From a virus, in IMG/VR virus record IMGVR_UViG_3300042876_001170, positions 1-38,370 of that record: 38,370 bases of DNA; one strand, written 5' to 3'. The stretch's first letter is position 1. Each line of letters starts with the position of its first letter. Of this stretch, positions 1 to 38,370 are shown one piece after another. The translations under genes were made by a program, and so were the position numbers. Below the pieces are notes generated by a model. That model was not told where the DNA came from. It did no database searches and saw only the letters and a program-made list of their open reading frames with translations.

Positions 1-1011
1 CTACAATTTTGTAGAAGCGGCCCTCGGCAAGGCATCCACGCGCTCCACCTCCCGCTGCTTGATGTAGCGGTCGCTCATGGCCTTGGTGGTGTGTCCGAGC
101 AGCGCCTGGTAGTCCAATCCCATCGCTTTGGCGTCGGTTGCGGCCTTGCCGCGGATGTCGTGGAAATGCACGCCCTCGATGCCCACCTGGCGAACCGCGT
201 CGAGCCAGTGCGCATTGAAGGTGCCGTACCGATACGGCTGGCCACGTCGGTTGCAGATCAGGTGCATGCCGCGGATCGGCCGCGGTAGGGCCTTGGCCCT
301 GGCCACCACGTCATCGATCGCCGGCGAGGCCACGAACAGCATGCGCTTGCCAGTCTTGCCCTGCTTGATGTAGATGCCCTCCCCGGTCACGTCCTGCAGC
401 CGGATGTCGAGGATGTCCTGAATGCGTGCGCCGGTGAGGTAGCCGAGATCCATGGCGATCCGCACGTGCTCTTCAGCTGCGTTCCAGATGGCGGCGTACT
501 CAGCGTCGGTGATCAGCCGGTCGCGGCCCTTGATCGCGTGGTACTTGATGGGGGTGGCGGGGTTGGCGTTCACCTTGCCGTGCCGGACCGCGATCTCGAA
601 GACGTTCGAGATGATGGCTTTGCCGGTGTTGGCCTGGATCGGTGAGCGATGGTTGTCCATCCAGATCGCGACGTGCGCCGGCGTGATCATGGCCAGGGTG
701 GAGCCCTCGAAGCACTGGCGCAGGCTCTTGGCGACGTTCTCGTACTGCTTGCGGGTCTTATCGGCCAGGGCAAGGAACTTGGGTGACACCAGGTAGCGGT
801 CCAGTTCGGCGGCGAAGGTGCCACCGTCGCCGCTGTCGCCGTTCTCGATCTGCGCCCACATGATTCTGGACTTGGCCAGGTCCCTGTGCAGCTTGATCCA
901 CTTCCTGGGTGAAGTGCTGGTCACATAGTAATAACACCCGCCCGGTGTCTTGGGAGGGTGCATGCGCGGTGGCAGGTCGTGATTGGTTTGTCGTCTTCGG
1001 CCCACGGACAT
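1..1011 (-). CDS. int: Tyrosine-family site-specific recombinase (phage integrase)
   Basis: This is the phage integrase, which joins attP and attB and, with a directionality factor, excises the prophage. The 336-residue protein has an N-terminal arm and core-binding part (to about residue 160) and a C-terminal catalytic domain. Visible catalytic residues are R196 (in GARIQDIL), K219 or K222 (KQGKTGKR), H284 and R287 (HFHDIRG), H307 (LLGHTT) and nucleophile Y316 (SDRYIK), the complete R-K-HxxR-H-Y set, so it should be active. It is the last gene of the leftward operon and starts 3 nt after the DUF4224-like gene. The stop codon is the first base triplet of the window, so the usual att site downstream of int is not visible. 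An imperfect dyad, CTACAA-TT-TTGTAG, covers bases 1-14. Confidence 0.95.
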   Translation of the reverse strand: MSVGRRRQTNHDLPPRMHPPKTPGGCYYYVTSTSPRKWIKLHRDLAKSRIMWAQIENGDSGDGGTFAAELDRYLVSPKFLALADKTRKQYENVAKSLRQCFEGSTLAMITPAHVAIWMDNHRSPIQANTGKAIISNVFEIAVRHGKVNANPATPIKYHAIKGRDRLITDAEYAAIWNAAEEHVRIAMDLGYLTGARIQDILDIRLQDVTGEGIYIKQGKTGKRMLFVASPAIDDVVARAKALPRPIRGMHLICNRRGQPYRYGTFNAHWLDAVRQVGIEGVHFHDIRGKAATDAKAMGLDYQALLGHTTKAMSDRYIKQREVERVDALPRAASTKL

Positions 1012-1014
1012 AGC

Positions 1015-1242
1015 TTATGCCGCCTTCCTGATGCATGCAACATTTGGCGTCCAAGCGGACACTGGTGGCGCCGCCTGGACGGCTGCTGCACCTAGCCTTG
1101 ATTCGGCATAGGAGCGGGTCACCACCGGGCGGCCGGTGGCCGCCGTCTCGAATATCCAAGCCCGTTCCGTCAGCCACCGCCGCTGGTCCGCGTGGCGTTG
1201 ATAGCCGGTCAGAGTGACGATCTCGGCGGTGGTGAGGAACAT
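1015..1242 (-). CDS. DUF4224-like small phage protein, possible excision or regulatory factor
   Basis: A 75-residue protein beginning MFLTTAEIVTLTGYQR, with an RRWLTER...GRPVVTRSY pattern typical of DUF4224 proteins found beside phage integrases. I chose the internal ATG at 1242 because the family begins there; an in-frame ATG at 1335 would add an Arg-rich N-terminus overlapping the next gene. Its stop is 3 nt from the integrase start, so the two are translationally linked. Small basic proteins in this position are often directionality factors or integrase regulators. That role is inference only. Confidence 0.75.
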   Translation of the reverse strand: MFLTTAEIVTLTGYQRHADQRRWLTERAWIFETAATGRPVVTRSYAESRLGAAAVQAAPPVSAWTPNVACIRKAA

Positions 1243-1256
1243 GGCTGACGCGGTGG

Positions 1257-1499
1257 TTATTTGCCGTCGGGGCGCTTGTCCAGGCCCTTTTCCGCCAGCA
1301 TTTCGGCGACGTCGTCGACGTGCAGGCAGTCGCACATGCAGGCGTAGGTGGAGTGCCCGCCCTCGTGCACGATGTTGCCGTTGCAGTAGTCGTTGCCCGG
1401 CGTTGCGTCCTGCAGCGTGCCGAAGGCGACAATGACGCCACCCTCCAGCCGCACAACCTTGTCGCCGTTGTTGGCCTCGCGGCCGTTCCTGTAATGCAT
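1257..1499 (-). CDS. Small phage protein made from an internal start of the Lar-like frame
   Basis: An 80-residue protein beginning MHYRNGREANNGDKVV and containing CNGNIVHEGG and CMCDCLHVDDVAEM. The N-terminus reads like a complete phage protein of the type that opens with YRNGREA..GDKV and is followed by a beta-strand-rich segment. The start is supported by GAAAGGGA seven to ten bases upstream of the ATG. It lies in the same frame as the Lar-like protein, so it is either an independent product or only the C-terminal part of a fusion. Function unknown; the Cys/His cluster in the last third suggests metal binding. Confidence 0.6.
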   Translation of the reverse strand: MHYRNGREANNGDKVVRLEGGVIVAFGTLQDATPGNDYCNGNIVHEGGHSTYACMCDCLHVDDVAEMLAEKGLDKRPDGK

Positions 1500-1877
1500 G
1501 TCGTTCCCTTTCGCTTGTTCCCGGCCGAAGAGGGCCGCCGGGGTCGCCCGTCTTAAAACGTTTGCCCGTTTCCAGTTCCGCCCGCGTCGCTGCGCTCCCA
1601 GTGCGTTGGCGTATTCGTTCCAGAAGCTCACCGCCTCGACCAATCGCCCTCGATAGAAGTCAGGCGGCGGCATGTAAAGCAGGCAGCCCTCGTTAATCAC
1701 GCCATCTTGCGGTCCGAATCTGTCGCCGTTGCTGCACATCACCACCTTGTGGATCGGGCCGTTCTTGAAGTCCGTGCTGTATTGCCAAAGCGTTGCATCA
1801 GCACCGCATACGGGGCACGGTTCGATGTGCATGCCTGACGGGTCTTCAGCGAGCTTGTAGAGATCGTCGGCGTTCAT
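1257..1877 (-). CDS. Lar-like zinc-binding protein with in-frame C-terminal extension
   Basis: This 206-residue reading frame has two visible parts. Residues 1-95 resemble Lar restriction-alleviation proteins: CPVCGADATL near the start, further Cys residues and an AVSFWNEYA segment matching the family's EAIxxWNxR end. Known Lar proteins protect phage DNA from type I restriction. Residues 127-206 look like a separate small phage protein (MHYRNGREANNGDKVV onward), normally an independent gene. The junction encodes RRATPAALFGREQAKGND, which is the translated 56-bp repeat and carries its own ribosome-binding site and ATG (1499). The start at 1877 overlaps the upstream stop (ATGA). Either this is a true fusion or the Lar part lost its stop codon and two products are made from one frame. 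Confidence 0.7.
   Translation of the reverse strand: MNADDLYKLAEDPSGMHIEPCPVCGADATLWQYSTDFKNGPIHKVVMCSNGDRFGPQDGVINEGCLLYMPPPDFYRGRLVEAVSFWNEYANALGAQRRGRNWKRANVLRRATPAALFGREQAKGNDMHYRNGREANNGDKVVRLEGGVIVAFGTLQDATPGNDYCNGNIVHEGGHSTYACMCDCLHVDDVAEMLAEKGLDKRPDGK
1496..1551 (-). repeat. 56-bp direct repeat, copy 1 (ribosome-binding site plus start cassette)
   Basis: It is identical to 2092-2147 except for one base (A at 1531 against G at 2127). On the minus strand it contains GAAAGGGA and an ATG, and read in frame it encodes RATPAALFGREQAKGNDM. Copies lie immediately before two different small genes 596 bp apart in the same operon. Confidence 0.95.
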
Positions 1878-2095
1878 GACTGGCTCACGGTAAGGCGAAG
1901 CACAGTTGGCGCACGCGCGCTTCGGGTTGCCGTGACAGGAAGGGCTTGCTCCAGGCGTGCGATGTAGCGTTTTGCGGTCGCTCGCGAGACGCCGAAGCGC
2001 GTCTCGATATCTTGCCGCGTGATCGTGGCGCCCTCATACAGGGAGCGGGCCAGCTCGAGCATGTGCTGGCCGATGTCTGTAGAGCCTTTAGGCAT
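1874..2095 (-). CDS. Small helix-turn-helix protein
   Basis: A 73-residue protein (MPKGSTDIGQHML...) with a helix-turn-helix: residues about 22-45 read ITRQDIETRFGVSRATAKRY, typical of DeoR- or replication-control-type DNA-binding domains. It is probably a small transcriptional regulator. The start at 2095 is preceded by the GAAAGGGA of repeat copy 2. The same frame is open upstream to an ATG at 2215 that overlaps the preceding stop (ATGA), giving a possible 113-aa long form beginning MTTPITFPAPTANWG. The stop overlaps the Lar-like start (ATGA). Confidence 0.75.
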   Translation of the reverse strand: MPKGSTDIGQHMLELARSLYEGATITRQDIETRFGVSRATAKRYIARLEQALPVTATRSARAPTVLRLTVSQS

Positions 2096-2147
2096 GTCGT
2101 TCCCTTTCGCTTGTTCCCGGCCGAAGGGGGCCGCCGGGGTCGCCCGT
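2092..2147 (-). repeat. 56-bp direct repeat, copy 2 (ribosome-binding site plus start cassette)
   Basis: The partner of 1496-1551, 55 of 56 bases identical. It encodes RATPAAPFGREQAKGNDM in the frame that continues into the small HTH protein, and supplies that gene's ribosome-binding site and start codon. Confidence 0.95.
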
Positions 2148-2211
2148 GAAATGTTTGGCCACAACACCTCGCCCCAGTTGGCGGTTGGGGCGGGGAAGGT
2201 GATGGGTGTTG

Positions 2212-2559
2212 TCATGCCGACCTGTGCGGTGGAACCGGGCGGCCGGCCTCGGGGTTGCGTTCGTGTTGCTCGCACTGCGCCCAGTAGGCGTTCCAGGAGT
2301 GGGCGGGAAATGGATTGCTCACGCTCGGAAGACGCCAGCCTTTCTCGGTGGCCAGCTTGTACAGCCTGGGGTCGTAGCCGTTGGTTGCCTCGGGTGGGGC
2401 CGGCCACGGCGCCGGTTTCGGAACCATGCCAGGAGCGGGTTGTTGCCCCTGGGCAAGGGCATCGCTCAGCACTTTGGCCAGGGCATTGGCGCGCCCTTCT
2501 TCGGCCAGTTCCAGGAGCTCTTGCGCGATCTCGCGCGGAATGGATACTTGGTCGGTCAT
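2212..2559 (-). CDS. Conserved-type hypothetical phage protein
   Basis: A 115-residue protein starting MTDQVSIPREIAQELLELA. The first 35 residues look like a helical DNA-binding or oligomerisation segment, followed by a Pro/Ala-rich linker and a C-terminal half rich in Trp, Tyr and His (YKLATEKGW, NPFPAHSWNAYWAQCEQHERNP). I do not recognise a family. The start at 2559 has AAAGGA upstream and overlaps the stop of the 48-aa lipoprotein gene (ATGA). The stop overlaps an ATG at 2215 in the next reading frame, so it sits inside a fully coupled operon. Confidence 0.75.
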   Translation of the reverse strand: MTDQVSIPREIAQELLELAEEGRANALAKVLSDALAQGQQPAPGMVPKPAPWPAPPEATNGYDPRLYKLATEKGWRLPSVSNPFPAHSWNAYWAQCEQHERNPEAGRPVPPHRSA

Positions 2560-2702
2560 TTCGTTGATCCTTTCGTGTTGGTACATACCCGAGCGCCGGT
2601 GACTGCGTCGTTGTGGCACTCCGTTGAATCGCTCGGCGGGTTGTTGCCACTGCCACCGCAGGCGGCCAGGACGATGAGCAGCAGCAATGCGATCGGCTTC
2701 AT
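2556..2702 (-). CDS. 48-aa lipoprotein
   Basis: A small gene read directly from the sequence. It encodes MKPIALLLLIVLAACGGSG followed by about 30 polar residues with two more Cys (C29, C40). A short charged start, a hydrophobic run and the lipobox L-A-A-C (lipidated C15) make it a near-certain secreted lipoprotein. The ATG at 2702 overlaps the upstream TGA and its own TGA overlaps the next ATG, so it is translationally coupled on both sides. An early-operon lipoprotein is unlike Rz1, which belongs to the late lysis cassette. Superinfection exclusion or envelope modification is a reasonable inference, not shown. Confidence 0.8.
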   Translation of the reverse strand: MKPIALLLLIVLAACGGSGNNPPSDSTECHNDAVTGARVCTNTKGSTK

Positions 2703-3466
2703 GCTTCCACCCACTGGGCGTGCAGCTGCTCGACCACTTGGGCTGCATCGGCGCGGATTCGACCGTCTCTGACAGTCAGGACCGGAGGTTCCTTGCCGAA
2801 CTTCGCTGCCAGCTTGGCCAGGCCATCAAGGATCATCCGGCGCGTGTAGCCCTCGGCCGCGAGGGAGTCGAGCAGACGCAGGGGCCGCTTGGCATCGACG
2901 GTGCGCAACCTCTCGTGCAGCTGCTTGACGTCGTAGGCGTTGCGGACGGTCACCTGACTCCGCCTGAGCTGCAGTGCCGGCATCTTGTAGCCGAGTAGGC
3001 GCGCCAGTTCTGCCTTGCTGTGGCCGTCGGCAAGCAGCTCGTCGATGAGCTTCCAGGTGTCCGCTGCAGGGACAAGGGCGTGATCGGCCGCGGCTGCGAC
3101 CGTGACGCCGAGTATCAGCCGCTCGGTGCGGGCGCGGATGTTCGTCTTGCGGCCGGCAATGACTTCAGTGAGTACCGAGTCGGCGACGCCCGTAACATCG
3201 CCGACCACGCGTCGGCCGACGCCTGCCTTCGATAGCTCTGCCAGATGCGCGCGCGCCTTCTCGGCGCTGACGATGCCGTTCCAGTCGCCGTTCTTGCTGG
3301 CGATGGCTCTGGCTTTTTCGTGGTCGGTGTTCGCGCGCCGACAGTCGCTGCAGCGGCAGCCGGCGAGGTATTTGAGCCGATCGCCGTGCGGCCGGTCCTT
3401 GGCCAGGTCCGCCACGGGCCGCAGGCCACGTTTGCTGAGCGTGGTGTTGGCTTGTGGCTGAATCAC
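2699..3466 (-). CDS. Phage HTH-containing protein with N-terminal Cys cluster
   Basis: A 255-residue protein. Residues 25-50 hold HGDRLKYLAGCRCSDCRRA, a CxCxxC cluster of a kind seen in many phage proteins. Residues 67-120 (SAEKARAHLAELSKAGVGRR...IRARTERLILGV) look like a DNA-binding module with the AGVGRRxV..G phage signature. The rest includes SKAELARLLGYKMPALQL, a second possible helix-turn-helix, and a helical C-terminus. It is likely a phage DNA-binding regulator, perhaps of the WhiB-neighbouring or sigma-region-4-like group. Exact role unknown. The start codon is GTG (3466), overlapping the upstream stop. Confidence 0.75.
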   Translation of the reverse strand: MIQPQANTTLSKRGLRPVADLAKDRPHGDRLKYLAGCRCSDCRRANTDHEKARAIASKNGDWNGIVSAEKARAHLAELSKAGVGRRVVGDVTGVADSVLTEVIAGRKTNIRARTERLILGVTVAAAADHALVPAADTWKLIDELLADGHSKAELARLLGYKMPALQLRRSQVTVRNAYDVKQLHERLRTVDAKRPLRLLDSLAAEGYTRRMILDGLAKLAAKFGKEPPVLTVRDGRIRADAAQVVEQLHAQWVEA

Positions 3467-3984
3467 GCGACCTCCTTGACGTGCTCGATCGCCTGGTCAG
3501 GGGAAGCGGTGCGCCAGTCCGGCCATGCCCTGCGCTCGTTTTTCTTCTGCTTGGCCTGGAGGGCGGCGACGATGGCTTCAGGTGCGTGGCCGGCCCGCCA
3601 GGCGCCATCGAGCGCCAGGAGCACAACGTCGATCCACTCCTCGACGTCGTCTGGCTTGGCCTCGATCTCGGCCAGTTCCTTGCGGATGTGCCCGATGACG
3701 CCTTGCGTGCGCGCACCAGGGCCGAAGGTGCGCTCCGAGAATTCGCGTTGGCGGTACAGGTGGGCGACCAGGTCGAAGGCCTCGCTGATGCCCCACGGCA
3801 CCACGCCGTCTGCGAGCAGCGTCATGGTATCGATGCCGCGGCAGGCATTGACGCACACCGCGGCGCGGGCGGCATATTCCTGGGTCTCGAAGACGCCGAT
3901 GCGGCAGGTGCGCCGGGCGCCGTCCCCGATATCCACGTGGTGCTCGCATAGCTGGCCACGCGCCGACCATTGCAGATCATCCAT
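3463..3984 (-). CDS. MazG-like/DUF550 dATP/dGTP pyrophosphohydrolase-type protein
   Basis: A 173-residue protein whose residues 80-135 (REFSERTFGPG...IRKELAEIEAKPDDVEEWIDVVLLALD) match the DUF550 type of all-alpha NTP pyrophosphohydrolases. The acidic residues E103, E106, E116 and D119 fit the metal-binding ExxE...ExxD pattern of the MazG fold. Such enzymes hydrolyse (d)NTPs to monophosphates and pyrophosphate. Residues 1-60 form a Cys-rich extra segment of unknown role. It sits directly downstream of the HD phosphohydrolase and overlaps it by 8 nt, which points to a joint role in nucleotide-pool control. Confidence 0.8.
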   Translation of the reverse strand: MDDLQWSARGQLCEHHVDIGDGARRTCRIGVFETQEYAARAAVCVNACRGIDTMTLLADGVVPWGISEAFDLVAHLYRQREFSERTFGPGARTQGVIGHIRKELAEIEAKPDDVEEWIDVVLLALDGAWRAGHAPEAIVAALQAKQKKNERRAWPDWRTASPDQAIEHVKEVA

Positions 3985-4513
3985 GGTGGTGTCTCCCTCC
4001 CTCGGTCAGCTCGATGTAGCGCCGCATGAAGAAGCCGGCCGCGCGCGGTGGCGCCATGTTGATGATCTGCTTCGGCAGGGGATCGATGCCGGCCAGCTGC
4101 GGCCACGGGTCGTCGGGGGGCATCAGGTCGCGGCGTTCGGTGGCCAGCAGGATCAGGTCGGCCTTCTTTACGGCCGGCGACATGGAGAGCGGCAGGCCGA
4201 ACTTGGCGCGAATGACGGCATCGATCCGCGCCTCGATGGCCTGGTAGTCGGGCAGCTCCTGCTTGAGCGGCGTCATGATGTCCTTGCAGTAGGCCTCGGC
4301 CGCATCGTGCATGAGCGCCTCGAGCTGGTAGGGCGGCGCGACGATCTGGCTGCACAACCAGGAGTGCTGCGCCACGGTGTAGAGGCCGCGGCACTGCCCG
4401 TTGTAGCGGCTCTCCTTCGACAGGCCCTCGACGATGTCGAGGATGTGGATATCGTCCGGCCGGGGATCGAGGAAGTTGAGCTTGCGCGCGGAGGCCGTGA
4501 GGAGGTAGCTCAT
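3977..4513 (-). CDS. HD-domain phosphohydrolase
   Basis: A 178-residue HD-superfamily metal-dependent phosphohydrolase. The metal ligands are visible: H50 (TVAQHS), H69-D70 (ALMHDAAEAY) and D119 (KKADLILL), the H...HD...D set. The layout resembles YfbR-type 5'-deoxynucleotidases and phage homologues annotated as phosphohydrolases, which dephosphorylate dNMPs. The C-terminus ends in a His-rich tail. It overlaps the P-loop gene upstream (ATGA) and the DUF550-type gene downstream, so the three are produced together. Substrate is inferred, not shown. Confidence 0.85.
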   Translation of the reverse strand: MSYLLTASARKLNFLDPRPDDIHILDIVEGLSKESRYNGQCRGLYTVAQHSWLCSQIVAPPYQLEALMHDAAEAYCKDIMTPLKQELPDYQAIEARIDAVIRAKFGLPLSMSPAVKKADLILLATERRDLMPPDDPWPQLAGIDPLPKQIINMAPPRAAGFFMRRYIELTEGGRHHHG

Positions 4514-4746
4514 GATTGCCCCGCCTCGAGGTCGGCCTTGGCGACAGCGAACTTGATTGCCAGCGCACCCGGAACAGCGAACGGCGGCTCAAGATTCGTT
4601 AGCACCAAGTCGTCATCCTGGAGATCCACCTGGCGGCTGGGGTACCAGTCCTCGATGATCCGATCGCAGCCGTAATGCGCCTTGAGCTGCTGGGCGAGCG
4701 ATGTTTTCCCGCAGCCCTGGGGGCCGTAGATGATCACGACGCTCAT
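4510..4746 (-). CDS. Small P-loop NTPase-like protein
   Basis: A 78-residue protein that starts MSVVIIYGPQGCGKTSLA, a perfect Walker A motif (GxxGxGKT/S) directly after the first beta strand. The remainder (RIIEDWYPSR..., DDDLVLTNLEP) could supply a short Walker B-like strand. It is much shorter than a nucleoside or adenylate kinase, so it is either a minimal ATP/GTP-binding protein or a reduced kinase. Family members in phages are usually annotated only as ATP-binding. It is coupled by ATGA overlaps to the ParB-like gene upstream and the HD gene downstream. Confidence 0.75.
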   Translation of the reverse strand: MSVVIIYGPQGCGKTSLAQQLKAHYGCDRIIEDWYPSRQVDLQDDDLVLTNLEPPFAVPGALAIKFAVAKADLEAGQS

Positions 4747-7214
4747 GGCACCAGCCTTTTCTGGCCAGCCGCCTCGAGCGCCTGGCCGTCGGACTGCTCG
4801 ACCTTCGCCGGTCGGTTCCCGGTCGGGAATGGCCAGGCCTCGGCCGGCCTCAGTTCGCTCGAGGTCTTCGCCGGCGCAGCCGGCTTGTTCGGCGCCGCCG
4901 GCGCCGCTGTTTTCGTCTTCGCCTTGGTCTTCTTCGCGGCGGGCGGGAATGGCCAGGCCGTCTTGCCCAGTTGGTTTTCACCCGGCGCAGCCGGGTCGTT
5001 CGGCGCCGCCGGCGCCGCTGTTCCTGCCTTTGCCTTCGGGTCTTTCGCGGCCGCTGCTTTCCCCTTGGTCTTGGCCGGCGCAGCCGGTTTCGCACTTACC
5101 CCTTGCGCTTGCGCAGCTTTGGTAGGGGTAGAAGCGGCTGTGGAGTCGGCAGGGAGCTTGTCCAACTCGGTGCGGTGGTAGCTGAGCGTGCTGCCCTTGG
5201 GTGTGAAGGCAATCATGAAGGCGCTATCACCGCACAGGCTGGTGACGTGTCCGGCTTTGCCGATATTGGCGGACCCAAGCGGGGACTTGGCCGTGGCATT
5301 GACGCGCACGCGATCGCCGATCTCAAGCTGGCTAGTGGTGTCCGCTGGTTCGGTGGGCTCGATGACTCGCTCAAGTTCGCCAGACCCCAGATTGCTCACG
5401 ACGCTCTTCTTCCCGTCGAGGTCGAACTCGACGGAGCAGACATTCGACTTGCTGACGGCGGTGACGACTCCGACCCTCCCGCAGCACTTTCGGAAATGCC
5501 CAGTGGGGCCTTTGGCGCCATCAATGACCCGCACGCGCTCGCCGATCTGCAGCGCCAACAGGTGCGTCTTGAGTTGTGCAGTCTTCGGCTGCACTTTCTT
5601 GGCGGCCTTGGGCTTGGCCTTCTCGCGCATTTCGGAGATCACGGCGGTCTTGATGGCGGCGGCGTCGATATCGAGCGAGGCAGCCATGTCCAGCATGTGG
5701 TCCGGCTTGCCGTGGTTGTAGCCACTGACGAAGGTCTCACCGACCAGGGACATTTCCAGCAGCAGCCGCGCACAGTCGGCGCGCTTCATGTTGGGGATCT
5801 GCTTGCTCAGCTCGCGCACGAGCTCGTGGCCCTCCTGCTTCTCGTCGGTGGGGCCGATCCAGAACTGCGCCAGGCGCTTGCTGGTATCGAAGCCCAGCAG
5901 GCCGAACATGCGGCTGGTCACCAGGCGGTACTCTTCGTCGCGGAGCGGGCCGCCGTCGCAGGTCTCGTCGGTGAGCGTGAGGGTGAGCTTGCTGCGGATC
6001 TGGTCGTAGAGCCGGCGGCGATAGGTGGCTTCCTGCTTGAGCTTCCGCTCCTCCTCGCGCTGTTTGTCGCTCTTGGTGCCGCGGGTGCTGGTGACGCCCA
6101 TCACGTCGTAACCCTTGGCCTTGAGCTGGTCCTTGATCGTCGCGGTCTGCACCACCTCGACGATCGTGCCGTTGCGGGTGGGGTCGATCAGCAGGTCGGC
6201 CTTGGGCGCTTCGTCCTTGAGTGCCTGCCGGATCGTGGTGCTCTTGCCGTTCTTGTAGATCGTCTTGTCGAGATCCACGTAGCCGCCATTTAGATCGTCC
6301 GAGTAGCTGTGGGGCTTGATCTTTTTCGCCTCGGCGCCGTCGATGATCTTGCGGCCTTCAGTCTTGGCCAGCTTCTTCTGGTTGGCGACGTGGGCCTCGG
6401 TCTTCGCCTGGTAGCAGCTCGGGTCGGTGCAGATGTCTGCACTCTTGACGTCGCTGAACAGGTCCTTGGCATTGCCGGTTCGCTTCTGGCAGTCTTTGCA
6501 GCTGCCAACGGAGGCCAGTAGGTCGATCGCGCTACGGCTGAAGGGCGCGCGATCGAGTTCCAGCATGTATTCGCGCTGGATGAGGTTGAATGCATTGCGA
6601 TAGCTCATTGGGCCGTCGCCATACCCTGTGGCGATACTCTTGGCGGCGGCCTCCTGCAGCTTGACGTCCGGGATGCGGGCGATGAGGAGGGCGGTGCTGG
6701 CGTCGAGCTTGCCATCGTTGAAGTACTTCACGCCGCCGGGGCAGAGGTCCAGTAGTTTCAGCCTGGCGTAGAGGTAAGCCTTGGTCTTGCCGAATTGCTT
6801 CATCAACTGCTCGACGGTGTGGCCGTGGTCCTTCATCAGGCGCCGATAGTCGGCCGCCTCCTCGAGCGCGGTGATGTCGGTGCGGTGCAGGTTCTCGGTC
6901 AGCTGCAGCACAAGCGCCTGCTCGTCGGTCAGCTCGCGCCAGAAGAAGGGAATGTCGGGCTGCTTGGTGCGATCGCTGGACAGCCAGCGGCCTTCGCCGA
7001 CCACGATCTCGTAGACCACGCCGGCCGGTGCTTTGCCGCGCGAGGCCGGCCAAGGGCGGGCGGTGATCGGCTGGATGACGCCGACGGCAGCAATCGACGC
7101 GTCGAGCTGCTGGAGGGATTGCTCGTTGTGCTTGCGGTTGGTGGCCGACGGCGCGAAGGCTGAGAGGGGCGCGCGCGCGACGGCAACCGCATCGGGGGGC
7201 AGCGGTGCATTCAT
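4743..7214 (-). CDS. Large ParB-like (ParB/RepB/Spo0J) protein
   Basis: An 823-residue protein and the largest early-left product. Residues 15-115 form a ParB N-terminal domain with VVGEGRW (71-77) and TENLHRTDITALEEA (106-120); residues 132-155 are the ParB-type helix-turn-helix; C239, C242, C262 and C267 make a probable zinc site. Two similar modules follow (IGERVRVIDGAKGP... and IGDRVRVNATAKSP...), like KOW or SH3 barrels. The Ala/Pro/Lys-rich tail has two copies of a 37-residue repeat starting TAAPAAPN, and the motif AWPFP twice. The start at 7214 follows GAGGAA. No ParA is present, so a regulatory or nuclease role is more likely than partition. Confidence 0.8.
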   Translation of the reverse strand: MNAPLPPDAVAVARAPLSAFAPSATNRKHNEQSLQQLDASIAAVGVIQPITARPWPASRGKAPAGVVYEIVVGEGRWLSSDRTKQPDIPFFWRELTDEQALVLQLTENLHRTDITALEEAADYRRLMKDHGHTVEQLMKQFGKTKAYLYARLKLLDLCPGGVKYFNDGKLDASTALLIARIPDVKLQEAAAKSIATGYGDGPMSYRNAFNLIQREYMLELDRAPFSRSAIDLLASVGSCKDCQKRTGNAKDLFSDVKSADICTDPSCYQAKTEAHVANQKKLAKTEGRKIIDGAEAKKIKPHSYSDDLNGGYVDLDKTIYKNGKSTTIRQALKDEAPKADLLIDPTRNGTIVEVVQTATIKDQLKAKGYDVMGVTSTRGTKSDKQREEERKLKQEATYRRRLYDQIRSKLTLTLTDETCDGGPLRDEEYRLVTSRMFGLLGFDTSKRLAQFWIGPTDEKQEGHELVRELSKQIPNMKRADCARLLLEMSLVGETFVSGYNHGKPDHMLDMAASLDIDAAAIKTAVISEMREKAKPKAAKKVQPKTAQLKTHLLALQIGERVRVIDGAKGPTGHFRKCCGRVGVVTAVSKSNVCSVEFDLDGKKSVVSNLGSGELERVIEPTEPADTTSQLEIGDRVRVNATAKSPLGSANIGKAGHVTSLCGDSAFMIAFTPKGSTLSYHRTELDKLPADSTAASTPTKAAQAQGVSAKPAAPAKTKGKAAAAKDPKAKAGTAAPAAPNDPAAPGENQLGKTAWPFPPAAKKTKAKTKTAAPAAPNKPAAPAKTSSELRPAEAWPFPTGNRPAKVEQSDGQALEAAGQKRLVP
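5114..5135 (-). repeat. 22-bp exact repeat, ParB-gene copy
   Basis: The minus strand here is identical over 22 bases to plus-strand 11183-11204 in the primase gene. Both copies are read in the same frame, giving ASTPTKA, and both lie in disordered linkers. Confidence 0.9.
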
Positions 7215-7414
7215 GATGGGTTCCTCGGTGATTTGACGTTGATGGAAAAGCGGTACCAACCGGGCGGCACGGCGCACTGCCTGGGCCACACCTTGGCGCG
7301 GCCGGAGGCCGAGTCGATGATCAGGCCGCACTCCGGGTGCTGCTCGATCTCGCGCATAGCGGGTTGCAGTGCGTCGATGGCGCGCGGTCGCATCGGGACG
7401 ACTGCGGCGGTCAT
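7211..7414 (-). CDS. Hypothetical phage protein, 67 aa
   Basis: It starts MTAAVVPMRPRAIDALQPAM at 7414 and contains ECGLIIDSASG and WYRFSINVKSPRNPS, a compact beta-rich layout. I do not recognise a family. Both ends overlap neighbours (ATGA upstream at 7411-7414, ATGA downstream at 7211-7214), so translation is coupled to the genes on both sides. It may be a small DNA-binding or accessory protein of the ParB-like gene product, but the sequence shows no clear motif. Confidence 0.65.
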   Translation of the reverse strand: MTAAVVPMRPRAIDALQPAMREIEQHPECGLIIDSASGRAKVWPRQCAVPPGWYRFSINVKSPRNPS

Positions 7415-7776
7415 GACGGCCGCGACTCGTCGAGTTGAGCGCAGACCGCCAGCGATACTTCCTTGCCGTGCACCCAAACTGCATACGTGTGCACTGCCAG
7501 GTGGTCGGTATCGACGTGGGAGACCGCCTGGCGCTCGACGGCGTTGTGATCAAGCCACGCCAGGACGTTGGCCAGCGCCGCCTGCACGAAGACCAAGGCG
7601 ACGCAGCCGTGTTCGTCGATGTGCCCCTGGGCGGCGGCGGCGAAGCCGGCCTCGCGCAGTCTCCCCTCCAGGATCTCGGCGGCGGTCAGGTTGGTTGCTG
7701 CTGCCTGGAGGATTGCCCAGGCGGCGTTCTGGTCGCGCCGCAAGTCGGCAGCGAGTTGTTGTTGAAGGCGACTCAT
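7411..7776 (-). CDS. Hypothetical phage protein, 121 aa
   Basis: It begins MSRLQQQLAADLRRDQNAAW at 7776, preceded by TTGGAG. The first half is helical and charged; the second half (GCVALVFVQAALANVLAWLDH, HLAVHTYAVWVHGKEV) is more hydrophobic but not a convincing membrane segment. No family recognised. It lies between the 67-aa gene at 7788 and the coupled 67-aa gene at 7211, in the promoter-proximal part of the early-left operon, where phages commonly carry host-takeover genes. Confidence 0.65.
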   Translation of the reverse strand: MSRLQQQLAADLRRDQNAAWAILQAAATNLTAAEILEGRLREAGFAAAAQGHIDEHGCVALVFVQAALANVLAWLDHNAVERQAVSHVDTDHLAVHTYAVWVHGKEVSLAVCAQLDESRPS

Positions 7777-7787
7777 ATGGGCTCCAA

Positions 7788-7991
7788 TTAGTGGGACGCG
7801 CAGCTGGAAACTTTCTTGAACAGCGCCCCGGCGCTGCTGCAAGCGCCGAGGTAAAAGTTGCGGGCAGGGTTATCGGGGTTCTTGCGATAGACGATGTAGC
7901 GGCCGTCCTTTTCCACCACGAGCATGTTGTTGTCCTTGGCGATCTGGAGAGCCTGGCGGTACTGCTGGACCGGTGAATGCCGGGTCACCAT
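7788..7991 (-). CDS. Hypothetical phage protein, 67 aa
   Basis: It starts MVTRHSPVQQYRQALQIAKD at 7991, only 2 nt after the stop of the 43-aa membrane peptide, so the two are co-translated. Residues 20-55 (NNMLVVEKDGRYIVYRKNP) read as a beta hairpin, and the end is Ser/Cys-rich. The fold could be a small DNA- or protein-binding beta domain. No family recognised. Confidence 0.65.
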   Translation of the reverse strand: MVTRHSPVQQYRQALQIAKDNNMLVVEKDGRYIVYRKNPDNPARNFYLGACSSAGALFKKVSSCASH

Positions 7992-7993
7992 GG

Positions 7994-8125
7994 CTACTGA
8001 CCGGTGATCTTGTCGACCAGGCCGTAGGTGGCCAGAAGGACGACCAGGGCGATGCCTGCGCTCGTCCAGATGCGGCCCCGAACAATCAAGTCTTCGAGGG
8101 TGGGGCGCTTGAAGCGTGGTGCCAT
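7994..8125 (-). CDS. 43-aa single-pass membrane peptide, first gene of the early-left operon
   Basis: A short gene beginning MAPRFKRPTLEDLIVRGR, then a hydrophobic stretch (about residues 22-38, SAGIALVVLLATYGLVD) and a short polar tail. Four basic residues before the single membrane segment suggest an N-in orientation. The ribosome-binding site GGGAGGAATC just before the ATG is one of the strongest in the window, and the gene lies about 25 nt from the predicted PL start. It is therefore expected to be the first and heavily expressed early product. Inner-membrane location is predicted; function unknown. Confidence 0.75.
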   Translation of the reverse strand: MAPRFKRPTLEDLIVRGRIWTSAGIALVVLLATYGLVDKITGQ

Positions 8126-8154
8126 GATTCCTCCCGATAGGCGTTAAAAGTGGC

Positions 8155-8168
8155 GTAACTATAGTTAC
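8155..8168. promoter_or_regulatory. Repressor operator at PL, site 1
   Basis: A perfect 14-bp palindrome, GTAACTATAGTTAC, covering the PL -10 box. Near-identical sites occur at 8182-8196, 9019-9032 and 9067-9080, all around the immunity switch, so this is almost certainly bound by the repressor and Cro-like protein. Confidence 0.9.
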
Positions 8169-8186
8169 CGATAATTCCGGTGTCAA
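8158..8186 (-). promoter_or_regulatory. PL, early leftward sigma-70 promoter
   Basis: On the minus strand it reads TTGACA (8186-8181), 17 bp, then TATAGT (8163-8158), an ideal -35 box, ideal spacing and a near-consensus -10. Predicted start is near 8151, giving a leader of about 25 nt. One operator covers each box, so bound repressor would block polymerase. Confidence 0.9.
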
Positions 8187-8196
8187 CTATGGTTAC
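8182..8196. promoter_or_regulatory. Repressor operator at PL, site 2
   Basis: GTCAACTATGGTTAC, an imperfect copy of the operator palindrome with one extra base in the left arm. It overlaps the -35 box of PL. Centre-to-centre distance to site 1 is about 27-28 bp. Confidence 0.75.
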
Positions 8197-8205
8197 GCCG
8201 CAGGG

Positions 8206-8232
8206 CAAACAAAACCCGCCGAGAGGCGGGTT
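8206..8232 (-). terminator. Intrinsic terminator between the repressor-lipoprotein unit and PL
   Basis: A perfect 8-bp stem (8213-8220 with 8225-8232), a GAGA loop and, on the minus strand, a TTTTGTTT tract. It ends transcription from the repressor and lipoprotein genes just before PL, so lysogenic transcription does not leak into the early-left operon. Confidence 0.9.
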
Positions 8233-8257
8233 CGTCAGGGGAGGAGGGGAGGGCCGG

Positions 8258-8557
8258 CTACTTGAATGCCTGGGGAATTGGTGGCGCCTTGACGACGCGG
8301 CCTGACTTCATGACGACCGAGACAGACTTAGAACCACTGAAGCTGTCCGCGTAGCTCCATACCCAGATCTGGCCTTCTGCTGTGGCCTTCACGGCGTAGG
8401 GCGCGCCCATTAGCGCCGTGACTTCCTGCTCGGTCATTCCTTCGCGGATCTGCCTGGCGGTTTCCCAATTGAACGGCGTGCCAGCACACGCGGCCATAAG
8501 CCCGGCGGCGATTACACCCAGTGCCCGCCTGGCCTGCCGTGGAAATGCGCGCATCAT
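8258..8557 (-). CDS. BamE/SmpA-like lipoprotein of the immunity region
   Basis: A 99-residue lipoprotein. It has a basic start, a hydrophobic stretch and Cys at about residue 24 (LMAAC, with Met rather than Leu at -3). The mature part begins near TPFNWETARQIREGMTEQEVTALMGAPY, the helix-turn pattern of SmpA/OmlA (BamE-type) small domains, followed by a beta region (GQIWVWSYADS). I prefer the start at 8557/8554, where AGGA lies just upstream, over the ATG at 8581. It follows the repressor on the same strand and is closed off by a terminator, so it should be expressed in lysogens, as lambda rex is. Surface exclusion or lysogenic conversion is inference. Confidence 0.8.
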   Translation of the reverse strand: MMRAFPRQARRALGVIAAGLMAACAGTPFNWETARQIREGMTEQEVTALMGAPYAVKATAEGQIWVWSYADSFSGSKSVSVVMKSGRVVKAPPIPQAFK

Positions 8558-8631
8558 TAGTCCTATCGGATCAATTGTCATATGGCATTGTATTGGCTAG
8601 GCTCGGCTCGCGGCAAATTCCGCGAACAGGA

Positions 8632-9018
8632 TTAACTGGAACGGTTTTGCTTTGCCTTTGGAACGTAGCCTGACAGCGCTCCCTTGAGCCCGGCGAGCGC
8701 GATGTCGCGCCCACGATCGTCCGTTGCTTCCATCAGGCGGACCGCTTCCTTGATTCGTTCGTCAATTCGCTTGGGCAGCGCTTTGACCTTGGCAGTGCCT
8801 TCGCCGGCCTTGGTTGGGCCGCCCAATACGATCTGGCGCTCATCGACCTGGAAGAGGTCGGCGAGCTTGAAGAGGTGGGCTGGTTTCAGGTCCTTGGTGT
8901 TGCCGAGTTCCCACTTGGCTACGGCGGCACGACTGACGCCAACGTGATCAGCGACCTGTTGCTGAGTCAGTTCGGCGGCGGTCCGAAGGTTCCTTATGCG
9001 GCTGGCCTTTGTTTCCAT
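8632..9018 (-). CDS. Phage repressor (HTH_3 / Cro-CI type) without peptidase domain
   Basis: A 128-residue protein with an N-terminal helix-turn-helix (residues 5-60: RIRNLRTAAELTQQQVADHVGVSRAAVAKWELG). The C-terminal half (KRIDERIKEAVRLMEATDDRG...) is helical and probably dimerises. A CI-type S24 peptidase domain with its Ser-Lys dyad is absent, so RecA-stimulated self-cleavage is not expected. The start at 9018 directly abuts operator 9019-9032 and no ribosome-binding site is visible, so the message may be leaderless, as for lambda cI from PRM. It transcribes leftward, divergent from the Cro-like gene. Confidence 0.88.
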   Translation of the reverse strand: METKASRIRNLRTAAELTQQQVADHVGVSRAAVAKWELGNTKDLKPAHLFKLADLFQVDERQIVLGGPTKAGEGTAKVKALPKRIDERIKEAVRLMEATDDRGRDIALAGLKGALSGYVPKAKQNRSS

Positions 9019-9032
9019 GTAACCATCGTTAC
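9019..9032. promoter_or_regulatory. Right operator, site nearest the repressor gene
   Basis: GTAACCATCGTTAC, an operator-type dyad ending one base before the repressor start codon. Binding here would repress the repressor's own promoter, as OR3 does in lambda. Confidence 0.85.
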
Positions 9033-9043
9033 GCAAAAAGCCG

Positions 9044-9057
9044 TGCGTATGGTTGAC
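9044..9057. promoter_or_regulatory. Possible degenerate middle operator
   Basis: TGCGTATGGTTGAC keeps the TATGGTTGAC right half of the operator family (compare 8182-8196 on the other strand) but has a poor left arm. Its centre lies about 25 and 23 bp from the two flanking operators, the spacing expected of a three-site array. Confidence 0.5.
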
Positions 9058-9083
9058 GACCGCATGGTAACTATGGTTACAAT
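9053..9083 (+). promoter_or_regulatory. PR, rightward promoter for the Cro-like gene
   Basis: TTGACG at 9053-9058 and TACAAT at 9078-9083, separated by 19 bp. The -10 overlaps operator 9067-9080. Transcription would start within a base or two of the ATG at 9092, implying a nearly leaderless message; no Shine-Dalgarno sequence is seen there. The long spacer is the weak point of this call. Confidence 0.65.
9067..9080. promoter_or_regulatory. Right operator, site at PR
   Basis: GTAACTATGGTTAC, one base from the perfect palindrome at 8155-8168. It lies on the PR spacer and -10, so a bound repressor would block cro transcription. Confidence 0.88.
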
Positions 9084-9091
9084 CGTCGCCC

Positions 9092-9298
9092 ATGGAACCA
9101 GATATCGATGTTGAACGCGTCATCAAGGACCTCGGAGGCCCTGCCAAGGTGGCCGGCTTGTGCAATATGCGCACCGGTCAGGCCGTCTCTATGTGGGTAG
9201 CGCGGAACAGGATTCCGCCGGCGCGCCTGATGTTTCTCCGGGTGGTTAGGCCGGACGTCTTCACGAGTCCTGCTGAAACGGAACAGCAGGCGGCGTGA
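9092..9298 (+). CDS. Cro-like DNA-binding protein
   Basis: A 68-residue protein, MEPDIDVERVIKDLGGPAKV, with the short helix-turn-helix pattern of YdaS/Cro-type phage regulators (GGPAKVAGLCNM...GQAVSMWVARNRIP, where SMW is in the recognition helix). It is divergent from the repressor and directly downstream of the right operators, the expected position for the lytic switch protein. Its TGA overlaps a following ATG (TGATG) that opens the 49-codon frame across the terminator. Confidence 0.85.
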   Translation: MEPDIDVERVIKDLGGPAKVAGLCNMRTGQAVSMWVARNRIPPARLMFLRVVRPDVFTSPAETEQQAA

Positions 9299-9447
9299 TG
9301 CATGGCGCTCGATTCATTCCTCACTTCGTCTCCTCCCTCGGAGCAAGCCGAGCTTCCGGCTGTCGGTGTTCAAAGCACCGACAGCCTATTTTTTTTCGCC
9401 ATTTCGGTCTGTACCTACGGGTACCTACTTTAGGTAATGCGAGGTAA
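9298..9447 (+). CDS. 49-codon reading frame running through the post-cro terminator
   Basis: It starts at the ATG of a TGATG overlap with the cro stop and ends at TAA 9445-9447, 3 nt before the cII-like start. The peptide begins MHGARFIPHFVSSLGASR and is basic (eight Arg, one Lys). The complete stem-loop and T-tract of the intrinsic terminator (9358-9396) lie inside it. Start-stop coupling on one side and near-abutment on the other make it look translated, but there is no homology I can name. It may be a leader peptide whose translation affects the terminator, or merely open by chance. Confidence 0.4.
   Translation: MHGARFIPHFVSSLGASRASGCRCSKHRQPIFFRHFGLYLRVPTLGNAR
9358..9396 (+). terminator. 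Strong intrinsic terminator after the Cro-like gene
   Basis: A perfect 11-bp stem (GGCTGTCGGTG, 9358-9368, with 9376-9386), a 7-nt loop, then TA and eight T residues. It has the position of lambda tR1, between cro and cII. Expression of the downstream replication genes must therefore rely on antitermination, readthrough or a new promoter. Confidence 0.93.
9412..9446. promoter_or_regulatory. Symmetric array of four 10-bp-phased pentamers upstream of the cII-like gene
   Basis: TACCT at 9412 and 9422, then AGGTA at 9432 and 9442: four half-sites at exact 10-bp steps, the last two inverted, so the whole array has two-fold symmetry about 9429. All half-sites face the same side of the helix. The last overlaps the Shine-Dalgarno (GAGG) of the next gene. 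It looks like an operator for a dimer or tetramer. Confidence 0.6.
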
Positions 9448-9450
9448 TCC

Positions 9451-9828
9451 ATGCAGAGCGCCCTGTTCCACGAACGAATTGAAGACGCCCTCGATGAGGT
9501 GATTCGGGTCCTGGGCGGCCGAAAGAAGGTGGCCGTCGAGATGTGGCCGGACAAGCCTCCGCGCGACGCCCACAACCTGATGGACGCGTGCCTGAATCCC
9601 GAGCGGCGTGAGCGATTTTCGCCCGCCCAGGTGCTGTACCTGGCGCGGCGAGGAGCCGAGGTCGGGTGCCATGCCGTGATGCTGTTCCTCGGCCGGGAGT
9701 GCGGCTACGACATCAAGCCAGTCACCCGCGCCGAGGAAGTGGATCGCCTGACCTCGGTGGTCGAACAATCGACGAAGACGCTGGTCACCGCCCTGGCGAC
9801 GCTGGAGCGCATCAAGGGACAGGCTTGA
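9451..9828 (+). CDS. Phage regulatory protein of the CII family
   Basis: A 125-residue protein of the phage regulatory CII type. Residues 8-75 show ALDEVIRVLGGRKKVAVEMWPDK, HNLMDACLNPERRERFSPAQ and GCHAVMLFLGRECGY, which match the family's helix-turn-helix and conserved LNPxR segment. The C-terminal third is a helical, probably coiled-coil tail (SVVEQSTKTLVTALATLERI). In related phages it is thought to act like lambda CII in the lysis-lysogeny decision. GAGG six bases before the ATG supports the start. It is separated from cro by a terminator and the pentamer array. Confidence 0.85.
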   Translation: MQSALFHERIEDALDEVIRVLGGRKKVAVEMWPDKPPRDAHNLMDACLNPERRERFSPAQVLYLARRGAEVGCHAVMLFLGRECGYDIKPVTRAEEVDRLTSVVEQSTKTLVTALATLERIKGQA

Positions 9829-10040
9829 TCGTGGATGTGATCGCCAAGGCAAACGAGGTGGCGCAGATCGCAGTTGATGCCGCTATCTCTCGCTCAAGCT
9901 CAGCACCGGATGAGGTCGAAGCCGTCGGGTTGTGCCTGAACTGCTCGGCAGCCGTTCCCGAGGGGCACCGCTGGTGCGACGCGGACTGCCGCGATGACTG
10001 GCAGGCGCGCCGGAACCGCAAGAGCGGAAGGCTCGGATGA
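9825..10040 (+). CDS. Small zinc-finger protein
   Basis: A 71-residue protein ending in a zinc ribbon: CLNCSAAVPEGHRWCDADC, then a basic helix DDWQARRNRK. Start assignment is uncertain. TTG at 9825 overlaps the previous stop (TTGA) and has AAGGGA at a good distance; GTG at 9831 is the alternative. The stop overlaps the primase start (ATGA). Proteins of this kind (DUF2116-like) often accompany phage primases and may help nucleic-acid binding. Confidence 0.75.
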   Translation: MIVDVIAKANEVAQIAVDAAISRSSSAPDEVEAVGLCLNCSAAVPEGHRWCDADCRDDWQARRNRKSGRLG

Positions 10041-12490
10041 CCCAACCGAAAGGGACGCTCCCGTTCGCGGAGATAGCCGCGGCCTGCCTGGCGCGCGCCG
10101 ATGAACTACTGCGGGAATGGCTGCCCTATGGTCGCCGCGAGGGCCCGGAGTGGAAGGCGCTCAATCCGTTGCGGGGCGACAGCAAGATCGGGTCGTTTTC
10201 GGTCAGCGTGATCAACGGCCACTGGGCCGACTTCGCGACCGACGACAGGGGCGGCGACCTGGTGTCGCTGAACGCTTATCTCTTCCATGCCGGCGACCAG
10301 GGGAAGGCGGCGGTAGAGTGCGCTGAGCGGGTGGGTGTGGCCCTTCCGGAAACTGGCAAGCCAAAGGGCAAGCGGGCCGCGCGCAAGCCGGCGCCGCCAC
10401 CAGCCGATCCACCGAAGGAAAAGGAGCCGCGCACCTGGTGGAAGCCATTCTGGCCAGTGCCTGACGATGCCGGCGAACCTCCTGTGGCTCACCCAAGGCT
10501 CGGCCGGTGGGCGCGGCGATTTGAGTATCGGACGGCGGCCGGCGAGCTGATTGGCTACGTTTGCCGGATTCCTACCGTCGATGGCGGCAAGGACGATGTG
10601 CCGCTTTGCTACGCCAGGCACGAAAAGACGGGCAAGACGGAATGGCGGTGGTTGTCGTTCGACCCCGAGCACCGGCCACTCTACGGATTGGACCGGGCGG
10701 CACAGAAGCCCGAGGCCACGCTGCTATTCGTCGAGGGCGAGAAGTGCGGCGACGCTGGCCACAATGAGCTGCCCGGCTTGGCAACCATGTCATGGCCGGG
10801 CGGCTGCAAGGCGGTGCATAAGGCGGACTTCAGTTCGCTCGCCGACCGCCAGGTCAAGAAAGCGATCTTGTGGCCGGATTGCGACTCGCAGCGCGAGAAG
10901 CTGACCAAGGAAGAGAAGGAGTCCGGCGTCGACCCAGCCTCCAAGCCGCTGCTGCCCGAGGACAAGCAGCCTGGCACCAAGGCAATGGCGGCAGTGGCCG
11001 AGCAGCTGCATGCGCTGGGATACAAGGTCTGGCGCATCGAGATCCCACTACCTGGTGGTGAGAAGCCGGATGGCTGGGACATCGCCGATGCGATCGAAGA
11101 GGGTTGGACAACCGCGACCCTGGAGGCCTACATCCGGGAAAAGGCTCGGTTGGTGCCGCCTCCTGTGGCGGATTCAGAACCGGCTTCTACCCCTACCAAA
11201 GCTGACGCGGGCACAGAGGGGAAGGGCGTATGGATTCCCGACCTGGTGTGGGGCAGGGATGGGCTGAAGAATTGCCTGTCGAATGTCTATCAGGTGCTGA
11301 CCCACCGCCCGGAATGGAAGGGCGTGATCGCCTACGATGAATTCTCGTTGTGCGTGGTCAAGCGAAAGCCGCCACCCTTCGCCGGAGGCTCGGTTGGGGA
11401 GTGGGATGCGACCGATGATTCCCGTGCGGCGATGTGGCTGGCTACATTCGACCCAGAGTGGAAATTCACGCCGTCCTCGGACCTGATTGCCGAGGCGGTG
11501 GAAGTCATCGCGCGCGCCAACGCCTACCATCCGGTGCGCGACTACTTCAATGGGTTGGAGTGGGATAACCAGAAGCGCCTGACAACCTGGCTGACGCGCT
11601 TCCTGGGCGTCAAGGATTCGGATTACTCGAAGCGGGTGTCGGCCTGGTGGCTGATGGGCGCTGTCAAGCGAATCCTGCAGCCTGGGGCGAAGTTCGACTA
11701 CTGCCTGGTGCTGGCGGGGCCGCAGGGGAAGAAGAAGAGCACCGCGTTCGAGGTGCTGGCCAGCCCGGCCTGGTTTGGTGACACAGATCTCGATCTCGGC
11801 CACAAGGACGCCATGTCGGCCCTGCGCGGCAAGTTGATCTACGAGATCGCCGAGCTGGGTGCGTTGGCTCGCTCTGAAGAGAAAAGGCAGAAGTCCTTCC
11901 TGTCCAGGCGTATCGACGAGTATCGGCCGGTCTATGGTCGGCGGGAGATTAAGGCGCCGCGCCAGGTGGTCTTCGGCGGCACTACCAACGACCATGAGTG
12001 GAACAAGGACCCGACCGGCGGCCGGCGCTTGTGGCCAGTGGATTGTCTGGTCGATGAGATCGATGTCGCCGCTTTGCGGGCCGAGCGCGACCAGTTGTGG
12101 GCCGAGGCGGTGCATTACGTCAAGGCCGGGTTGCGCTATTGGCCGACGCAGGAAGAGCAGAAGCAATGGTTCGACCCTGAGCAGCTCAAGATCGAACAGC
12201 AGGACGACTTGGTCGATGGCCTGCACGACTGGGTGTATGCCCAGATATCCAACTTCACGTTGTACGAGGCGGCAACGAATGGCTTGAAGCCGCCAATGGA
12301 TGCATCGAAGCTCACCCCGGCGATGCATACCCGCCTTGGTATTGCCCTGCGCAAGCTCGGCTGCACCAGGGAAGAGCGCCGCAATGGCATGGTTCGGTAC
12401 TGGTACAAGCCTCCCGCGAGAAATGAGGCAAGTTCGACGTCCGGCACGCCCGCGCAGCAGGATGAGGAGCACGGCTATGTCGGCTTCTGA
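10037..12490 (+). CDS. Primase/helicase with TOPRIM and VapE-type ATPase domains
   Basis: An 817-residue replication protein. Residues 1-105 resemble the CHC2-like DNA-binding part of phage primases (IGSFSVSVINGHWADFATDDRGGD without its zinc Cys). Residues 228-285 form a TOPRIM-like region (LLFVEGEKCGDA, AILWPDCD). After a Pro-rich linker containing the 22-bp repeat, residues 400-760 match VapE/DUF-type superfamily 3-like helicases: Walker A GPQGKKKS (561-568), YEIAELGALARSE, and the motif VVFGGTTNDHEWNKDPTGGRR. It likely unwinds and primes the phage origin. The iteron cluster directly downstream is the probable target. Confidence 0.9.
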   Translation: MTQPKGTLPFAEIAAACLARADELLREWLPYGRREGPEWKALNPLRGDSKIGSFSVSVINGHWADFATDDRGGDLVSLNAYLFHAGDQGKAAVECAERVGVALPETGKPKGKRAARKPAPPPADPPKEKEPRTWWKPFWPVPDDAGEPPVAHPRLGRWARRFEYRTAAGELIGYVCRIPTVDGGKDDVPLCYARHEKTGKTEWRWLSFDPEHRPLYGLDRAAQKPEATLLFVEGEKCGDAGHNELPGLATMSWPGGCKAVHKADFSSLADRQVKKAILWPDCDSQREKLTKEEKESGVDPASKPLLPEDKQPGTKAMAAVAEQLHALGYKVWRIEIPLPGGEKPDGWDIADAIEEGWTTATLEAYIREKARLVPPPVADSEPASTPTKADAGTEGKGVWIPDLVWGRDGLKNCLSNVYQVLTHRPEWKGVIAYDEFSLCVVKRKPPPFAGGSVGEWDATDDSRAAMWLATFDPEWKFTPSSDLIAEAVEVIARANAYHPVRDYFNGLEWDNQKRLTTWLTRFLGVKDSDYSKRVSAWWLMGAVKRILQPGAKFDYCLVLAGPQGKKKSTAFEVLASPAWFGDTDLDLGHKDAMSALRGKLIYEIAELGALARSEEKRQKSFLSRRIDEYRPVYGRREIKAPRQVVFGGTTNDHEWNKDPTGGRRLWPVDCLVDEIDVAALRAERDQLWAEAVHYVKAGLRYWPTQEEQKQWFDPEQLKIEQQDDLVDGLHDWVYAQISNFTLYEAATNGLKPPMDASKLTPAMHTRLGIALRKLGCTREERRNGMVRYWYKPPARNEASSTSGTPAQQDEEHGYVGF
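11183..11204 (+). repeat. 22-bp exact repeat, primase-gene copy
   Basis: Identical to the minus strand of 5114-5135 in the ParB-like gene, encoding ASTPTKA at the joint between the primase and helicase halves. Confidence 0.9.
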
Positions 12491-12518
12491 AGCCAAGAGG
12501 TGGGGAAGGGTCGGCAGA

Positions 12519-12759
12519 GGTTGGGAACCTGTAGAGCCGCATTGGGCGGGCGTCTTCCCAACCTTCCTAACCTTCCCGACTCATTTCCCCGCGTGGGCGT
12601 GCGCACCCGCGTGTAGGCGTGCGAGCGCACAGGCCTGCGTGCGCGGGCGCGCGCGCTTGCCCATTTTCACCTTAGGAAGGTTAGGAAGGTTAGGAAGAGC
12701 GGCATGGGCTCAGGGTTTTGAGGCTCCTAACCTCTGCCCGACCTCGGTGAGGTTGGGAA
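12519..12759. other. Iteron cluster, candidate replication origin
   Basis: Copies of the 9-mer GGTTRGGAA occur at 12519-12527 (+), 12555-12563 (-), 12564-12572 (-), 12679-12687 (+), 12688-12696 (+) and 12751-12759 (+), plus one copy with a mismatch at 12724-12732 (-). Paired tandem copies in opposite orientation flank a G/C-alternating core (about 12593-12660). The block follows the helicase gene and is the only early gene gap over 250 bp. Origin function is inferred from iterons plus position. Confidence 0.55.
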
Positions 12760-12760
12760 C

Positions 12761-13156
12761 ATGATCGATCAGCTGCGCGAAGACCTGCGCTTTGTCGCCG
12801 CCCGGTTCAAGTGGCCGCGGGATCGCGTCCTCGAGGTCGGGGCTGCGGTGCGCAAGGCGATCGATGCGGGCGACCAGGAAACGATCAAGTCGTTTTCCCG
12901 CGAGTACGCATGCCGACGGCAGGCTGCCTGCGAGGACGATCCTGCCATCAATCGTCGCGCGGTAATGCCTCAGGTGGCGGCGTGGGTTAAAGAGGCGCGC
13001 GCCGTGTTCGGCGAGGTGAAGGTCACTTTTGCAATGGAGGGCGGTGTAGTAGTGGGACAGCGCTTTCTCCCAGGCAACGAGGTGGCGGCGAGCGACATGG
13101 TCATTCGGCAATCCGATGACGAAGCGGCAATGGCCAAGAGGATGAAGCGGCGATGA
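12761..13156 (+). CDS. Hypothetical phage protein at the end of the early-right region
   Basis: A 131-residue protein beginning MIDQLREDLRFVAARFKWPRDR. The first half is helical and charged, with two Cys (ACRRQAAC). The C-terminal part holds VRQSDDEAAMAKRMKRR-like basic residues. The last iteron (GGTTGGGAA) lies directly before its ATG. The position between replication genes and the late region is where lambda-like phages carry a Q-type antiterminator, but I see no Q-family motif, so no function is assigned. Confidence 0.65.
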   Translation: MIDQLREDLRFVAARFKWPRDRVLEVGAAVRKAIDAGDQETIKSFSREYACRRQAACEDDPAINRRAVMPQVAAWVKEARAVFGEVKVTFAMEGGVVVGQRFLPGNEVAASDMVIRQSDDEAAMAKRMKRR

Positions 13157-13764
13157 GCGGGAACGTGATCAGCATCCGGAACAACTTCCCGAAGGTAGCC
13201 GCCCAGCTCGAGCGCGTTGGTGCAGACGTCGGCAATAAGGCCATGGTGCGTGCGCTCAATAAGACGGTCGAGCAAGGCAAGACAGAGATGGCGCGCTCGA
13301 TCAGCCGAGAATTCAACATCAGCATCGGGAAAGCAAAGGATCGTCTAGACATCCAGCGCGCATCAGCCAAGGGAGGCGCACTGCGCTTCGAGGCTGTGCT
13401 GGAAGCGACCAAGCGCGGCAAGGGGCGGTCCATGAACCTGATCGCCTTTGTCGAAAGCAAGGTAACGCTCGCCGAGGGTAGGCGTCGCGCCAAGGATGGG
13501 ACACAGAATCAGGTGCGCTTCCAGATCAAGCGCACGGGCGGCAAGAAGATGATCAAGGGCGCCTTCATTGGCAATGACGGCCGCACCGTCTTCATTCGCG
13601 AGGGCAAGAGCCGACTGCCCATCAAGGCCCTTAACACCATCGACGTGCCGCAGATGTTCAACACCAAGAAGCTCAACGCCCTGGTTAGAGCAGTGATGCT
13701 CAAGAGGTTAGATGCCAATTTCAAACGGGAGCTTAGGTCTGTGCTGCGGGGGTACATAAGGTGA
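13153..13764 (+). CDS. Minor tail protein Z (gpZ) homologue
   Basis: A 203-residue protein matching the phage minor tail protein Z family: FPKVAAQLERVGADVGNKAMVRALNKTVEQG, then EMARSISREFNISIGKAKDRL, a basic beta-rich middle and a helical end. In lambda, gpZ is a tail completion factor encoded among the tail genes. Here it is upstream of cos and terminase, at the right end of the packaged genome. The start overlaps the preceding stop (ATGA), so it is in the early-right or a bridging transcription unit. Confidence 0.85.
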   Translation: MSGNVISIRNNFPKVAAQLERVGADVGNKAMVRALNKTVEQGKTEMARSISREFNISIGKAKDRLDIQRASAKGGALRFEAVLEATKRGKGRSMNLIAFVESKVTLAEGRRRAKDGTQNQVRFQIKRTGGKKMIKGAFIGNDGRTVFIREGKSRLPIKALNTIDVPQMFNTKKLNALVRAVMLKRLDANFKRELRSVLRGYIR

Positions 13765-13786
13765 TGACCTTGTTGATGCCAGTCGC

Positions 13787-13871
13787 GGGTCCTTCCTGGC
13801 CCCTCCCCACACGGCGCGAAACGAGCGCATCTTTTCGCCAGTTCTTTGGGCGCATGGGAGGTAAGTAAGTC
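13787..13871 (+). other. Candidate cos region (cosQ-like motif)
   Basis: GGGTCCTTCCTGG at 13787-13799 differs at two positions from the lambda cosQ motif (GGGTCCTTTCCGG), and lies between the right-end genes and terminase small subunit, as in lambda (cosQ-cosN-cosB-nu1). An imperfect dyad, GGCG..AAA / TTT..CGCC (13813-13839), follows and may be part of cosN or cosB. The nicking positions cannot be fixed from sequence alone. Confidence 0.6.
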
Positions 13872-14348
13872 GTGCGCATCGTAGGCCAGGAGAATATCGC
13901 ATCGGTCTTCGGGGTGGCTCCGAAGACGGTGGTCGAGTGGCAGGAGCAGGGGTTCCCTGTTGCGCTGCGCGGCGGGCCTGGCGTGCCGAGTGAATACGAG
14001 ACCGAGGCCTGCATCGGTTGGCTGGTCGACCGGGAAGTGAAGAAGGTGCAGGCCGAGCGGCCGCAGGATCGCCTGGCGCGGGTGCAGGCCGACAAGATCG
14101 AGATGGAGAACGCCGAGCGGCGCGGCCAGTTGATTCCTGCCGACCAGTTGGAGCCGAAGCTGCGGGCAGCAATGGTGGCGGCACGGGCGGCCCTGCGCAA
14201 CGAGCCAGCGCGCCTGGCGCGCGAGGTGCTCGGCAAGAAACCGGAGGAGAGCGAGGCGCTGTTGTCCGAGGCGTTCGATGCCTTCCTGGTGCGCCTGTCG
14301 CAGTGGCCTGACGCCCAGGCGCTGGAAGACGGCGAGGATGGCGAGTGA
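13872..14348 (+). CDS. Terminase small subunit (Nu1-like)
   Basis: A 158-residue protein with an N-terminal winged-helix/MerR-like DNA-binding segment (ENIASVFGVAPKTVVEWQEQGFP, residues 7-29), a charged helical middle (RLARVQADKIEMENAERRGQ) and a C-terminal segment for large-subunit contact. This is the Nu1-type architecture that recognises cosB. The start is GTG at 13872, with GGAGG nine bases upstream. The stop overlaps the large-subunit GTG (GTGA). Confidence 0.88.
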   Translation: MRIVGQENIASVFGVAPKTVVEWQEQGFPVALRGGPGVPSEYETEACIGWLVDREVKKVQAERPQDRLARVQADKIEMENAERRGQLIPADQLEPKLRAAMVAARAALRNEPARLAREVLGKKPEESEALLSEAFDAFLVRLSQWPDAQALEDGEDGE

Positions 14349-16504
14349 ACGCGGTGGCCGAGATCCCGGTCAACGCCTGGGCGACTGCCGCGCTCGATGC
14401 CATGCTGCGGCGGGTATTCGCCGAGCTGGCGCCGCCGCCGCCCATGACCATGATCGAGTGGTCAGAGACGCATCGCATCCTGTCGAAGGAAGAGACCAAC
14501 GACTACCCAGGCGCCTACCAGCTCGAAAACACTCCAGCGCTGCGCGGCATCCTGGCAGCGTGCGGCGAAAAGAAGGTGCGGCGGGTTATCGTCCAGAAGG
14601 CTGCGCAGCAGGGCTACACCGCGGGCGTGGTCTGCAACGTGCTCGGCTACCACGTGCATTGGGAGCCCTGCGTCCAGGTGGTGATGTTCCCGCGCGAAAA
14701 GTCCGCCAAGGACTTCGACGCCGAGAAGTTCGCGCCGATGGTGCGTGCGACGCCGGTCCTGGCTAAGCGCATCAAGCTCAAGAGTCGGAGCGAGGGCAAC
14801 AGCACCACGCGCAAGCACTACGCCGGCGGCCTGATCAAGTTCGTCGCCTCGAACTCGCCGGCGGACGTGAAGTCGACCAGCGCTCGCGTGCGCATCGTCG
14901 AGGAGCCGGACGATACCAACAAGGACGTGAAAGGGCAGGGCAACGCGATCGCGCTTCTGCGCGAACGTGGCAAGACGATCCGCAACAGCTTCGAGCTGAT
15001 TGGCGGCACGCCGACGGCCAAGGGTGCCAGCGAGATCGAAAAGGAAATGCGCACCACCGACCAGCGCCGGTTCATGGTGCCGTGCCACCACTGCGGCGAG
15101 CGCCATGAGGTCGAGTGGGAGCATGTCGTCATTCCCGGCCTGGCGCTGACCGCCGAGGAGCTGGCAGCGCCGGACATCGACCAGCGCTATCCGGTGCGCG
15201 AGGTGTATGGTCGCGCCCGCTTCGAGGACGCCTACTACGCCTGCCCGCACTGCGGCGGGATATGGACCGACGATGAACGAATCGCCAACATCCGCGCCGC
15301 GGCACGCGTCGAGCCGTACTACGGATGGGAACCGACGGCCGAGTCGCCAGACCCCGGCTTCTACTGCAACGAGATGCAGAGCGTCTTCGATGGCTCCCGC
15401 GTGCCGGTGCTCGCCGAGAAGTTCCTGCGTGCGCAGCATCTGATGGACCATGGCGACCCGACCGAGATGGTCGCCTTCTGGAATGCCACCCGCGGCCGCT
15501 GCTGGGAGTACTCCGGCGAGCTACCCGAGGAAGACGAACTGCGCAAGCGCGCCGAGGCCTACGCCGAGTGGTCGGTACCGGCCGGCGCCTTGGTGCCATT
15601 GCTCTCGGTCGACGTGCAGCACGATCGCTTGGCGGTGCAATGCTGGGTAGTCGGCCGCGGGGAAGAGACGTGGCTCACCTACTGGGGCGAGCTGTACGGC
15701 CAGACGGTGGTCGCGCACCAGGGCGCCTGGATTGAGCTGGAGCAGCTGCTCCAGCGCACGGTGCTGCACGCCACCGGCGCCCAGTTGCCGATCGCCGCCT
15801 GCGGCATCGACTGTTCGGACGGCCAGACCTCAGATGCCAGCTACGCCTTCGTGCGGCGCCACAATCGTCCGGGTCGCCCGGTGTTGGCGCTGAAGGGCGC
15901 GCCCGACGCCGAGGGGCGCGTGGAGATCTGGACACCACCCAAGCCGATCGACCCGAACAATCGCAGCACCAAGGCCAGCCGGCATGGCGTGCAGATCCAT
16001 ATCGTCGGCACCGCCAAGGCCAAGGACTTGATCCTCGGCTGGGCGCAGGAGGGCGGGCGTGTGCGCTTGACCGGCTCCGGACCGGGCCGCATGCACTGGT
16101 ACGAGGGCGTGCGCGCCGACTTCTACGAGCAGCTGCTGTCGGAAATCAAAGTGCCCTCGCGGACCAACCCGAAGCGCCGCACCTGGAAGCCGCGCACCGA
16201 TCGCCGGCAGGAGGGCCTCGACTGCGCGGTGTACAACCTCTATTTGAGCCGGGCATTGCGCCTGCACCTGCGCCGGCCTGCGCAGTGGGACATCGCCGAG
16301 CTGATGCTGCGCCAGGGGTCGATCTTGCCACCCGATCCAGTGCAGACGTCTACACCGGAGGCACCGGAGCCCGAGCCAGCCGCCGTCGTCGAATCGCAAG
16401 AGGACGCGATACCTGCGGCAGTGGATCAGCGTGCCATCGTCGCGCGCGCTCACCTGGCCGCAATGCTCAAGAACCGCAAGGCGCAGCGTCATGGCCAGCG
16501 GTGA
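14345..16504 (+). CDS. Terminase large subunit, GpA family
   Basis: A 719-residue packaging ATPase and nuclease of the lambda gpA family. It has the atypical Walker A (VQKAAQQGYT, residues 83-92), a Walker B-like VRIVEEPDD (182-190), a zinc pair CHHCGE (C247, C250) with a second CPHCG, and an RNase H-like C-terminal nuclease region with conserved acidic residues (LLSVDVQHDR, ACGIDCSDG, DFYEQL). The GpA type and the cosQ-like motif agree that packaging is cos-based. GTG start coupled to the small subunit. Confidence 0.95.
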   Translation: MNAVAEIPVNAWATAALDAMLRRVFAELAPPPPMTMIEWSETHRILSKEETNDYPGAYQLENTPALRGILAACGEKKVRRVIVQKAAQQGYTAGVVCNVLGYHVHWEPCVQVVMFPREKSAKDFDAEKFAPMVRATPVLAKRIKLKSRSEGNSTTRKHYAGGLIKFVASNSPADVKSTSARVRIVEEPDDTNKDVKGQGNAIALLRERGKTIRNSFELIGGTPTAKGASEIEKEMRTTDQRRFMVPCHHCGERHEVEWEHVVIPGLALTAEELAAPDIDQRYPVREVYGRARFEDAYYACPHCGGIWTDDERIANIRAAARVEPYYGWEPTAESPDPGFYCNEMQSVFDGSRVPVLAEKFLRAQHLMDHGDPTEMVAFWNATRGRCWEYSGELPEEDELRKRAEAYAEWSVPAGALVPLLSVDVQHDRLAVQCWVVGRGEETWLTYWGELYGQTVVAHQGAWIELEQLLQRTVLHATGAQLPIAACGIDCSDGQTSDASYAFVRRHNRPGRPVLALKGAPDAEGRVEIWTPPKPIDPNNRSTKASRHGVQIHIVGTAKAKDLILGWAQEGGRVRLTGSGPGRMHWYEGVRADFYEQLLSEIKVPSRTNPKRRTWKPRTDRRQEGLDCAVYNLYLSRALRLHLRRPAQWDIAELMLRQGSILPPDPVQTSTPEAPEPEPAAVVESQEDAIPAAVDQRAIVARAHLAAMLKNRKAQRHGQR

Positions 16505-16763
16505 CAGCCTCCACGATCTACTGGAGATCGCCCGGCGGGAGATGCCCGACGTACCGCCCGAGGTGTGGGCGCGTTTCTCCGCGTTGGCCAGCCTGACGTT
16601 CGGCGCAAGCGAGATCTATGTCCGCGCCAACAACCGGAAACGCAGTCGCTTGGAAGCGCTCGCGGACCTCGACGCCGATATCAGCGCCGCGCAACTAGCC
16701 GAAAAACTCGGCGTCTCGGTACGTCATGCGAAGCGCCTGCGCCGCCTGTGTAGGGGGGGGTGA
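16491..16763 (+). CDS. Small Mor-like HTH protein
   Basis: A 90-residue protein starting MASGDSLHDLLEIARREMP. The middle (EVWARFSALASLTFGASEIYVR) and the end (ISAAQLAEKLGVSVRHAKRLRR) match the helical dimerisation region and helix-turn-helix of Mor-type activators, though it is shorter than Mu Mor. It overlaps the end of the terminase gene by 14 nt. A run of eight G residues (16753-16760) lies just before the stop and leads into a strong hairpin. DNA binding is likely; a target is not known. Confidence 0.7.
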   Translation: MASGDSLHDLLEIARREMPDVPPEVWARFSALASLTFGASEIYVRANNRKRSRLEALADLDADISAAQLAEKLGVSVRHAKRLRRLCRGG

Positions 16764-16789
16764 CATTCTTCCGGTAGAAATGTCACCCC
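16757..16789 (+). other. 11-bp perfect hairpin after the Mor-like gene
   Basis: GGGGTGACATT (16757-16767) pairs with AATGTCACCCC (16779-16789) around an 11-nt loop. No T-tract follows, so it is not a standard terminator. It begins inside a G8 run and covers the stop codon of the upstream gene. Confidence 0.8.
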
Positions 16790-16802
16790 TCGGCCGCGCA
16801 GC

Positions 16803-17357
16803 ATGCGGCCCATGCTTGCACCTTCCACCTTCCGCGCTGGCGATTCCGTCTCCTGGACCGAGTCGCTCGCCGCGTATTCGGCGGCCGATGGCTGGGTACT
16901 GAAGTTCCGCCTGCTGTGGCCGACCGGCACCGCGGTTGCCATCGATACCACGGCGGACGGCGCAGACCACGCAGTGGCGTTGTCCGCAGCGAACACCGCC
17001 AACTGGGTCGCCGGCACCGCCACGCTCGTCTCATGGGTCGAGAAGGGTACCGAGCGGAACACCCTGGCCAGTGACCAGGTCACCATCCTGCCGAACCTCG
17101 CCGCCGCCACAACCTTCGATGGCCGCTCGATCTCGGCGCGCTCTCTGGACGATGCGCTGGCTGCCCGCGCCGCGTACCTGGCCAGCGGCAAGGCCCACGT
17201 CGCCGAGTACGACATTGCCGGCCGCGTGATGAAGTTCCGCAGCGTCAAGGAAATCGCCGACCTCATCGAGCAGCTGCAGCGGGAAGTAGCACGCGAGCGC
17301 GCCATACAGGCAGTGCTCGATGGCGGCACGCCAGGCCGAGTGCAGGTCCGGTTCTGA
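16803..17357 (+). CDS. Head-tail connector region protein (gpW position)
   Basis: A 184-residue protein between terminase and portal, the slot of lambda gpW. The N-terminal 120 residues read as a beta-rich domain (FRAGDSVSWTESL, LKFRLLWPTGTAVAI, ATLVSWVEKG). The C-terminal part (YDIAGRVMKFRSVKEIADLIEQL) resembles the gpW core of a short hairpin and two helices. The start could be 16803 or 16812; neither has a clear Shine-Dalgarno. Function as a connector or head completion factor is from position and partial similarity. Confidence 0.65.
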   Translation: MRPMLAPSTFRAGDSVSWTESLAAYSAADGWVLKFRLLWPTGTAVAIDTTADGADHAVALSAANTANWVAGTATLVSWVEKGTERNTLASDQVTILPNLAAATTFDGRSISARSLDDALAARAAYLASGKAHVAEYDIAGRVMKFRSVKEIADLIEQLQREVARERAIQAVLDGGTPGRVQVRF

Positions 17358-17358
17358 C

Positions 17359-19005
17359 ATGAGCTTCCTGGACCGCATCCTCCCACCGAAAGAATCCGCC
17401 GCCGATCGTGCTGCCTGGCTGGACAACGCCGTGCGTAGCGTTGCCGTCCAGGCTCACCAGCATCACCTCAACGACTTGCGCAGCGCTGGCCGCAGCTTCG
17501 AGGCCGCCGAGACGCCGGCCTGGACCGACTCCTGGCCGACCACCGCCGCCGCCATCAACGAAGATCTCGCCCGGCAACTGCCGACCTTGCGGGCGCGCGC
17601 GCGCGCCATGGCACGCAACAACGAGTGGGCCATCCGCTACCTGCTGCAGCTCGACGACAACGTGCTCGGCGACGCCGGCATTCGCCTGCAGATGCGGATG
17701 ACCAAGCGCAACGGCTCCGACGACGAAGTTCCCAATGATCGCCTGGAGGGCGCCTTCACCACCTGGGGCGAGGACTGTGAAGTCTCGGGCCTGTGTTGGC
17801 AGGATGTCGAAACGATGGCCTTAGCCAGCCTGCCGCAGGATGGCGAACTGCTGTATCGCCTGCGGCCCGGCGCGGGGCCGATGGGCTTCCAGATCCAGAT
17901 GTTGGACCCGGATCTGCTGGATGTGACGCTGCGCCGCGACTGGGGCGGCAACCGTGTTCGCATGGGCGTCGAGATCAACGACGACGGCAAACCGGTCGCC
18001 TACTGGCTCAAGATGTGCCGCACCGGCGACCAGGCGTCCGACCTGATTACTGTCGGCCGTCATGTGCGTGTGCCGGCCGACCAGATCCGCCACTTCTTCC
18101 TGAAGCGTGAAACCGGGCAGCTGCGTGGCTATCCATGGCTGGCTGCCGGCGCCCGCCGCCTCTGGTTGCTGAATGACTTCGAGGAATCCGCCTCGGTGGC
18201 CAGCAGCAATGCCGCCAAGCGGCAGGGCTTCTTCGTCAGTCCTACCGGCGAGGCGCCACCCGGCTTCGCCGACACCATCGTGTCTGGCGTGCTGGAAAGT
18301 GCCAAGGCCGCCGGCAAGGTGCTCACCCCGGACGAGATCCAGGCCATCACCGCCGCGGCCGAGAAGTTCTCGACCACCGTGCCGGGCCAGTTCGACACCA
18401 TTCCGCTGGGCTACGACTTCCGGGCCTTCGAGTCCAAGTGGCCGAACGTCGATGCAAGCAGCTACGTCAAGAGCCACCTGCGTGGTTGGTCGGCAGCGCG
18501 CGGCATGTCCTACGTGACGATCGGCAACGACCTGGAGTCGGTGAATTATTCCTCGGCCCAGGTTGGCATCGTCGGGGAGCGCGAACACTACAAGGGCATC
18601 CAGGCGAGGCTGATTCGCTGGCTGCACGCCCAGGTATTCAGCGCCGCGCTGCCGTACCTGGTGCTCAACACGCCCGCCCTGAAGATGGATCGCCTGCCCA
18701 TGTATAAGGCTGCTGCCTCCTGGGTGCCGCGCCGCTGGTCGCCGCTCGATCCGGTCAAGGCCGCAAACGCCAACGAAATCAACTTGCGCCTGAAGCTCAC
18801 CAGCCGCAAGCGAATCATCCTCGAGCGCGGCGAAGACCCCGACGAAGTCGCCGAGGAGATCGCGATCGAGGACGAGCTGTACGGTCCCGTGGAGCCGGCC
18901 GCTGCCGCTGCCTCGGCTACTACCGAAGACGATCCCGCCGCCGAGGACGAGGTGGCAAAGAAGTTTCTGCGCCGTCCGATGGTCGCCGTGCGCGACATGA
19001 ACTGA
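17359..19005 (+). CDS. Portal protein, lambda gpB type
   Basis: A 548-residue portal protein. Features include LPTLRARARAMARNNEWAIRY near residue 80, VKMLDPDLLD-type beta strands, HFFLKRETGQLRGYPWLAAG around residue 235, DFEESASVASSNAAKRQGFF, and YVKSHLRGWSAARGMSYVTIGNDLE. These are characteristic of the lambda-type portal family. It forms the dodecameric ring through which DNA enters. The start at 17359 follows the previous stop by one base. The C-terminal Ala-rich acidic tail is typical. Confidence 0.93.
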   Translation: MSFLDRILPPKESAADRAAWLDNAVRSVAVQAHQHHLNDLRSAGRSFEAAETPAWTDSWPTTAAAINEDLARQLPTLRARARAMARNNEWAIRYLLQLDDNVLGDAGIRLQMRMTKRNGSDDEVPNDRLEGAFTTWGEDCEVSGLCWQDVETMALASLPQDGELLYRLRPGAGPMGFQIQMLDPDLLDVTLRRDWGGNRVRMGVEINDDGKPVAYWLKMCRTGDQASDLITVGRHVRVPADQIRHFFLKRETGQLRGYPWLAAGARRLWLLNDFEESASVASSNAAKRQGFFVSPTGEAPPGFADTIVSGVLESAKAAGKVLTPDEIQAITAAAEKFSTTVPGQFDTIPLGYDFRAFESKWPNVDASSYVKSHLRGWSAARGMSYVTIGNDLESVNYSSAQVGIVGEREHYKGIQARLIRWLHAQVFSAALPYLVLNTPALKMDRLPMYKAAASWVPRRWSPLDPVKAANANEINLRLKLTSRKRIILERGEDPDEVAEEIAIEDELYGPVEPAAAAASATTEDDPAAEDEVAKKFLRRPMVAVRDMN

Positions 19006-19014
19006 GAGGGGAAC

Positions 19015-21123
19015 ATGAAAGCACAACACCAACCAGGCGAACGCAGCCGCATCGACGGCACCCTGCACCGGTCGCTGCCGGCCACGCTTACGATCCGCAC
19101 CGCCGAGGCGGGCCAGGCTGATGATGGCCTGCTGCGTCTGCGGCTGTCGGTCTCATCCGAAACGCCCTATCTGCGCACCTCGTGGTGGGACGATCCGTGG
19201 CTGGAGGTCCTTGGCCACAAGGCCGGCGAAGTCGACCTGACTCGGCTCAACGACGGCGCGCCGGTGCTGGCGAACCATGATCGCTACACGGCCGTCGGCA
19301 ACACGCCGCTGGCCGGCATCGGCGCCGTCGAACGCGCCTGGATCGAAGACAGCCGCCTCATGGCCGACATCGTCATCAGCCGTCGGGAGGCGCTGGCCGA
19401 CTTGCGCCAGGACATCGCCGACGGCTTGGTCAAGAACGTCAGCATCGGTTACATGATCAACGAGCGCGTCCTGGTCAAGGCCAGCGGCGAAGGCAAGCCG
19501 GACGAGTACCGCGTCACCGACTGGACGCCATTCGAGATCTCGCCGGTCGACATCCCCGCCGATGCCAGCGTAGGCCTCGGCCGCGCCGCCACCGACGACA
19601 AGCAGAACTCCACCCCGCATTACCGCGTGGTGGCCATCCCGGCCGCCAGGGCCGCAACCCAAGGAGATATCTCCATGAACCAAGCCGTAACAGAAACCCC
19701 GGCGGCCGACACCACCGCCACGCAACGTACTGCCGACATCCGGGTCGGTGCCGACCCGCTCGCTGCCGAGCGTGAACGCGCTCGCGAGATCCGCGCCATG
19801 GGTCGCCAGTTCCACATGGATGCCGCCGCTGACAAGGCCATCGACGACGGTGTCAGCATCGACGCCTTCCGCAAGCTGGTCACCGACAAGCTGGTCGATA
19901 CCGGCAAGCTGAAGCCGGCCGAGTCTGCCGAGATCGGCATGAGCGAGCGCGATGTGAAGCAGTTCAGCTTCTGCCGCGCGCTGCTCGCCGCCGCCGATCC
20001 GGTGCACGCTGCCAAGCTGGCGCCGTTCGAGATGGAGTGCTCGCGCGCCGCGCAGGACAAGCGCGGTGATTCGCGCGACAAAACGCGCGAGGCGGCCATC
20101 ACAATCCCGGTCGACGTGCTCGCTCGCGGCATCGGCATCGATGCCGCCACGGCCGGCCGCGTTGCCCAGCAACTGATCGCCCGCGCCCAGCGCACCAGCA
20201 GCGAAGCGCTGGCGGTCTATCGCGACCTGGTGGTCGGCACCCCGACCGCCGGCGGCAACCTGGTGGCCACCGAGCTGCTCGGTTCCAGCTTCATCGAGCT
20301 GCTGCGCAACGCCATGGTGCTCGACAAGCTCGGCATCACCTGGCTGCGCGACCTCAACGGCAACATCGCCATCCCGAGCCAGACCGGCGGTGCCACCGGC
20401 TACTGGGTAGCGGAAAACGGTGCGCCGACCGAAAGCCAGCAGACCGTTGGCCAGGTGACGTTCTCGCCGAAGACGGTGGGTGCCTTCACCGACTACAGCC
20501 GCCGTCTGCTGCTGCAGAGCTCGCTCGATGTCGAGGCCTTCGTCCGCGCCGACCTGGCCGCAATTCTCGGCCAGACGATCCAGGCCGCCACCTTCAATGG
20601 TTCCGGTGCCAGCAACCAGCCGCTCGGCCTGCTCAACATGTCCGGCATCGGCTCGGTCGCCGGCGGCGCCAACGGCGGCGCGCCCACCTACGACCTGATG
20701 GTCGACTTGGAAACCGCGGTCGCAACCGCCAATGCCGACGCCGGCAACCTGGCCTATGCGAGCAACTCGAAGGTGCGCGGCAAGCTGCGCAAGACGCAGG
20801 AATTCGCCAGCACCAACGGCAAGGCGGTGTGGACCTCCGGCCGCGAGCGTGGTGTCGGCGATGTACTCGGGTACGACGCCGTGGTCACCAACACCATCCC
20901 GAGCGACCTGGTCAAGGGCACTTCCGGTTCGGTCTGCTCGGCGATCATGTTCGGCAACTGGTCCGACCTGATCGTCGCCATGTGGGGCGGCCTCGACGTG
21001 ATGCTCGATCCCTACACCGGCGCCACCTCCGGCACCAAGCGCGTCGTCGCCCTGCAGGACGTCGATGTCAATGCCCGGCGCGTCGCCAGCTTCGCCGCCA
21101 TGAAGGATGCGCTCACCGCATAA
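19015..21123 (+). CDS. Fused prohead protease (S78) - HK97-type major capsid protein
   Basis: A 702-residue fusion. Residues 1-220 are an S78 (HK97-type) prohead protease, with H88 (VLANHDRY), S143 (NVSIGYM) and E174 (PFEISPVDIPAD) as likely catalytic residues. Residues 221-702 are a scaffold-like delta domain (helical to about 380) followed by the HK97-fold capsid protein (TPTAGGNLVATELLGSS, FSPKTVGAFTDYSRRLLLQSS, LASNSK-like tool). A strong internal ribosome-binding site (AAGGAGAT, 19661-19668) precedes an in-frame ATG (19675), so both fused and unfused capsid forms may be made. An HK97-type capsid next to a lambda-type portal marks mosaic head genes. Confidence 0.93.
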   Translation: MKAQHQPGERSRIDGTLHRSLPATLTIRTAEAGQADDGLLRLRLSVSSETPYLRTSWWDDPWLEVLGHKAGEVDLTRLNDGAPVLANHDRYTAVGNTPLAGIGAVERAWIEDSRLMADIVISRREALADLRQDIADGLVKNVSIGYMINERVLVKASGEGKPDEYRVTDWTPFEISPVDIPADASVGLGRAATDDKQNSTPHYRVVAIPAARAATQGDISMNQAVTETPAADTTATQRTADIRVGADPLAAERERAREIRAMGRQFHMDAAADKAIDDGVSIDAFRKLVTDKLVDTGKLKPAESAEIGMSERDVKQFSFCRALLAAADPVHAAKLAPFEMECSRAAQDKRGDSRDKTREAAITIPVDVLARGIGIDAATAGRVAQQLIARAQRTSSEALAVYRDLVVGTPTAGGNLVATELLGSSFIELLRNAMVLDKLGITWLRDLNGNIAIPSQTGGATGYWVAENGAPTESQQTVGQVTFSPKTVGAFTDYSRRLLLQSSLDVEAFVRADLAAILGQTIQAATFNGSGASNQPLGLLNMSGIGSVAGGANGGAPTYDLMVDLETAVATANADAGNLAYASNSKVRGKLRKTQEFASTNGKAVWTSGRERGVGDVLGYDAVVTNTIPSDLVKGTSGSVCSAIMFGNWSDLIVAMWGGLDVMLDPYTGATSGTKRVVALQDVDVNARRVASFAAMKDALTA
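19675..21123 (+). CDS. Major capsid protein from internal start (delta domain plus capsid)
   Basis: An alternative 482-residue product starting MNQAVTETPAADTTATQ. It begins exactly where the protease domain ends and before the helical delta domain expected at the start of HK97 capsid precursors. AAGGAG lies 8 bases before the ATG, better than the site of the full frame. Capsid subunits are needed in hundreds per protease, and an internal start gives that ratio. This is inferred from the ribosome-binding site. Confidence 0.65.
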   Translation: MNQAVTETPAADTTATQRTADIRVGADPLAAERERAREIRAMGRQFHMDAAADKAIDDGVSIDAFRKLVTDKLVDTGKLKPAESAEIGMSERDVKQFSFCRALLAAADPVHAAKLAPFEMECSRAAQDKRGDSRDKTREAAITIPVDVLARGIGIDAATAGRVAQQLIARAQRTSSEALAVYRDLVVGTPTAGGNLVATELLGSSFIELLRNAMVLDKLGITWLRDLNGNIAIPSQTGGATGYWVAENGAPTESQQTVGQVTFSPKTVGAFTDYSRRLLLQSSLDVEAFVRADLAAILGQTIQAATFNGSGASNQPLGLLNMSGIGSVAGGANGGAPTYDLMVDLETAVATANADAGNLAYASNSKVRGKLRKTQEFASTNGKAVWTSGRERGVGDVLGYDAVVTNTIPSDLVKGTSGSVCSAIMFGNWSDLIVAMWGGLDVMLDPYTGATSGTKRVVALQDVDVNARRVASFAAMKDALTA

Positions 21124-21146
21124 CACCACCCGCCCGTAGCACGCTG

Positions 21147-21172
21147 CTCGCGCCGGCATTGGCCGGCGCGAG
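21147..21172 (+). other. Perfect 11-bp hairpin after the capsid gene
   Basis: CTCGCGCCGGC (21147-21157) pairs with GCCGGCGCGAG (21162-21172) over an ATTG loop. No T-tract follows, so it more likely stabilises or processes the abundant capsid mRNA, or attenuates downstream expression, than terminates it. Confidence 0.75.
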
Positions 21173-21207
21173 CGAGGCGGACCAAACGAACTGCGAAAGG
21201 AACTGAA

Positions 21208-21453
21208 ATGCCGAAAGTAATCATCACCGAGGGCTGCCTCGTCAATTACGCCGACGACCGCGGCGGCGTCCACGAAGACCAGGGCGCCATCTGCGAACCG
21301 AGCAAGGATGTGGCGAAGCAGCTGGTCACCATCGGCCGCGCGCTCTATGTCTCGAAGGCCGACGACTTCGACAAGAGCGGAGCCAACACTGCCAGCTCGG
21401 CGCTGCTGCGCGCTGCCGAAGCGGCTGCCAAGGCCGCCGAGCCGAAGAAGTAA
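21208..21453 (+). CDS. Small phage head protein of unknown role
   Basis: An 81-residue protein, MPKVIITEGCLVNYADDRGG. The first 55 residues look like a compact beta/alpha domain (VHEDQGAICEPSKDVAKQLVTIGRALYVS) followed by an Ala/Lys-rich tail. GAAAGGA precedes the ATG. Its place between capsid and head-tail joining gene is where lambda has D and FI, so a decoration or packaging-accessory role is possible but unproven. Confidence 0.65.
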   Translation: MPKVIITEGCLVNYADDRGGVHEDQGAICEPSKDVAKQLVTIGRALYVSKADDFDKSGANTASSALLRAAEAAAKAAEPKK

Positions 21454-21457
21454 GTCG

Positions 21458-21754
21458 ATGGACTTCGCCAGCGACATCGCCCTGATGTACGACGAATTCG
21501 GCGTCGATGTATTGCACACGCCTGCAACCGGTGCGCCGGCTGCAGGGCGTGCAATCTTCGACCAGCCGGGCATGGCGATGATCGGCGGAGAAGTCCTGGC
21601 GACGGAATTCGGCCTGCGCTATGCCGCGACGACCTTCCCCGCGGTGCGCCGTGGCGATCGTCTCGCGGTCGCGGGCGTGCCCTACACGGCCCGCGAAAAC
21701 CCACAACCGACGCTGGACGGCCTGGAATTCACCGTGCCGCTGGCGCGCTCCTGA
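21458..21754 (+). CDS. Head-tail joining protein (gpFII-like)
   Basis: A 98-residue protein with the layout of lambda gpFII: an N-terminal helix (MDFASDIALMYDEFGVDVLH), a beta strand RAIFDQPGMAMIGGE matching the family's RAVFDDPE region, then LRRGD-like VRRGDRLAVAGVPYTAREN and a final strand. gpFII attaches the tail to the filled head. It follows the small head protein closely, in the lambda order. Confidence 0.75.
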   Translation: MDFASDIALMYDEFGVDVLHTPATGAPAAGRAIFDQPGMAMIGGEVLATEFGLRYAATTFPAVRRGDRLAVAGVPYTARENPQPTLDGLEFTVPLARS

Positions 21755-21764
21755 GAGGAAAACC

Positions 21765-22277
21765 ATGAAGACCCTGCTCAACAAAATGCGGCTCGTCGCG
21801 GTTGCCGGCCTGCTGGCCGTCGCCAGCTTCGCCCAGGCCGCGGCCCTGTCCGACTTCGCCGAGAACAAGATCGTCGATGCGGTCCTGCGCGGCCAGGCGC
21901 TCGGCGCACCGGCCACGAACTACGTGGCGCTTTACACGGCATGCCCGACCGACAGCGCTGCCGGCACCGAAGTCAGCGGCGGCAGCTACGCGCGCGTCGC
22001 GGTCACCGCCTCGCTGGCGAACTGGGCCGGCACGCAAAGCGCCGGCAGCACCACGGCCAGCTCCGGTACCGGCGGCACCACCAGCAACAACGGGGCGATT
22101 ACCTTCCCGGCGCCGACAGCGAACTGGGGCACCGTGGTCTGCTGGGCGATCACCGATGCGGCCTCGGCCGGCAACGTTTGGATCTACGCCGCGCTGACGG
22201 TCAACAAGACGATCAACAACGGCGATGCCGCACCAGCCTTCGCGGCCGGCGCCGCCACCTTCCAGGCAGACAACTAG
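21765..22277 (+). CDS. Tail-fibre-type phage protein with Sec signal peptide
   Basis: A 170-residue protein. The mature part, from LSDFAENKIVDAVLRGQ, belongs to the phage structural family with GGSYARVAVTASLANWAG, SNNGAITFPAPTANWG and TINNGDAAPAF signatures, normally part of virion tail or fibre proteins. Here it is preceded by a classic Sec signal peptide: MKTLLNKMRL, a hydrophobic stretch and SFAQA before AALSDF (cleavage after about residue 25). A virion protein with an export signal is odd. The eleven residues ITFPAPTANWG recur on the opposite strand at 2171-2203. GAGAGGAAAAC precedes the start. Confidence 0.8.
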   Translation: MKTLLNKMRLVAVAGLLAVASFAQAAALSDFAENKIVDAVLRGQALGAPATNYVALYTACPTDSAAGTEVSGGSYARVAVTASLANWAGTQSAGSTTASSGTGGTTSNNGAITFPAPTANWGTVVCWAITDAASAGNVWIYAALTVNKTINNGDAAPAFAAGAATFQADN

Positions 22278-22278
22278 C

Positions 22279-22668
22279 ATGCGCCGCCTACTTCTGATCG
22301 TCGTCGCGGTGCTCGGCCTGGGTGCCTGCGCATCGACGCCGCAGGCTACGCCCATGCAGGGGGCCAGTGGTGCCAGCATCGTTGGCTTCGGCACCTTGGC
22401 CGACTTTGGCTCCTGGGAGTTTGAACTGGCGCCGGCTTATACCGAGGTCGAGGTCATCAACCACAAGGCCAAGTCACTCCTGGCCAAGCACGCCATCGAT
22501 GCATCGACGGCCGAGCAAATTAGGGACCTCACACGGAGCGCCCGCCTTCTGCTCGACAAATCCCGCCGTGGCAACAAGACGGCGCCGACCAACGAGCAGC
22601 GCCTACTGCTCCTCGAGGCGCGATTCAAGCTGTCCGAGGCGCGCAACATTCTGGAGACCACCAAGTGA
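22279..22668 (+). CDS. Small lipoprotein in the head-tail gene block
   Basis: A 129-residue lipoprotein: MRRLLLIVVAVLGLGAC with lipobox L-G-A-C (C17), then about 40 residues of a small domain and a long helical C-terminus (AKSLLAKHAIDASTAEQIRDL, RLLLLEARFKLSEARN), probably a coiled coil. It begins one base after the previous stop and overlaps the next gene (GTGA). A late-expressed outer- or inner-membrane lipoprotein among head-tail genes is unusual; exclusion, envelope protection and lysis assistance are all conceivable. Confidence 0.8.
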   Translation: MRRLLLIVVAVLGLGACASTPQATPMQGASGASIVGFGTLADFGSWEFELAPAYTEVEVINHKAKSLLAKHAIDASTAEQIRDLTRSARLLLDKSRRGNKTAPTNEQRLLLLEARFKLSEARNILETTK

Positions 22669-22844
22669 AAATCGAAACCGCGCGGCAATTCGCCGCTCAC
22701 TTGCTTGCTGCCGCCGATGCGGCTGAGGCCGAGGGGCGTGATCACCTTACCGAGGACGACCTGAACCGTTTTGCGTCAGCGGCTGCCGAGTCAGAAGAAG
22801 ATCTGACCGAGGCTATCGCTGTCGCTCGGAAGGCCGGCGCCTAG
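22665..22844 (+). CDS. 59-aa hypothetical protein
   Basis: A short acidic, Ala-rich helical protein: MKIETARQFAAHLLAAADAA, then DHLTEDDLNRFASAAAE and a final helix. Start GTG at 22665 overlaps the lipoprotein stop (GTGA). The composition fits a small helical-bundle or coiled-coil partner, possibly of the upstream lipoprotein. No family recognised. Confidence 0.6.
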   Translation: MKIETARQFAAHLLAAADAAEAEGRDHLTEDDLNRFASAAAESEEDLTEAIAVARKAGA

Positions 22845-22877
22845 CCGGCTGATGGTGCTCGTGGGCAAGGACAGGCC

Positions 22878-25139
22878 GTGACCATTCGCGTCAACACCGA
22901 CCTCCAGGCGATCTACATCCACGAGCCGCTTGGGCATACCTGCCCGGCAATGACGGCGGCCTGGACGGTCGCCGGTCTGCTGCGCATGGAGGCCGATGTC
23001 AATCTGGACACGCTGGTTGCAGCGCGGTACGGAGACACGGCTGGGACGCGCTACCTCGGCCTGTTCCTTGACGCTGATGGCACCACCATCCGGATCAGGG
23101 GAAACAACGGCACGGCGGTTCAGAGCGCCGGTTTCTCCCTCATTGCCTATGAAGACTACCGGCTGGCGCTGGACTATGACGGCGCCGGGACTGCGCGCAT
23201 GTTGCTCGATGGCGTGGTTGTGCTGTCCCTCTCCTTCACGCCGACGGCCGGCACCAACGGGGAGCGGTCGTTCCAGATCGGCGGCTACGGCGAGATCAGC
23301 GGCTACATCAACTGCACGGTAGCCCGCTGGCGCATGTGGTCGGCGGTGCTGACCGAGGCCGAGCATCGCGCGGAGTACCGGTCACTGGTACCTGTCCGCA
23401 CTTCTGGCCTACTGCACGATTGGCCGATGGTGGCCGGCGCTACCCGCCTGAACGACACGATCGGCTCAGAACCCGACCTGGCAGAAAACACCGCGGTTCC
23501 GGTCGGCGATGGCGCGGCGTTCGTCTATCGGCCCAGCATCATCGGTACGCCTCAGGTATTCGACCTTGGCCAGACGACGACTCCTGGGGCGCAGACAATC
23601 ACGGTGCCGACCTACGCCGAGGGGGCAGCGATATTCTTCGCGCTGTCGGATAGCGCGGACACACCTGATGCCGTGGTTGCGTCGATGGGGAGCACCTTCG
23701 CGGGCACCTTCTCGATCAACAATAGCGCTCCGACTTCGGTTTCTGTGGGCGGGTCAGTTTGCCTAGCTGACGTTACCTCGACTGGGGCTGGAAAGACATT
23801 TACGCCGACGTTCTCTGCGACGAGCATCGTTGGCGGGGTGGTTGCGATAGTTGCGTTCTTGCAAGACATCCCGGCCACATGGCTTACTGACTTTGGCTTT
23901 GCACACGCAACAGGCGGCGGCACTACCGCGGGAACGGCCAGCGCCGATGGCCTTGTAGATGGATTGGCGATTGCGCTCGATGCGCACCTGAGTACGTCGT
24001 CGGCCGACTATCCAGCGAACGAATCCGGATGGACGCCCAAGGTAACTGGGCAGTCTGGGCCTGGAGCGTATGCGTACTACACCGGAGCCAGGCTGCGCCA
24101 GAAGGCGATCACCGCGACCGGGACCGAGAGCGCGACAACGCAATCGACGGTTCTTGCGTCGGTAGTCGCGCTGCTGACCATTCCTCCCGGCACGCTCGCT
24201 GCACCAGCCGAGCTCGCCGGCGCCGCAACCGACAACGCCTCCGCCACCGGCGCCCTCACCACCGCTATCCGGGTCGCTGGCGCATCGTTCGGCGTGGCGA
24301 CAAGCAGTGGTTCCATGTCGACCGGCATTCCGCTCTCCGGCATTTCCGCCGCGGTTGCCGCGGCCAGCGCCTCGATGTCTTCCGGCGCTGCGTCGTTCGC
24401 CGGCAACGCTGCCGCTGCAGCGTCCGGTGCTGGCCAGCTTTCGACCATGATCAGGTTCTCAGGCGCCGCCCTGGCCCAGGCGCTGTCGTCGGCGCTGCTG
24501 ACCACCGGCATCACCATGACGGTCCATGCCATCACCCAGGCCGCTGCCGATGGCACGCTGGCGACAGCGATCCGGCTGCTCGGCGGCGCGGGTGCGCAGG
24601 CCTCGGCGCCGGGCAGTTTGACGGCCGGCTCCGGCCTCTCTGGCGCCGGTTCCGCCGCTGCCTCGGCGAGTGCTGCGCTGACCATCCAGATCCGTTTCGC
24701 CGCCAACGCGTTCATGGCCGCCGCGGCCGCTGCCGGCCTCGACACGGCGATTCTGCTGGCGGGGCAGGGGGCTGGCCAGGCCGACGGCTCCGGCACCTTG
24801 TCGGGCGGCGCGCTGTTCGCTGGGGCCGCCGGCGCCGCCGCTTTGGCGCTGGCCGATCTGAGCACGGCGATTCCGCTTACTGCCGCCGCCCTGGCGCAAG
24901 CCATCGCCGCCGGCGGGCTGACGGTTGAGGTCGGCATGGCCGGCCTGGCCGCTGCCTTCGCCACCGGCGCCGCTGCGCTGCAGACGCAGATCCAGATGGG
25001 CGGCGCCGCCGCCGTTGAGTCCGCCGCGACTGGCTCGCTCGACATCGGCGTGCCTGTGGTCGCCGATCCGCGCTACGAGATTCGCACGCGGCGGAACTTC
25101 GCCGTCGCCACCAGCCGCCGCTTCGAGGTGTACGCATGA
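22878..25139 (+). CDS. LamG-like domain protein with 20-residue tandem repeats
   Basis: A 753-residue protein, probably a virion surface or tail protein. Residues 1-210 look like a concanavalin/LamG-type beta sandwich (GTRYLGLFLDADGTTIRIRGN, FQIGGYGEISGYINCTVARWRMWSAVLTEAEH). Residues 215-435 form a second beta-rich domain of lower GC. Residues 438-718 are about 14 tandem repeats of 20 residues with the form [AG]xLxTxIxLxGxAxAxAxAx, and the tail ends in IRTRRNFAVATSRRFEVYA. The start is GTG 22878. It is located where lambda has Z, between the FII-like and U-like genes. Confidence 0.75.
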   Translation: MTIRVNTDLQAIYIHEPLGHTCPAMTAAWTVAGLLRMEADVNLDTLVAARYGDTAGTRYLGLFLDADGTTIRIRGNNGTAVQSAGFSLIAYEDYRLALDYDGAGTARMLLDGVVVLSLSFTPTAGTNGERSFQIGGYGEISGYINCTVARWRMWSAVLTEAEHRAEYRSLVPVRTSGLLHDWPMVAGATRLNDTIGSEPDLAENTAVPVGDGAAFVYRPSIIGTPQVFDLGQTTTPGAQTITVPTYAEGAAIFFALSDSADTPDAVVASMGSTFAGTFSINNSAPTSVSVGGSVCLADVTSTGAGKTFTPTFSATSIVGGVVAIVAFLQDIPATWLTDFGFAHATGGGTTAGTASADGLVDGLAIALDAHLSTSSADYPANESGWTPKVTGQSGPGAYAYYTGARLRQKAITATGTESATTQSTVLASVVALLTIPPGTLAAPAELAGAATDNASATGALTTAIRVAGASFGVATSSGSMSTGIPLSGISAAVAAASASMSSGAASFAGNAAAAASGAGQLSTMIRFSGAALAQALSSALLTTGITMTVHAITQAAADGTLATAIRLLGGAGAQASAPGSLTAGSGLSGAGSAAASASAALTIQIRFAANAFMAAAAAAGLDTAILLAGQGAGQADGSGTLSGGALFAGAAGAAALALADLSTAIPLTAAALAQAIAAGGLTVEVGMAGLAAAFATGAAALQTQIQMGGAAAVESAATGSLDIGVPVVADPRYEIRTRRNFAVATSRRFEVYA
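24189..25031 (+). repeat. Protein-coding tandem repeat, about 14 x 60 bp
   Basis: The repeats show in the protein rather than the DNA: 20-residue units such as GALTTAIRVAGASFGVATSS, GQLSTMIRFSGAALAQALSS and ADLSTAIPLTAAALAQAIAA. One unit has 21 residues, otherwise the period is constant. DNA identity between units is modest, so the repeat is old or selected at protein level. Confidence 0.8.
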
Positions 25140-25441
25140 TCACCGAAGACTTCCCGAACAAGTACGCCGGCGAAAAGCTGGTGCTGGCCTTCAACTTTGC
25201 CGACGAACTCGACACCGGCGAAACCCTGCAGACCGTGACCGCCGTCGAGGTCCTGGTACGGTCTGGCGTCGATGCCACGGCCTCGGCGCTGCTGAACGGC
25301 AACGCCACCATCGATGGCGCGCGCGTGCTGCAGCCGATCAAGGCCGGCGTCGCCGGCGTGCAGTACGAGCTGCGCGCCTGGGTCCAGACCAGCAACGAAT
25401 ACAAGCTGCTGATCTGCGCCGGAAGGATCTACGTCGAATGA
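25136..25441 (+). CDS. Small phage tail-region protein
   Basis: A 101-residue protein, MITEDFPNKYAGEKLVLAFNF, with an all-beta look (VTAVEVLVRSG, VQYELRAWVQTSNEYKLLICAGRIYVE). It resembles the family of small phage proteins preceding tail terminators in many siphophages. It is coupled at both ends (ATGA with the repeat protein and with the U-like gene). A tail or head-tail interface role is inferred from position. Confidence 0.65.
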   Translation: MITEDFPNKYAGEKLVLAFNFADELDTGETLQTVTAVEVLVRSGVDATASALLNGNATIDGARVLQPIKAGVAGVQYELRAWVQTSNEYKLLICAGRIYVE

Positions 25442-25875
25442 GCGCCTCGGTTACCGAACAGATTCTGGCGCGCGTGAAGGCGGTGTTGAACGGCACCACC
25501 AGCGCCGGCCGCAACGTCTGGCGCGGGCGTGTCGATGCGCTCGGCGACGACGAACTGCCAGGCATCAATGTGCATCGCGCATCCGGATCTAGTGACGTGC
25601 TCGGCAACAACGCCGAGCGCTCGCTGATCGGCTTCGATATCGAGCACCAGGTCAGTGCCGTGGCTGAGTGGGAGACCGCCGTCGATGCGCTGCACATGGA
25701 GGTGCACGCCCGGCTGATGGCCGATGCGCAATTGGCCGCGCTCGGCCGCGGACTGCGCTGCACAGGAACCGACCCGCAAAGCGATAGCGCCGATCGCGTT
25801 GCCGGAAAGCTGACGGCGCGCTACCAAATGCAAGCCTTCGTCCGGCCGGGGGATCTGACCCGGTCAATCACCTAA
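25438..25875 (+). CDS. Tail terminator protein (gpU-like)
   Basis: A 145-residue protein of the minor tail protein U kind: SVTEQILARVKAVLNGT, DELPGINVHRASG, and IEHQVSAVAEWETAVDALHMEV, with a final RYQMQAFVRPGD strand. gpU caps the growing tail tube and sets the end of tail assembly. It directly precedes the tube protein as in lambda (U, V). Confidence 0.8.
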   Translation: MSASVTEQILARVKAVLNGTTSAGRNVWRGRVDALGDDELPGINVHRASGSSDVLGNNAERSLIGFDIEHQVSAVAEWETAVDALHMEVHARLMADAQLAALGRGLRCTGTDPQSDSADRVAGKLTARYQMQAFVRPGDLTRSIT

Positions 25876-25887
25876 AGGAGAAACACC

Positions 25888-26649
25888 ATGATCAATTTCG
25901 GTTCCGGAAAACTCGTAGCAGTCCCTACCCACCTTGCCGACGGCTCGGTGATTGCCGTACCGACTCCCGTAGTCCTGGCCAGCATGCAGGACGTCAGCGT
26001 TGACCTTTCGGTCGAGATCAAGGAACTGTACGGCTCGAAGCGCTATCCGATCGCGATTGGGCAGGGTAAGGGAAAGATCGAGGTGAAGGCCAAGTACGCC
26101 GAGATCGATGGTGGCATTCTCGGTTCGTTGTTCTTCGGCAAGGCGGCGACGGTCGGCATCAAGGCGGCAGTCCTGGACGCCGCCGCGGTCATTCCCGCGA
26201 ACCCCGGCCCCTACACGCTGACCATCGACCCGCCTGGCACTGGCACCTTCGTGGCCGACCTGGGCGTTTTCAATGCGACGACCGGCGCGCAACTGATGCG
26301 TGTCGAGTCGGCCCCAGCCACAGGCCAGTACTCGGTCAACGTGGGCACCGGCGTTTATACCTTCGCCGCGGCCGACGAGGGCGATGCGATCTTGATCAGC
26401 CACGAGTACAGCGCGGCCGCCGGCGGTCAGATCTGGACCATTACCAATGAGACGATGGGCTACACGCCGAGCTTCGCCTGCCTGCTGCAGAACGGCTATG
26501 ACGGCAAGAACCTGGTCCTGAAGCTCAACCGGGCCGTATCCGGCAAGCTGTCGCTGCCGATGAAGTCCGATGACTTCACGGTCAATGACTTCGAGGCGAC
26601 CGCTTTCGCTGACGCGGCCGGTAACGTCGGCTACATCTGCCTGTTCTGA
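25888..26649 (+). CDS. Major tail tube protein
   Basis: A 253-residue protein with the tube-protein signature: SMQDVSVDLSVEIKELYGS, KYAEIDGGILGSLFFG and a C-terminal FTVNDFEATAFADAAGNVGYICLF region typical of siphophage tube proteins. It forms the hexameric rings of the tail. AAAGGAG precedes the start. It lies in the lambda gpV position. Confidence 0.85.
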   Translation: MINFGSGKLVAVPTHLADGSVIAVPTPVVLASMQDVSVDLSVEIKELYGSKRYPIAIGQGKGKIEVKAKYAEIDGGILGSLFFGKAATVGIKAAVLDAAAVIPANPGPYTLTIDPPGTGTFVADLGVFNATTGAQLMRVESAPATGQYSVNVGTGVYTFAAADEGDAILISHEYSAAAGGQIWTITNETMGYTPSFACLLQNGYDGKNLVLKLNRAVSGKLSLPMKSDDFTVNDFEATAFADAAGNVGYICLF

Positions 26650-26650
26650 G

Positions 26651-27151
26651 ATGAGCGCCGCGCTGGCAATTGCCCCGCTGCCCGGCGCCGGGCGCCTGGC
26701 GCGCCTGGCCGCCTTCGTGCGCGGCCTGGTATCGCGCCGGGCGCTGTTGCGCCTGGCCGGGGTCGAGACGGTGATGCTCGAGGGGCGTGTCTTCGCCGTG
26801 CGTGCCGTGCCGCTGGGCGTCGCCCGCGTCATGGTGCCGGCGCTGATCCGCTGCTCGCGGCGCTTTGCCGAGTGGCAGATCGACGAGACGCTCTACGACG
26901 ACCTGATCAAGGTGCTGGCCCTCGGCCTCGGCGCCGAGGCCGCGACCATCGAGCGCCTGACCGTGCCGCTGTGGGAGCTCGGCCCGGTGGTCGAACGCAT
27001 CGCCCGCGTCAATGCCCTGCCGACGATGGAGGCTGGCGGGTCCGACCTGGGAAAACTGGTGGCGCTGCTGACGCATTCGATTGGGACGAGTTCTACGCCG
27101 TCCTCGTCAGCGGCACCGGTTGGACCTGGGAGTACCTCGACCAATGCGTGA
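26651..27151 (+). CDS. Tail assembly chaperone gpG-like
   Basis: A 166-residue protein in the position of lambda G. Residues 1-130 are basic then helical (LYDDLIKVLALGLGAEAATIERLTV). At 27049-27055 the slippery heptamer GGGAAAA is read G-GGA-AAA in this frame. A -1 shift there gives the G-T fusion; ribosomes that do not slip read on to 27151. Chaperones of this kind coat the tape measure protein during tail assembly. Confidence 0.8.
   Translation: MSAALAIAPLPGAGRLARLAAFVRGLVSRRALLRLAGVETVMLEGRVFAVRAVPLGVARVMVPALIRCSRRFAEWQIDETLYDDLIKVLALGLGAEAATIERLTVPLWELGPVVERIARVNALPTMEAGGSDLGKLVALLTHSIGTSSTPSSSAAPVGPGSTSTNA
27049..27055 (+). other. Programmed -1 frameshift slippery site
   Basis: GGGAAAA fits the X-XXY-YYZ rule in the gpG frame (codons 134 and 135, GGA AAA) and is the lambda GGGAAAG type. 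The -1 frame downstream is open to 27369, which is exactly the gpT-like coding segment. Confidence 0.88.
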
Positions 27152-27369
27152 CCTTGCCGCAAGCCCTGGTGCTGACCACGCACTGGCGCACGGTGCCGCC
27201 GGCGTCGATGCAGCTGAAGCGCATCGCGCTGGCACTCGGCATTCCCGAGCCGAAAGTGCACACGCCTGCAAAAACGCCCGTCGAGGCAATGCGCGAAGCG
27301 ATGGCCGCCGGCTTGCCGGTGATCGAAGGGCGACCCGATGACCCAATGCTCGACCTCCTGGGGCTGTGA
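27055..27369 (+). CDS. gpT-like extension of the gpG-T frameshift product
   Basis: A 104-residue segment in the -1 frame after the slippery site. It begins TGGAADAFDWDEFYAVLVSG and includes WTWEYLDQCVTLPQALVLTTHW, the conserved tail chaperone T-type region. There is no independent start in front of it, so it is expected only as the C-terminal part of a 239-residue gpG-T fusion. The stop overlaps the tape measure GTG start. Confidence 0.85.
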   Translation, partial: TGGAADAFDWDEFYAVLVSGTGWTWEYLDQCVTLPQALVLTTHWRTVPPASMQLKRIALALGIPEPKVHTPAKTPVEAMREAMAAGLPVIEGRPDDPMLDLLGL

Positions 27370-29750
27370 CTATGGGCAGTGAAGTCCGCCCCGAAATCGT
27401 TCTCGACGGCGATATCTCGCCGTTCCGGCAGAAGCTGCGGGAAGCCAGCGCCCAGCTCAAGCAGTTCGGCGCCGAGGGCGAGACCGCCTTCACGCGTATG
27501 AGCGGGCCGCTGGCGGCGCTGCAGTCGAAGTTCGTCGCCATTGGCGCCATCCTCGCCGGCGGCGCGGTGTTCAAGGAAGCGGTTGCGCAGACCGTCAAGT
27601 TCACCGAAGAGAGCACCAAGCTGGGCCGGGCCATGGGCATTTCCGCCAGCCAGGCCTCGGTGTTGCGCGAAGCGCTGGAGGCCGGCAATACCTCGCAGGA
27701 GGAATTCGTCGGCGCCTCGAAGGGCTTGGCCAAGCAGATCCGCGAGAACGAAGCCGGCCTGCAGGCGATGGGCCTGAAGACGCGCGACGCGGCCGGTGAG
27801 CTGCGGCCACTGACTGACCTGACCCTTGAAGCGCTGGGCGTGCTGGACGGCTATAAAGCCGGCACCGACCGCGCCATCGCCGGGCAAACGATGTTCGGCA
27901 AGGGCTTCGAGATGACCTCGAACCTGGCGCTGATGAACAAGCAGGCGGTCGCCGAGACGGCCGAGCAGATGCGCGCCCTGGGCATGGTGGCCAGCGTCGA
28001 AAGCGTTGCGGCCTGGCAGGCCTACGACGACGCCGGCGACAAGGCGAACCTGACCCTGAAGGGCATCATGACCACCATCGGCAACGCGCTGTTGCCGGTG
28101 CTGACGGATCTGTCCAATTGGTTCGCGACCATCGGCCCGGCCGCGGTGGTTGTGATTCGCGGCGCCGTGGGCGGCCTGGTCTCGGTTTTCCACGCGGTGA
28201 CCATGGGCGTGACGGTGCTGTGGGAAACTCTCAATGCGATGGTGGTCACCGTCGCCGAGCCTATCCGCGCCCTGGGCGAAGCAATCGGCCGCGCCCTGGT
28301 CGGCGACTTCGATGGCGCTGCCGCTGCCATCCGGGGCATCGGGCCGACGATCTCCAGCGCCTGGGCGCAGGCCTTCGATGAGATGGCCAGCAAGGCGCAG
28401 AGCACGCGCGACCGCATCTACAACCTCTTCGCCGAGGGCACGCCGACCGCCACGGCCGGCACTGGCGGCAAGAGCGCCGGCGGCCTGGTCAAGACGGACA
28501 AGGTCAAGGCCAGCAAGGAAGCCGCCGACCCCAGCTTCATGGCGACCTACGAGGCGCGCCTGGCCGAAATCAAGAACATGTACGAGCAGGAGAATGTCCT
28601 GCGTCAGTTCAGCAAGGAACAGGAACTGGCCTACTGGCGCGAGCTGCAGGCGAACCTCGAGCTGACAGCGAAGGACCGGACCACCATCGCCAAGCGCACC
28701 GCGACGCTGGAGCTGGAGATCCGGCGTCAGGCGGTCAAGGACGAGCAGGATCTGAATGGCGTGGCGATCGAGCACCGCCGCAACGCGGCCTTGGCTCAAG
28801 TGCAGGCCGAGCGCCAGGCCGCCAACTTCGCGCGCGCCAATGGCGAGATCACCAAGCGCCAGTTGCTAACCCTCGAGCAACAGTTCGCGCAGCGGCGCTT
28901 CGAGATCGAATACCAGGCGCTGCTGCAGCGCCTGGAGCTGGCCAAGAACGACCCGAACAACTCGCCGGCCGAGTTGGCGCGCATCAAGGAACAGATGCTC
29001 GAGGTCGAGCGCAACTATCAGGCGCAGCGCGCCGAGCTCAGCCAGTCCGTAAAGCAGGAGGGCAGCAACGGCGAGGGCATGTTCGACAGCATCGGCCAAT
29101 CGTTCGGGAATGCCACCAACAACATGCTGACCCGGGCGACCACCTGGCGCCAGCAAATGGCGAACGTGTTCCAGTCGGTCTATCAGGCCTTCGTGCAGAA
29201 CCTGATCACCAAGCCGATGGCCGAGTGGATCGCCTCGCAGGCGCGGATGCTGGCCATCAAGCTCGGCTTCCTGGCGGAAGACACGGCCGCGACTGGTACC
29301 GCCGCAGCGGCCAACGCCACCATCAAGGCCAGCGAGACCACGGCCGTGGTGACCGAGAACGCCGTGCAGGCCGGCTCCGGTGCCGCCGCCTCGCAGGCCT
29401 CGATCCCCTGGGTCGGCCCGGTGCTCGCCCTGGCCGCCATGGCCGCGATCTACGCGGCAGTGATGGGCATGCGCGGCAAGAAGTCGGCCGCGCGCGGCTA
29501 CGACATTCCCAAGGGCCTGAACCCGATGGTGCAGACCCACGAGGAGGAAATGATCCTGCCGCAGAAGTACGCCAACGTAATCCGCGGCCTGGCCGCGCCA
29601 GACGGGCAGGGCGGCTCCGGCGGTGGCGGCATCGTGTTCTCGCCGACCATCAAGGCCATGGACAGCCGCGACGTGCTGCGGGCCCTGCAGGACGGCGGCG
29701 CTTTGCAGAAGGCGCTCAAGGAACTGGAGCGGAGCTACACCAAAAAATGA
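27366..29750 (+). CDS. Tail tape measure protein
   Basis: A 794-residue helical, Ala/Gln/Glu-rich protein. It opens with VRPEIVLDGDISPFRQKLRE and a GLAKQIREN...GLKTRDAAGELRPL segment shared by lambda-like tape measure proteins. A hydrophobic region lies around residues 235-300 (VLTDLSNWFATIGPAAVVVIRG), another near the C-terminus (VLALAAMAAIYAAVMGM). At about 0.15 nm per residue this predicts a tail near 120 nm. Start GTG 27366 overlaps the previous stop; ATG 27372 is an alternative. Confidence 0.92.
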   Translation: MTMGSEVRPEIVLDGDISPFRQKLREASAQLKQFGAEGETAFTRMSGPLAALQSKFVAIGAILAGGAVFKEAVAQTVKFTEESTKLGRAMGISASQASVLREALEAGNTSQEEFVGASKGLAKQIRENEAGLQAMGLKTRDAAGELRPLTDLTLEALGVLDGYKAGTDRAIAGQTMFGKGFEMTSNLALMNKQAVAETAEQMRALGMVASVESVAAWQAYDDAGDKANLTLKGIMTTIGNALLPVLTDLSNWFATIGPAAVVVIRGAVGGLVSVFHAVTMGVTVLWETLNAMVVTVAEPIRALGEAIGRALVGDFDGAAAAIRGIGPTISSAWAQAFDEMASKAQSTRDRIYNLFAEGTPTATAGTGGKSAGGLVKTDKVKASKEAADPSFMATYEARLAEIKNMYEQENVLRQFSKEQELAYWRELQANLELTAKDRTTIAKRTATLELEIRRQAVKDEQDLNGVAIEHRRNAALAQVQAERQAANFARANGEITKRQLLTLEQQFAQRRFEIEYQALLQRLELAKNDPNNSPAELARIKEQMLEVERNYQAQRAELSQSVKQEGSNGEGMFDSIGQSFGNATNNMLTRATTWRQQMANVFQSVYQAFVQNLITKPMAEWIASQARMLAIKLGFLAEDTAATGTAAAANATIKASETTAVVTENAVQAGSGAAASQASIPWVGPVLALAAMAAIYAAVMGMRGKKSAARGYDIPKGLNPMVQTHEEEMILPQKYANVIRGLAAPDGQGGSGGGGIVFSPTIKAMDSRDVLRALQDGGALQKALKELERSYTKK

Positions 29751-30352
29751 GCAACCTGATCTTCCCCGATCTTCCCGGCATCCGGATCAATGTCACGCGC
29801 ACGCCGGCCTGGGAAACGCTGACGCGCAAGGCGGCCTCGGGCAAGGAGCTGCGCCTGACGCTGATGACCAGCCCGCGCTGGCGCTACAGGCTGGCCTTCG
29901 ATGTGCTGCGCGCCAGTGGCGGCTTCGACGAACTGCAGCAGCTGGTCGGCCTGTTCAATACCTGCCGCGGCTCCTGGGACAACTTCCTCTACCGCGACCT
30001 GAAGGACCGCACGGTCACGGCGCAGCAGTTCGGCGTCGGCGACGGCGTCAAGACGCAGTTCCCCTTGGTGCGCAGCTTCGGCAGCTTCATCGAGCCGATC
30101 GCCGCCATCGATGGCGCGGTATTGATCTACAAGGCCGGCGTGCTGCAGGTGCAGCCGGCCAATTGCTCGGTGAGCGCTGGCGGCCTGGTCAGCTTCGTCA
30201 CCGCTCCACCGGTCGGCGAGGCGCTCACCTGGACCGGCGCATTCCTGTGGCGCTGCCGCTTCATGCGCGACGAGCAGGACTTCGACCAGTTCATGGAAGA
30301 CCTGTGGTCGGCCGGCAAGGTCGAGTTCGTCACCGTGCAGGACGAATCATGA
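29747..30352 (+). CDS. Distal tail protein, DUF2460 type
   Basis: A 201-residue protein (MSNLIFPDLPGIRINVTRTPAW) of the DUF2460 family: a beta sandwich with LRLTLMTSPRWRYRLAFDVL, GSWDNFLYRDLKDRTVTAQQFG and WRCRFMRDEQDFDQF. In gene transfer agents and GTA-like phages this is the distal tail ring. It is coupled to the tape measure gene (ATGA) and to the hub gene. Confidence 0.85.
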   Translation: MSNLIFPDLPGIRINVTRTPAWETLTRKAASGKELRLTLMTSPRWRYRLAFDVLRASGGFDELQQLVGLFNTCRGSWDNFLYRDLKDRTVTAQQFGVGDGVKTQFPLVRSFGSFIEPIAAIDGAVLIYKAGVLQVQPANCSVSAGGLVSFVTAPPVGEALTWTGAFLWRCRFMRDEQDFDQFMEDLWSAGKVEFVTVQDES

Positions 30353-31206
30353 AGTCGGCAACGCCCGAGCTGCAGGCCCTGTTCTCCAGCACCCGGCGCA
30401 TTGCCCGCTGCGACCTGTACAGCTTCTCGCTGGCTAGCGGCGGCGTGCTGCGCTACACCAACACCGCGGTCGACACCGTTTGGGGCGGCAACGTCTATCT
30501 CGGCGCCGCGGCGCCACTGCTCAAGCGCAGCCGGATTCGCGCCCGGCGCGGCATCGAGATCGACGACCTCGATGTCACGGTGTACGCCGACGATCGGCAC
30601 ACCATCAACGGCGTGCCCTGGAAGGAAGCGATCATCAACGGCGCGCTCGATGGCGCCTGGCTGAATCTGGAGTATGCCTACGCGGCGGACCCCGGCTCGG
30701 CGATCGTCGGCACGCTCAATGCCTTCTTCGGCCGCGTTGCCGACACGCAGGCCTCGACGACGGGCGGCGAGCTGAAGGTGCGATCGGCGCTGGAACTGCT
30801 CGACACCAAGATGCCGCGCAACTTGTACCAGCCGGGCTGCCTGAATCAGCTGTTCGATACCGGTTGCGGAAAAGCACGGGCGGCCTACGAGGATACCGGC
30901 AGCGTCTCGGCCGGCAGCAACCAGAGCGTGCTGTTCTGCAACCTGACCGACCCCGACGACTACCACGCGCTCGGCGAGGTGCTGTTCACCTCCGGCGCCA
31001 ATGCCGGCGTGCGGCGCACCGTGCGCGAGTACGTCACCGGCAAGCTCAGCCTGTCCTACCCGCTGCCCAATGACGTGACGGTAGGCGATACCTTCCTCGT
31101 CTGGCCGGGCTGCGACGGCCAGCGCACCACGTGCGACATTAAGTTCGCCAACAAGCCGCGCTACCGTGGTTTTCCGTTCGTGCCAATGCCCGAGGTCGCA
31201 ATATGA
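30349..31206 (+). CDS. Tail hub protein, DUF2163 / BR0599 type
   Basis: A 285-residue protein of the DUF2163 family with a C-terminal BR0599-like domain: LFSSTRRIARCDLYSF, LDVTVYADDRHTINGV, then YQPGCLNQLFDTGCG and WPGCDGQRTTC. Cys 164, 173, 255 and 262 form the set that binds an iron-sulfur cluster in related tail hub proteins, including lambda gpL. It is in the gpL position. The cluster is inferred from the four Cys and family knowledge. Confidence 0.85.
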   Translation: MKSATPELQALFSSTRRIARCDLYSFSLASGGVLRYTNTAVDTVWGGNVYLGAAAPLLKRSRIRARRGIEIDDLDVTVYADDRHTINGVPWKEAIINGALDGAWLNLEYAYAADPGSAIVGTLNAFFGRVADTQASTTGGELKVRSALELLDTKMPRNLYQPGCLNQLFDTGCGKARAAYEDTGSVSAGSNQSVLFCNLTDPDDYHALGEVLFTSGANAGVRRTVREYVTGKLSLSYPLPNDVTVGDTFLVWPGCDGQRTTCDIKFANKPRYRGFPFVPMPEVAI

Positions 31207-31637
31207 GCCAGGCCGCCGAACGCCGCGCCGTGATCGCCGAAGCGCTGACCTGGAAGGGCACGCCCTGGCACCACCGGGCACGCATCAAGGGTGCGGGCGT
31301 CGACTGCATCCAGTTCCTGATCGGCGTCTATCACGCCTGCGGCCTGTGCCCGGCCATCGATACCGGCTACTACCCGCCCGACTGGATGCGACACCGTGAC
31401 GAAGAACGCCTGCTCAACGGCGTGCGCCAGTACGCCGACGAGATCGAGGCGCCCGGCCTCGGCGACATCGTCGTCTATCGCTTCGGCCGCTGCTTCAGCC
31501 ATGCCGGCATCTTCACCGGCCCGCAAGAGATCGTGCATGCCTACCTGGCGGAGCGGGTAGTCACGCTCGGCGATCCTGATGGCGGCCGCCTGGCGGGCCG
31601 CGAGCGCAAGTTCTTTTCCGTATGGGGTGACCGGTAA
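31203..31637 (+). CDS. NlpC/P60-type tail peptidase (lambda gpK-like)
   Basis: A 144-residue peptidase with the NlpC/P60 catalytic set: C35 (GAGVDCIQF), H100 (RCFSHAGIF) and H112 (EIVHAYL). Such enzymes sit at the tail tip and cleave peptidoglycan cross-links during DNA entry. Short for a gpK homologue, it keeps only the peptidase half, as GTA-like phages do. It overlaps the hub gene and the tip gene (TAATG). Confidence 0.9.
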   Translation: MSQAAERRAVIAEALTWKGTPWHHRARIKGAGVDCIQFLIGVYHACGLCPAIDTGYYPPDWMRHRDEERLLNGVRQYADEIEAPGLGDIVVYRFGRCFSHAGIFTGPQEIVHAYLAERVVTLGDPDGGRLAGRERKFFSVWGDR

Positions 31638-34600
31638 TGGGTGGCGGCGAAACCATCAGCACCGAGACGCCACGCGTCTCATCGCTGCGTATCAATTCCA
31701 GCGCCTACGGCCTGGCGATCCCGCTGCTGTGGGGCACCAACCGCATCGCCGGCAACCTGATCTACCAGAACGACTTCATCGCCACGCCGCACGTCTCGAT
31801 GCAAGACATGGGCGGCAAGGGCGGTGGCGGCGGCGGCATGAGTTCGACGAGCTACACCTACACCAGCGCCCAGGCGATCGGTCTGTGCGCCGGCGTGGTC
31901 GGCGGTATCGGGCGCGTTTGGAGCAACAAGGACAAGACCAGCCTCGCCGCGCTCGGCCTCACGCTCTTCAACGGCGCCATGCCGCAGACGCCTTGGCCCT
32001 ACCTGACCAGCAACCACCCGGACGATGCGTTGGGCTACTCCGGCCTGGCTTACGTGGCCTCGGGCGCGCTGGATCTAGGCGACAGCGGCAACATGCCGAA
32101 CCTGAGCTTCGAGGTGATCGGCCCGCGCGCGATCGGCGAGATCGAGGTCGGCGTGCCGATGGGCGATGCGCATCCGGACGAGGTCCTGTCCGACATGTTG
32201 ACCGACCCGCTGAACGGCGCGCACTTCCCGGCCGACCGCCTGGCTTCGTTGGCCAACTATCGCGCCTACTGCCACGCCTCGGGCTTCTTCGTTTCGCCGG
32301 CGCTCACCGAGCAGTCGGCAACCAAGGACCACGTGCGCGACCTGTGTCGGATGACCAACTCCGACGTGGTGTGGTCGGAAGGGCTATTGAAGGTCATTCC
32401 CTACGGCGATACCGAAGTGACGCGTTATGGGGTGACCTGGACCCCGGACCTGACGCCGGCCTACGACCTGACTGACGACGACTTTATGGCCGAGTCCGGC
32501 GAAGATCCGGTGCGCGTCCTGCGTACCGCGCCGGCAGATGCCTACAACCATGTCCAGGTCGAGTTCAAGAACGTCGACCTGGAATACAACACCGACCTCG
32601 GCCAGGCCAAGGATGCCGCCAACATCGCCCAGTTCGGACTGCGGTCCCGCGACCCACTGCGCATGCATTGGATCAGCCGCAAGACGATGGCCGACGAGGT
32701 CGCCGACCTGGTGATGCGGCGCGATTTGTACATCCGCAACGAGTACCAGTTCCGGCTCGGCTGGCGCTACTCCCGCCTGGAGCCGATGGACATCGTCACG
32801 CTGACGCACGCGCCCCTGGGCCTGAACCGCAAGGTGGTGCGGATCAAGGACATCGACGAGAGCGAAGACGGCGATCTCGACATCACGGCCGAGGAGATGC
32901 CCTGGGCGGTGGCCACGGCCGCGCGCGTGACGACGCAAGCTGGCAATGGCGCGACGGTCGACTTCAACGTCGCCGCCGGCAACGCCAATGCGCCGGTTAT
33001 CTTTGAGCCGCCGATATCCCTGGCCAGCCGTCCGGAGTTGTGGCTGGCCACCAGCGGCGGCGACAACTGGGGTGGCGCCGAGGTCTGGATCAGCCTCGAC
33101 AATGCCACCTACCAGAAGATCGGCCGCGTCACCGGCCCGGCCCGGCACGGCATCCTGTCGGCGCAACTGCCGGTCGGTGGCGATCCGGACATCACCTCGA
33201 CGCTGGCCGTCGACCTCGGCGTATCGCGGGGCGTGCTGCTCGGTGGCACGCTGCAGGACCGCGATCTGCTGAACACCCTATGCTGGGTCGATGGCGAGCT
33301 GGTGAGCTACCAGGACGCCACCCTGACCGGCGCCAGCCGCTACGACTTGACGAGCCTGCGCCGCGGCGCCTGGGGCACGCCGATCGGCATCCATGCGCAG
33401 AACAGCCGCTTCGTCCGGCTCGATGCCGCGGTGTTCAAGTACGCCTTCGACCGCTCGATGGTCGGCGAGACCATCTACGTCAAGCTGCGGTCCTACAACA
33501 TCTATGGCGGCGGGGTGCAGGACCTGGCCGACCTGACGCCGACCACCTACACGATCGCCGGTGCGCCGGTCGGCGGCGTCGGCGGGCTGTATGCCGAGCA
33601 GCCCTTCACCGGCCGCTCGGCGAAGATCGCCTGGGTATCCATGGCGGGCGCCACGGGCTACCGCGTCGAGGTGTGGGCAGCCACGGCAATGCGTCGCACG
33701 ACCGACACCACCGACACGCGCTTCGAGTACAGCTTCGAGGATGCGAAGGCCGATGGCGGGCCATGGCGGACGCTGGAATTCCGCGTCTACGCCCTGACCG
33801 AGACAGGCATTTCGGACACCGCTGCTGTGCTGCAGGTGAACAACCCGCAGATCGGCGCGCCGACGGCCGTAAGCGCGCTGCCGCTCATGGAAGGTCTGAC
33901 CATCAAGTGCGCGCAGCCTGGCGATACGGACTACGCCGGCTGTCGCGTGTGGGCGTCGACCACGACTGGGTTTGATCCGGCCGTCACGCCGCCGGTCTAC
34001 GAGGGGACCGAGCCGGTCTACTTCTACTACGGCCTGGTCGCCGGCGCTGTGTATTACGTGCGCATCGGCTGCTACGACGTGTTCGGCACCGATGGCATGA
34101 CTCTGTCGAGCGAGTTGATGGTCACCGTGCGTGGCATCACTGCCGATCCGGCTGCTCAGCTGGCGGAGATCAACACACTGCTGACCAATGGCAGCGGCAC
34201 CGACAGGATCGAGCTGCTGGCCGACCGCTTTGCCATCAAAGCGCCGGATAGCGACAAGTATCCGTTCGCCGTGGTCGATACCGGCGGTGGTGTCTACAAG
34301 ACGCTGCTCAACTCGGACGTGCTGATCGGCGGCAACGTCGATATCGCCAATCTGAAGACTGGATCGCTGCCGGCCGACGTGATCATGCGGCTCGGCGGCG
34401 GCACCGTCGAGCTGGACGGCGCCGGCGAGATCCGCGTCTATGCGGCTGTCGGCGCCACCGAAGATTTCGTGTCCCTAACGGCCGCGCAGATCCTGTTCAA
34501 GCAGTACATCGCCGGCACCGGCTACGTCACTTACAACTACCTGTCGCGCATCGAGGCGGGAACGGCGAACAACAACGACACGATCGTTATTCCGGGCTAC

Positions 34601-35698
34601 TGGAAGGAGCAGCCGCGCGTCATGGTGTCGCCGGCCGGTCTCGGACTCTACAAGACGGCCTATGGCAATCAGGATCAGTCGATCCAGTGCCAGGCGCTTT
34701 CGCTCCAGGAAGTCACAGCGGGGTCAGGGCGCTGGCAATTCAATGCGGTGGCTACGCTCAGCCTAGCCTCAAACACTGGAGTCACTGCAGTCAATGAGAC
34801 TTCAGGGTCGATCGCCGCCAATACTTGGACATCGGCCAGCTACACCACGCCAGCCAACTGCAATCAGATAACTCCGGCAGTGTCCTTGACCAGCCAGCGC
34901 GGCAATGGCGCAGGGCAATATTACTATCGCAGCATTCGCTGGCGTGTCGAATACTGGAGTGGCTCGGCCTGGGTGCCTGGTGCATGGCGCACCGTGGCGA
35001 TGGGCGCCCAGTTCAACGCGGTTTCAGACTCTGTGGCGTTCGATTTCCCAAGCGCTGCAGCTTGGCAGTGGCGCATCACGGCCGAGCAGTTCGATACGAA
35101 CGGCACGCTGTTTGGCTCTATCACCTACACCTACTCCCAGACAACCGTCACCGCGCCAAATGTGTCGACTGCGGTGCAGTCGACGACTGGGTCAAACACC
35201 GTTGGATCAACATTCGGCGCAGCTACCGGCTCCGGTGAAATTTACGAGATCGTCTACTCCTGGCGGGGTAGGAACCAGACACATTTCCTGTACTACAGCG
35301 GCACTGGGAAGGGTATGGGCGGCACTAGCGTCGCTGCTTATTCAAACTACAACGGCGGCGGGATAGTGGCTGGATACAGCTACGGCGGGATATCACAGAC
35401 TTTCTCCGCCGACGTGAATCACAGCACTGGCGGCTGGACAAGAACCATATCCGGCTCCAATCTCACATTTGACCAGACAGCGCTCTTTGTGTCGGCTACA
35501 GAGACCACCGACGGAGTCTACAACTGTCAAGTCACTGGCTCGCTCGAAGACCAGAGTGCAGTCATCAAGCGTCGGACACCGGTGCCTAACAGCACTACCC
35601 CGGCCAACACCACAGTTCTAAACAGCTACGGATTCAATCTGACCGCGGCGCAAGTCTTGGCGGTTGGCACGCTCAACTGGATAGCCGTCGGCCGATAA
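31637..35698 (+). CDS. Tail tip / host-specificity protein (GTA-like gpJ)
   Basis: A 1353-residue protein. Residues 1-430 match the phage-tail domain of GTA-like J proteins (SSAYGLAIPLLWGTNRIAGNL, MTNSDVVWSEGLLKVIPYGD, FRLGWRYSRLEPMDIVTL, VVRIKDIDESEDGD). Fibronectin-like and beta domains follow (about 650-830), then a DUF1983-like region (LLADRFAIKAP, 860-920). The C-terminal third, from about residue 1000, is Ser/Thr/Asn/Gly-rich, lower in GC, and likely the receptor-binding module. It contacts the host surface at the tip of the tail. Confidence 0.92.
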   Translation: MGGGETISTETPRVSSLRINSSAYGLAIPLLWGTNRIAGNLIYQNDFIATPHVSMQDMGGKGGGGGGMSSTSYTYTSAQAIGLCAGVVGGIGRVWSNKDKTSLAALGLTLFNGAMPQTPWPYLTSNHPDDALGYSGLAYVASGALDLGDSGNMPNLSFEVIGPRAIGEIEVGVPMGDAHPDEVLSDMLTDPLNGAHFPADRLASLANYRAYCHASGFFVSPALTEQSATKDHVRDLCRMTNSDVVWSEGLLKVIPYGDTEVTRYGVTWTPDLTPAYDLTDDDFMAESGEDPVRVLRTAPADAYNHVQVEFKNVDLEYNTDLGQAKDAANIAQFGLRSRDPLRMHWISRKTMADEVADLVMRRDLYIRNEYQFRLGWRYSRLEPMDIVTLTHAPLGLNRKVVRIKDIDESEDGDLDITAEEMPWAVATAARVTTQAGNGATVDFNVAAGNANAPVIFEPPISLASRPELWLATSGGDNWGGAEVWISLDNATYQKIGRVTGPARHGILSAQLPVGGDPDITSTLAVDLGVSRGVLLGGTLQDRDLLNTLCWVDGELVSYQDATLTGASRYDLTSLRRGAWGTPIGIHAQNSRFVRLDAAVFKYAFDRSMVGETIYVKLRSYNIYGGGVQDLADLTPTTYTIAGAPVGGVGGLYAEQPFTGRSAKIAWVSMAGATGYRVEVWAATAMRRTTDTTDTRFEYSFEDAKADGGPWRTLEFRVYALTETGISDTAAVLQVNNPQIGAPTAVSALPLMEGLTIKCAQPGDTDYAGCRVWASTTTGFDPAVTPPVYEGTEPVYFYYGLVAGAVYYVRIGCYDVFGTDGMTLSSELMVTVRGITADPAAQLAEINTLLTNGSGTDRIELLADRFAIKAPDSDKYPFAVVDTGGGVYKTLLNSDVLIGGNVDIANLKTGSLPADVIMRLGGGTVELDGAGEIRVYAAVGATEDFVSLTAAQILFKQYIAGTGYVTYNYLSRIEAGTANNNDTIVIPGYWKEQPRVMVSPAGLGLYKTAYGNQDQSIQCQALSLQEVTAGSGRWQFNAVATLSLASNTGVTAVNETSGSIAANTWTSASYTTPANCNQITPAVSLTSQRGNGAGQYYYRSIRWRVEYWSGSAWVPGAWRTVAMGAQFNAVSDSVAFDFPSAAAWQWRITAEQFDTNGTLFGSITYTYSQTTVTAPNVSTAVQSTTGSNTVGSTFGAATGSGEIYEIVYSWRGRNQTHFLYYSGTGKGMGGTSVAAYSNYNGGGIVAGYSYGGISQTFSADVNHSTGGWTRTISGSNLTFDQTALFVSATETTDGVYNCQVTGSLEDQSAVIKRRTPVPNSTTPANTTVLNSYGFNLTAAQVLAVGTLNWIAVGR

Positions 35699-35725
35699 AC
35701 AATCAACCTCAGGGAAAGGAACGCC

Positions 35726-36097
35726 ATGCCAGAACCGCACTCCACCACCGCCGGCGTCATCGTCGGGGCCGGTATCGGCCTGACCGGCACGATCATGGGC
35801 GCGCAGCTCGATGCGCTGCTGCTCGGCATGGTCGCGGCCATCCTCGTTTCGTTTTGGCTGCCGACTGTCGACACGCGGGGCAGGGCGGCGGCAGCCGTGG
35901 CGCTGTCGAGCCTGTTTGCCGGCTACGGGTCGCCGCTCGCAGCAGCGCGGTTGGCCATCGAGTTGGGCGGCGCCGATGCCACACCGCTGAGGTTGCTGAT
36001 GGCCTTGGTGATCGGCACGGGCGGCCCGATGCTGATCCCACTGTTCCTGAAGCGTGCGGCAGGTTTCGCGCAAGGAGGGCAAAGCAATGGTCAATAA
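35726..36097 (+). CDS. Putative holin-like membrane protein
   Basis: A 123-residue protein with three or four hydrophobic segments (approximately residues 8-27, 30-46, 55-72, 88-107) and a short polar tail. The first gene after the tail tip, preceded by AGGGAAAGGA, it is followed by a second membrane protein and the endolysin. The layout suggests a holin. Four segments would be more than classical holins have, so a holin partner is also possible. Confidence 0.65.
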   Translation: MPEPHSTTAGVIVGAGIGLTGTIMGAQLDALLLGMVAAILVSFWLPTVDTRGRAAAAVALSSLFAGYGSPLAAARLAIELGGADATPLRLLMALVIGTGGPMLIPLFLKRAAGFAQGGQSNGQ

Positions 36098-36338
36098 CCT
36101 CATCACGATCGCTTGCGGCCTTGCCGCGTTGTACATCCTGGCACGCGTGATATTTGCCGCCGCCGAGCTCGACGTGCGCGCCTGGAATGGCCACCTGCTG
36201 CGGCTCCTGGGCCTCGTCAGCTGGCGGGCGCTTGCCGCTACCGGCGGCGTCGCCGTGGCCGCCGGCGCGCCGATCGGCGGGCCGTTGCTGCTGATGGCCG
36301 TCGCGCTGCTGTACCTGGTGGATCGGCGGGTGCAGTAA
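36087..36338 (+). CDS. Small two-segment membrane protein of the lysis cassette
   Basis: An 83-residue protein (MVNNLITIACGLAALYILARV) with hydrophobic segments at about residues 5-24 and 50-76. AAGGAGG eight bases before the ATG makes translation strong. It overlaps the end of the preceding holin-like gene. It may be the holin or its antiholin; the sequence does not separate the two. Confidence 0.65.
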   Translation: MVNNLITIACGLAALYILARVIFAAAELDVRAWNGHLLRLLGLVSWRALAATGGVAVAAGAPIGGPLLLMAVALLYLVDRRVQ

Positions 36339-36340
36339 TC

Positions 36341-36892
36341 ATGGACCTGGCCACATTACGCAAGATCGTCCCGGCCGCCGGCGCCCGCGCTGTCGTCTTC
36401 CTTGATCCGCTGACGGATGCCATGGCCGACTTCGGCATCGATACGCCACGCCGCCAGGCGGCCTTCCTGGCGCAGATCGCGCACGAGTCCGGTAGCTTCC
36501 GCTACGTGCGCGAGCTGGCCAGCGGCGCGGCCTACGAGGGCCGCGCGGATCTCGGCAACACGCAACCTGGTGACGGCCGCCGATTCAGGGGTCGGGGCTT
36601 GATCCAGATCACCGGCCGGGCCAACTATCGCGACTGCTCGCTTGCTCTGTTCGGTTACGCCGATCGGCTGCTGTCCGCGCCGGAGACGCTCGAGCAACCA
36701 GTGTGGGCAGCGCGTTCCGCCGCTTGGTTCTGGCGCGAGCACAACCTTAACAAGTGGGCCGATGCCGGCGACTTCGACGGCGTATCCGACGTGATCAATC
36801 GTGGCCGGAAGACGCAGGTGACTGGCGACGCGAACGGGTACCAGGATCGGCTGGCCTACTACCAACGTGCAAGCGAGGTGCTGTCATGCTGA
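36341..36892 (+). CDS. GH19 family endolysin
   Basis: A 183-residue glycoside hydrolase family 19 lysozyme/chitinase-type endolysin. Catalytic E49 (IAHESGSFRYVREL) and probably E58, with the conserved FRGRGLIQITGRANY (residues 82-96), are visible. It cleaves the glycan backbone of peptidoglycan. There is no signal peptide or SAR-type start, so release needs a holin. It lies after the two membrane proteins. Confidence 0.93.
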   Translation: MDLATLRKIVPAAGARAVVFLDPLTDAMADFGIDTPRRQAAFLAQIAHESGSFRYVRELASGAAYEGRADLGNTQPGDGRRFRGRGLIQITGRANYRDCSLALFGYADRLLSAPETLEQPVWAARSAAWFWREHNLNKWADAGDFDGVSDVINRGRKTQVTGDANGYQDRLAYYQRASEVLSC

Positions 36893-37440
36893 AGGATCTG
36901 TTCTACCAAGTGGCGCGCCTCGTGGTCGCCCTCGGCCTGGGCGTCGGCATCGGCCTCTGGCTTGGCCAGCGCCCGACCGCGCCGATCGGCGAGGCCGTGG
37001 TGGCCACGACGGCGCCGGAGCTGAAGAACGTCGGAACCGAGACCCGGCCCTGCGCTCCGGTGAAGGTCTACACCGCATCGGCCAAGAAGAAGCTCGACAT
37101 GCCGAAGGCGGTTCAGGACAACCCGAATCAACAGGTCACGGCGTCGATCAGTCTGCCGGCGGACTTGTACCCGCATCGGATCACCAGCGTCGCCGACCTC
37201 GGTACCGGCGAGACAAAGGTCTATGACCAGCGCCTGGAGCGGCCTTGGCTCGCCCTCAATCCGCGCGGCTACATCGGCGTCGGCTATGGCCAGAACCAGG
37301 ACGGCCGCGCTGTGCGCCTGGCTGCGTCGCAGTCAGTGGTTGACATTAAGAGCTTCACCATCGCCGGCGACGCCAGCTACGACTTCGGCGCGGGGCGAAA
37401 CACTTGGTTCGTGGGCGTCATGGCGAAGCGGCCGTGGTGA
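36886..37440 (+). CDS. Membrane-anchored protein after the endolysin
   Basis: A 184-residue protein starting MLKDLFYQVARLVVALGLGV, one N-terminal membrane helix (residues 8-27), followed by a periplasmic domain with a single Cys (ETRPCAPVKVY) and a beta-rich C-terminal half (GYIGVGYGQNQDGRAVRL, IAGDASYDFGAGRNTWFVGVMAK). It overlaps the endolysin by 7 nt. The slot is that of Rz spanins, but no long coiled coil or nested Rz1 lipoprotein frame was found, so it may be a different disruption factor. Confidence 0.65.
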   Translation: MLKDLFYQVARLVVALGLGVGIGLWLGQRPTAPIGEAVVATTAPELKNVGTETRPCAPVKVYTASAKKKLDMPKAVQDNPNQQVTASISLPADLYPHRITSVADLGTGETKVYDQRLERPWLALNPRGYIGVGYGQNQDGRAVRLAASQSVVDIKSFTIAGDASYDFGAGRNTWFVGVMAKRPW

Positions 37441-37454
37441 TGGTGAAGTAAAGA

Positions 37455-37575
37455 CGGCGCGACCGGCAAGGGTGTTAGAGCACCCGAGCCGGCCGCCTTC
37501 CGCAGGGGCTGCCTGCATCTGGCCAAGGCGCCGCCACCGTGCACACGGCGGGCCGCAGCCTACGCGAAAGGTAGC
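37455..37575 (+). ncRNA. Structured RNA resembling phage C4 antisense RNA
   Basis: A block of nested and serial stems before the methylase: an outer GGCG/CGCC (37456-37459, 37494-37497), CCGGC/GCCGG (37463-37467, 37488-37492) and GGGTG/CACCC (37470-37474, 37481-37485); then GCAGG/CCTGC (37502-37506, 37512-37516); a CCGT/ACGG element near 37537; and CTAC/GTAG (37560-37563, 37571-37574). The order and phrases such as CGACCGGCAAG and GCAGCCTACGCGAA match what I remember of the C4 family (P1, P7 and P4-like elements). The last stem ends beside the ribosome-binding site of the methylase. Confidence 0.6.
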
Positions 37576-37578
37576 CCT

Positions 37579-38370
37579 GTGTCATCTCCCATCATTCCCT
37601 GGATCGGCGGCAAGCGTCGCCTTGCCGACCGCCTGATCCCGCTTTTCCCGCCCCACGAGTGCTATGTCGAGCTGTTCTGCGGCGGCGCTGCGCTCTATTT
37701 CCTCCGGCCGGTGCCGGCACCCGTCGAGGTGATCAACGACATCAACGGCGAGCTGGTCAACCTGTACCGCGTGGTGCAGCACCACCTCGAGGAGTTCGTT
37801 CGGCAATTCAAGTGGGCGCTCAGCAGCCGCCAGGTGTTCAAGTGGCTGCAGGACACCCAGCCGGCCACGCTCACCGACATCCAGCGCGCGGCGCGCTTCT
37901 TCTACCTGCAGCACCACGCCTTTGGTGGCCGCGTCGCCGGCCAGAGTTTCGGTACCGCGACCACGTCGCCGACGATCAACATTCTCCGCATCGAGGAGTC
38001 GCTGTCGGCCGCGCACTTGCGCCTGGCCAACGGTACGACGATCGAGAACATGCCCTGGGCTGAGTGCCTGGCGCGCTACGATCGCGCGCATACCTTCTTC
38101 TATGCTGACCCTCCATACTGGAAGACCGAGGGCTATGGCGTGTCGTTTCCCTTCGATGAATATCTGGCGCTGGCCAGGATCATGCGCAGCTGCAAGGGCA
38201 GGGTGATGGTGAGCATCAACGACCATCCGGAGATCCGCGAGGCCTTCGCCGGGCTGCCGGCGCTCGCCCTGGATATCACCTACACAGTCGGCACGGCCGA
38301 CGCCAGGCGCGAGACGAGTCACGAGCTGGTGATCACGAACTGGGAGCCGTCGGCCGGGCAGCTTTTCTGA
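37579..38370 (+). CDS. DNA N6-adenine methyltransferase (D12/Dam class)
   Basis: A 263-residue adenine methylase: PWIGGKRRL at 7-15, SAM-binding FCGGAALY at 33-40 and the catalytic DPPYW at 177-181. Start is GTG 37579, close to the C4-like structure and preceded by AAAGG. It may protect phage DNA from restriction or alter regulator binding by methylation. The frame ends exactly at the window edge. It is the last gene of the late region and probably regulated by the upstream RNA. Confidence 0.92.
   Translation: MSSPIIPWIGGKRRLADRLIPLFPPHECYVELFCGGAALYFLRPVPAPVEVINDINGELVNLYRVVQHHLEEFVRQFKWALSSRQVFKWLQDTQPATLTDIQRAARFFYLQHHAFGGRVAGQSFGTATTSPTINILRIEESLSAAHLRLANGTTIENMPWAECLARYDRAHTFFYADPPYWKTEGYGVSFPFDEYLALARIMRSCKGRVMVSINDHPEIREAFAGLPALALDITYTVGTADARRETSHELVITNWEPSAGQLF

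Follow-up and report, generated by a model that had tools for sequence, protein, structure and literature searches.

Introduction

The start-associated sequence (SAS) of cluster K mycobacteriophages has a 13-bp consensus, occurs in 11–19 copies and is conserved across the phage cluster (2011, PMC3203893), and repeats of the SAS type are also present in Microbacterium cluster EF (PMC7302621). In case of Citrobacter phage Mordin, a 26-bp start repeat is found in eight copies (PMC4611695), and the PeSL promoter/stem-loop cassettes of T4-type phages consist, in the summary given by PMC4503421 (after Arbiol 2010 and Comeau 2014), of an early promoter and a stem-loop. Phage genomes are mosaics of single genes, and the entry of a gene into an operon without breaking the expression of its neighbour is rarely seen directly. 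Here we describe a 56-bp repeat at two gene starts in a viral sequence of 38,370 nucleotides (IMG/VR record IMGVR_UViG_3300042876_001170), the whole of which is called the window below, and compare it with these systems and with related loci in other phages.

Results

Sequence and anatomy of the leader repeat

The 56-bp sequence occurs twice on the same strand, 596 bp apart, before the genes of the MHYRNGRE protein and of an HTH protein (Table 1). The original prediction that the copies differ at one base and that each contains a ribosome-binding site (RBS) and an ATG was confirmed: they are identical at 55 of 56 positions in an ungapped alignment, the match stops 1 base past the ATG, and the sequence 5' ACGGGCGACCCCGGCGGCCCYCTTCGGCCGGGAACAAGCGAAAGGGAACGACATGC 3' is present in each. 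A scan of the whole window for the leader core with at most three mismatches gave exactly two sites (0 expected), and the longest exact repeat between the copies is 35 nt, compared with 14–20 nt in 20 Markov-1 controls. It had also been proposed that two long ORFs, starting at the ATGA overlaps at 1877 and 2215, read the leader peptide in frame, and translation bore this out. These two ATGA starts pair with the anti-SD at −2.0 and −3.2, respectively, weaker than the ATGs in the repeat (−5.3). Moreover, all three forward frames of the leader are free of stop codons, so its readability is no special property: any upstream frame that reaches it passes, and an in-frame run-in needs only the one-in-three phase. 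Judged by its position, its Shine-Dalgarno-like AAAGGG and the relatives of the gene behind it, the repeat is likely to be a duplicated 5' translation-start leader rather than a coding module.

Table 1. Features at the two leader copies and in the genes around them
Feature	Position	Strand	Remark
80-aa MHYRNGRE-family protein (P0002)	1257..1499	minus	standalone in all 80 relatives kept
Fused ORF, 206 aa: Lar-like domain, leader-encoded linker, MHYRNGRE protein	1257..1877	minus	stop-free throughout
Leader copy 1, ACGGGCGACCCCGGCGGCCCTCTTCGGCCGGGAACAAGCGAAAGGGAACGACATGC	1496..1551	minus	start leader of MHYRNGRE protein
Shine-Dalgarno-like GAAAGGGAA	1504..1512	minus	4 nt before ATG 1499; anti-SD duplex −5.3 kcal/mol
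Lar-like (restriction-alleviation-like) domain	1575..1877	minus	homologous to EBPR podovirus 1 gp15 and L085–L089
73-aa HTH_11 DNA-binding protein (P0001)	1874..2095	minus	short reading from leader copy 2
Leader copy 2, single-base change (CTC to CCC)	2092..2147	minus	start leader of HTH protein
N-terminal part of second long reading (MTTPITF...)	2096..2215	minus	no homologue found
Shine-Dalgarno-like GAAAGGGAA, second copy	2100..2108	minus	precedes ATG 2095
Stem-loop between upstream gene and leader copy 2	2159..2206	minus	RNA fold z = −2.4
115-aa protein (P0005), upstream, of unknown function	2212..2559	minus	

The same anatomy might be expected of a start-associated regulatory sequence, the copies of which would be kept identical by a factor of the phage or of the host, perhaps the HTH protein, that binds the leader DNA or RNA and so co-regulates the genes behind it. 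The position, the RBS content and the conservation beyond the RBS resemble those of SAS (PMC3203893), the leader carries a CGGCC-N6-GGCCG dyad, and one copy lies directly before the HTH_11 protein. However, the genome has two copies only, the leader RNA folds no more stably than its shuffles (z of +0.9 and +1.3), an Rfam search of the leader gave no match, and no sigma-70-like promoter was found in 1200–3000, where a phage-specific promoter may lie. Furthermore, exact and degenerate patterns of the leader had 0 matches in viral contigs, bacterial genomes and GenBank phages, and no other carrier of the element was found in these collections. We consider a regulatory sequence of this kind unlikely.

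The leader neighbourhood is non-structural, with integrase, excisionase, HTH and Lar-like genes adjoining. Two further repeats were seen elsewhere in the window. A 24-nt inverted repeat (12553–12698; TCTTCCCAACCTTCCTAACCTTCC), 96% complementary and with arms 98 nt apart, lies directly after the primase/helicase gene, and two 70-nt repeats (4871–5051), 83% alike and 111 nt apart, lie in a ParB-like protein, within its Ala/Pro/Lys-rich C-terminal part.

Reading frames across the leader

The Lar-like part of the ORF from 1877 and gp15 of EBPR podovirus 1 share 62% identity, and the differences between them fall on the three codon positions as 26, 27 and 52, the third position having twice as many as either other. 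On the evidence of its sequence, this ORF is a genuine gene. Against family profiles the Lar-like part matched phrog_599 (E = 2e-4) and gave no Pfam Lar match, gp15 itself being a weak match. Five further Lar-like relatives were obtained (L085–L089), and a search of bacterial genomes with the Lar alignment gave no match. The Lar genes of L088 and L089 end with their own stop soon after the domain; in EBPR podovirus 1, L086 and L087 the domain is followed in frame by an internal SD-like sequence and ATG, and the reading continues into a different C-terminal part; for the C-terminal part of gp15 the search for standalone relatives gave partial matches inside other proteins only. The closest relative, L085 (76%), continues as a long tail. 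The window and L085 are alike through NWKRA(K/N)VLR, as far as the edge of leader copy 1, and past this edge the window has the leader and the MHYRNGRE gene where L085 has its tail. Since no stop ends the Lar-like ORF ahead of the MHYRNGRE gene, its translation must yield the fusion (1257–1877), which we read as a consequence of the joint and not as its purpose.

The second long ORF, from the ATGA at 2215, encodes 113 amino acids. Its N-terminal part had no match in phages and overlaps the stem-loop, and this stretch is probably untranslated intergenic DNA. Relatives of the HTH protein were not found in viral contigs. In composition shuffles the frame of the leader was open with a chance of 0.79; the value for the first linker was 0.48, and that for the second N-terminal part 0.40. 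Two in-phase open readings are therefore unremarkable.

The MHYRNGRE protein has 358 relatives in viral contigs, the best 80 of which, with 60 distinct leaders, were taken into the analyses. In all of these 80 the protein starts at its own ATG with MHYRNGREA, a count that is biased since this start was itself one of the search seeds, and an SD-like tetramer is present in 56 of the 60 distinct leaders. None of the examined relatives has the leader of the window, and their leaders are unrelated to it; thus, the leader does not travel with the gene. When 18 or more open codons are required upstream of the MHYRNGRE gene, 28 of the 60 have them in the frame of the gene, and 24 and 25 in the other two; when 50 or more are required, the counts are 12, 13 and 13, respectively. 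The original prediction had named an upstream frame open at random as its refutation, and by this test the fused reading is accidental, with the exception in the window that the stop-free Lar-like ORF gives a fusion wherever it is translated.

These frames bear on a design with dual isoforms, in which the leader peptide would be a functional linker and each gene would yield a long and a short protein. Both long frames are indeed open and in phase, the Lar-like ORF is stop-free before the second gene, and the Lar genes of EBPR podovirus 1, L086 and L087 likewise pass an internal SD-like sequence and ATG. Nevertheless, a conserved fusion, as would be expected of a gene-within-gene isoform pair, is not seen: the C-terminal protein is standalone in 80/80 of the best relatives, behind a random upstream frame. 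Moreover, the search for homologues of the second long ORF's N-terminal part found none and its SD is weak, the chance of an open frame in the shuffles is 0.40–0.79, the Lar genes of L088 and L089 have their own stop, and the sole difference between the copies alters an amino acid of the supposed linker, RATPAA(L/P)FGREQAKGND. The idea of long and short isoforms, put forward from the window alone, is therefore mostly unsupported, and we regard such a design as improbable.

Relatives and contexts of the MHYRNGRE gene

In 61 distinct loci the MHYRNGRE family has 58 upstream and 55 downstream neighbourhood groups, and the protein is about 70–90% identical among relatives despite the changing neighbourhoods. 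A highly conserved protein occurs in hundreds of environmental viral contigs with a different neighbourhood almost every time (loci L003–L082). At the thresholds used, the family is absent from 50,697 phage records in GenBank and from 72,556 plasmids, and the protein had no sequence match in Pfam, NCBIfam or PDB. The AlphaFold model shows a small beta barrel and a C-terminal helix (pLDDT 86), and a fold search gave weak SH3/Tudor/PWWP-like matches, none of them confident (best E 0.02 in PDB and 0.002 among viral models). The protein is predicted from this model to be a small SH3/Tudor-like barrel plus helix.

Some relatives have particular arrangements of their own. In L065 (5335–6281) the leader AGTTCACCCCGCAGTCCTAG is common to at least four consecutive small genes, the MHYRNGRE gene among them. 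L070 (6200–6316) has a 22-nt leader repeat, and in addition the end of the MHYRNGRE gene, its final codons with the stop (CGGTTTGGACAAGCGACCTGAAGGTAAATAACTATCATC), is tandemly repeated after the gene. L007, L009, L010 and L032 have a common leader with a short hairpin (TACATACTTGACTCCCTCGGGAGCAAAGGAG) upstream of the gene, and part of it recurs inverted nearby in L007 and L010. An integron cassette was considered for the GTTAGCC-like motifs upstream in several relatives and rejected, as no RYYYAAC/GTTRRRY pair lies near the gene in seven relatives; the scan of the relatives found one attC-like core pair in L004, about 2 kb from the MHYRNGRE gene.

Leader repeats and gene gain in other phages

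Leader repeats of at least 20 nt within 2.5 kb were found at 5 of the 60 MHYRNGRE starts (L008, L020, L025, L065 and L070). Of 1103 random positions, 3 had such a repeat (p = 2e-5), and of 1662 other starts preceded by an SD, 37 (p = 0.014); the last excess is just fourfold, among starts that are not independent, and the excess is carried by few phages. The duplicated leaders of different phages are mutually unrelated in sequence. A miniature cassette, mobile, fixed in sequence and inserting at gene starts, is accordingly very improbable: the near-identity of the two copies, 596 bp apart in an early region that is variable, would suit it, but the patterns tried gave no copy in viral contigs, bacterial genomes or phage records, the duplicated leaders of other phages are unrelated, and no attC-like pair lies beside the gene in the seven relatives inspected.

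In case of L020, the state without the gene could be identified. Its positions 4201–5992 match L098 698–2491 and its positions 6240–7200 match L098 2438–3400, at about 98%, and the 54 bp by which the two alignments overlap are the leader. L098 represents the empty site (2438–2500), where an upstream gene, which we take from its sequence to be a capsid gene, is followed by a single leader and the next gene, without a gene of the MHYRNGRE family; L099 and L100 agree with it in having a single leader. In L020 (5945–6303) the MHYRNGRE-family gene lies between two copies of the native leader. Both copies have the same 3' end, which differs from that of the relatives, and this derived end shows that it was not a simple target duplication; either the leader changed before it was duplicated, or the copies were homogenised.

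EBPR podovirus 1 (JF412294; locus L083) has a 55-nt leader repeat (93%) at 7562–7616 and 8148–8202, before gp15 and gp16. In addition, gp14 (L083 5560–6540) is swapped for an unrelated gene in L087 (3560–4010) between flanks that are 94% identical, and the joints of the swap lie at the ATGA start codon and inside the leader of the next gene. The empty-site evidence thus comes from one phage group (L020/L098) and the gene swap from another (the EBPR group). At the ends of all repeats of 18–150 nt in 63 loci there is no enrichment of ATG (ATG 18, GAT 18, TGA 16), so short repeats in phages do not arise chiefly by leader duplication, which is real in individual phages and not dominant.

For the original view of the repeat as a mobile or duplicated translation module, these results uphold a duplicated start module and not a mobile fixed sequence, as the window's leader had 0 matches in the viral, phage and bacterial collections and each phage duplicates its own leader. 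The further suggestion that a small gene can be inserted without losing translation gains support from the empty site of L098 compared with L020, and from the swap between EBPR podovirus 1 and L087 at start and leader joints.

Discussion

Proposed history of the locus

Leader duplication accompanying the gain of a gene is, in our opinion, the best account of the window, and probably the right one. We assume that a small roaming MHYRNGRE gene was attached behind the Lar-like gene, and that it came with a copied leader, that of the HTH gene lying two genes upstream. In this way the MHYRNGRE gene would have gained a working RBS and start codon, and the resident HTH gene would have kept its own. 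The 3' joint would lie at the start codon and the 5' joint at the end of the conserved Lar sequence, replacing a tail of the L085 type. If the joint removed the stop of Lar, the stop-free leader would let the Lar ORF read into the MHYRNGRE gene, and the fusion would be a by-product. The route was probably short-homology recombination at leader sequences. We infer the gene gain in the window itself by analogy, empty-site relatives being known for L020 and not for the window, and the direction of leader copying, from the HTH to the MHYRNGRE gene, is likewise presumed.

The pair L020/L098, which differs by a gene and one extra leader copy, makes the joints of such an event visible. It is tempting to extend this to the whole family, which may repeatedly enter unrelated phage operons at start leaders and leave the recipient's leader on both sides; as a general route of single-gene gain without disturbing the translation of the resident gene, this is a tentative proposal that has somewhat less than an even chance of holding.

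Comparison with known systems

The PeSL cassettes, as PMC4503421 summarises them, share with the window a short regulatory repeat between small genes, for which a role in gene shuffling is proposed there. The difference is that PeSL has an early promoter, none of the sigma-70-like type being found here in 1200–3000, and that the window's leader carries the start codon itself. The leader repeat of EBPR podovirus 1 has the same anatomy, with 55 nt and a spacing of 586 bp compared with 596 bp, and adjoins a homologue of the Lar-like gene, but its sequence is unrelated. Two of its three frames contain stops, and the flanking genes are thus not joined by the leader itself. In anatomy, the SAS of cluster K mycobacteriophages comes closest among the known kinds, together with the Mordin repeat. 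The latter, from a proteobacterial phage, is also a longer leader repeat that lies directly before small hypothetical genes, and differs in having eight copies compared with two. The 17-bp inverted repeats of the ESAS type were not seen here, and two copies at up to three mismatches are fewer than the 11–19 of SAS; the window has two copies of a 56-bp sequence that reaches through the ATG and was found in one phage only. Both SAS and the present leader stand at the RBS position a few bases before the ATG, in one orientation and with conservation beyond the RBS, and precede different small non-structural genes. For start-associated repeats, which have had no settled function since their description in 2011, leader duplication would offer an evolutionary origin: they may reflect past gene gain no less than regulation.
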